Source: Candidatus Atopostipes pullistercoris (GTDB lineage Bacteria > Bacillota > Bacilli > Lactobacillales > Carnobacteriaceae_A). Taken from it: 40,419 nucleotides of DNA. A model generated the notes under the pieces. That model was not told the origin of the DNA and made no database searches. It worked only from the letters and a program-made list of their open reading frames with translations. A program made the translations under genes and the position numbers. This document shows positions 1 through 40,419 of this stretch, piece after piece; position 1 is the stretch's first letter; the number at the start of each line of letters is the position of its first letter. The stretch spans positions 1 to 40,419 of the forward strand of contig DXAZ01000121.1 in assembly GCA_019116785.1 (NCBI GenBank). The letters run 5' to 3'.

Positions 1-280
1 TGATCATGTTTTTAACGTAGTCCGCATGTCCAGGAGCGTCAATATGTGCATAGTGACGGTTTTCTGTTTCATATTCAACGTGTGAAGTTGAAATTGTAAT
101 TCCACGTTCTTTTTCTTCAGAAGCTCCATCGATTGAATCATAAGCTTGTGCGTCTGCTAAACCTTTTTTAGCTAATACGTTTGTAATAGCTGCTGTTAAA
201 GTAGTTTTACCATGGTCAACGTGTCCGATTGTACCAATATTCATATGTGGTTTCGTACGTTCATATTTCTCTTTTCCCAT
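1..280 (-). CDS. tuf: Elongation factor Tu, N-terminal part (cut by window edge)
   Basis: EF-Tu delivers aminoacyl-tRNA to the ribosomal A site as a GTP complex. Only the first 93 codons are present; the gene runs off the left edge. The translation carries the P-loop GHVDHGKT near residues 18-25, the switch I region with RGITI, and the G3 motif as IDAPGH (many bacteria have VDCPGH; Ala for Cys is familiar in Lactobacillales). The ATG at 278-280 follows a strong AAGGAGGA site at 291-299. It lies 184 nt downstream of fusA and has its own promoter in that gap. Identity is certain; full length is unknown. Confidence 0.97.
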
Positions 281-353
281 TTTAAAAATGTCCTCCTTAA
301 GGATTTTAAATTTTAATTTTATTTGGTGGATATTTCTATCCATACCTTTAATC

Positions 354-382
354 ATTATACTGACATAGTTAGATGAAATCAA
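354..382 (-). promoter_or_regulatory. Sigma-A promoter of tuf
   Basis: On the minus strand, TTGATT (377-382) and TATAAT (354-359) are separated by exactly 17 nt in the fusA-tuf gap. Transcription would start near 347 and give a leader of about 65 nt. The leader contains a small hairpin at 328-341 with a GAAA tetraloop on a GGATA/TATCC stem. EF-Tu can therefore be made independently of the str operon transcript. Confidence 0.8.
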
Positions 383-464
383 ATATTAATCTATCCTTTT
401 TCACCCAACTACGCAGTTGTATATTTGATAAATAGATTAAACAGTTAAAAAAGAATAATCAAAT

Positions 465-2558
465 TTATTCTTCGGAAGATCCGCCATGTTTGGCAATGAT
501 TTCTTCTGCGATACTGTTTGGAACAGCTTCATAATGGTCAAATTGCATTGTAAATGTTCCTCGACCTTGTGTAGCTGAACGTAAAGTAGTTGCGTAACCA
601 AACATTTCAGATAATGGAATCGTTCCTGTAACTGTCATAGCATTTCCATGTTGTTCTTGTCCTTCAATAGTACCGCGACGTGATGAAATGTGTCCCATCA
701 AGTCTCCTAAGTACTCTTCAGGAGCTGTGATATCAACTGACATCATTGGTTCTAAAATAACTGCACCTGCTTTTTTAGCAGCAGCACGTAGAGCCATTGA
801 AGCAGCAACCTTAAATGCTGTCTCACTCGAGTCAACATCGTGGTAAGAACCATCATAAAGTTTAGCTTTAACGTCGATTAATGGATAACCAGCTAAAACT
901 CCACCTTCCATAGATGATACTAAACCATCTTCAACTGCTGGAATGTATTCGCGCGGAACAACTCCCCCAACAATTGCATCTTCAAATTCGAAGCCTTCTC
1001 CTTCTTCAAGTGGAGAGAACTCAATCCATACGTGACCATATTGACCTTTACCACCTGATTGACGGATAAATTTACCTTCTGCTTCAACTGTTTTTGTGAA
1101 GGTTTCTCGGTAAGAAACTTGAGGAGCTCCAACATTAGCTTCAACTTTAAATTCGCGTTTTAGACGGTCAACAATAACTTCAAGGTGAAGTTCTCCCATA
1201 CCTGAAATTAAAGTTTCACCTGTTTCACGGTCTGTTTCAGCACGGAAAGTTGGATCTTCTTCTGCAAGTTTTTGTAAAGCTGTACCCATTTTATCTTGGT
1301 CTGCTTTTGTTTTAGGTTCAATTGCTACTTGGATAACCGGTTCTGGGAATTCCATAGATTCTAGAATAACTGGAGAATCTTCAGCACATAAAGTATCCCC
1401 TGTACCTGTATCTTTAAGACCTACTGCTGCAGCAATATCTCCTGAAAATACTTCAGGGATTTCTTGACGGTGGTTTGCGTGCATTTGTAAAACACGACCT
1501 ACACGTTCACGATTATCTTTAGTAGCATTTAATACATAAGAACCTGCTTCTAATGTACCAGAGTACACACGGAAGAAAGTTAGACGACCAACGAATGGAT
1601 CTGTCATAACTTTAAATGCTAATGCAGCAAACGGACCATTATCATCTGCAGGACGTTCAATAATTTCGTCTGGATTGTCCACAGCATGTCCTTGGATAGC
1701 ATGAACTTCTACTGGTGAAGGTAAATAGTCAACAACAGCATCTAATAAAGGTTGTACCCCTTTATTTTTGAAAGCTGAACCCACAAGAACTGGGTAAAAT
1801 TCAACATTAAGCGTTGCACGACGAATACCACTTTTTAGTTCTTCTAAAGTGATTTCTTCACCTTCAAGGTATTTCATCATTAATTCATCATCTAATTCAG
1901 CAACAGATTCTACTAATTTTTCACGGTATTCCGTTGCTTGATCTAGGTATTCTTCAGGAATTTCTTCTATTGTAACTTCTTGACCCATTTCATCATGGTA
2001 AATAATTGCATTCATATTTACCAAGTCAATAATTCCTTCAAATTGATCTTCAGCACCAATTGGTAATTGGATTGGATGAGCATTTGCTTGCATGCGATCG
2101 TTTAATGTACCAGCCGCATATAAGAAGTCTGCCCCAATTTTGTCCATTTTATTAATGAAGACAATTCGTGGAACACCATAAGTTGTTGCTTGGCGCCACA
2201 CTGTTTCAGTTTGTGGCTCAACACCAGATTGTGCATCAAGTACTGTAACCGCACCATCTAGCACACGTAAAGACCGCTCAACTTCAACTGTAAAGTCCAC
2301 GTGTCCAGGAGTATCAATGATATTTACACGGTGGCCTTTCCACTGAGCTGTTGTAGCAGCTGATGTAATCGTAATCCCACGCTCTTGCTCTTGTTCCATC
2401 CAGTCCATTTGAGAAGCGCCATCATGCGTTTCACCAATTTTGTGCGTACGGCCTGTATAATACAAGATACGTTCAGTTGTGGTTGTTTTACCCGCATCAA
2501 TATGAGCCATGATTCCGATATTACGCGTGTTCTCCAGAGAAAAATCTCTTTTAGCCAA
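465..2558 (-). CDS. fusA: Elongation factor G
   Basis: EF-G is the ribosomal translocase GTPase and also acts in ribosome recycling. The 697-residue length fits the family (about 690-705). G-motifs are visible: [12 protein letters not shown] near residues 17-28, RGITITSAA in switch I, DTPGHVDF near 82-89, and NKMDK near 136-140. Domains II to V follow without a break. The start codon is TTG (2556-2558), with AAGGGGTG about 8 nt upstream and no in-frame ATG nearby. It lies 94 nt downstream of rpsG in the str operon. A weak GCCTT/AAGGC hairpin lies in that gap, with no convincing U-tract. Confidence 0.98.
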
Positions 2559-2652
2559 AATTCTACACCCCTTATTTCTTTTTTCGCGCCTTTTTTAAGG
2601 CTGTTAATATATCTAATTGTATAATGTTTCAAATAAAATTACGTATTGAATC

Positions 2653-3123
2653 TTACCAACGGTAGTGTGCAAATGCTTTGTTTGCTTCTGCCATTTGGTG
2701 TACTTCTTCACGACGACGAACTGCTGCACCTGTATTATTTGCTGCATCCATGATTTCATGGGCTAAGCGTTCATACATAGTAGTTTCTCCGCGTAAACGT
2801 GCGTAATTAACTAACCAGCGTAATGCTAAAGTTGTTCGACGTTCTGGACGAACTTCAACGGGTACTTGGTAGTTTGAACCACCAACACGACGTGAACGTA
2901 CCTCCAATACGGGCATTAAGTTTTTCAATGCCTGTTCAAATACTTCCATTGGTTCATTTCCTGTTTCTTCAGAAATGATATCAAATGCTTTATATAATAT
3001 TGTTGATGCTTTCCCACGTTTTCCATCTACCATCAAACGGTTAATCAAGCGAGTAACTAATTTTGAATCGTAAACTGGATCTGGTACAACATCTCTTTTT
3101 ACTACGGGTCCTTTACGAGGCAT
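2653..3123 (-). CDS. rpsG: 30S ribosomal protein S7
   Basis: S7 binds the 3' major domain of 16S rRNA, nucleates head assembly and contacts E-site tRNA. The 156-residue product begins [12 protein letters not shown], as in other Firmicutes. An in-frame ATG two codons upstream (3127-3129) directly abuts the AAAGGAGG site at 3130-3137 and so has no spacer. The ATG at 3121-3123 has a normal 6-nt spacer and is chosen. It is the second gene of rpsL-rpsG-fusA, 51 nt after rpsL. S7 represses this operon in E. coli; no equivalent site was recognised here. Confidence 0.97.
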
Positions 3124-3174
3124 GACCATCCTCCTTTCTCGAGTATCATTAATTAATTTTTAATAGTTCATTTT

Positions 3175-3585
3175 TTATTTAGGTTTTTTAGTACCATATT
3201 TAGAACGACCTTGTTTACGGTCAGTAACTCCAGCTGTATCTAAAGCACCACGAACTACGTGATAGCGTACCCCTGGCAAGTCTTTTACTCGACCACCACG
3301 AATAAGTACTACGTTATGTTCTTGTAAGTTATGTCCTTCACCAGGAATATAAGCGGTAACTTCAATCTGGTTAGATAAACGAACACGTGCATATTTACGT
3401 AAAGCAGAGTTAGGTTTTTTAGGAGTCATTGTCCCAACACGAGTACAAACACCACGTTTTTGTGGAGATAATACTCGAGTAGATTCGCGTTTTAGTGTAT
3501 TGTATCCTCTATTTAACGCAGGTGACTCAGATTTTTTTGTTTTACTCTTACGAGGTTTACGTACTAATTGATTAATTGTAGGCAT
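3175..3585 (-). CDS. rpsL: 30S ribosomal protein S12
   Basis: S12 lies at the decoding centre and monitors codon-anticodon pairing. The 136-residue length and the sequence are those of Firmicute S12, including [10 protein letters not shown] near residues 55-64 and [12 protein letters not shown] further on. The lysines equivalent to the E. coli streptomycin-resistance positions are wild type, so this gene gives no sign of streptomycin resistance. ATG at 3583-3585 with GGAGGG upstream. It is the first gene of the str operon, behind a leader of about 180 nt that contains an attenuator-like hairpin. In B. subtilis ybxF sits between rpoC and rpsL; it is absent here. Confidence 0.98.
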
Positions 3586-3634
3586 CTATTGTTTCCCTCC
3601 CTTTCCATAATTTCAAGTCCACACATCCAGACGT

Positions 3635-3677
3635 ATCGCATCGGGTAAAAAATTATTAAATCGCATACCTATGCGAT
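3635..3677 (-). promoter_or_regulatory. Attenuator-like alternative hairpins in the rpsL leader
   Basis: In the RNA, AAATCGCAT (3671-3679) pairs with ATGCGATTT (3658-3666) over an AGGU loop and is followed by AAUAAUUUUUU, a terminator-like form. A second ATGCGAT copy lies further downstream (3635-3641) and could capture the same 5' arm, which would prevent the first hairpin. The geometry resembles a terminator/antiterminator pair ahead of the str operon. The stem is AU-rich and of modest strength, so function is inference. Confidence 0.45.
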
Positions 3678-3771
3678 TTTTCTAGATGTTGATCTTTGCT
3701 TTTTTCTTTGAAATACTATCATCGATATGAACACGAGAATAGCGGCTTTCCAAATGAAAAGCACCTTTAGA

Positions 3772-3800
3772 ATAATATCATTTTTTCTTATTCGTGTCAA
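3772..3800 (-). promoter_or_regulatory. Sigma-A promoter of the str operon (rpsL-rpsG-fusA)
   Basis: On the minus strand a consensus TTGACA (3795-3800) and TATTAT (3772-3777) are separated by 17 nt. A TG dinucleotide one base before the -10 makes it an extended -10. The predicted start is near 3765, giving a leader of about 180 nt to rpsL. It lies just downstream of the hairpin after rpoC, so rpsL is set up as a separate transcription unit. Confidence 0.85.
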
Positions 3801-3843
3801 CAAATACTTATCTTTTAACTTCAAATAATTTTAGTTAAATGTT

Positions 3844-3884
3844 TTTAGCAAAGGAGTAAGAAATTGTTCTTACTCCTTGCTAAA
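3844..3884 (-). terminator. Hairpin after rpoC
   Basis: Long inverted repeat with arms at 3844-3862 and 3867-3884, about 18 bp with one bulge and a 4-nt loop. It starts four bases after the rpoC stop codon. On the minus strand it lacks a proper U-tract, so it may block 3' exonucleases or be a partial terminator rather than a strong intrinsic terminator. Confidence 0.6.
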
Positions 3885-3888
3885 TATT

Positions 3889-6800
3889 TTATTCTTCAGA
3901 AATATCTTCTTCCGAATTTTCATAAATCATTTCATTGTCTATTCCTACTAATTTAGGAGCCAGATCTGTATATAACTGGATTCCTGTACCTGCTGGAATT
4001 TGTTTACCAATGATAACATTTTCTTTCAAGCCAACTAGATCATCCGATTTTCCACGAATAACTGCATCTGTTAAAACGCGTGTTGTTTCTTGGAAAGATG
4101 CAGCAGATAGGAAACTGTTTGTTTCAAGCGCTGCTTTCGTAATTCCTAATAACACCGGACGAGCTGTTGCTGGTTGTCCACCTGACATTAATGTTTCTGT
4201 TACATGATCTTTGAAATCATGAATATCCATTAATTCGCCTGGTAAGATTTCAGTATCTCCTGGATCAAGGATGCGAATCTTTCGTAACATTTGACGTGCA
4301 ATAACTTCTACGTGCTTGTCTCCGATTTCTACCCCTTGACTGCGGTAAGCATATTGAACTTCTTTTAGGATATATTCTTGAAGTTTTGAAACTCCACTTA
4401 CAGCAAGTAATTCTTTTGGATCAATAGATCCTTCATTAAATGCATCCCCACGTTCAACGGTGTCACCGACATCCACACGCATACGTGCATTTCTTGGCAA
4501 CTTGTAAGAGCGTGTATCTGTAAGACCTTTTATTGTAATTTCTTTTTCATTTTCTTCTGGATTTTCTTCAATAGATTCAACGATACCTGTAACTTCTGAA
4601 ATAGTCGCTTGACCTTTAGGATGGCGTGCTTCAAAGATTTCTTGAACACGAGGTAACCCTTGAGTAATATCGTCCCCTGCAACTCCACCAGTATGGAATG
4701 TACGCATAGTTAATTGAGTTCCTGGTTCACCGATAGATTGAGCAGCAACGATTCCTACTGCTTCTCCTACTTCAACTTCACGTCCTGTCGCTAAGTTTCT
4801 ACCATAACATTTACGGCAGACACCATGGCGAGTGTTACATTTATAGACGGAACGAATAGAGATTTCTTTATATCCTGCACGAACGATATCACGTGCAATA
4901 TCTTCAGTAATCATTTCATTTTCGCCAACAAGAACTTCACCAGTTTCTGGATTTAGTACTGTTTGACGAGAATAACGACCGATAATTCGTTCTTCTAAGG
5001 TTTCAATTTCTTCGTTGCCTTGCTTCAACTCGCGAGCAACAATTCCACCCTCAGTCCCACAATCATCTTCACGGACGATAACATCTTGAGAAACATCGAC
5101 CAAACGACGAGTAAGATATCCAGAGTCTGCGGTCTTCAATGCCGTATCCGTCATTCCTTTACGAGCTCCGTGAGTAGAAATGAACATCTCTAAAACAGAT
5201 AAACCTTCACGGAAGTTTGACGTAATCGGCAACTCCATAATCTTTCCACTTGGGCCCGCAATTAGACCACGCATACCTGCTAATTGGGTAAAGTTTGAAA
5301 TAGAACCACGAGCTCCTGAGTCACTCATCATGTAAATATTGTTTTCACGGTCTACGGAAGTTGCTAGTTCATCTTGAATAACATCTCGAGCTTCTGTCCA
5401 GATATCAATAACATTTTGGTAACGTTCATCTTCTGATATTAACCCTCTTCGATGAGTAGCGTTGATTCGATCAACTTTTGCACTAGCCTCTTCTAAGAGT
5501 TCTTCTTTATCTGCAAGAATAGGAATATCAGCAATTCCCACTGTTATCCCTGATTTAGTTGAATACTCATAACCTAAATTTTTCATGTTATCCAACATTT
5601 CGGATGTTTGAGCAACCTGGAATCGTTTGAAGACTTCAGCAATGACATTTCCTAAGTCTTTTTTCTTAAATGGATCTACTGGTTCTTGATTTTTAATATA
5701 CTCTTTAATATTTGTACCATATGGAACAAAATACTTATCTGGTGTCTGAACTTCTAAATTATTTAAAGTCGGTTCATTCAAATATGGGAATTCTTTCGGC
5801 ATAATATTATTAAAGATTATTTTTCCAACGGTTGTAATTAAATACTTATCTTGTTGTTCTTCAGTAAAGCGTTTATTTGGCAAGTCAACAGTTTGGATCG
5901 CGATACGTGAATGTAAATGAACATATCCTGTTTTGTAAGCTTGGAAAACTTCTTCTGGTGTAGAAAAAGCCATTCCTTCCCCTTCTGCTCCAGCTCTTTC
6001 AAGTGTTAAATAATAGTTTCCTAAAACCATATCTTGAGAAGGTGTTACAACTGGTTTACCATCTTTAGGATTCAAAATATTTTGTGCACCAAGCATTAAG
6101 ATTCTTGCTTCAGCTTTTGCTTCTTCACTTAAAGGAACGTGAACGGCCATTTGATCCCCATCAAAGTCTGCATTATAAGCCTCACAAACTAATGGATGTA
6201 GACGGATTGCTTTTCCATCAATTAATACTGGTTGGAAAGCTTGAATTCCTAAACGGTGAAGTGTCGGTGCTCGGTTTAAAAGGACTGGATGTTCTCGAAT
6301 TACATCTTCCAGTACTTCCCAAATTTCTTCATCCAATTGTTCTACTTTACGTTTTGCGTTCTTAATATTTGTCGCAATTTCACGAGCAACTAGTTCACGC
6401 ATGACGAATGGCTTGAACAATTCAACAGCCATTTGTTTTGGTAACCCACATTCATACATTTTTAATTCAGGTCCTACAACAATAACAGAACGTCCTGAAT
6501 AATCGACACGTTTACCGAGTAAGTTTTGACGGAAACGACCTTGTTTTCCTTTCAACATATGAGAAAGAGATTTTAATGGACGATTTCCTGGTCCAGTTAC
6601 CGGACGACCACGACGACCGTTATCGATTAAGGCATCTACCGCCTCTTGCAGCATACGTTTTTCATTTTGAACGATAATATGTGGTGCATTTAAATCCAAT
6701 AGTCTTTTTAGACGATTATTACGATTGATTACACGACGATATAAATCATTCATATCACTTGTCGCAAAACGGCCACCATCGAGTTGAACCATAGGTCGTA

Positions 6801-7512
6801 ACTCTGGTGGAATAACAGGAAGAACATCCATGACCATCCATTGTAATTCGTTTCCTGACATAGCAAATGAATCCATAATGTCTAATCGACGGATTGCCCG
6901 AGTACGTCTTTGTCCTGTTGCAGTGAGTAAGAATTCTTTAAGTTCTTTAATTTCTGCTTCTAAATCTACATCATCTAATAATAACTTAATGGCTTCTGCT
7001 CCGACTTCAGCACGAAATGCATTGCCATATTCTAGACGAGCATCACGATATTCAAATTCATTTAGTAATTGTTTTTTCTCAAACGGTGTATCACCAGGTT
7101 CGATAACTACATAAGAAGCATAATAAATGATTTCTTCTAAAGAACGCGGACTCATATCTAAAATAAGTCCTAAACGACTTGGGATTCCTTTGAAGTACCA
7201 AATGTGTGTAACAGGTGTAGCTAGTTCAATGTGACCCATACGTTCACGACGAACTTTCGAATTAGTTACTTCTACACCACAACGGTCACAAACAATTCCT
7301 TTATAATGAATACGACGGTATTTCCCACAAGCACATTCATAATCTTTAGTTGGACCAAAAATACGTTCGCAGAACAAACCGTCTCGTTCTGGTTTTAGTG
7401 TACGATAGTTGATGGTTTCTGGTTTTTTGACTTCTCCATATGACCATTCACGGATTTTATCAGGAGAAGCAATAGAAATTTGTACATGATTAAAATTATT
7501 TACGTCAATCAA
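3889..7512 (-). CDS. rpoC: DNA-directed RNA polymerase subunit beta'
   Basis: Catalytic large subunit of RNA polymerase. At 1207 residues it matches Firmicute beta' (about 1200) and lacks the large insertions found in proteobacteria. The N-terminal zinc ribbon has Cys60, Cys62, Cys75 and Cys78. The active-site magnesium loop [12 protein letters not shown] lies at 447-458. The second zinc site is in the [14 protein letters not shown] region, and the trigger loop region ([15 protein letters not shown]-like) is intact. The start is TTG (7510-7512), aligned with the TTG start of B. subtilis rpoC, with GGGAGG upstream. It follows rpoB after 156 nt that hold a structured hairpin. Confidence 0.98.
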
Positions 7513-7574
7513 GGGGGCAAACCTCCCTTTTATGATTTTTTGAACTGCCCTCTGTTCATTTATGTACCATTAAA

Positions 7575-7638
7575 AGAAAGCAACTTAAAAAGGTTTGTTT
7601 ATTCTTTAAAACGAATAAACATGAGACTGTTGCTTTCT
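7575..7638 (-). other. Nested hairpin between rpoB and rpoC
   Basis: An outer stem (AGAAAGCAAC at 7575-7584 with GTTGCTTTCT at 7629-7638) encloses an inner 9-bp stem (7596-7604 with 7613-7621). On the minus strand the outer stem is followed by UUUUAAUGG, a weak U-tract. It lies between two genes that must be made in near-equal amounts. It could be a processing site or a leaky terminator; the sequence does not decide. Confidence 0.6.
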
Positions 7639-7668
7639 ATAATGGCTACACAAAAATATTATAAGCTT

Positions 7669-10600
7669 TTATTCTTGAACTTCTGCTTCTTTAGCTGCTT
7701 CAGCTTCTCGCTTTGCATCTTCTTTTCTTTTGATTTCTTCTAGAGAATCTACAGTGTTAAAAGTATCATCCTCGTCGCCAGTTTCTAATTCAATGGAGTG
7801 ATTTTCTACATCCATTACTTTCATATCTAAACCTAGCGCTTGCAATTCTTTAACAAGAACTCGGAAGGATTCTGGTACACCCGGTTTTGGAAGAGGCTCT
7901 CCTTTAACAATAGCTTCATAAGTCTTCACACGTCCTTCAACGTCATCAGACTTGTACGTTAAGATTTCTTGTAGAGTATATGAAGCACCATAAGCTTCTA
8001 AAGCCCACACTTCCATCTCTCCGAAACGTTGACCACCAAATTGAGCTTTTCCTCCAAGTGGTTGTTGAGTAACTAATGAATAAGGACCTGTTGAACGGGC
8101 ATGCATCTTGTCATCCACCATATGGGATAATTTCAAGAAATACATTACACCAACGGATACTTTATTATCAAATTCCTCGCCGGTACGGCCATCGTATAAA
8201 ACAGTCTTCCCGTCACGATCCCAACCAGCTTCTTCTAAAACGTCCATAATGTCTTCTTCAGTTGCACCGTCGAATACTGGGGTTGCAAAGTGAACGCCCA
8301 ATTGACGAGCTGCCATTCCTAAGTGTAGTTCAAAGACTTGTCCTATATTCATACGTGAAGGAACTCCTAGTGGATTCAACATAATATCCACTGGTGTACC
8401 GTCTGGTAGATATGGCATGTCTTCTTCTGGAAGAATTAAAGAGACAACCCCTTTATTTCCATGTCGTCCAGCCATTTTATCTCCTACACTAATCTTACGT
8501 TTTTGAGCAATATATACTCGGACAAGATCATTAACACCCGCAGATAACTCATCGCCATCTTCTCGTTTGAAGATTTTTACTTCATTTACAATTCCCCCAC
8601 CACCATGTGGTACACGTAGAGAAGAATCACGAACTTCCCGTGCTTTTTCTCCGAAAATGGCGTGCAATAGTTTTTCTTCTGCAGATTGTTCAGACATTCC
8701 TTTTGGTGTGACTTTACCGACTAGAATATCTCCATCACGAACTTCAGCTCCTACACGGATAATTCCATTTTCATCTAAATTTTTCAATGCGGCATCACCG
8801 ACATTAGGAATTTCACGAGTAATCTCTTCAGGGCCTAATTTAGTATCTCTAGCTTCTGATTCATATTCTTCGATGTGGATAGAAGTGTAAACATCATCTT
8901 TAACGAGACGTTCACTCATAATAACCGCATCTTCAAAGTTATAACCGTCAAAAGTAGTGAAAGCAATTAATGGGTTTTTACCTAAAGCTATTTCACCTTG
9001 TTCCATAGCTGGTCCATCCGCTAGAATGTCCCCTTTTTCTACTTTTTCACCTTGATTAACAATTGGTCTTTGATTATATGATGTTCCTGAGTTTGAACGT
9101 TGGAACTTAAACACATGGTAATGATCGATCATACCATTTGATTTTTTTATTTTTATATTTTCAGCGTCTACATAATCAACGACTCCTGATTCTTTCGCAA
9201 CGATTGCAGACCCTGACCCTTTAGCTGCCGTATTTTCAATTCCTGTACCAACTAATGGAGCTTCAGGATTTAATAATGGAACGGCTTGTCGCTGCATGTT
9301 TGCCCCCATAAGTGCACGGTTGGAGTCATCATTTTCTAAGAAAGGAATACTTGCAGTTGCTACAGAAACTACTTGTTTTGGAGAAACGTCCATATAGTCA
9401 ATTTGGCTGACAGGCACTTCTTCGTTGTCATCTCGTCGACGAGCTAATACTCGATCTTCGACAAATTGGTCATTCTCATCCAGCAAAGAGTTTGCTTGTG
9501 CGATAGTATATAAATCTTCTTCATCCGCAGTTAAATATTCAATTTCATCGGTCACTTTACCATTTTTACGATCTACTTTACGATAAGGTGTTTCGATAAA
9601 ACCAAATTTATTTATTTTTGAATAAGTGGACAAACTGTTAATTAATCCAATATTTGGTCCCTCAGGTGTTTCAATTGGACACATACGGCCATAATGTGAA
9701 TAATGAACGTCACGTACTTCATAGCCAGCACGTTCACGTGTTAATCCACCAGGTCCTAATGCAGAAAGTCGACGTTTATGAGATAACTCACTTAACGGAT
9801 TGACTTGGTCCATAAATTGAGATAATTGAGAAGAGCCAAAAAATTCTTTTACAGAAGCAACTACCGGACGAATATTGATTAATTGTTGTGGAGTTGTTGT
9901 GTCAGTATCTTGAATAGACATACGTTCACGCACCACGCGTTCCATACGAGAAACCCCAATACGGTATTGATTTTGTAGTAATTCACCCACTGAACGAATT
10001 CGACGATTTCCTAAATGATCAATATCATCAATTTCTCCAAGGCCTTCTAATAAACCAAAGTAATAACTAATTGACGCAATCACATCTTCAGGTAACAACC
10101 ATTTTTTATTTTCTTCTGGTTCGCCATTTCCTATAATGTTTACTATTTGTTCTGCGTCTTTTTTAGAATAAACTTTAACCATTTGAACGTTCATAGGCTC
10201 TGTAACCACAGCTTCATCAGATGGAGTTAATGTGACATCTAATAAGCCATTATCAATATGAGGAGCTATTTTCTCTATAATATCATGATTAATTACAGTA
10301 CCTTCTTCAACTAAAATTTCACCTGTTTCAGGATCAACAAGCGTCTCAGCTAAAGTTTGATTTAGTAAACGAGTTTTAATATTTAATTTTTTATTTAATT
10401 TATAACGGCCCACATAAGCTAAATCGTATCTTCTCGGATCAAAGAAACGAGTATTCAATAAGCTTCGTGAAGAGTCTGCAGTTTTAGGCTCTCCTGGGCG
10501 TAAACTTTCATAAATATCTTTTAATGCTTCTTCTACACGAGAATCAGCTGGATTTTTATGAATGTCTTTTTCTAATGTTCCTTGCATTGCTGCATTGTTA

Positions 10601-11235
10601 CCAATGAGATCAATTATTTCATCGTCTGATCCAAAACCAAGTGCTCGAATGAAAGTCGTTAAAGGTAATTTACGTGTACGATCAATTCGTACATTTAATA
10701 ATCCTCTTGTATCTGTTTCAAATTCTAACCATGCACCTCGGTTAGGAATCATTACTGCACTAAATCCTTCTCTACCATTCTTTTCAACTTTTGGACTGAA
10801 ATAGACTCCTGGAGAGCGTACTAATTGTGAAACCACTACACGTTCTGATCCATTAATAATAAAAGTTCCTTGCTCTGTCATCAAAGGTAAATCACCAAAG
10901 AAAACTTCTTGCTCTTTTATTTCGCCTGTTTCATTATTTACTAATCGTAGTTTTACATAAACGGGTGTTGAGTAATTTGCATCGTGTTCGCGTGCTTCAT
11001 CAACCGAATATTTTGGTTCGTCAAATGAATAATCCAAAAAATCTAAAGATAAGTTTCCAGAAAAATCATCTATCGGAGAAATATCCTGGAATAATTCTTT
11101 CAAACCATCGTCTAAAAACCACTGATAAGAGTCGGATTGAATCTCAATCAAATTGGGAATTTCCATCACTTCACGAATTCTGGAAAAGCTTCTACGAACT
11201 CGTTTTTTACCATAGTGAACTTCATTACCTCGCAC
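7669..11235 (-). CDS. rpoB: DNA-directed RNA polymerase subunit beta
   Basis: RNA polymerase beta subunit, 1188 residues from the chosen start (B. subtilis 1193). The rifampicin-binding cluster (about residues 466-497: [12 protein letters not shown], then [12 protein letters not shown]) is wild type at the usual resistance positions. The C-terminal part has [12 protein letters not shown] and the conserved block [18 protein letters not shown]. Two GTG codons compete for the start. GTG at 11242-11244 overlaps the GAGAGGTG ribosome binding site. GTG at 11233-11235 lies 6 nt after that site and aligns with the start of other Firmicute RpoB proteins, so it is preferred. It has its own promoter and a leader of about 260 nt with a terminator-like hairpin. 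Confidence 0.97.
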
Positions 11236-11380
11236 TCTATTCACCTCTCATTGATTTCACTGATTGTTAAAACACAGGTAGCTTTTCAGAAAGACAGTCA
11301 ACATTCGAAATGATCATATTACAAATATTACAAAATCATTTCAATTAGTTAACAAATGACTATTTATTCTGATTTTAAGC

Positions 11381-11430
11381 AAAAAAATAACAAAAGAAAT
11401 GTGTATTCATTAAATCCACAATGTCTTTTG
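11381..11430 (-). terminator. Terminator-like hairpin inside the rpoB leader
   Basis: On the minus strand, CAAAAGACATTGTG (11417-11430) pairs with CACATTTCTTTTG (11391-11403) apart from one small internal irregularity, over a 13-nt loop. It is followed at once by TTATTTTTTT (11381-11390). This is intrinsic-terminator layout, yet it sits between the promoter (start near 11497) and the rpoB start codon. Premature termination or attenuation of rpoBC is therefore plausible. No competing antiterminator was identified with confidence. Confidence 0.6.
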
Positions 11431-11503
11431 TTTTCCCCAAAGTGTGTCTGGACAATATTTCAGAACACTTTTACCAATATTTCCAACAATATAGCGTTCA
11501 TAT

Positions 11504-11532
11504 ATTATAGGGCATCATTTTTATAATGTCAA
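11504..11532 (-). promoter_or_regulatory. Perfect consensus sigma-A promoter of rpoB-rpoC
   Basis: TTGACA (11527-11532) and TATAAT (11504-11509) on the minus strand with exactly 17 nt between them: a full-consensus promoter. The predicted start is near 11497. In B. subtilis rpoB is read from the ribosomal protein genes upstream; here those genes are 7 kb away and rpoB carries this strong promoter of its own. The remaining 11533-11755 stretch is AT-rich and shows no convincing promoter for the plus-strand gene at 11756. Confidence 0.9.
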
Positions 11533-11755
11533 GCAATTATTCTAAATCATTTTCATTTTTATTGCAACCTTTTTCATTGAAAAATATAATCCTTTTGAAT
11601 AATTTTTAAGATATATTTTATTTTTTAGCAGACAACCGTTTTTTTGCATTTCTACTTTAATTTTATTGACTTCTTTGATAATCTAAAGAGTGACTGTTTC
11701 TTTTTATTTTGAGAAACAATTATAGATTAAGAACATATCAAATAAGGAGGAAAAT

Positions 11756-13294
11756 ATGAATAAGAAAGATGATTCACAACAAATGTCAGGAGCATTAGGG
11801 TGGATAGAAAAAGTCGGAAATAGATTACCTCATCCGGTTGTTTTATTCATTTTATTGGCAACTTTCATTATTCTTTTATCACACATTTTAGCTTCACTCG
11901 GAGTAGAGGTTACCTACTTTAATAGTACAGAACAAGAATATGTGACTGTAGAAGCTATTTCTTTATTAAATGCGACAGGAATTAACCATATCTTTAACTC
12001 AGCTGTTGAAAACTTTACAGGGTTCGCCCCTTTAGGAACCGTTCTTGTGGCGATGTTAGGAGTCGGTGTCGCTGAGTGGACAGGTTTAATTTCTGCATCA
12101 ATGAAAAAGTTACTTTCAAATATTCCAAACGGTCTATTATCTGCTGCAATTGTTTTTGCAGGAATTATGTCTAACATCGCTTCTGATGTTGGTTACGTTG
12201 TTATTGTTCCTTTAGGTGCTATGATATTCGCAGCAGCTGGACGACATCCAATTGCTGGATTGACTGCTGCTTTTGCAGGAGTTTCCGCTGGCTTTTCAGC
12301 GAATTTACTTCCTGGTCCTTTAGACGCATTATTAGTGGGAGTCGCAAATGAATCATTAGCTTCATCAGGAATTCATTATGAAATGTCAATAACAGCAAAT
12401 TGGTACTTTTTAATTGCTTCTACTATTCTTTTGACGATTGTAGGAACCCTTATAACCGACAAAATCATTGAGCCACGACTTGGTGAATATACCGGAAGTT
12501 ATCGTCCAAGTGACGAACCTTTAACAAAGCAAGAATTAAAGGGATTAAAAAATGCGCTAATCGTCCTTGTTATCTATGTAGCGATTATGGCTTACTTGAT
12601 GTTTGGTCCTAACGCTTTATTCCAATCATTTGACGAAACAACTGGCGAACTTTCTTTAAGTACCTTTTTAAGCAGTGGACTTCTTTTCGCATTATTCCTT
12701 TTATTTACTTTGCCCGGTTTAGCTTACGGAGTAACTATAGATAAAATAAAAAATTCTAATGATTTCGTCGAAGGAATGACCGAAGCAATGAAAACAATGG
12801 GTAGTTATATTGTCTTATCTTTTTTTGCTGCTCAATTGATTAATTATTTTGATTATTCAAACATGGGAACCATTCTAGCAACATCTGGAGCAGATTTTTT
12901 AAAATCTATTCATTTAGTCGGTTTGCCCCTTTTACTTGCTTTCATTTTATTAACAGCTTTTATTAATTTATTTATGGGGTCTGCTTCTGCAAAATGGACG
13001 TTATTATCTCCAATCTTTACACCGATGTTTTATGAGTTGAATATAGCACCTGAAGCTACACTCATGGCCTATCGTATTGCAGATTCGACTACTAACATCA
13101 TTTCACCGTTAATGAGCTATTTTGCTATGATTTTAGTCTTTATGAAAAGATACGATGAAGATTCTGGGATTGGTACACTTATTTCAATCATGATTGTTTA
13201 TTCAGGAATCTTTCTTGTAACCTGGACTTTATTATTTTCTATTTGGTATTTACTAGGATGGCCACTTGGACCCGGAGCTCCAATTGTTTTTTAA
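11756..13294 (+). CDS. AbgT-family transporter (p-aminobenzoyl-glutamate transporter family)
   Basis: Integral membrane protein of 512 residues with about a dozen hydrophobic segments. It begins with the family-typical GWIEKVGNRLPHPV sequence near residues 16-29. AbgT members import p-aminobenzoyl-glutamate or export sulfonamide-type antimetabolites, driven by the ion gradient; the substrate here cannot be read from sequence. Asn/Ser-rich re-entrant regions typical of the family are visible, for example SNIASDVGYVVIVPLG near 139-154 and GSASAKWTLLSPIFTPMF further on. ATG with AAGGAGGAAAAT upstream. It is the only plus-strand gene in the first 23 kb and sits between rpoB and ybxB, ancestral neighbours in Bacillus, which suggests later insertion. 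Confidence 0.88.
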   Translation: MNKKDDSQQMSGALGWIEKVGNRLPHPVVLFILLATFIILLSHILASLGVEVTYFNSTEQEYVTVEAISLLNATGINHIFNSAVENFTGFAPLGTVLVAMLGVGVAEWTGLISASMKKLLSNIPNGLLSAAIVFAGIMSNIASDVGYVVIVPLGAMIFAAAGRHPIAGLTAAFAGVSAGFSANLLPGPLDALLVGVANESLASSGIHYEMSITANWYFLIASTILLTIVGTLITDKIIEPRLGEYTGSYRPSDEPLTKQELKGLKNALIVLVIYVAIMAYLMFGPNALFQSFDETTGELSLSTFLSSGLLFALFLLFTLPGLAYGVTIDKIKNSNDFVEGMTEAMKTMGSYIVLSFFAAQLINYFDYSNMGTILATSGADFLKSIHLVGLPLLLAFILLTAFINLFMGSASAKWTLLSPIFTPMFYELNIAPEATLMAYRIADSTTNIISPLMSYFAMILVFMKRYDEDSGIGTLISIMIVYSGIFLVTWTLLFSIWYLLGWPLGPGAPIVF

Positions 13295-13333
13295 ATAGAA
13301 TAGAAAATAGTTAACCAAAAGCAAGACAAAATT

Positions 13334-13394
13334 AAAAGAGTTATTTAACAAACATCGGCTTCTCAAAGCCAAACCGTTAAATAACTCTTTTTTT
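13334..13394. terminator. Bidirectional terminator between abgT-like gene and ybxB
   Basis: A 16-bp perfect stem (13334-13349 with 13376-13391) holds a smaller GGCTT/AAGCC hairpin in its loop and is followed by a run of T on the plus strand. On the minus strand the hairpin is followed by a CTCTTTTAATTTT tract. It lies between convergent genes and can serve both. Confidence 0.88.
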
Positions 13395-13409
13395 ATTCAA
13401 AAAAATCCG

Positions 13410-14018
13410 CTACTTTAAATCTTTCGTTGAAGCCAATACCCAATATCCTTTTTCTAACGCCACTCTCTTTACATTTCCAAAAACGTCTTCCATTTTTTTT
13501 CGTGCACTTGGAGCACCTTGTTTTTTTTGAATCACTATCAATAGGCTCCCCCCAGGCATCAAATAATCATGAGCTTCTTCTAAAATTTGATGAACCACTT
13601 TTTTCCCCGCTCGGATCGGAGGGTTGGAAATAATTCCTGCAAACTGATGATTTTCTACCTGCTCGAATAAATTCGAAGCATAAATCTCCACATTTTCAAT
13701 CGTATTTATTTTAGCGTTCTCTTTAGCTAAAAGGATAGCCCGCTCATTGATATCTACCATTTCAATTTGACGATTAGGGAAAGCTTTGGCCAAATATAAA
13801 CCAATCGGCCCATATCCACAGCCCATATCCAACAAGTCTCCCTCAGGAAAGGATACATTCTCTGCAGTTGCCATTAATACTTCAGATCCGAAATCCACAC
13901 GTTTTTTTGAAAATACCCCCGCATCCGTCTCAAACAAAAACCTACGTCCTAAAAGGTCCACTTCAATCCTTTCACGATGACTTTCTGACGAAGGCTTTGA
14001 CGAATAATAATGATCCAT
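13410..14018 (-). CDS. ybxB: YbxB/RsmC-like rRNA guanine-N2 methyltransferase
   Basis: SAM-dependent methyltransferase of 202 residues that closely follows B. subtilis YbxB, including the opening HYYS-KPS and VFSKK-VDFGS. The SAM-binding motif LLDMGCGYGPIG lies at 62-73. Motif IV NPPIRAGKKVVH begins at residue 132; NPP[IFY] is the catalytic motif of N2-guanine and N6-adenine methyltransferases acting on rRNA (RsmC-type, 16S G1207). The ATG at 14016-14018 has GGAGAGGAGC 8 nt upstream; a longer in-frame reading from 14108 has no ribosome binding site. In B. subtilis this gene lies between rplL and rpoB; here it keeps that relative order but is separated from both. The target nucleotide is inferred. 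Confidence 0.85.
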   Translation of the reverse strand: MDHYYSSKPSSESHRERIEVDLLGRRFLFETDAGVFSKKRVDFGSEVLMATAENVSFPEGDLLDMGCGYGPIGLYLAKAFPNRQIEMVDINERAILLAKENAKINTIENVEIYASNLFEQVENHQFAGIISNPPIRAGKKVVHQILEEAHDYLMPGGSLLIVIQKKQGAPSARKKMEDVFGNVKRVALEKGYWVLASTKDLK

Positions 14019-14062
14019 AACTTTTGCTCCTCTCCTGAAATACAAAATTCTTAAGTGCTTAT

Positions 14063-14090
14063 AGTTTAACAAATTTTCTTGAGAATTCAA
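14063..14090 (-). promoter_or_regulatory. Possible promoter of ybxB
   Basis: Minus-strand TTGAAT (14085-14090), 16 nt, then TAAACT (14063-14068) preceded by TG (TGT-TAAACT, extended -10). The hexamers are only moderately conserved. Confidence 0.45.
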
Positions 14091-14165
14091 TCCGCAGTAT
14101 ACATCCACTCATTTAGTTCCAAAATGACCTCATTTCAGCAAATACTTTACTAGACGTTCGTCCCA

Positions 14166-15431
14166 TTACTCTTGAGGTAGAACTAAGTTAAGAATAACAC
14201 CGACAATTGCACTTAACGCTGTTCCTGACAAAACTAATGGCCCAAGATCTAATACTGCACCACCCAAGCCAATGACTAACATCGCACTTGTGATAATTAA
14301 ATTTCGTACCTTCGTAAAGTCGATTTGTTCATCAATCATTACTTTCAAACCATTACTTGCGATGACTCCATATAGAATAATAGACATTCCTCCAATAACA
14401 GCATTTGGAATTGTTGTGAGTAAAGCCGTGAATTTCCCAAAGAAGCTTAACATAATCGCAATAATCGCTGCATTTCGAATCACACTAGTAGAAGCAATTC
14501 GCGTTAAGCCAATAACTCCCGTATTTTCACCGTATGTTGTATTCGCTGGCCCACCAAAGAAAGCTGATACAAAAGTAGCTACTCCATCACCAGTTAATGT
14601 TGCAGCAAGACCAGGATCTTTTAAGAAATTACGTTCAGTGATTTTACTTAGAACCGTATGATCCCCAATATGCTCAGCAGCCGTTACCAATACCAAAGGT
14701 AAAAATGCCCAAGCTTCAGGACCAAAATATAGATGATATTCATTAAATAAATTTGTTTTAAAAGGAAGGTATAATTCGGGGAGACTAAACCAATCAGCTT
14801 CAATAATGGGTGTCACATCAACTACTCCAAGAAGTAAGGCGATAATGTAACCACCTATTATTCCAACTAGAAAAGGAATAATTCGAAGAAATCCAGTGGC
14901 TTTTGTATTGACAAAAGCAGTAATTAAGAAGGTACTTAAAGCGACAACAATTGTTCGCCATTCTGCATCGGAGACTAAACCAGCATTTTCCACCGCTGAA
15001 CTGGATAAGCCTAAACCAATCACCATGATCATTGGTCCAATAACAATTGGAGGCAGTAAATGATCAATCCAATCCGTTCCAAATTTTGTAGAAATAAGAG
15101 CGATGATAACATATGTAAGACCCGCAATCATAATTCCAGTTTGAGAAGCACTGACATCTCCACCTAATTCATCCATAGCAATTTGCATTGCACCAATAAA
15201 TGCAAAAGAAGATCCAAGATAAACAGGAACTTTCGATTTAGTAATCGTATGATAAATTAATGTACCTACACCACTCATCAACAACGCAACCGAAATTGGT
15301 AAGCCTGTTAATATTGGAACAAGTATAGTCGCTCCAAACATTGCAAAAATATGTTGAAAACTAAGCAATACTCCCTGCCAAAACTGCGGCTTCTCATCTA
15401 CATCCAGCAATAACTTCTTCTCTTCAATCAT
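14166..15431 (-). CDS. pyrP: Uracil permease (NCS2 nucleobase:cation symporter family)
   Basis: Polytopic membrane protein of 421 residues from the chosen ATG (15429-15431), which has GGGGGAG 6 nt upstream. An in-frame reading from 15488 would run through the terminator hairpin of the leader and is rejected. Family marks are FQHIFAMFGATILVPILTGL near the N-terminus, AEHIGDHTVLSKIT in the central region, and the signature GPANTTYGENTGVIGLT with its conserved Glu. The family imports uracil, or sometimes other pyrimidines or xanthine; uracil is favoured by sequence and by the attenuator leader with a PyrR-like motif. It stands alone between ftsW and ybxB, whereas pyrP in Bacillus lies in the pyrimidine operon. 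Confidence 0.9.
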   Translation of the reverse strand: MIEEKKLLLDVDEKPQFWQGVLLSFQHIFAMFGATILVPILTGLPISVALLMSGVGTLIYHTITKSKVPVYLGSSFAFIGAMQIAMDELGGDVSASQTGIMIAGLTYVIIALISTKFGTDWIDHLLPPIVIGPMIMVIGLGLSSSAVENAGLVSDAEWRTIVVALSTFLITAFVNTKATGFLRIIPFLVGIIGGYIIALLLGVVDVTPIIEADWFSLPELYLPFKTNLFNEYHLYFGPEAWAFLPLVLVTAAEHIGDHTVLSKITERNFLKDPGLAATLTGDGVATFVSAFFGGPANTTYGENTGVIGLTRIASTSVIRNAAIIAIMLSFFGKFTALLTTIPNAVIGGMSIILYGVIASNGLKVMIDEQIDFTKVRNLIITSAMLVIGLGGAVLDLGPLVLSGTALSAIVGVILNLVLPQE

Positions 15432-15460
15432 TTTCTTCTCCCCCGATATCAATTTTTGCG

Positions 15461-15496
15461 CAAAAAAATAGAGCTCTTTTGATAGCAAAAGAACTC
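15461..15496 (-). terminator. Attenuator terminator in the pyrP leader
   Basis: Minus-strand hairpin GAGTTCTTTTG (15486-15496) with CAAAAGAGCTC (15471-15481): 11 bp with one G-U, a 4-nt loop, then TATTTTTTTG (15461-15470). It ends about 10 nt before the ribosome binding site of pyrP, so termination here would shut off the permease. Upstream in the leader TTATCTCTA (about 15542-15550) can pair with TAGAGATAA, and that arm can instead fold into GAGATA/TATCTC, suggesting switchable folding. Confidence 0.8.
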
Positions 15497-15571
15497 ATGA
15501 GATAGTTATCTCTAGCTTAGAACAAATAAATATATGTACTGTAGAGATAATCTATTCAACACTTTTGACAA

Positions 15572-15587
15572 CTACCTCTTTGGATGC
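15572..15587 (-). promoter_or_regulatory. Candidate PyrR-binding motif in the pyrP leader
   Basis: The RNA contains GCAUCCAAAGAGGUAG. The known PyrR hairpin loop consensus is ARUCCNGNGAGGYU; the UCC and GAGGY blocks match with correct spacing, while the central G and the flanking A and U differ. With the terminator downstream and a uracil permease behind it, UMP/UTP-dependent PyrR attenuation is the natural reading, but the motif is imperfect. Confidence 0.5.
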
Positions 15588-15619
15588 CTATTTTGGCCTC
15601 CAAGATTTTTGCCTTGACT

Positions 15620-15648
15620 ATAATATCAATTTATATTAAAAAACACAA
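15620..15648 (-). promoter_or_regulatory. Promoter of pyrP
   Basis: Minus-strand TTGTGT (15643-15648), 17 nt, TATTAT (15620-15625), with TG one base before the -10. Transcription would begin near 15613, giving a leader of about 180 nt that holds the PyrR-like motif and the terminator. It starts within 10 nt of the ftsW stop codon. Confidence 0.7.
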
Positions 15649-15656
15649 GCAATATT

Positions 15657-16814
15657 TTAATTTTTCTTTAATTTCTTTTCGTTTAACCGATCTTGTGTTG
15701 AAGCATTCGCGATTAGAGCAATGGATATTGAAACTACCAATAAACTAGATCCTCCGTAACTTAACAAAGGAAATGTTACTCCAGTAATAGGAATCAAACC
15801 TGTCAGTCCCGCTAAATTTATTAAGGTTTGCGATAATAACATGCTTCCTACTCCAATATAAATTAAGCTATTGAAGCTATCTTTTGAACGACTTCCTAAA
15901 TAGAAGGCGCGACCGATAATCATGCCTAAAGCTACTAAAATAGCTGTCACTCCTGCTAAACCTAATTCCTCTCCGATAATAGCCATAATAAAATCAGTAT
16001 ATGGAAAAGGTAAATAGCCTGTTTTTTGTACACTATTTCCAATTCCTACTCCAAAAATTCTTCCTCTACTTAATGCATAATACGAATTAACTAACTGATT
16101 TCCATAAGATTCGTAATAGCCAAAAGGATCCCATAAACCTAAAAAGCGATCATACCGATAACCCAAAATAGGAATACTATCCCCGAACTTATAAATAATG
16201 AATGTCAGTCCTCCAACAAGAAGTACTCCAAATAAAATGAAAGACAAACCATATTTTAAGGAAGCTCCACTAGCGGATAACATAGAAACAGTAATCAAGG
16301 CGATAATAATTGCCGTTCCTGTATCTGGCTCCAATAAAATCAAAAAGAAGATGGCCCCCACTAAAATACTAGGCTTCATTATAGTTTGTAAAAATTCAGA
16401 TTCTAATTCTTTTTGATTTCTAGAAAAAATATATGCCAAATACCAAATTACAAAAACTTTTGCAAACTCAGCCGGTTGGAGGTTAAATACAGGCAGTGGA
16501 ATCCACCGTCTTGCACCTAAACGTGCCGGAAGAAAAAATACAATCGTTAAAAGCGCAAAAATGACTACCGTTCCAAATAAAATAGTCTTTTTCTTTTTCA
16601 AAACTCGAAAAGGAAAAATATAAACAAAAAAAGCAATAAATAAGCTTATAAAAACAACGATTGATTGACGAACAAGATAATAATTCGGATTCCCAAATTC
16701 TTCCATTGCACTGTAATTACTTGCGGAATACACAGCAATAATACTAAATAAAATCAATACAATAAAGGGAATTACAATCCATTTATCTAATAATTTTAAA
16801 CGTTCTTTTAACAT
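15657..16814 (-). CDS. ftsW: Peptidoglycan glycosyltransferase FtsW (SEDS family)
   Basis: SEDS-family lipid II polymerase of the divisome, 385 residues with about ten membrane helices. Family marks are RRWIPLPVFNLQPAEFAK at 102-119, EPDTGTA at 162-168, GNQLVNSYYALSRGRIFGVG near 238-257, and YLPFPYTDF with the conserved catalytic-loop Asp274, followed by GEELGLAG. The FtsW-type QPAEFAK and VNSYYALSRG distinguish it from the RodA-like neighbour. An ATG at 16818-16820 abuts the AAAGGAG site, so the second ATG (16812-16814), 6 nt further, is taken. It lies 35 nt after rodA in the same transcript. Confidence 0.9.
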   Translation of the reverse strand: MLKERLKLLDKWIVIPFIVLILFSIIAVYSASNYSAMEEFGNPNYYLVRQSIVVFISLFIAFFVYIFPFRVLKKKKTILFGTVVIFALLTIVFFLPARLGARRWIPLPVFNLQPAEFAKVFVIWYLAYIFSRNQKELESEFLQTIMKPSILVGAIFFLILLEPDTGTAIIIALITVSMLSASGASLKYGLSFILFGVLLVGGLTFIIYKFGDSIPILGYRYDRFLGLWDPFGYYESYGNQLVNSYYALSRGRIFGVGIGNSVQKTGYLPFPYTDFIMAIIGEELGLAGVTAILVALGMIIGRAFYLGSRSKDSFNSLIYIGVGSMLLSQTLINLAGLTGLIPITGVTFPLLSYGGSSLLVVSISIALIANASTQDRLNEKKLKKN

Positions 16815-16849
16815 CTCCATCTCCTTTCTAAAAGTTACTCTTTTAAAAA

Positions 16850-18052
16850 TTATTTAACTCCCGAATGAAACTCTTCCCCTTCTCCTGAGAAAATATAAGA
16901 ACGATGATGAAAACGCATCGACATTAACAATCCTACTCCCATCATATTTCCCAACAAAGCAGATCCTCCTTGAGAAACGAAAGGTAACGGAATCCCAGTG
17001 ACCGGTAGTAAACCAATATTCATACCCACATTTTCTAATACATGAAACACTATCATCATGATAACACCTGTGGCGATATATGCATAAAATTCATTTTTTG
17101 TATCATAAACAATTTTTATCATATTATAAATTAAGACAAAATAGATAAAAATTAGAAAAGAGCCGCCCATAAATCCAAAATTTTCAGTAATCGTCGTAAA
17201 AATCATATCCGATTCTCGTACGGGTACATACACTTCAGAAACCCCTAAACCTTTTCCAAAAACGCCACCCGAACCAATCGCTTTAAATGCTTGAGTGACC
17301 TGATAAGAGGAAGCTGTTGTATCTTGGTAAGGATCTAACCAGGTATGAATTCTTAAAATTTGATACTGCCCCACTCCTAAAACCTCAATTAAAAAGTCAG
17401 GATTATAAACAGCTAATAATAATATTCCAATCCCTAAGGATGAAACAATAATAACAATTGGCAAGAGAATTTTCCACTGAAAACCAGATAGTAATATTAT
17501 TCCAGCTAAAATCGCTGCATATACTAAGGTTGTCCCTAAGTCATTTTGAGCCATTAATAAGACAAACGGCAAAACCGAGTAGAGAAGTAATTTTCCAAAA
17601 AGTAGAAAATCTGTCCGTACCGTTCGATCAATATTTTTTGAGTTGTGCAAGGTTACTGCCTTAGCTAACATAAGAATATAAGGGATTTTTACAAATTCTG
17701 AAGTCTGAAGAGTAAAATTAATCACCGGGATTTTAATCCAACTTTTTGCCCCCGTTGAAGCGGCTAGACTCCTGTCATATAAAAGGAGCGTAGCTACTAA
17801 AGCAACAATCCCCGCCCAGTATAGGTAATCTGTAATTTTCCATAGCTGCTCAGAGTCAAACAACATAATGACTGCCGCAGTACTTATCCCAACAATATAC
17901 CAAATTAATTGCATAATGGTCATGCGTATAGACCCATCTTGTATCAAAACTGTCGTAGAGTATAAAGAAACCAGACCAATAATTGCAAGTATTAAAATAC
18001 AAAGAACAATGCCATAATCGATTCGCGAGCTATTTTCATTGTTACTCTCCAT
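16850..18052 (-). CDS. rodA: Peptidoglycan glycosyltransferase RodA (SEDS family)
   Basis: SEDS-family glycosyltransferase for side-wall peptidoglycan (elongasome), 400 residues and about ten membrane helices. Motifs are GAKSWIKIPVINFTLQTSEF at 101-120, QNDLGTT at 169-175 (QPDLGT in many RodA proteins; Asn replaces Pro), TQAFKAIGSGGVFGKGLG near 253-270, and VPVRESDMIF with conserved Asp282. The PVRESD-F form is characteristic of RodA rather than FtsW. ATG at 18050-18052 with TAGGAGGG upstream. First gene of a rodA-ftsW pair, set between the ribosomal stalk genes and pyrP. Confidence 0.9.
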   Translation of the reverse strand: MESNNENSSRIDYGIVLCILILAIIGLVSLYSTTVLIQDGSIRMTIMQLIWYIVGISTAAVIMLFDSEQLWKITDYLYWAGIVALVATLLLYDRSLAASTGAKSWIKIPVINFTLQTSEFVKIPYILMLAKAVTLHNSKNIDRTVRTDFLLFGKLLLYSVLPFVLLMAQNDLGTTLVYAAILAGIILLSGFQWKILLPIVIIVSSLGIGILLLAVYNPDFLIEVLGVGQYQILRIHTWLDPYQDTTASSYQVTQAFKAIGSGGVFGKGLGVSEVYVPVRESDMIFTTITENFGFMGGSFLIFIYFVLIYNMIKIVYDTKNEFYAYIATGVIMMIVFHVLENVGMNIGLLPVTGIPLPFVSQGGSALLGNMMGVGLLMSMRFHHRSYIFSGEGEEFHSGVK

Positions 18053-18112
18053 TTATTTTCCCTCCTAGTAGCCTAAACAACTTTCATTTCTAATAATTTT
18101 GTGACATGTGAT

Positions 18113-18121
18113 ATTATAGCA
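18113..18121 (-). promoter_or_regulatory. Extended -10 promoter of rodA-ftsW
   Basis: Minus-strand TGC-TATAAT, with the consensus hexamer at 18113-18118. No good -35 box lies 16-18 nt upstream. The leader to rodA would be about 54 nt. The rest of 18122-18322 is AT-rich and shows no gene. Confidence 0.65.
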
Positions 18122-18322
18122 TAAGTTGATAGCATATCATGATTTGTTTAAGAAATTATTTCAATATATTTTTGAAATTTCATTATCTTTTCCAGAATGA
18201 AACAATTTGATGTAGTACGTAAATTACAACACTCTTTTAGCTTCTCTAGTCGTAAAAATAGATAATTATAAAATAACCGATACTTTTTTAAGCATCGATT
18301 CTTTTAAATCCTAAAGAATTAG

Positions 18323-18358
18323 AAAAAACCTCAAACGATATGAATCGTCTGAGGTTTT
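18323..18358 (-). terminator. Terminator of rplJ-rplL
   Basis: Minus-strand stem of 15 bp with one G-U (arms 18325-18339 and 18344-18358), a UCAU loop, and a run of T directly after. It lies 25 nt past the rplL stop codon and separates the stalk operon from rodA. Confidence 0.9.
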
Positions 18359-18383
18359 GATTAAGCTTAATGGATCGTTAAAC

Positions 18384-18752
18384 TTATTTAAGTTCAACAG
18401 ATCCTCCAGCTTCTTCAATTTTTTCTTTGATTTCTTCAGCTTCGTCTTTGTCGACGCCTTCTTTAATTACGCTTGGTGCTTCGTCTACTAAACCTTTAGC
18501 ATCTTTCAAGCCTAATCCTGTAATTTCGCGAACTGCTTTAATTACTTGGATTTTTGCTGAACCTGCATCAGTTAATTCAACGTTAAATTCAGTTTGTTCT
18601 TCTTCTGCTGCACCTGCACCGGCACCTGCTACTGCAACTGGTGCTGCTGCTTCTACTCCAAATTCTTCTTCAATTGCTTCTACTAATTCGTTGATTTCAA
18701 GAACTGTAGATTCTTTTAAATCAGCGATAATTTGTTGTACGTCTAAAGCCAT
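18384..18752 (-). CDS. rplL: 50S ribosomal protein L7/L12
   Basis: Stalk protein that recruits and activates translational GTPases. The 122-residue product has the usual plan: an N-terminal dimerisation domain (about 1-35), an acidic Ala/Gly-rich hinge (about 36-52), and the C-terminal domain with [23 protein letters not shown] at 18750-18752 with GGAGGA upstream. It follows rplJ by 106 nt, and a strong terminator follows. Confidence 0.98.
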
Positions 18753-18858
18753 TTTAAAATTCCTCCATTTTTTAATTTTAAATTTCTAGTTAGTTATCAA
18801 TCGTTTATTTTATAGTACTCACGCTGAGACATTTTGAAAGGAAACGTAAAGCCTATAA

Positions 18859-19368
18859 TTAAGCTGCGTCTTCTTCTTCTTTTTTGTCTGCAACTGCTTT
18901 GAATGCCAAGGCTGTATTTCGAATTGGTGCTTGAAGTACAGATAGTAGCATAGATAGTAATCCTTCGCGATCTGGAAGTTTTGCAACGGCTTCGATTGTT
19001 TCAACCGTAACAACTTCACCTTCCATGTATCCCCCTTTAACTTCAAGGGCTTCTACTTCTTGTGCAAATTCAACCATAATTTTTGCAGGTGCAACTACCT
19101 CTTCTTCACTAAATGCGATAGCAGTTGGTCCAACAAAAACTTCATTTAATTCTTCAATTTCAGCTAATTCTGCTGCTTTGCGTAACATAGTATTTTTAAC
19201 TACACGCATTTCTACACCAGCATCACGCAATTGTTTACGTAGATCTGTAACTTCCGCAACAGTTAATCCACGATAGTTAACAATAACAAAGGCTGCAGAA
19301 TTTTGAAATTTCTCAACTAATTCTTCTACAATTTGTTGCTTTTCTTGTAAAACTTGTTCACGACTCAC
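18859..19368 (-). CDS. rplJ: 50S ribosomal protein L10
   Basis: L10 anchors the L7/L12 dimers to 23S rRNA at the stalk base and represses its own synthesis. The 169-residue product contains [20 protein letters not shown] and KNTMLRKA, and ends with an acidic Lys/Glu tail. Start choice: GTG at 19366-19368 stands 5 nt after GGAGGTGA. In-frame ATGs at 19381-19383 and 19393-19395 lie within or before that site, the second next to the leader terminator, and are rejected. It is preceded by a typical L10 leader. Confidence 0.96.
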
Positions 19369-19404
19369 TAACGTCACCTCCATAAGCTTGTCCATTTTGT
19401 CATT

Positions 19405-19568
19405 AAAAAAACTCCCTTAGTCACCGATGACAGTAAGGGAGTGTTAAATGTTTGGTTATATCGTTTAAATTTTTAAACGTCTTAAACACACATTTTCCTC
19501 GGTATGACATTAAGGCTTGCGCCACATACTGTCTTCGGTAATGCTAGGTATTCAATTCATATAAGAAC
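19405..19568 (-). ncRNA. L10 leader (ribosomal protein autoregulatory leader)
   Basis: Leader RNA of rplJL, matching the Gram-positive L10 leader pattern: ACCGAAGACAG, then GUCAUACCGAGG further on (about 19485-19535 of the minus strand), followed by a terminator. The terminator stem CTCCCTTA (19434-19441) with TAAGGGAG (19412-19419) and seven T (19405-19411) lies about 36 nt before the GTG start. In this known system excess L10 (with L12) binds the leader and favours termination. Confidence 0.88.
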
Positions 19569-19574
19569 CTGTGT

Positions 19575-19603
19575 ATTATAACAAGTTCTTTTTTATTATG
19601 CAA
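19575..19603 (-). promoter_or_regulatory. Promoter of rplJ-rplL
   Basis: Minus-strand TTGCAT (19598-19603), 17 nt, TATAAT (19575-19580) with TG one base before the -10. It lies directly after the rplA stop codon, and no terminator separates rplA from it, so rplA transcripts can also enter the L10 leader. Confidence 0.85.
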
Positions 19604-19608
19604 GCTTT

Positions 19609-20325
19609 TTATGCTTCTTCTTGTGCAAGAATTGTTCGAACATCAATTTTTACACCAGGTCCAAATGTACTTGCGACAGTTAAAGCTTTAATATAGCTTC
19701 CGCCTGGAACACTTGCTGGACGTGCTTCGATAATTTCTTCATGGATTGCTTTTAAGTTTTCTAATAGTTCGTCTTCACTAAAAGAAACTTTTCCAATTAA
19801 AACGTGTAAGTTTGATTGACGATCCACACGGTAAGCCACTTGACCTGCTTTAATATCAGTAACAGCTTTTGCTACATCTGGTGTAACAGTACCTGTTTTA
19901 GGGTTAGGCATTAAACCTTGTGGGCCTAATACTCGACCTAATTTACCAACTTCGGCCATCATATCTGGAGAGGCTACAACGACGTCAAAGTCCATCCAGC
20001 CACCTTCGATACGTTCTACTAAGTCTGAATCTCCAACATAGTCTGCACCAGCCTCTTTTGCGGCTTCAGCAGCTTCTCCTTTTGCAAATACAACTACTGT
20101 TTCAGTGTTTCCTGTACCATTTGGTAAGACTAGAGCACCACGTAATTGTTGGTCTGCATGTTTTGGATCTACACCTAAACGGTATGAGATTTCAATACTT
20201 GCATCAAAATTTGCATAGTCAATTTCTTTTACTAAATTAATTGCTTCGCGAGCGCTGTATTCCATTTCGCGGTCTACTTGCTCCAAAGCAGCTAAATATT
20301 TTCTACTTCTCTTTTTGTTTGCCAC
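19609..20325 (-). CDS. rplA: 50S ribosomal protein L1
   Basis: L1 forms the mobile stalk at the E site and represses the L11 operon by binding its mRNA. The 238-residue length is close to B. subtilis L1 (232). Visible are [20 protein letters not shown] near residues 128-147 and the [20 protein letters not shown] region. The start is GTG (20323-20325) with AAGGAGG 8 nt upstream. The 117-nt gap to rplK contains a long hairpin and a sequence that imitates the 23S rRNA L1-binding site. Confidence 0.97.
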
Positions 20326-20341
20326 GATTAAATCCTCCTTA

Positions 20342-20368
20342 TGTGGTATTAACGGATTGACCTCCCAC
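20342..20368 (-). promoter_or_regulatory. Candidate L1-binding site before rplA (23S rRNA mimic)
   Basis: The RNA reads GUGGGAGG, a short loop region, then UUAAUACCAC; GUGG and CCAC can pair. The L1-binding region of bacterial 23S rRNA has GGUGGGAGG opposite GAAAUACCACC. The match covers both strands of the element and lies directly before the rplA ribosome binding site, where L1 binding would block initiation. This is a by-eye comparison. Confidence 0.5.
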
Positions 20369-20370
20369 TT

Positions 20371-20400
20371 AATCGCATAAAAATTATTATTTTATGCGAT
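20371..20400 (-). other. Hairpin between rplK and rplA
   Basis: An 11-bp arm pair, ATCGCATAAAA and TTTTATGCGAT (on the minus strand ATCGCATAAAA then TTTTATGCGAT), over a 7-nt loop. It has no U-tract, so it is not a terminator; it may be a processing or structural element next to the L1-like site. The ATCGCAT/ATGCGAT heptamer also forms the rpsL leader hairpin. Confidence 0.6.
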
Positions 20401-20442
20401 GAGCATGAGACATCTCATCAGTATTCGAATATGTTTTCGAAA

Positions 20443-20868
20443 TTACCCTTCTACTGTGATTCCCATGCTTCGAGCAGTACCTTCAACAATACGCATAGCA
20501 GCTTCTACGTCTGCTGCGTTTAAATCTTCTAATTTAGTTTCTGCGATTTCTCTCACTTGATCAGATGTAACAGTACCCACTTTTTTCGTATTTGGTTCAC
20601 CTGAACCTAAATTAATTCCAGCTGCATCTTTTAATAAAACAGAAGCTGGTGGAGTTTTTGTTACAAATGTAAATGAGCGGTCCTCATAAACAGTAATAAC
20701 AACAGGGATAATAGTTCCTTGTTGGTCTTGTGTACGAGCGTTAAACTCTTTAGTAAAACCTGAAATATTAATTCCGGCTTGTCCTAAAGCTGGACCAACT
20801 GGTGGAGCTGGTGATGCTGCTCCCGCAGGAATCTGTAATTTTACAACGTCAATAACTTTTTTTGCCAC
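20443..20868 (-). CDS. rplK: 50S ribosomal protein L11
   Basis: L11 binds the GTPase-associated centre of 23S rRNA; it is the thiostrepton-site protein and is needed for RelA-type stringent activation. The product has 141 residues. The proline-rich hinge [19 protein letters not shown] and the following [13 protein letters not shown] are typical. The start is GTG (20866-20868) with AAGGAGGT upstream. A longer in-frame reading from 20964 would cover the structured leader and is rejected. It is followed by rplA. Confidence 0.97.
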
Positions 20869-20896
20869 GAGACATACCTCCTTGTTTTGTCCGTGT

Positions 20897-20932
20897 GTGG
20901 TTAAAATGGGGTTAAGTATTTTCCCCTCCCAC
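20897..20932 (-). promoter_or_regulatory. Candidate L1-binding site in the rplK leader
   Basis: The RNA contains GUGGGAGGGG and, after an internal GGGG/CCCC hairpin, UUUUAACCAC. The GUGG/CCAC helix with a GGGAG strand opposite an A-rich strand repeats the design of the rplA site and of the rRNA L1 site. A second stable hairpin (UCUGUUGGA with UCCAGCGGA) lies just upstream at about 20944-20970. In E. coli L1 acts at the L11 leader. Confidence 0.42.
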
Positions 20933-20979
20933 GCATAAATCCATCCGCTGGACACAATATCCAACAGACGTACCGAAGT

Positions 20980-21008
20980 ATATTATCATTTTTTATATTA
21001 AAATGCAA
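20980..21008 (-). promoter_or_regulatory. Promoter of rplK-rplA
   Basis: Minus-strand TTGCAT (21003-21008), 17 nt, TAATAT (20980-20985), with TG one base before the -10. The -35 box is identical to that of rplJ. The leader to rplK is about 105 nt. Confidence 0.65.
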
Positions 21009-21077
21009 GCCTATTTTTCATTTTTATTCCTTTTGTCACAAGGTTTTCATCCCTTTTTGATTTTAAATAGGCTTCGA

Positions 21078-21656
21078 TTATAAACTGAATCCATCTTCAA
21101 TTTGTTTAACTTCTGAATAATCTAATTCCGTATCTGTCTCTCGACCGAACATTTCAACAGAAACAGTAACTTTCCCTTTATCTTCATCAAAACTTTCAAC
21201 GACGCCTTCCATTCCAGCAAATGCACCACTGATAATTTCGACATGTTCTCCCAAGCTTAATTGAATTTCCACTTTACGAGGATTCATGCCCATGCTACGA
21301 AAAACACTGTCTACTTCTTCTGGTAATAATGGCGATGGTTTACTTCCTGCCCCATGAGAACCTACAAATCCTGTAACCCCTGGTGTGTTTCGAACGACAT
21401 ACCAAGCTTCATCCGACATCACCATTTGTACTAAAACGTAGCCAGGAAATGTTTTCTTCATGGTCGAAGACATCTCACCATTTTTTTCTTCGTAAACTTC
21501 TTGTTCTGGAACGAGAACTTCAAAAATATTGTCTTCCATTCCCATACTTTTCATTCGTGAAGAAAGGTTTTGCTGTATTTTCTTCTCATATCCAGAATAC
21601 GTATGCAAGACATACCAAGCTTTTTCTTCACTCATTCGATCAAATGAACTGCTCAT
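21078..21656 (-). CDS. nusG: Transcription termination/antitermination factor NusG
   Basis: NusG binds RNA polymerase and modulates pausing and termination. The 192-residue product has the NGN domain (WYVLHTYSGYEKK near 14-26, TFPGYVLVQMVM near 69-80, VRNTPGVTGFVG) and the C-terminal KOW domain (GAFAGMEGVVESFDEDKGKV). The ATG at 21654-21656 has AGGGGTGA 4 nt upstream; the internal ATG seven codons later has no such site. A terminator separates it from secE, and no convincing promoter was found in the 178-nt gap, so it may depend on readthrough. Confidence 0.96.
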   Translation of the reverse strand: MSSSFDRMSEEKAWYVLHTYSGYEKKIQQNLSSRMKSMGMEDNIFEVLVPEQEVYEEKNGEMSSTMKKTFPGYVLVQMVMSDEAWYVVRNTPGVTGFVGSHGAGSKPSPLLPEEVDSVFRSMGMNPRKVEIQLSLGEHVEIISGAFAGMEGVVESFDEDKGKVTVSVEMFGRETDTELDYSEVKQIEDGFSL

Positions 21657-21741
21657 TACTTCACCCCTATATTTATATTATTTTTTATTTTTGATAACGA
21701 TTCTTTTAATCATTCGATAAATCTATGAAATAAATGTAATC

Positions 21742-21778
21742 AAAAAAACCTCCCATGACATTCATTGTCTAGAAGGTT
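21742..21778 (-). terminator. Terminator between secE and nusG
   Basis: Minus-strand AACCTTC (21772-21778) pairs with GGAGGTT (21747-21753, one G-U), with an inner GACA/TGTC stem, followed by TTTTTTT (21742-21748). It lies inside a gene pair that is usually co-transcribed. Confidence 0.8.
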
Positions 21779-21834
21779 TCACATCTGTTATTGATTATAG
21801 CATGATTTCAAAGCTCATGCTAGGTTTTTATGCA

Positions 21835-22011
21835 TTAAATTAGTGAAAGTAACCATGTCATCGCAAATTCTGTTACATAAAAAAAGATTGCGAATAATAT
21901 AACGACTGTAAAAACAGAAGCTGTGTTTTTACGCATTTCTTTTGCCGTGGGCCATTTTGTTTCAGCCATTTCATGCTTTACTTCATTAAAAAAGTTGCTG
22001 ACTTTACTCAT
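21835..22011 (-). CDS. secE: Preprotein translocase subunit SecE
   Basis: Essential clamp subunit of the SecYEG channel. It is the short Gram-positive form, 58 residues, with the conserved amphipathic segment FFNEVKHEMAETKWPTAKEM (residues 7-26) followed by one membrane helix (about 33-56). The ATG at 22009-22011 is the only reasonable start; AAAGGAG lies 13 nt away, a longer spacer than usual. It lies 34 nt after rpmG and precedes nusG, the classical order. Confidence 0.94.
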   Translation of the reverse strand: MSKVSNFFNEVKHEMAETKWPTAKEMRKNTASVFTVVILFAIFFYVTEFAMTWLLSLI

Positions 22012-22045
22012 TTTAGCTGCTTGACTCCTTTCGGTTCTTAAACAT

Positions 22046-22198
22046 TTATTTCGTTTCTTTATGCAAGGTGTGTTTACCACAGTGTTTACAAAATTTTTTA
22101 ACTTCAAGTCGTTCAGTTCGCGTTTTTGTTCCCATATCTAGAGAATAATTTCGAGATCCACAAACTGTACAAGCTAATGCGCTTTTATTTCGTTTCAT
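22046..22198 (-). CDS. rpmG: 50S ribosomal protein L33
   Basis: Small ribosomal protein of 50 residues, reading [19 protein letters not shown] onward, with the paired CTVC and CKHC motifs of the zinc-binding (C+) form of L33. It also shows the family block [17 protein letters not shown] at 22196-22198 with TGAGGA upstream. The rpmG-secE-nusG order is the classical Firmicute arrangement. Many Firmicutes carry a second, cysteine-free L33 elsewhere for zinc limitation. Confidence 0.93.
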
Positions 22199-22234
22199 TT
22201 ATGGTCCTCATTTCTAATTGATTTTTTCTATAGT

Positions 22235-22264
22235 ACTTTACCATCAAATCAAGCATTCTGTCAA
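22235..22264 (-). promoter_or_regulatory. Promoter of rpmG-secE
   Basis: Minus-strand consensus TTGACA (22259-22264), 18 nt, TAAAGT (22235-22240), with TG one base before the -10. It lies just after the ung stop codon. Confidence 0.7.
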
Positions 22265-22281
22265 ATTTGTTTCGTCAATTT

Positions 22282-22968
22282 TTAAACATTTTCTGGTAAT
22301 CGCCAATTAATCGGTTCTTGGCCGGACGCCATTAAAAGTTCATTTGTTTTTGAAAATGGTTTCGAACCAAAAAAGCCACGGTGTGCCGATAAAGGACTAG
22401 GATGTGGTGAGGTTAGGATAAAATGTTTATTTGTATCAATAAGTGTTTGTTTCTTTCTAGCTGCTGCTCCCCACAAAATGAATACAATCGGCTCTTCCCT
22501 TTCATTTAATGAAGTAATCGCAAAATCTGTTAATTCTTCCCACCCTTTTCCTCGATGCGAATTTGCTTGGCCTTCACGAACAGTAAGCACAGTATTCAAT
22601 AAAAAGACCCCTTGTTCAGCCCAAGATTTTAAATAGCCATGATGAACTGGGGGGATGCCCAAATCATCTTCCAGTTCTTTATAGATATTTTTTAAAGAAG
22701 GTGGGATTTTTACTTGCGGTTGAACAGAAAAACTTAACCCATGGGCTTGTCCTTTACCATGGTATGGATCTTGTCCTAAGATAACAACTTTTACATCTTC
22801 GTAATCTGTCCATTGAAACGCTGTCCAAATATTATCCATTTTGGGGAAAATATTATAGTTTGAATATTCTTTTTTTAAAAACTCATGTAAATTTTGATAG
22901 GTAGGTGTGTGGACCGCCTCTTTTATAATCGGCTCCCAGTGGTTATGAATCGGTATCGGCAAAATCAT
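22282..22968 (-). CDS. ung: Uracil-DNA glycosylase
   Basis: Family 1 UDG, which removes uracil from DNA and starts base excision repair. The 228-residue product has the water-activating motif GQDPYHG at 65-71 (catalytic Asp67), the SLKNIYKE region, FLLNTVLTVREGQANSH, and the DNA-intercalation loop HPSPLSAHRGFFG near the C-terminus. The ATG at 22966-22968 is chosen over an adjoining GTG; the ribosome binding site is weak. It is divergent from the HAD gene. It interrupts the ancestral order between the rlmB block and rpmG. Confidence 0.95.
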   Translation of the reverse strand: MILPIPIHNHWEPIIKEAVHTPTYQNLHEFLKKEYSNYNIFPKMDNIWTAFQWTDYEDVKVVILGQDPYHGKGQAHGLSFSVQPQVKIPPSLKNIYKELEDDLGIPPVHHGYLKSWAEQGVFLLNTVLTVREGQANSHRGKGWEELTDFAITSLNEREEPIVFILWGAAARKKQTLIDTNKHFILTSPHPSPLSAHRGFFGSKPFSKTNELLMASGQEPINWRLPENV

Positions 22969-23057
22969 CACTCGCTTTCTTCATTTGTTTCTATCTTAAC
23001 GCAATTTTCCTCTTTAAAAAACAAAATGTTAGATTTAATGTAATTGTTTCAATCATT

Positions 23058-23066
23058 TGGTAGAAT
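23058..23066 (+). promoter_or_regulatory. Extended -10 promoter of the HAD gene
   Basis: TGG-TAGAAT (hexamer 23061-23066) lies 32 nt before the start codon; no strong -35 box is visible. Confidence 0.5.
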
Positions 23067-23098
23067 AAGAAAGAGAAAAAATAGGAAGGAAGAATAAT

Positions 23099-23986
23099 TT
23101 GTCTATTAAATTAATTGTGTCTGATATGGATGGTACGCTTTTAAATGAAAAAGTTGAAATTACCGATAGAGTATCTGAAGCTATTCTACGTGCACAAGAT
23201 GCAGGGATCGAATTTGCTGTAGCTACAGGTCGTACAGTCAGCTCCGGATATTCTTTAATCAAAGAAAGAGGAATCGCTTGTCCTTTCATTGAATTAAATG
23301 GCGCTCGCTATTTTGATGAAAATGAACAGCTTCATTATACGAAAGATATGAATAAAGAGGATGTTCAAAAACTGATTCATATTTTAGAATACTATGAAGT
23401 AAATAATGAATTTCTTACTCAAAAAGGAGCTTATTCAAAACGAACACTGAATGAATATTTAATGTCTTTTAAATCGGTGTTTAAAAATATCAATAAAGAC
23501 ATGACCGATGAAGAGGCAATTGAATATGCGGCTAAACGTATGGATGACTTTAACTTGAATACAGTTAGTGATTTTAGTTTTTTATACCAAGATCCAAATA
23601 TCCAAGTGCTTAAAACCATCGCTCATGCTCACGACAACCTTCCACTCCTCAATGAAATTCAAACGACCATTGAAAAGGAACTTCCTGACTTAATCGTCAC
23701 TTCCGCTAGTACCTTTAGCTTAGAAGTGAACCATGTTGAAGCCAACAAAGGAAAAGCGGTCGCGGAATTGGCCAAAGAACGCGGCTATTCTGCTGATGAA
23801 GTTATTACGATTGGAGATAACATCAATGATTTAACGATGTTACAATGGGCGACCCACAGTTATGCCGTTGCGAATGCCCATACTTCAGCGAAAGAAGCAG
23901 CTGCTTATATTGCACCAAGTCATGCAGATTACGCCGTTGCTCAAATTATTGAGCGAGTCATTGATGGGAAAAGCTTACGATTTTAA
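23099..23986 (+). CDS. Cof-type HAD-IIB family phosphatase
   Basis: Haloacid dehalogenase-type phosphatase of 295 residues. Motif I is SDMDGTLL (nucleophile Asp9, acid/base Asp11), motif II is ATGRT near 42-46, and motif IV is TIGDNINDLTML near 240-251. A type IIB cap lies between them. Such proteins hydrolyse sugar phosphates or cofactor phosphates such as pyridoxal or flavin phosphates; the substrate cannot be told from sequence. The start is TTG (23099-23101), with AGGAAGGA about 9 nt upstream. It is divergent from ung and monocistronic or followed by the YxjI-like gene, which has its own promoter. Confidence 0.88.
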   Translation: MSIKLIVSDMDGTLLNEKVEITDRVSEAILRAQDAGIEFAVATGRTVSSGYSLIKERGIACPFIELNGARYFDENEQLHYTKDMNKEDVQKLIHILEYYEVNNEFLTQKGAYSKRTLNEYLMSFKSVFKNINKDMTDEEAIEYAAKRMDDFNLNTVSDFSFLYQDPNIQVLKTIAHAHDNLPLLNEIQTTIEKELPDLIVTSASTFSLEVNHVEANKGKAVAELAKERGYSADEVITIGDNINDLTMLQWATHSYAVANAHTSAKEAAAYIAPSHADYAVAQIIERVIDGKSLRF

Positions 23987-24098
23987 AAATAGGCCAATTT
24001 TTAAATTAAATCCTTCTCAAAATGACTTTAATTAACAACTATAATGCCTATATTTTAAGTTTTGTTCTATTCTTTTTCTGTAAGTCTCACTTTTCTAG

Positions 24099-24107
24099 TG
24101 GTATAAT
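24099..24107 (+). promoter_or_regulatory. Extended -10 promoter of the YxjI-like gene
   Basis: TGG-TATAAT with a consensus hexamer at 24102-24107, 26 nt before the ATG. No clear -35 box. Confidence 0.6.
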
Positions 24108-24133
24108 GATATTACCTATAGGAGGATCTTTAA

Positions 24134-24727
24134 ATGAGACAGTTATTTATAAAGCAAAATCAACAAAATAATCAACGATTGACTGTTCGAGATACTAGGG
24201 GCCAAATTTTATACCTCATCGAAGGACGATGGGGACGTAAGGATGATATTGTTTCCTTACAAACCATTCATGGGAAGGAATGTCTACAAGCAAAGCAAGT
24301 TAAACTTTCTCCTCTCCCTATTTTTGAAGTGACTGCACAAAATGAAGATATAGGCGTTATTCGAAAACACCCTGGATTATTTGGCATCCGTGATTCGTAT
24401 TTTACGTTACATCCTCATCATTGGGTCATTACTGGAGATTTTGAAGAGCTTTATTTTACAGCTTACAATAATAATGACTTAATTATGGAATGTGAAAAAA
24501 TCCAAAGAAATAGTAGTGATTACTTTGAACTTATCGTTGAACAAGACGACGATATTCAATTGTGTTCCTTAATTACTGTGTTATTGGATCACTATGCTCG
24601 GAAGAAAAAAGAAGAAGAACAAGCAGATTGTCCAGCAGATGATGCTTATAACTTAGGATTTATGAATAATATCTATTTCTCAATACCTTATCCGCAAGAA
24701 AAATTACCGATGATAAAAATGAAGTAA
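24134..24727 (+). CDS. LURP-one/YxjI-like protein
   Basis: Protein of 197 residues resembling the LURP-one-related (YxjI, tubby-like fold) family. It opens MRQLFIKQN and continues with alternating short beta-type segments (LTVRDTRGQILYLIEGRWG, then DIVSLQTIHGKECLQAKQ). There is no signal peptide or membrane helix. A late segment, CSLITVLLDHYARKK, fits the buried C-terminal helix of tubby folds. The function of the bacterial members is not established; a role in binding membrane lipid is sometimes suggested by analogy with tubby. ATG with AGGAGG upstream. It has its own promoter and a strong terminator. Confidence 0.6.
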   Translation: MRQLFIKQNQQNNQRLTVRDTRGQILYLIEGRWGRKDDIVSLQTIHGKECLQAKQVKLSPLPIFEVTAQNEDIGVIRKHPGLFGIRDSYFTLHPHHWVITGDFEELYFTAYNNNDLIMECEKIQRNSSDYFELIVEQDDDIQLCSLITVLLDHYARKKKEEEQADCPADDAYNLGFMNNIYFSIPYPQEKLPMIKMK

Positions 24728-24752
24728 CCAAAGAATTGATTTAGAAAAACAG

Positions 24753-24797
24753 ATAGAGAGTACAGTTTGGAGGCTGTACTCTCTATTTTTAATTTTT
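24753..24797. terminator. Terminator between the YxjI-like gene and uvrC
   Basis: A 13-bp perfect stem (24753-24765 with 24774-24786) with an 8-nt loop, followed by ATTTTTAATTTTTT on the plus strand. The genes converge here, and the minus strand shows CTGTTTTTC a few bases beyond the hairpin, so it may serve both. Confidence 0.88.
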
Positions 24798-26579
24798 TAT
24801 GATATTTTCTGACAGAGCTTTTTGAATATTTTCTGCTGTTTTTCGATTAATCCCTAAATCTGTAATTTCTTTGATATCTGCTTCTTTTAGCCGCTTTAAA
24901 GACTTAAAGTGGCGCAACACTTTAGTTCGTGTTTTCGGACCGACCCCTTCAATTTCGTCTAACATGGAAGAGAAACTATTTTTACTTCGAACATTTCGAT
25001 GAAACTGAATCGCAAATCGATGCACTTCTTCTTGTATACGTTGAACCAAATAAAAAGCTTGACTCCGCGGATGTAGTGGGATTTCTGCTAATTCTTCTCC
25101 ATAAATAAGCTGTGCTGTTTGGTGTCGCTCATTTTTTACCATGCCTGCGACGGGTAAATCTAACCCTAGTTCATTTTCTAAAACGTCTTTTGCAGCATTA
25201 ACTTGAATTTTCCCACCATCCATTAAAATCAAGTCAGGAAGAGGAGCTCCTTCTTTTAGTAAACGAGTATAACGTCGACGAATGACTTCTTGTGTAGTTT
25301 TAGCCTCATTACTTCCTTTGACGGTTTTAATATTAAATTTTCGATAATTATTTTTATCAGGACGTCCTTCGTAAAAAGAAACCATTGCTGATACTGGGCT
25401 GGTTCCTTGAATATTTGAATGGTCAAAGGCTTCAATTCGTTCTATATAGGGTAAACCTAAAGCTTCGGCCAATTCTTCGGAAGCTCCGGTTGTTTTTAAC
25501 TGATCCATTTCGATAAGATGGAACTTTTGTTTTAATGCTAAACGGCTATTTTTTCCCGCCAAATCAAGTAGATGTTTTTTCTCTCCGCGTTGTGGGGTAT
25601 GAACCGTCGTGTTTAATTCTGTTGCTAATAATTCACGGTCAATCCCTGCTGGCACATATACGACTTTCGGAATGATATTATTTTTGTTTTGATAATATTG
25701 TAATATATATTTTAATAATTCCTCATTTTCGTCATTTTTAATGGGATACATGGCTACTTCTCGTTTAGTCAACGAAGCTTGCCGCACAAAAAATACCTGA
25801 ATTGAAATCCAACCACGATCCACATAGAAGTTAAAGAAATCTCGGGAAACAAAATCATTAAATATAATAGACTGTTTTTCTACGGTTTGTTCAATATAGT
25901 TAATTTGATTTCTATATTCTGCTGCCGCTTCAAAGTTTAATTCTTTTGAAGCAGTATTCATTTTTTGTCTTAAATCTTGCTTGATTTCTTTTACATTTCC
26001 ATTTAAGAAAGATTTTATTCGTTTAATTTGAGCTTTGTATTCTTCGACAGACACTTCATGATCACAAGGGCCTATACACTGTCCAATATGATAATGTAAG
26101 CATGCCCGCTTTTGGTGCCCGTTACATTTTCTTAAAGGATATATTTTCTGAAGGAGTTGTTGAGTTTGCTGAGCAGCTCCAACATTTGGGTATGGTCCAA
26201 AGTAATCTGCCCCATCTTTTTCAACTTCTGAAGTAATTAAAAGTTGCGGATGGCGTTCATTTGTAATCTTTAAATAAGGATAGGTGGTCCCAAATTTAAG
26301 TAAAATATTATATTTTGGTTTATGTTTTTGAATTAAGGTAACTTCTAATAGCAAAGCTTCCTTATTTGAATCAGTGACAACATACTCAAAATCCGTAATC
26401 TCTTGAACAAGTAAAGCCGTTTTTCCCTCTTTCTTTCCTCTAAAATAAGAGCGAACTCGATTCTTTAAATTTTTAGCTTTACCAATATAAATAATTTCAT
26501 GGTCACTATTTTTCATAATATAACAACCTGGTAAGTCTGGTAAAAGCTTTAATTTGTTTTCAACTAATTCTTTTGCCAT
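24789..26579 (-). CDS. uvrC: Excinuclease ABC subunit C
   Basis: UvrC makes both incisions in nucleotide excision repair. The 596-residue length is typical. The N-terminal GIY-YIG nuclease is seen as GCYIM then IIYIGKAKNLKNRVRSYF. A UvrB-interacting UVR region (NTASKELNFEAAAEYRNQI) follows. The RNase H-like 5' nuclease has EAFDHSNIQGT and LILMDGGKIQ, and a C-terminal helix-hairpin-helix has LDEIEGVGPKTRTKVLRHF. The ATG at 26577-26579 follows AAGGAGGTG by 6 nt; a GTG nine bases earlier overlaps that site and is rejected. A LexA-type operator overlaps its promoter. Confidence 0.96.
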   Translation of the reverse strand: MAKELVENKLKLLPDLPGCYIMKNSDHEIIYIGKAKNLKNRVRSYFRGKKEGKTALLVQEITDFEYVVTDSNKEALLLEVTLIQKHKPKYNILLKFGTTYPYLKITNERHPQLLITSEVEKDGADYFGPYPNVGAAQQTQQLLQKIYPLRKCNGHQKRACLHYHIGQCIGPCDHEVSVEEYKAQIKRIKSFLNGNVKEIKQDLRQKMNTASKELNFEAAAEYRNQINYIEQTVEKQSIIFNDFVSRDFFNFYVDRGWISIQVFFVRQASLTKREVAMYPIKNDENEELLKYILQYYQNKNNIIPKVVYVPAGIDRELLATELNTTVHTPQRGEKKHLLDLAGKNSRLALKQKFHLIEMDQLKTTGASEELAEALGLPYIERIEAFDHSNIQGTSPVSAMVSFYEGRPDKNNYRKFNIKTVKGSNEAKTTQEVIRRRYTRLLKEGAPLPDLILMDGGKIQVNAAKDVLENELGLDLPVAGMVKNERHQTAQLIYGEELAEIPLHPRSQAFYLVQRIQEEVHRFAIQFHRNVRSKNSFSSMLDEIEGVGPKTRTKVLRHFKSLKRLKEADIKEITDLGINRKTAENIQKALSENIIKN

Positions 26580-26612
26580 TTGTTCCACCTCCTTTATTTT
26601 TTTCCATCCTTA

Positions 26613-26640
26613 ATTGTAACAAAAACCGAACAAAAATTCG
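26613..26640 (-). promoter_or_regulatory. uvrC promoter with LexA (DinR) box
   Basis: CGAAC-AAAA-ATTCG at 26627-26640 differs in one base from the Gram-positive SOS box CGAAC-N4-GTTCG. On the minus strand it ends 8 nt before TGT-TACAAT (-10 hexamer 26613-26618), so LexA would cover the promoter. This predicts induction of uvrC by DNA damage. Confidence 0.75.
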
Positions 26641-26688
26641 AGACAATTGCTTCCATTTAGTTCTCTACCTTTATTTTGAAATGAACAA

Positions 26689-27078
26689 TCAATAATACTT
26701 ATAAGTGCCAAAGGTTGTTCCGACCAGTTGTTCTATCGCTTTATGTAATTTTGCAAGGTCCTTTGTACTATTTCCCGTTGTATACTTCATTTTTCCATCT
26801 ATGTTGTACATAACGGTTGCATTTTTAAGGTCTAAAGGCAAAATCCCTTGACTACGTTGTGGCCAAGAAAGAAATTCAAGCTCATCCAACATGGAGAGAA
26901 ATCTCTTAACGCTGCTACGTCGGAGTTTCCCATCAATCTGAGTTCCTTGAATGTGTCCATAAAGATCGGTCGTTTCGATTCTAAATTCGCGTTCCTTTAG
27001 ATCAATACCGACGTCATAAATGGAGTTTTTGTTTTGTTTGACTGTAAATAGTAAGTACTCAATATCTTCGTAATACAT
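26689..27078 (-). CDS. Protein of unknown function
   Basis: Product of 129 residues, not recognised. It looks like a small soluble alpha/beta protein: MYYEDIEYLLFTVKQN at the N-terminus, then strands separated by charged turns, and a C-terminal helix (STKDLAKLHKAIEQLVG). There is no signal peptide, membrane segment or cysteine. The ATG at 27076-27078 has GAGGCGG 6 nt upstream; the ATG at 27091-27093 would lie inside that site. It stands between uvrC and the 3D-domain gene, same strand, with a probable promoter of its own. Codon use is like that of its neighbours. Confidence 0.75.
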   Translation of the reverse strand: MYYEDIEYLLFTVKQNKNSIYDVGIDLKEREFRIETTDLYGHIQGTQIDGKLRRSSVKRFLSMLDELEFLSWPQRSQGILPLDLKNATVMYNIDGKMKYTTGNSTKDLAKLHKAIEQLVGTTFGTYKYY

Positions 27079-27127
27079 GTTTATCCGCCTCATTTATTGT
27101 AATATTCAAATCTTTACCTTTATTCAT

Positions 27128-27136
27128 ATTTTATCA
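27128..27136 (-). promoter_or_regulatory. Possible extended -10 promoter
   Basis: Minus-strand TGA-TAAAAT (hexamer 27128-27133), 50 nt before the small unknown gene; no good -35 box. Confidence 0.4.
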
Positions 27137-27244
27137 AATTCTAGAACTGATTTCTTTTTATCTACTTGAATGTCTTATTTTTGAAAAGAAGGAATAATCT
27201 AAGCGCACCTTTTTTAAGTTTTAGATCCATTGAAAAGTATTCGT

Positions 27245-27274
27245 AAAAAAACTCGACAGAATTTCTGCCGAGTT
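27245..27274 (-). terminator. Terminator of the 3D-domain gene
   Basis: Minus-strand AACTCGGCAGA (27264-27274) pairs with TCTGTCGAGTT (27250-27260; one G-U) over a 3-nt loop, followed by a run of T (27245-27251). Confidence 0.9.
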
Positions 27275-27309
27275 TGAGCGTTCTATTTTGATTTTGTTTA
27301 TTGTAAGAA

Positions 27310-28464
27310 TTAATTAATAATTCGAACGTTTACTGTGCGGCGTCCCCAACTCATTGCTTGACTAACTGTTGAGAAGTGAATATCAATAATTCGACCATTG
27401 ATAGCTCCACCTGTATCGCCTGCTACATAAATACCTAATCCTTGAATTTCTACTAAACTACCTAATGGAATGACGCTTGGATCGACTGCGATAACTCGTG
27501 GGTTTACTCGTAAGTCAATTCCAGTAGCTGTATGTGTACTTAATCCTGGTTCTTGAGTTGAGTAACCTGTTGACTGGATGCTCATCCATGAACCGGATTG
27601 ATTTTTATTTTCTTGATTTTCTTTATTTTCTTTGTTTTCGTTACTTGGAGCAGGACTTTTTTGTGAACTTGATGTTGTTGTTCTGTTTGTCTTCTTTTGT
27701 TCTGATTGTTTTGGAGCAGATGCCACTTCAACTTTTTCTTGTTCTTTTTCTTTTTCTGCTGCTTTTCTTTGTTCTTCTGCTGCTTTTCTTTGTTCAGCAG
27801 CTACTCGTTTACGTTCTTCTTCTGCATGAATCGCTTCTTCTTTTGCATTCAATTCTTTTAATTGATCTTGGTTTTTTGCGAGCGTTGATCTTAAATCTGC
27901 TAATTTATTTTCGAGTACCGCTTGTTGTTTGACGGTTTGTTCTTGTTTGGTGTTTAATTCTTCTTTATAAACCAATAAATCTTCTTTTAATTGGTCTAAT
28001 TTTTCTTGTTCTGCTTGTGCTTCGTTTAAGTGTTCTTCACTAGCATCTGTTAAGACCGATGCAGCATACGCTTTATTAACTAAGTCTGTGAGGCTTTCAG
28101 CTTGCAATAAACTTAAGACAATATTTTGATTGACTTCACTTTTTTGCAAAGCTTTTAATTGGTCTGCTGTATATTCATAACGCTCTTGCACGATGACTTC
28201 TTGTTTAGCAATATCATCTTCTGTTTGATCAATAGACGCTTCGTGTTCTTTGATTTCTTGCTTTAATTGTTCGAGGGCAGTTGAAAGTTCACTTGTTTCT
28301 GTTAATTTATCATTAACATCTTTTTGTAATTGAGTAACCTCAGTTTCTACCTCTTTTTTCTGGTTTTGAATATTTTCCAATGAGCTTGCTGAAACTGGTG
28401 GAATGACTAAAAATTGTGTAGCAACAAATGCAAACGCCACAATTCTTTTAATCCATTTATTCAT
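27310..28464 (-). CDS. Secreted cell-wall protein with coiled coil and 3D domain
   Basis: Exported protein of 384 residues. Residues 1-26 are a signal peptide (NKWIKRIV, hydrophobic core, PPVSA-S cleavage site). Residues 28 to about 235 form a long Glu/Gln/Lys-rich coiled coil like the N-terminal part of PcsB/CwlO-type proteins. A charged repeat (EEQRKAAEKEK) and a Ser/Asn/Lys-rich linker follow. The C-terminal 3D domain (about 295-384) has ATGID, AVDPSVIPLGS and AGDTGGAINGRIIDIHF, with Asp328, Asp350 and Asp361 as the three signature aspartates. 3D domains share the MltA lytic transglycosylase fold, so it is probably a peptidoglycan hydrolase. In Bacillus such genes (yocH) belong to the WalRK regulon. 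Confidence 0.87.
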   Translation of the reverse strand: MNKWIKRIVAFAFVATQFLVIPPVSASSLENIQNQKKEVETEVTQLQKDVNDKLTETSELSTALEQLKQEIKEHEASIDQTEDDIAKQEVIVQERYEYTADQLKALQKSEVNQNIVLSLLQAESLTDLVNKAYAASVLTDASEEHLNEAQAEQEKLDQLKEDLLVYKEELNTKQEQTVKQQAVLENKLADLRSTLAKNQDQLKELNAKEEAIHAEEERKRVAAEQRKAAEEQRKAAEKEKEQEKVEVASAPKQSEQKKTNRTTTSSSQKSPAPSNENKENKENQENKNQSGSWMSIQSTGYSTQEPGLSTHTATGIDLRVNPRVIAVDPSVIPLGSLVEIQGLGIYVAGDTGGAINGRIIDIHFSTVSQAMSWGRRTVNVRIIN

Positions 28465-28731
28465 ATGCTTTTAGGAATCCTTTCTTCATTTGAATTATTC
28501 TATAAATGCTTATTTAGACAGCAGTGTGCCATCTACTTGCAATATTCTATATCGAAAAATGAAGTTTTAGATGTCAATTCGGTTACTTTTTCTTCTTATA
28601 TATGTAATTATTGTAATAATGTAAGGGTTTCTTACATTAATTGTAACTTAAAACTCTTTTATTCAACAAATCATCTCTATTTGTTCATATTCTTTCACGA
28701 CTTCTATATAGAGTCTTCACAGAAAATTCTC

Positions 28732-28766
28732 AAAGAGGAGTCATCTAGGTAGTTTCCTCTTTTTTT
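28732..28766 (+). terminator. Terminator-like hairpin just before the LacI-family promoter
   Basis: AAAGAGGA (28732-28739) pairs with TCCTCTTT (28755-28762), followed by T to 28766. The orientation is plus, but no plus-strand gene lies upstream for 4 kb. Its T-run merges with the TGA of the extended -10 of the regulator gene. Confidence 0.6.
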
Positions 28767-28774
28767 GATATAAT
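28766..28774 (+). promoter_or_regulatory. Extended -10 promoter of the LacI-family gene
   Basis: TGA-TATAAT with a consensus hexamer at 28769-28774. There is no clear -35; that position falls in the hairpin just upstream. The leader would be about 44 nt. Confidence 0.6.
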
Positions 28775-28824
28775 AGATTTCATGGATAAGTTTCGAATTT
28801 AGAGAAGAAAGGGATGGGTTTATA

Positions 28825-29802
28825 ATGGTCACCATTAATGATATAGCGAAACAAGCAGGTGTTTCAGCAGCTACGGTCTCTCGTGTGATTAATAATAGTG
28901 GTTATGTGAGTGCAGAAACTAGACAGATTGTAAATAGAGCTATCGCAGATTTAAACTACGTTCCTAATCGCCATGCTCAAAATTTACGGCGAGGAGCCAC
29001 CCGAAATTTTGGGATTATCACGTCTTCTCTTGAACAACCTGTACTTGCTCGTATTGAACCTTTTATGCAATTTGCCAATGACGCAAACTACACGACCACA
29101 TTGTTTAATACCTACAGAGATCCTCAACGTGAAATAGAAGCCTTAGATCGTTTAAAATCCAAAGAACTCGATGGTATTTTTTTAATTTATCGAACGAATG
29201 AATGGTCAGTTATTGAACCTTATACACAATTTGGACCTATCGTCACTTTACACAACATTCAAAGAGATGACTTAGATATTCAATCTGTTTTTATTGATCA
29301 CTATGAAGGATACAAATTAATTCTTGAGGATTTGTGGCAAAATGGGGCCCGATCATTTATCAACATTTTAGGAAGCAGCCGGGGCGCGAACACTAAAAGA
29401 CGAATTAAAGCTTATTTTGATTTTTGTGAAGAACACGAAATTCCACCCCATGATATCCAACCTTTCCTCGACATCACGAACTGGGAAAGAACATTAAAAG
29501 CCATCAATCACTTAGATGAAATGACCGTTAAACCTGATGCAATTATTACTCATTCGGATCAAGTGGCTAGTTTTATTATTTCTCAATTCCGAAAACGCGA
29601 TATAAAAATGCCTGAAGAAATCTCAGTTGTCGGTTTTGATAATTTAATGATTAGCGATTTAATGAACTTTACTTCTGTTGACTATTCCATTAAAGAACAG
29701 GGCCGAAATGCTTGCCGATTATTATTAAATGAATTGGGGGCTGGTCCTTATGAACTCATGCCTCTTCGCTTCACTTTAATCAAACGGGGCACAACCAAAT
29801 AA
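28825..29802 (+). CDS. LacI-family transcriptional regulator
   Basis: Regulator of 325 residues. The N-terminal helix-turn-helix TINDIAKQAGVSAATVSRVIN (residues 3-23) and the hinge helix region NYVPNRHAQNLRRG are followed by a periplasmic-binding-protein-like effector domain (about 60-325). That domain has GIITSS, ELDGIFLIYR, SVFIDHYEG and ISVVGFDNLMISDLMN. Such proteins usually sense a sugar and control a nearby transport or catabolic operon. No sugar gene is adjacent, so target and effector are unknown. The ATG at 28825 is preceded by AAAGGGATGGG. It converges with rlmB. Confidence 0.9.
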   Translation: MVTINDIAKQAGVSAATVSRVINNSGYVSAETRQIVNRAIADLNYVPNRHAQNLRRGATRNFGIITSSLEQPVLARIEPFMQFANDANYTTTLFNTYRDPQREIEALDRLKSKELDGIFLIYRTNEWSVIEPYTQFGPIVTLHNIQRDDLDIQSVFIDHYEGYKLILEDLWQNGARSFINILGSSRGANTKRRIKAYFDFCEEHEIPPHDIQPFLDITNWERTLKAINHLDEMTVKPDAIITHSDQVASFIISQFRKRDIKMPEEISVVGFDNLMISDLMNFTSVDYSIKEQGRNACRLLLNELGAGPYELMPLRFTLIKRGTTK

Positions 29803-29839
29803 GCTTTAGTTATGGATTCCCCATAACTAAAGCTTTTTT
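29801..29839 (+). terminator. Terminator of the LacI-family gene
   Basis: A 15-bp perfect stem (29801-29815 with 29821-29835) and a 5-nt loop, followed by a run of T. The 5' arm begins inside the stop codon. Confidence 0.93.
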
Positions 29840-29928
29840 CATAAAAATTTGTTTTTAAAAGTTTAGAATCGGCCAATATACACTCTATGAGCAGCTTATT
29901 CAATTTTCCACACAATTTGATCGTTCTT

Positions 29929-30708
29929 TTAATTAATGGGATTCCAATTTCGATACACTTCAAACATTAAAACACTAGCTGCTACGCTCGCGTTTAGACT
30001 TTGTACATGGCCCGTCATCGGAATAGTAATTAATTCATCCACATTTTCTTTAACTAAACGGGAGAGTCCTTTTCCTTCGTTACCAATGACTAAGCATATT
30101 GGTGAATCGGTATTCCAATGTCGATAATCTGTTCCTTGCATATCTGTCCCGAAGATCCACATTCCACGATCCTTTAATTCTTGAATGGTTTGAGAAAGAT
30201 TGGTTACTCTGGCTACTTTAACGTGTTCGATTGCACCCGCAGAAGCTTTTGAGACAGTTGAAGAAAGATTAGCTGAGCGTCTGTTTGGTATTATGATTCC
30301 ATGAACGCCGGTTGCATCAGCGGTTCGAATAATCGACCCTAAATTATGTGGGTCTTCCAAGCTATCTAACATTACAAAAAAGGGACGTTCTTCTTTAGCC
30401 TCTGCGACTTCAAATAATTCATCAATTGTCGCATATTCAATCGGACTCGTTGACAATACGACCCCTTGATGATTTTGATGGTCACTTAATTGATCGAGTT
30501 TATTTTTAGGGACGTAACTAATAACGATTCTATTTTTATTTGCTAGATTAATAATTTCATCAATTGGACGTCCTTCGATTCCATCTTGTACGAACAATTT
30601 ATTGATCTTTCGGTTGGCAATGAGTGCTTCTTTTACTGGATGGCGGCCAATCACAAATTCTTCATCATTTGAATATTGAATATTTTGCTTTTCGCTTTTT
30701 TTTGACAT
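29929..30708 (-). CDS. rlmB: 23S rRNA (guanosine-2'-O-)-methyltransferase RlmB (SpoU/TrmH family)
   Basis: SPOUT methyltransferase of 259 residues, family of the 2'-O-methylation of G2251 in the 23S P-loop. The N-terminal L30e-like domain starts FVIGRHPVKEALIAN. The catalytic domain shows motif 1 (LDSLEDPHNLGSIIRTADATG), motif 2 (ICLVIGNEGKGLSRLV) and motif 3 (IPMTGHVQSLNASVAASV), whose knot binds SAM. The ATG at 30706-30708 shares its A with the TAA stop of mrnC (TAATG), indicating translational coupling. Last gene of cysS-mrnC-rlmB, the order seen in Bacillus. Confidence 0.93.
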   Translation of the reverse strand: MSKKSEKQNIQYSNDEEFVIGRHPVKEALIANRKINKLFVQDGIEGRPIDEIINLANKNRIVISYVPKNKLDQLSDHQNHQGVVLSTSPIEYATIDELFEVAEAKEERPFFVMLDSLEDPHNLGSIIRTADATGVHGIIIPNRRSANLSSTVSKASAGAIEHVKVARVTNLSQTIQELKDRGMWIFGTDMQGTDYRHWNTDSPICLVIGNEGKGLSRLVKENVDELITIPMTGHVQSLNASVAASVLMFEVYRNWNPIN

Positions 30709-31115
30709 TAATTAGACCCTTCCTGTTGATTAATCCATCGAATGCAAAGTGTCGTCAATTCATTAAGACGTTCTTCTTGCTTTGTTAAATATAAATAACC
30801 CATCAAAGCTTCAAAACCAGTAGATTGTAAATACGTCTGAATATCCGTGTTTTTAGCTTTTGTATTTATTTTTGAATTACGTCCACGCTTATAATACGTT
30901 TCTTCTTCTTCGGTTAAGAGTTTTTCTTCTTTAAGAAAACGAATAATTTTGGCTTGTGCTTTTGCAGAAACATACCGAGTCGCTTGATGATGTAATTGAT
31001 TAGGTTTTGTCTGGCCAGATTCTAATAAATATTGACGAATCGCTATTTCATAAACTGCATCCCCCATATAGGCCAGTGCAAGTCCATTTAATAACTTTGC
31101 TTCTTTCTTATCCAT
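30708..31115 (-). CDS. mrnC: Mini-ribonuclease 3
   Basis: Mini-III is a dimeric RNase III-like enzyme without the dsRNA-binding domain that trims the ends of 23S rRNA precursors in Firmicutes. The 135-residue product has LALAYMGDAVYEIAIRQYLL, with the catalytic Asp of the family, and GFEALMGYLYL with the conserved Glu. The ATG at 31113-31115 overlaps the TAA of cysS (TAATG) and has AGAGAGGA upstream; an in-frame ATG at 31134-31136 lies inside cysS without a suitable site. It is coupled at both ends. Confidence 0.93.
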   Translation of the reverse strand: MDKKEAKLLNGLALAYMGDAVYEIAIRQYLLESGQTKPNQLHHQATRYVSAKAQAKIIRFLKEEKLLTEEEETYYKRGRNSKINTKAKNTDIQTYLQSTGFEALMGYLYLTKQEERLNELTTLCIRWINQQEGSN

Positions 31116-32533
31116 TATTTTTCCTCTCTTTTCCAACGGATTCCTTGAGGAGTATCTTCCAAACGTATCCCTTGATCTTTTAGTAAGTCTCGTATGTGGT
31201 CGGCTTGCTCAAAATCTTTAACTGCACGAGCTTGTTCGCGTTGTTGAATCAAGCGTTCAATTTCTTCATCTAGTAAGTCCTCTTCGCTTTGTAAGTCTTC
31301 GATGCCAAAAATAGCGAGTATTTCTGTCAGATCTTTTAACATTCTCTCGAGAATTTTTCTAGACACTTCTGCTTGTTCTAACATTTTATTTAAATCACGA
31401 ATCATTTCATAAACAATGGTTATTCCATTTTGTGTCTGAAAATCATCATCCATCGCTTCTGTAAAACGCAAAATATTTTCTTTCCACTGTTTTTCTCTTA
31501 TAGCATCATCTGGCAAGCTATCTACTGCAGTATCTAGACGATAAGTTGCATTTTCGATGGCTGTTTTAATATGTGTAATATTTGCTTTTGCATCCGCTAA
31601 AGCTGTCTTTGAATACGTCAATGGACGTCGGTAATGAGCGGTGGAGAGAAAGAATCGTAAAACATCTGGATCATATTCTTCTCTTAAATCTTTAACAAGC
31701 TTGACATTGCCTAGGGATTTACTCATTTTTTCTTCTCCCATCGTCACAAAGCCATTATGCATCCAATAATTAGCAAATACTTTTCCTGTCACAGCTTCTG
31801 TTTGAGCAATTTCATTTTCATGGTGGGGGAATGTTAAATCTTGTCCTCCAGCATGAATATCAATCGTTTCACCTAAATATTTTCGAGCCATCGTCGAGCA
31901 TTCAATATGCCAGCCGGGACGACCTTGTCCCCATGGAGAATCCCAACTAATTTCACCTGGTTTTGCTTGCTTCCAAAGAGCAAAATCAATGGGGTCCTCT
32001 TTTTTATCCGTATCTTCTTCACCTAAACGGTTACTTGCTCCCGCTCGCAATTGGTCAATAGTAATACCGCTAAGTTTTCCATAATCTTTAAATTTCTTTG
32101 TGTGATAATATACATCCCCATTTGCCTCATATGCATAACCATGGGCAATTAATGCTTCTACAAATTCAATAATTTCTGGTATATTATCCATTACTCGCGG
32201 ATGACAGGTCGCTTTTTTGACCGATAAGGCCTCGGTATCGGCAAAGAATGCTTCAATAAACCGATTAGCTACATCGGGTGCATCAACTTTAAGTTCTTTA
32301 GCCGCTTGGATGATTTTGTCGTCAACATCAGTAAAATTCGACACATAATTAACCTCATACCCTCGATATTCAAAATAACGACGGATAGTATCAAAAGAAA
32401 CGGCGCTTCGAGCATTCCCAATATGAATGTAATTATAAACGGTTGGCCCGCATAGATACATTCTAATTTTTCCTTCTTCTATCGGTTTAAAAGGTTCTTT
32501 TTTTCTTGATAACGTATTATAGATTTGTATCAT
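31115..32533 (-). CDS. cysS: Cysteinyl-tRNA synthetase
   Basis: Class I synthetase that charges tRNA-Cys, 472 residues. The zinc site that selects cysteine is visible: Cys28 (YLCGPTVYNY), Cys212 (WHIECSTM), and His237/Glu241 (FPHHENEIAQ). The signature HIGN is at 37-40 and KMSKS at 269-273. ATG at 32531-32533 with AGGAGC upstream. It heads the cysS-mrnC-rlmB unit. cysE, found between gltX and cysS in Bacillus, is absent. The leader is too short for a T-box. Confidence 0.97.
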   Translation of the reverse strand: MIQIYNTLSRKKEPFKPIEEGKIRMYLCGPTVYNYIHIGNARSAVSFDTIRRYFEYRGYEVNYVSNFTDVDDKIIQAAKELKVDAPDVANRFIEAFFADTEALSVKKATCHPRVMDNIPEIIEFVEALIAHGYAYEANGDVYYHTKKFKDYGKLSGITIDQLRAGASNRLGEEDTDKKEDPIDFALWKQAKPGEISWDSPWGQGRPGWHIECSTMARKYLGETIDIHAGGQDLTFPHHENEIAQTEAVTGKVFANYWMHNGFVTMGEEKMSKSLGNVKLVKDLREEYDPDVLRFFLSTAHYRRPLTYSKTALADAKANITHIKTAIENATYRLDTAVDSLPDDAIREKQWKENILRFTEAMDDDFQTQNGITIVYEMIRDLNKMLEQAEVSRKILERMLKDLTEILAIFGIEDLQSEEDLLDEEIERLIQQREQARAVKDFEQADHIRDLLKDQGIRLEDTPQGIRWKREEK

Positions 32534-32568
32534 ACTTTTAAGCTCCTGTTCTTTGAGTAATCATTCCT

Positions 32569-32574
32569 ATTATA
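32569..32574 (-). promoter_or_regulatory. -10 box of a probable cysS promoter
   Basis: Consensus TATAAT on the minus strand, 35 nt before cysS and downstream of the gltX hairpin. No good -35 box. Confidence 0.45.
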
Positions 32575-32633
32575 TAACAAAAACAATAGATAGCTATGGA
32601 ATTCTAGATTAATTATTGAATAAACCATAAAAT

Positions 32634-32678
32634 ATAAACCTATTTTGCAAGGTTTTTTTCCTCGCAAAATAGGTTTAT
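32634..32678 (-). terminator. Hairpin/terminator after gltX
   Basis: Perfect 15-bp arms (32634-32648 with 32664-32678). The 3' flank on the minus strand is ATTTTATGG, only a modest U-tract. It starts about 15 nt after the gltX stop codon. Confidence 0.72.
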
Positions 32679-32692
32679 GGGGTGATCTTATT

Positions 32693-34174
32693 TTATTTTT
32701 GAATAAGCTCTAAAGCTTCATCTAAATGACTTAACACTTGTTCTTTACCCAATAATTCGATGGCGTCGCCCAATTGTGGACCGTGTTCTTGTCCTGTGGT
32801 TGCTACTCGGATTGGCATGAATAAGTTTTTCCCTTTAACGCCTGTTTTCTTTTGTACAGCTTTAATGGCTTTACTTATTTCACTTGCTTCAAAGATATCA
32901 TCATCCAAAGCAGAAATTTCTTCTTTAAAAGCTGTGAGGACGTCTGGCACAGTTTCTCCCGCAAGAACTTCTTTTTCGCTTTCTGACCAATCAATTTTTT
33001 GGTCAAAGAACAAGCCTGCTACTTCTGGTAATTGTGCCGTGTAACTCATTTGATCTTGGTACAGAGAAGCTAATTTCTTGTAATGATCAAATTCCGCATC
33101 TGATAAATCTTCAGCTACATAACCCTCTGCTTGTAAATGTGGGAGGACTTCTTTGATTAGTTCGTTTAGATCTAATTCTTTTAGATATTGATTAGAAATC
33201 CAGTCTAGTTTATTCGCATCAAAGGCAGCTGGCGAAGTACCTAAGCGTTCATAATCAAAAATTTCAATGAGCTCTTCTGGGGTGAAAATTTCTTCTTCAC
33301 CAACAGGAGACCAACCCAACAATGAAATAAAGTTAAACAAAGCATCTGGCAGATAGCCAAGTTCTCGATAATCTTCGATAAATTGTAAAATTTCGGTATC
33401 TCGTTTACTTAATTTTTTACCAGTCTCTGCATTAATAATTAATGTCATATGGCCAAATTTTGGTGGTTCCCAACCTAACGCTTCATAAACCATCATTTGT
33501 TTTGGTGTATTAGAAATATGATCGTCACCACGTAATACATGGGTAATTTCCATGTAATGGTCATCTACAACAACCGCAAAGTTATAAGTAGGCATGCCAT
33601 CACGTTTTTGAATGACCCAATCGCCACCCACTGATTTTGCTTCAAAGGAGATATCGCCTTTAACCATATCATCAAATTCAAAAGTTTCTTCTTTTGGAAC
33701 ACGAATACGTACACTTGGTGTTAAACCTTGTGCTTCTTTTTCGGCTCGTTCTTCATCCGTTAAGTGAGCACATTTTCCACTATAATGTGGCATAATCCCT
33801 TGTGCACGCTGTTCTTCACGTTCAGCTTCAAGTTCTTCAGAAGTACAATAACATTTATAAGCCTTATCCTCTTCCAGTAATTTTTCAATTAGCGGCTCAT
33901 ATAAAGATAAACGCTCAGATTGTCGATATGGACCATAATCTCCACCAACATCTGGTCCTTCATCCCAGTCAATACCTAACCATTTTAAGTTTTCTAATTG
34001 GCTAAGTTCTCCTGCTTCCACATGGCGTTTACGATCGGTATCTTCAATTCGAATAACTAAATCTCCACCATAATGTCTAGCAAATAAATAATTAAATAAT
34101 GCTGTACGAGCATTTCCTATATGCAAAAAGCCAGTAGGACTTGGTGCATAACGAACACGTACTTTGTCTTCCAT
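32693..34174 (-). CDS. gltX: Glutamyl-tRNA synthetase
   Basis: Class I synthetase, 493 residues. [20 protein letters not shown] lies at 8-27 (HIGN signature), RIEDTDRKR follows, and KLSKRD (KMSKS-type) is in the central part; the C-terminal anticodon-binding domain is all-helical. In Firmicutes without GlnRS this enzyme also charges tRNA-Gln for GatCAB; no glnS is in view to decide. The ATG at 34172-34174 follows AAGGGG by 7 nt; an ATG at 34193-34195 lies before that site. It lies 44 nt after yacL. Confidence 0.97.
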
Positions 34175-34218
34175 TTGTATTCCCCTTTCAAACATTTAAA
34201 ATCATTTTATTAACAATA

Positions 34219-35322
34219 TTAATCTTCGATGGCTCTTGGTTCATCCTGTAATTTCGCAAAAATCATTCTTCCGGCATTTGTTTGAAGTGAGCTTGTGACA
34301 ATCACGTCATGCTGTTCATTAATATGAAATTTACCTTCTTCTACAACAACCATCGTTCCATCATCTAGATAAGCAACCCCTTGTGAACGTTCTGTCCCTT
34401 CTTTAACAATTAAGACACGCATTGTTTCTCCAGGAATGACTACAGGTTTTAAAGTATTCGCTAATTCATTAATGTTTAAAACCGGAACATTTTGAAATTC
34501 AGCGACTTTATTTAAATTATAATCATTTGTAATCACTACCCCGTCCAGTTTCTTAGCTAAATGGACAAGCTTCATATCTACTTCATCTGATTCAGGTATT
34601 TCATGTTCATCCATTTTAACAATGACGCCTTCTTCTTTTTGTAAAGCATTTAGAATATCTAAACCTCGGCGACCTCGGACTCGCTTTAATGAATCAGAAG
34701 AATCAGCAATATGCTGTAATTCTTTTAAAACATAGAAGGAAATAACAAATACTCCTTCTAAAAAACCAGAACGAATAATATCTAAGATCCGTCCATCAAT
34801 AATTACGCTGGTATCTAGGATTTTATACTTTCGATAATTTTCGCCTTCTTTCCGTTCAAGCACCTGATTATCTTCTTGTTCCTCACTACGTGGCATAAGC
34901 AATCGACGAATTTCTTCTCGTCTTGACGACATAAACTCAAATCCAATATAAGCAAATAATACCGTTAAAATGATAGGTAAGACATCACTAATTAACGGAG
35001 TTGAGAAAGCAAATAAAGATAAGTTGATTAGCCACGCAACAATTAATCCTAAAATTGCACCTACCGTTCCGAATAAAATATAAGATGCATTTAGTGTACT
35101 CACATAGTCTTGTAAACGTCGTATTGCTTTTTCGATTGGTTTACTTAATAATAAACTCGCTACAAAACCAATAACTGTCCCTACAATCATACTAGCAATT
35201 GGTGTGTGGATCCATTCAATATGGGGTAATAAATAAATAAATAAGTCCGGAAAAAAATTATACCCAATACTTCCGAATACAAGCACAATCGCTAGACTTA
35301 TTAACTTTGATAATGTAAACAT
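34219..35322 (-). CDS. yacL: Membrane-anchored PIN-TRAM domain protein (YacL family)
   Basis: Protein of 367 residues, almost the length of B. subtilis YacL (366). It has four N-terminal membrane helices (about 7-24, 43-60, 80-104, 112-130). A PIN nuclease-type domain (about 166-285) has KILDTSVIIDGRI (Asp170), Glu201 and TNDYNLNKVA, so the acidic active-site residues are kept. A C-terminal TRAM domain (about 290-345) ends the fold. Family members are presumed RNA-binding nucleases; the substrate is unknown. ATG at 35320-35322 with AAGGAGG upstream; an earlier in-frame ATG has none. radA-yacL adjacency is conserved, but disA, normally between them, is missing. Confidence 0.9.
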   Translation of the reverse strand: MFTLSKLISLAIVLVFGSIGYNFFPDLFIYLLPHIEWIHTPIASMIVGTVIGFVASLLLSKPIEKAIRRLQDYVSTLNASYILFGTVGAILGLIVAWLINLSLFAFSTPLISDVLPIILTVLFAYIGFEFMSSRREEIRRLLMPRSEEQEDNQVLERKEGENYRKYKILDTSVIIDGRILDIIRSGFLEGVFVISFYVLKELQHIADSSDSLKRVRGRRGLDILNALQKEEGVIVKMDEHEIPESDEVDMKLVHLAKKLDGVVITNDYNLNKVAEFQNVPVLNINELANTLKPVVIPGETMRVLIVKEGTERSQGVAYLDDGTMVVVEEGKFHINEQHDVIVTSSLQTNAGRMIFAKLQDEPRAIED

Positions 35323-35369
35323 TTTATTCCTCCTTTCAAAAATATAAACATACAAAATAATTCATTTCT

Positions 35370-36737
35370 TTATAATGCTTGATTGATTACTTCTTGTAAT
35401 GTTAAACAGCCGATTACTTCAATACCTTCAGGGGCTGTCCAACCTTCTAAATTGTTTTTTGGAATAAAGATTCGTTTAAAGCCCAATTTAGCTGCTTCAT
35501 TAATTCGAGTTTCAATATTTGAAACCCGACGGATTTCCCCTGTTAAACCAATTTCTCCTACAAAACAATCTGTTGCATTTGTTTCTGTTTCTCGATAACT
35601 AGAAGCAATGCTTACGGCAATTGCCAAGTCAATCGCAGGTTCATTTAATTTAACTCCACCAGCCGCTTTTAAAAAGGCATCATAGTTTTGTAACAATAAG
35701 CCCACCCGTTGTTCGAGTACAGCCATAATTAATGACACCCGATTATAATCAAAACCACTTGCAGTCCTTTTCGCATTTCCGAAGGCTGTAGGAGTAACAA
35801 GAGATTGAACTTCAACTAATAATGGTCGTGTTCCTTCCATTGCAGAGACCACTGCAGAACCGGATGCTCCTTCTAGACGTTCTTCTAAAAACAATTCTGA
35901 AGGATTTAAAACTTCTCGCAAGCCTTTTTCACGCATTTCAAATACGCCAATTTCATTCGTCGAACCATATCTATTTTTTACGGCTCGCAAAATTCGATAC
36001 GATTGATGTCGTTCTCCCTCAAAATAAAGGACAGTATCTACCATATGTTCTAGCATTCTAGGTCCTGCAATATTTCCTTCTTTTGTCACATGACCCACAA
36101 TAAAGATCGTTACATTATTTGTTTTGGCTAACTGCATGAGAAAAGCGGTCGACTCACGAACTTGAGACACACTCCCAGCAACACTGTCAATTCTTGGATG
36201 ATACATGGTTTGAATTGAATCAATAACAATGTAGTCTGGTTTTAATTTTTCAATTGTCTCAACAATTAAGCTTAAATCTGTTTCACTATAAATATAAAAA
36301 TCTGTCTCAGAGATGGTTAACCGTTGGGCACGCATTTTAATTTGGCTGGAGCTTTCTTCACCTGTTACATATAACACGACACCGCCAATTTGATTTAATT
36401 CCGCCGAGACTTGTAAAAGTAAGGTCGATTTTCCAATTCCTGGATCTCCACCAATCAAAACGAGAGATCCTGGCACAACGCCTCCACCAAGAACACGATT
36501 AAATTCTTCTAAACCGGTTCGGACACGACCAGTTTGTTCAACTTCAACATCTTTCATGGTTTGCGCTTTTGAGACTTCTTTTGATAAGGAAACCCGGCTT
36601 CTAGTATCTGCTTCTTGGGGAACTTTTTCTTCAACAAATGTATTCCATTTACCACAAGAAGGGCACTTTCCCAAATACTTTGCAGATTCATATCCACATT
36701 CTTGACACATAAATACCGTTGATTTCTTTTTTGCCAA
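35370..36737 (-). CDS. radA: DNA repair protein RadA
   Basis: RadA/Sms is a RecA-like ATPase and branch-migration helicase in recombination. The 455-residue product has an N-terminal zinc finger (Cys11, Cys14, Cys25, Cys28), Walker [11 protein letters not shown] at 96-105, the RadA-specific KNRYG at 254-258, and a C-terminal Lon-like domain ([20 protein letters not shown] onward). The start is TTG (36735-36737), with GAAGG 7 nt upstream and no better ATG. It heads radA-yacL-gltX, with 47 and 44 nt gaps. Confidence 0.96.
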
Positions 36738-36798
36738 TTCGTTTCCTTCTTTCTTAAGATTAATGTAATGAACATTCCTTACATAAACGGCATCGTTA

Positions 36799-36807
36799 AT
36801 TATAGCA
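36799..36807 (-). promoter_or_regulatory. Extended -10 promoter of radA-yacL-gltX
   Basis: Minus-strand TGC-TATAAT (consensus hexamer 36799-36804) without a recognisable -35; same TATGCTATAAT core as the rodA promoter. The leader would be about 55 nt. Confidence 0.65.
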
Positions 36808-36868
36808 TATTTTAAGCTTTTCTGGTTGTTTTACGTCCTTTTCTTTAAAATATTTCATGCAATTTTCA

Positions 36869-37402
36869 TTAATTTTTCCCAGATGAACCAAAGCCACCTA
36901 TACGACTTCCTAAATTTTCTGCTTCACCATCCGCTATATAGTAAGGCGTAAAAATACCTTGCGCAATTCGGTCACCTTTTTTAATAGTATAATCTTCTAA
37001 ACCATAATTAATTAATTGAACAAAAATCTCTCCTTCATTGCCTTCATTTCCATAATAATCAGCATCAATAATACCAATCCCATTTGGCAATGATAAATTA
37101 TTTTTCAATGGATTACTTGAGCGATTCACAAGCATCAGATATTCATTTTCAGGCATATACGCTTTGATTCCAGTTGGGACTAAAGTTGATTTCAAATAGT
37201 TTTTATTTTCTTCAACCACTTCATCTTTTTCCATCGCTTTTACCCCGGCATTTTTTGAAAGGATATTCCAAATAGATGGAATAACCGTATCCTCAGCAGC
37301 CGCAATATCATAACCAGCAGATCCTTTAGTCGCTCGCTTGGGCAATGACAAATTTTTATCTGCATATTTTGTAACAATTTCAAATCCTCTAATTTTTTCC
37401 AT
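36869..37402 (-). CDS. dut: dUTP diphosphatase (trimeric dUTPase family)
   Basis: Hydrolyses dUTP to dUMP and pyrophosphate, keeping uracil out of DNA and feeding thymidylate synthesis. The 177-residue product carries motif 1 (GSAGYDIAA at 27-35), motif 2 (NRSSNPLKN), motif 3 (LPNGIGIIDADYYG) and motif 5 (SRIGGFGSSG at the C-terminus). It is longer than the usual 140-150 residues because of an insertion of about 25 residues between motifs 1 and 2 and a short Gly/Asn/Glu insertion after motif 3, a form I associate with Lactobacillales and Listeria. ATG at 37400-37402 with AAGGAAG upstream. It stands 131 nt before radA. Confidence 0.92.
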   Translation of the reverse strand: MEKIRGFEIVTKYADKNLSLPKRATKGSAGYDIAAAEDTVIPSIWNILSKNAGVKAMEKDEVVEENKNYLKSTLVPTGIKAYMPENEYLMLVNRSSNPLKNNLSLPNGIGIIDADYYGNEGNEGEIFVQLINYGLEDYTIKKGDRIAQGIFTPYYIADGEAENLGSRIGGFGSSGKN

Positions 37403-37530
37403 TCTTATCTTCCTTATTCTAAATTGATGATGTAACGTGTCTATATTATTTCATACACTGCTATTATCTTACAATAAATCATCCCTTTTTTGGAACAAAG
37501 AACGAAATCCTTTTGAGATTTTCAGAACAC

Positions 37531-37565
37531 AAAAAGCACCATTTTTTTAAATTAATGGTGCTTTT
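37531..37565. terminator. Terminator after the carboxylesterase gene
   Basis: A 13-bp perfect stem (37531-37543 with 37553-37565) lies 10 nt past the esterase stop codon. AAAAAGCACC / GGTGCTTTTT gives a T-run on either strand. Confidence 0.9.
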
Positions 37566-37575
37566 TATTGACAGT

Positions 37576-39312
37576 TTATTTCTTATCAAAATAGGATAAA
37601 TTATCATATTCTTTATCCAATTCATAACTAAACCAACGTCCATTTAAAACGTTTTTTACCAATTCTTCTTTCGTTTCAGAACTAAGAGATGTGTCTGCTT
37701 CCATCTCTTCTAATACATCTGTATAATTATATTCTTTATTCCCCATTTTCACGATTGCTTTTTCTTTATCTGCATCTAAAAATAATATATTTTCTTTACT
37801 ATCTGCTTGCCATTCTTGCCATTCTACTGATTGTGAATTATTACCTATATCATCATTAATGAACTGGTAGAGATAATCTTGAAATACCATTGCTAAGTCA
37901 GCCGCTCCTTTTGATTCATAAGCATCTCCAACTAATCCATCATAATTTTTGTTATTAGTATCTAATAATGGAACAAATACCCCATGAAATGAACCAAATA
38001 TACTCATCTCTTCACTTACTACATTCTCATCTTCACCAAATAAAATTTCCATACCATAAATTGGTGCTTGATAATTTTCTTTCATTTTTTGAGCGGAATC
38101 TTCTAAATTAAATAAGCTATACAATTTACCACCATAGTTATTCAAAAAATCATATCTTTTCATCATATCTTCATCAGTTTCTAAACTTCCGTCTTTCAAA
38201 GACTCCTCAAAATACGGATCAAATCTAGCAAATAGGGAAAACTCTTGCTCACCTGAAAGCATCATTAGAGGAACATTATTATAATTTTCAGTATCAAAAC
38301 CTTCTTTGGGAATAACAATACCATCATTGTATAAATGAGGGAACACACTCATACGTAAACTTGCGTTAGTCATTAATCCACTCAATCTCTCAGCATCTAA
38401 TTCATATAAATAATCTACTACTTCCTGATCAGTTGTTAATAACCATTCCGTTGCTTCTTCTAAATTGTTTTTTATCTTATCTTCTACAACTAATGGAGCA
38501 ATAGCTTCCGCAAAAACTTTTTGTGATTTTTTCTCATCAGCAATTGTCATTCCACCACTTAATGAAATTGCTTTATCAAATTTTCCTTTAAACATTGGAG
38601 AAATTAACATCGCCATTACGTCACGTCCACCTGCTGAAAAACCTGCTACTGTAATATTTTCACTGTTTCCTCCAAAGTTTTCAATATTTTGTTTTACCCA
38701 TTCTAAAGATTTTTCAATATCTAGCAATGCTATATTTCCTGAATTTTCTTCATCAGTACCCGTTTTAAGCGCGGGTAAGGGGTTAAATCCAAGTGGTCCT
38801 AATCTATAGTTAATACTTACAACAATTGCATCGTGATTTTTAACAAATGACGCTCCTGATATTTCTTGAGCATGCCCCGTTTGATTGTTACCACCATGAA
38901 TAAATACTAACACAGGTAAATCAGTTGTTTCATTATCTGGACGATAGACATCTAGATTTAAGGCATCTTCTGAACCTATTACTCCTTCGGCTGATGATTG
39001 GATTGATACTTCTCCCGGTTCAGTCGTTTCTAGTGGCTCTTGCCATGATTCTGGATCCTCAGGGGCTTTCCATCTATTTTCGCCTGATGTATCTCCACCA
39101 TAAGGAATCCCCTGCCAGACAAGTACTTCATTTTCTTTTTTCCCCTTAACTAAACCATATGTTGTTTCTCTTATTGTTGTATCTACTGCTATTTCATTAA
39201 CTCTTTCATTACTTACTTCATCTTTACCATCTATTGCATTATCCGTACAACCAACAAATAAAAAAGAAACTAAACCTAATAATCCTAACTTCATCCATTT
39301 CTTTTTCCCCAT
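37576..39312 (-). CDS. Type B carboxylesterase, predicted lipoprotein
   Basis: Extracellular membrane-anchored esterase of 578 residues. The N-terminus GKKKWMKLG, a hydrophobic stretch and FVGC give a lipoprotein signal with Cys22 (Phe rather than Leu at -3). The alpha/beta-hydrolase body matches carboxylesterase type B: GIPYGG, EDALNLDVY, oxyanion-hole HGGNNQTG at 139-146, and nucleophile elbow GFSAGG with Ser226. His443 (SFHGVFVPLL) is the likely catalytic histidine, and Glu355 or Glu357 (SGEQEF) the acid. The usual Glu of GESAGG is Phe here. The ATG at 39310-39312 has GGAGG upstream; an in-frame ATG at 39346-39348 has none. The substrate is unknown. Confidence 0.85.
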   Translation of the reverse strand: MGKKKWMKLGLLGLVSFLFVGCTDNAIDGKDEVSNERVNEIAVDTTIRETTYGLVKGKKENEVLVWQGIPYGGDTSGENRWKAPEDPESWQEPLETTEPGEVSIQSSAEGVIGSEDALNLDVYRPDNETTDLPVLVFIHGGNNQTGHAQEISGASFVKNHDAIVVSINYRLGPLGFNPLPALKTGTDEENSGNIALLDIEKSLEWVKQNIENFGGNSENITVAGFSAGGRDVMAMLISPMFKGKFDKAISLSGGMTIADEKKSQKVFAEAIAPLVVEDKIKNNLEEATEWLLTTDQEVVDYLYELDAERLSGLMTNASLRMSVFPHLYNDGIVIPKEGFDTENYNNVPLMMLSGEQEFSLFARFDPYFEESLKDGSLETDEDMMKRYDFLNNYGGKLYSLFNLEDSAQKMKENYQAPIYGMEILFGEDENVVSEEMSIFGSFHGVFVPLLDTNNKNYDGLVGDAYESKGAADLAMVFQDYLYQFINDDIGNNSQSVEWQEWQADSKENILFLDADKEKAIVKMGNKEYNYTDVLEEMEADTSLSSETKEELVKNVLNGRWFSYELDKEYDNLSYFDKK

Positions 39313-39668
39313 TATATTTATACCTCCATTTAAACTTAAAGCAACCAAAAATCGATTATTATTACTTTTTTAAACAATATGATTATAATTCGACTCCGTT
39401 CTGTTCGTTTCTATGACTTTTTTTATCCAATTAATTATTCTCATGAGTACATCAAGTATAAGCTTAATTAAATTTTCAATAAAGAATATTTTTTACTAAA
39501 TAATTCCTAAAAATTTACATTATTAAATAAACAAATTACTTAAATACATGGAGAGTAATCATCCAACAAGTACAAACTATAAAACAAAATCATTTTATTT
39601 TGTCTATTTCCATGATAAAGTTATGTGGATATGAGAATATATTCGATATAAAAATAGGAGCGATGAAA
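39313..39668. other. Divergent AT-rich gap with no recognised gene
   Basis: Very AT-rich region between the esterase and the YneR-like gene. A TATAAT occurs on the minus strand near 39382-39387 without a -35 partner. A small ACAAAAT/ATTTTGT hairpin lies near 39584-39602. No convincing promoter or small gene could be supported. Confidence 0.5.
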
Positions 39669-39989
39669 ATGGATATTAAACTTACTGAAAAAGCAACAAA
39701 ATGGTTTGAAGATAAAATTCCACTAAATGAAGGTGAAGCCGTTCGATTTTTTGGAAAAACTTATGGAAAAACCGAAGTTCATGATGGGTTCTCACTAGGA
39801 ATACAAGTTGATAATCCAAAAAACCACGATGATATTTTATCTAGTACAGAAGTAAATGGTCGTAAATATTTTACAACACGTGAAGATGAATGGTTCTTTA
39901 ACGGCTATAACCTAGAAATAGATATTGACGAAGAGTTAAATGAACCTAAATATCATTTCGAAGGACAAGATGATGAAAGTAATGAATGA
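39669..39989 (+). CDS. yneR: HesB/IscA-like protein, YneR type
   Basis: Small protein of 106 residues that follows B. subtilis YneR along its length: WF at 12-13, GEAVRFFGKTYG, a central GFSLGI, then EDEWFFNGYNLEIDIDEELNEP. It belongs to the IscA/HesB-like fold, but there is no cysteine in the whole protein, so it cannot be a classical Fe-S scaffold. The function of YneR is not established. The start at 39669 follows AGGAGC with 8 nt; the ATG two codons earlier is only 2 nt from that site, and a longer reading from 39600 lacks a site. It is divergent from the esterase. Confidence 0.85.
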   Translation: MDIKLTEKATKWFEDKIPLNEGEAVRFFGKTYGKTEVHDGFSLGIQVDNPKNHDDILSSTEVNGRKYFTTREDEWFFNGYNLEIDIDEELNEPKYHFEGQDDESNE

Positions 39990-40058
39990 TTCATTCACTT
40001 GTTAAATGACTTCTTAAACTCTCTTAAATTAAAAACGATACTCATAAATAAATACAGA

Positions 40059-40091
40059 AGCAGGTCACAGTAGTCTAACCTGCTTTTTTTA
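40059..40091 (+). terminator. Terminator of the YneR-like gene
   Basis: AGCAGGT (40059-40065) pairs with ACCTGCT (40078-40084), followed by T to 40091, 70 nt past the stop codon. Confidence 0.85.
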
Positions 40092-40132
40092 TTTACAGAA
40101 TAAGATAATTCGTAAATAATTCGATATCTAAT

Positions 40133-40163
40133 AAAAAATAGACATCTCTGTATTTAGAGATGC
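40133..40163 (-). terminator. Probable terminator downstream of tRNA-Asn
   Basis: On the minus strand GCATCTCT pairs with AGAGATGT (arms about 40156-40163 and 40142-40149), followed by CTATTTTTT (from 40141 downward). It would end a transcript coming through tRNA-Asn. Nothing else is recognised in 40164-40293. Confidence 0.65.
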
Positions 40164-40293
40164 CAAAAAATTCATACGTTTTCGATAGCTAACATTCGTT
40201 TTACATTTTTGATACTCATAGGAAAATAGCCGTCAAAAAGGAAAAGTTAAAAAACTTTTTATATTTAACATAATAAAAAAGGACACAAAAAAA

Positions 40294-40366
40294 CTCCGCA
40301 AGCAGGACTCGAACCTGCGACAGCGTGATTAACAGTCACGTGCTCTACCGACTGAGCTATTGCGGA
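40294..40366 (-). tRNA. tRNA-Asn (GTT)
   Basis: A 73-nt cloverleaf: acceptor TCCGCAA/TTGCGGA with discriminator G, D-arm AGCTCAGTCGGTAGAGC, anticodon loop CTGTTAA (GTT, decoding AAC/AAU), and T-arm GCAGGTTCGAGTCCTGC. CCA is not encoded; instead seven T follow directly (40287-40293). Confidence 0.97.
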
Positions 40367-40399
40367 ATAATAAATAGATATTTATTTTAATAATAAAAA

Positions 40400-40419
40400 A
40401 GAACGGCAACGTCCGGCTT
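40400..40419 (-). rRNA. Possible 3' end of a 5S rRNA gene
   Basis: The last bases of the window read on the minus strand as AAGCCGGACGTTGCCG, then T-rich DNA. GGACGTTGCC is the usual 3' end of 5S rRNA in Lactobacillales, and tRNA-Asn after 5S is a known arrangement there. Only about 20 nt are available, so this is weak. Confidence 0.33.

What the first reader, a model, noticed from the sequence alone, without database searches (positions are those of the whole stretch)
11381..11532. Perfect-consensus rpoB promoter followed by a terminator-like hairpin in its own leader
TTGACA-17-TATAAT drives rpoBC, yet 65-115 nt downstream an RNA hairpin with a UUAUUUUUUU tail stands before the start codon. 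A maximal promoter coupled to an early terminator suggests that RNA polymerase supply is set by attenuation, perhaps autoregulated. I know of no standard leader family for rpoB in this group.
Basis: partly seen in the sequence, partly recalled or inferred. Interest (0 to 1): 0.55.

Follow-up and report, generated by a model that had tools for sequence, protein, structure and literature searches.

The report
Conserved terminator in rpoB leader RNA
The messenger RNA for the core of RNA polymerase starts, in this bacterium and in most sampled relatives of the lactic-acid-bacteria order, with a known but unexplained hairpin (Lacto-rpoB) followed by a built-in stop signal, which suggests that the cell sets its RNA polymerase supply by premature termination.

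Summary
A 12/12 consensus promoter (minus strand, 11532-11504) drives rpoB (GTG 11235), and a hairpin with a U7 tract (11432-11381) stands in its 5' leader. The window is Atopostipes (Carnobacteriaceae).

(1) A leader family is known: the first hairpin (11471-11439) is a diverged homologue of Rfam Lacto-rpoB (RF01709; 29.7 bits against a threshold of 40). A model of hairpin plus terminator matches 206 of 295 genomes of the order, and all 83 hits compared lie 92-158 nt upstream of rpoB. Both helices covary strongly. Rfam's 58-position model stops inside the streptococcal terminator, which it annotates as unpaired. (3) Between terminator and start codon lie direct repeats matching the WalR/VicR box (TGTWAH-N5-TGTWAH: 51 of 113 leaders, shuffles 0.3).

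Attenuation is therefore well supported by comparison but not shown. I found no conserved antiterminator, leader peptide or second promoter. Autoregulation by polymerase is open. WalR is a good but not secure guess: genus g13 has drifted half-sites yet an unchanged WalR recognition helix. No mechanism turned up in 9 paper searches.

The parts
11504..11532 (-). sigma-A-type promoter TTGACA-N17-TATAAT of rpoB; transcription start inferred near 11498
   Evidence: 12/12 match; 1 site in window, shuffle mean 0.06; same hexamers and spacing in A. suicloacalis L018
11439..11471 (-). hairpin P1: stem 11471-11461 / 11450-11439, loop AAAUAUUGUC 11460-11451; homologue of Lacto-rpoB (RF01709 match covers 11478-11424)
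   Evidence: RF01709 29.7 bits, E 0.01, below gathering 40; covariation in 80 leaders, pair next to the closing pair C-G 45 / U-A 35, paired in 80 of 80
11381..11432 (-). intrinsic-terminator-like hairpin T (arms 11432-11424 and 11397-11389) with U7 tract 11387-11381
   Evidence: folds; conserved and covarying over the order; CM R1 match 11379-11475, 74.7 bits (the window is in R1's training set)
11318..11354 (-). direct-repeat array TGTTAA-N5-TGAAAT-N5-TGTAAT-N3-TGTAAT, WalR/VicR-box-like operator inside the transcribed leader
   Evidence: sequence; enrichment and spacing test over 113 leaders; WalR/YycF orthologue in this genome, 417 bits
7669..11235 (-). rpoB coding sequence (GTG start 11235, Shine-Dalgarno GAGAGGTG just upstream)
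3889..7512 (-). large ORF downstream of rpoB, by position and size rpoC (name inferred, not searched)
   Evidence: ORF of 1207 aa
11475..11483 (-). second copy of the loop motif (GAAATATTG) upstream of P1; exact copy in G000, G002 and G003 of Atopostipes, one change in G001
   Evidence: sequence

Best explanation
This is a transcription attenuator that sets the supply of the RNA polymerase beta/beta' subunits. A near-maximal promoter starts a 5' leader; the nascent RNA folds the Lacto-rpoB hairpin P1, with its almost invariant 10-nt loop, and then a U-rich intrinsic terminator T about 118 nt from the start. Part of the polymerases are released there and the rest read on into rpoBC. P1 and T do not compete for bases, so I infer that the switch is not a simple either/or refolding. 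A factor that reads the invariant P1 loop - most likely the elongating polymerase with its Nus factors, or a protein that reports on it - changes the efficiency of T and so keeps polymerase supply in balance. A direct-repeat operator between T and the start codon, probably for the response regulator WalR, adds a second brake by blocking elongation. Shown by sequence: promoter, P1, T, their order, covariation and conservation. Inferred: that T terminates in the cell, that read-through is regulated, what reads P1, and what binds the repeats.
For: All 4 Atopostipes genomes and all 27 family genomes carry promoter, P1 hairpin, terminator and U-tract before rpoB (read by eye; loop diverged in 2 of 27). 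RNAalifold on 80 leaders found exactly P1 and T unprompted. 94.5% of 1039 cells pair against 75.1% in shuffles, covariation score 0.522 against 0.167, no shuffle as high in 500; sliding the partners by 1-3 columns drops pairing to 33-54%. CM R1 (P1+T) matches 206 of 295 genomes of the order, 69 of 74 genera; 83 of 83 hits compared lie 92-158 nt upstream of rpoB on its strand. Streptococcus has a different terminator sequence in the same place; 47 of 47 named leaders (44 of them Streptococcus) carry a terminator (44 by pattern, 3 by eye). No SD-preceded leader ORF is conserved (5 of 27 in f1, 0 of 9 Streptococcus) and no -10 element follows the repeats (4 of 25, shuffle 7.2). TGTWAH-N5-TGTWAH in 51 of 113 leaders, shuffle mean 0.33.
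Against: No transcript data. The terminator stem is AT-rich and energetically ordinary in the single sequence. No conserved antiterminator: in truncated leaders the T 5' arm is paired with mean probability 0.12-0.32 and no common partner, except Streptococcus at 0.53. Family f7, read in 8 leaders, lacks the P1 loop altogether. For WalR: the window's own repeats have one mismatch per N5 pair; TGTWAYN5TGTWAY is hardly or not commoner genome-wide than the reversed pattern (7 v 10 in G002, 7 v 5 in G000, 9 v 12 in G008, 7 v 14 in G036); genus g13 has drifted half-sites (TCTAAY, CTTAAT) but an unchanged WalR recognition region.
Confidence: 0.68

Rival explanations
1. Constitutive partial terminator: T simply trims a strong promoter to a fixed level, as the rplL-rpoB attenuator of E. 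coli is thought to do (recalled), and P1 only protects the 5' end of the RNA or pauses polymerase.
For: No antiterminator or leader peptide is conserved; the terminator is kept while its sequence changes.
Against: The P1 loop is far more conserved than a protective hairpin needs: five loop positions are invariant and others nearly so in 80 leaders.
Confidence: 0.2
2. Classical autogenous control: free beta/beta' or holoenzyme binds the P1 loop, as L10-L12 binds its own leader, and favours termination at T or blocks translation.
For: The element sits almost only before rpoB, one copy per genome in nearly all; the loop is invariant while the stem is free to change.
Against: No binding evidence; copies before other polymerase genes were not looked for by name.
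Confidence: 0.25
3. P1 is a cis-acting antiterminator that modifies the polymerase which made it (as HK022 put or the EAR element do, recalled), so that T is read through by competent elongation complexes only.
For: P1 lies just before a strong U-tract and does not overlap T; its conserved part is a loop, not a switchable stem.
Against: put and EAR were not compared here; P1 is much smaller.
Confidence: 0.2
4. The terminated 118-nt leader is itself a trans-acting small RNA and the gene effect is secondary.
For: Promoter and terminator bracket a structured RNA.
Against: In all 83 hits compared it sits before rpoB, and a conserved repeat array and ribosome site follow it.
Confidence: 0.07
5. The hairpin is a chance AT-rich palindrome.
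For: Energy within the range of shuffles in the single sequence.
Against: Conserved position and covariation over the order.
Confidence: 0.02

Closest known systems
Lacto-rpoB RNA (Rfam RF01709; Weinberg et al. 2010, PMC2864571, one table passage seen)
   Same: Leader of rpoB in Lactobacillales; hairpin with loop AAAUAUUGUC closed by G-C and U-A/C-G
   Different: Scores 29.7 bits, under the threshold of 40; 3' flank not matched; Rfam's model ends inside the streptococcal terminator arm (positions 46-58 shown unpaired) and does not include the terminator or the downstream repeats
rplL-rpoB attenuator of E. coli (recalled)
   Same: Terminator before rpoB that lowers rpoBC against its neighbours
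   Different: E. coli's lies between genes of the rplKAJL-rpoBC operon; here rpoBC has its own promoter and leader
L10 leader (RF00557), present here before the 178-aa ORF at 18859-19395 (rplJ by position; not searched)
   Same: Leader-RNA control of a neighbouring expression-machinery operon
   Different: Different structure and gene; no shared match
WalR/VicR/YycF box (S. aureus WalR motif 5'-TGTHH[N]6WGTNDD-3', PMC10746227; passages and section 8 seen)
   Same: Direct repeats with 11-bp period; sites downstream of the promoter go with repression in S. aureus, whose WalR directly controls rplK, hup, ltaS, prs, dnaA
   Different: rpoB does not occur in that paper's main text; here the array lies in the leader beyond a terminator

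Membership tests
Lacto-rpoB (RF01709) | In the 5' leader of rpoB in Lactobacillales | tested here: met
   rpoB 11235; Atopostipes by contig identity
Lacto-rpoB (RF01709) | Loop AAAUAUUGUC on a stem supported by covariation | tested here: met
   the alignment A2 joins the window with leaders above the threshold (L146 43.6 bits, L176 43.3 bits)
Lacto-rpoB (RF01709) | Score at or above Rfam's gathering threshold (40 bits) | tested here: not met
   29.7 bits; 6 of 60 relatives reach it. So I call it a homologue and variant, not a filed member
Lacto-rpoB (RF01709) | Outer two-pair helix and 3' flank GuuAAAuCA | tested here: not met
   gaps and mismatches in the alignment; the flank is the left terminator arm in Streptococcus
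Transcription attenuator | Intrinsic terminator between promoter and start codon | tested here: met
   sequence and covariation
Transcription attenuator | Conserved alternative antiterminator helix | tested here: not met
   not required for factor-dependent attenuators
Transcription attenuator | Leader peptide | tested here: not met
Transcription attenuator | Condition-dependent read-through | not testable with these tools
   no transcript data
WalR operator | TGTWAH-N5-TGTWAH direct repeat | tested here: inconclusive
   exact in 51 of 113 leaders but with one mismatch in the window itself
WalR operator | WalR present and motif shared with WalR-type targets | tested here: inconclusive
   NF040534 over cut-off in 17 of 17 genomes searched; in G002 the other matches include a PcsB-type M23 hydrolase and a secreted subtilase, but the g13 drift is not matched by WalR
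WalR operator | Binding | not testable with these tools
   needs EMSA or ChIP

The most novel reading that the evidence does not exclude
Across the Lactobacillales, RNA polymerase supply is set by one conserved control module: the Lacto-rpoB loop is read by the polymerase itself (aptamer or cis-acting antiterminator) to tune a terminator in its own leader, and the essential cell-wall regulator WalR (or a related OmpR-type regulator) puts a second brake on the transcript, tying polymerase supply to envelope growth.
Probability: 0.2. Interest if true: 0.85.

Novelty: new variant of a known kind. Interest (0 to 1): 0.6.

Why it matters
How bacteria set the amount of their own RNA polymerase is an old open question. 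Lacto-rpoB was listed in 2010 as a probable cis-regulatory RNA, and the passages I could read give it no mechanism. Showing that it is half of a hairpin-plus-terminator unit, with an operator-like repeat array behind it, turns it into a directly testable attenuator in laboratory strains, and shows that the Rfam model is cut off in the middle of the conserved unit and misses most of the relatives searched.

Tried and rejected
Antiterminator by alternative pairing: truncated-leader partition functions gave no common partner; rejected for all but possibly Streptococcus. Leader-peptide attenuation: no conserved SD-preceded ORF; rejected. Second promoter activated by the repeats: no -10 enrichment (only 25 leaders passed the filter); not supported. 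The loop as a genome-wide motif: the 18-mer is on 72 contigs of genome contigs, of which 47 have rpoB within 900 nt downstream; the other 25 do not and are mostly outside the order. Two of them are Enterococcus places antisense in another ORF, so 1 of the 32 genomes (G236) is a false match; L087 may be cut by its contig end. Change of WalR recognition residues to explain g13: tested and not found, against WalR. Papers: 9 answered searches gave 3 papers naming Lacto-rpoB and none with a mechanism; in the listings and passages I saw, none reports WalR or VicR acting at rpoB. Papers opened by 'find' (passages only): PMC2864571, PMC7724050, PMC6064168, PMC10746227 (also section 8), PMC13236596, PMC6296669, PMC12083536. 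Supplements were not read.

Selection caveats: of the 122 leaders assembled, 93 were taken by rpoB coordinates alone (27 family genomes, 66 others); 22 were taken by RF01709 or the loop pattern and 7 by the terminator pattern. The relaxed loop pattern was widened after seeing diverged loops. The 8 f7 leaders were left out of the alignments and of the repeat test; one search used 113 of the 114 others (L005 dropped, variant loop). A1 has 26 of 27 family leaders (one duplicate core), A2 80 of 99 distinct non-Streptococcus leaders, A3/R1 69 of those 99. The printed outputs were cut, so I give no totals from them. Sequences of one genus are not independent.

Full report
What is there. The window is from Atopostipes (Carnobacteriaceae). 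Its genome shares a genus label with handles whose contig lengths equal those of A. suicloacalis DSM 15692 (62,493 nt) and of an Atopostipes MAG (5,643 nt). rpoB is on the minus strand with GTG at 11235. A perfect promoter occurs 0.06 times on average in shuffles of this window. Taken alone, the hairpin is unexceptional in energy, so conservation has to decide.

The missed first hairpin. An Rfam scan at relaxed threshold matches 11478-11424 to Lacto-rpoB, RF01709, at 29.7 bits (threshold 40, E 0.01). The match holds the stretch UCUGAAAUAUUGUCCAGACA letter for letter. So a leader family is known for rpoB in this order. It was listed in 2010 as RNA 'Y', cis-regulatory 'y', switch 'n' (PMC2864571, one passage; the meaning of the columns is recalled). 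The two other papers that name it only list it as present, in Enterococcus faecium and Streptococcus agalactiae (passages).

Conservation. rpoB was found in 27 of 27 genomes of the family and all 27 leaders were read by eye: each has a promoter, a P1-type hairpin, the arms ACAAAAG (GCAAAAG in 3 of the 27) and CUUUUG, a U-tract and an SD; in 2 the loop has diverged (CACUAUUAUCC, CACUCUUAUCC). With the covariance model R1 (P1 plus T, trained on 69 leaders) 206 of 295 genomes of the order match, in 69 of 74 genera. By comparison RF01709 reached E 0.001 in 16 of 60 relatives and its cut-off in 6. Of the R1 hits, 83 were compared with the rpoB coordinates and all 83 lie 92-158 nt upstream on the same strand. 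In a sample of 348 genomes of the class, 13 match and all are of this order (stricter filters). Among the R1 misses listed are Streptococcus (f4), family f7 and one f9 genome; 69 further misses were not printed.

Structure. RNAalifold on 80 leaders returns P1 and T and nothing else. The second pair of P1 is C-G in 45 and U-A in 35. The T helix goes G-C 54, G-U 17, A-U 7 at one pair and A-U 44, U-A 21 at the next. Over 13 pairs 94.5% of cells are paired (shuffles 75.1%), with 223 cells changed on both sides (84.3), and sliding the partners destroys it. Relatedness inflates such counts, but the changes recur across families. In Streptococcus the terminator has another sequence (AGCAGUUAAAUC...GAUUUAGCUGCUCUUUUUGUG) in the same place, and 47 of 47 named leaders carry a terminator. 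Rfam's model covers the left arm of that terminator (positions 46-58, unpaired in its structure line) and stops. The published element is thus half of a hairpin-plus-terminator unit.

Operator. Between the U-tract and the SD, 51 of 113 leaders hold TGTWAH-N5-TGTWAH (shuffle mean 0.33, maximum 2 in 30 rounds). Spacers 3, 4, 14 and 15 are the only others of 0-15 above background, which fits one array H1-N5-H2-N3-H3-N5-H4. With one mismatch allowed: f1 26 of 27, f2 16 of 16, f3 18 of 20, f4 5 of 9, f5 21 of 30, f6 1 of 1, f8 2 of 2, f9 7 of 8. The window has TGTTAA-N5-TGAAAT-N5-TGTAAT-N3-TGTAAT. The 17-mer is the recalled WalR/YycF consensus; the S. aureus motif in print has the same 11-bp period. 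WalR is encoded in all 17 genomes searched. In A. suicloacalis the pattern has 7 matches, 2 of them in this leader and others before a PcsB-type M23 hydrolase and a secreted subtilase; but the reversed pattern has 10, so the motif is not enriched genome-wide. In genus g13 the half-sites have become TCTAAY or CTTAAT with the 11-nt period kept (read by eye), yet the WalR recognition region does not differ. So an OmpR-type regulator is likely, WalR the best guess, and g13 is a warning. In S. aureus, sites between or downstream of the -35 and -10 elements go with repression (PMC10746227 section 8).

Mechanism. P1 and T do not share bases, no antiterminator is conserved, no leader peptide, and no second promoter was seen. 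The simplest reading is a terminator whose efficiency is set by something that reads the P1 loop on the nascent RNA. For a gene that makes RNA polymerase, the polymerase itself is the natural candidate, but that is inference.

Verdict. Observation confirmed; attenuation strongly supported by comparison; 'no known family' wrong; autoregulation open. What I did not find in print within the searches listed is the terminator as a constant of the Lacto-rpoB leader and the repeat array behind it.

Noticed in passing
L194, L195, L196, L197, L198, L199 (family f7, genus g15, unnamed): rpoB leaders without the Lacto-rpoB loop share another conserved structured RNA (GGAARCTTTTGATRRACG...TTTAAG...CTTAAA...CGGGTGCGGRRGGTTC) just upstream of rpoB; RNAalifold -24.5 kcal/mol on 6 leaders; an Rfam scan to E 0.1 on 3 of these 6 (L194, L195, L197) found only one weak match, below its threshold; exact pattern in 2 of 10 f7 genomes.
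   Followed up: partly
window 19396-19556 (-): L10 leader RF00557 (68.2 bits) upstream of the 178-aa ORF at 18859-19395, by position rplJ; rpoBC is separated from it by several kb of other genes.
   Followed up: no
window 11756-13294 (+): A transporter-like ORF (AbgT-like by eye, not searched) is divergent from rpoB in G000 and G002; in several other leaders of the family an unrelated ORF ending in GYWIL-type residues lies upstream on the rpoB strand (by eye).
   Followed up: no
window 11483-11475 (-): A second copy of the loop motif GAAATATTG upstream of P1, seen only in Atopostipes leaders (G000, G002, G003; one change in G001).
   Followed up: no
genus g13 leaders L187, L189, L192, L213, L215, L216: Repeat array drifted to TCTAAY or CTTAAT with the 11-nt period kept, while the WalR DNA-binding region is unchanged.
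   Followed up: partly
Rfam RF01709, seen in L001 1501-1558: The model ends inside a terminator arm and misses most of the leaders searched; an extended model finds them.
   Followed up: yes
G145 (family f3; its rpoB leader is L180): Two R1 matches in one genome; the second was not looked at.
   Followed up: no
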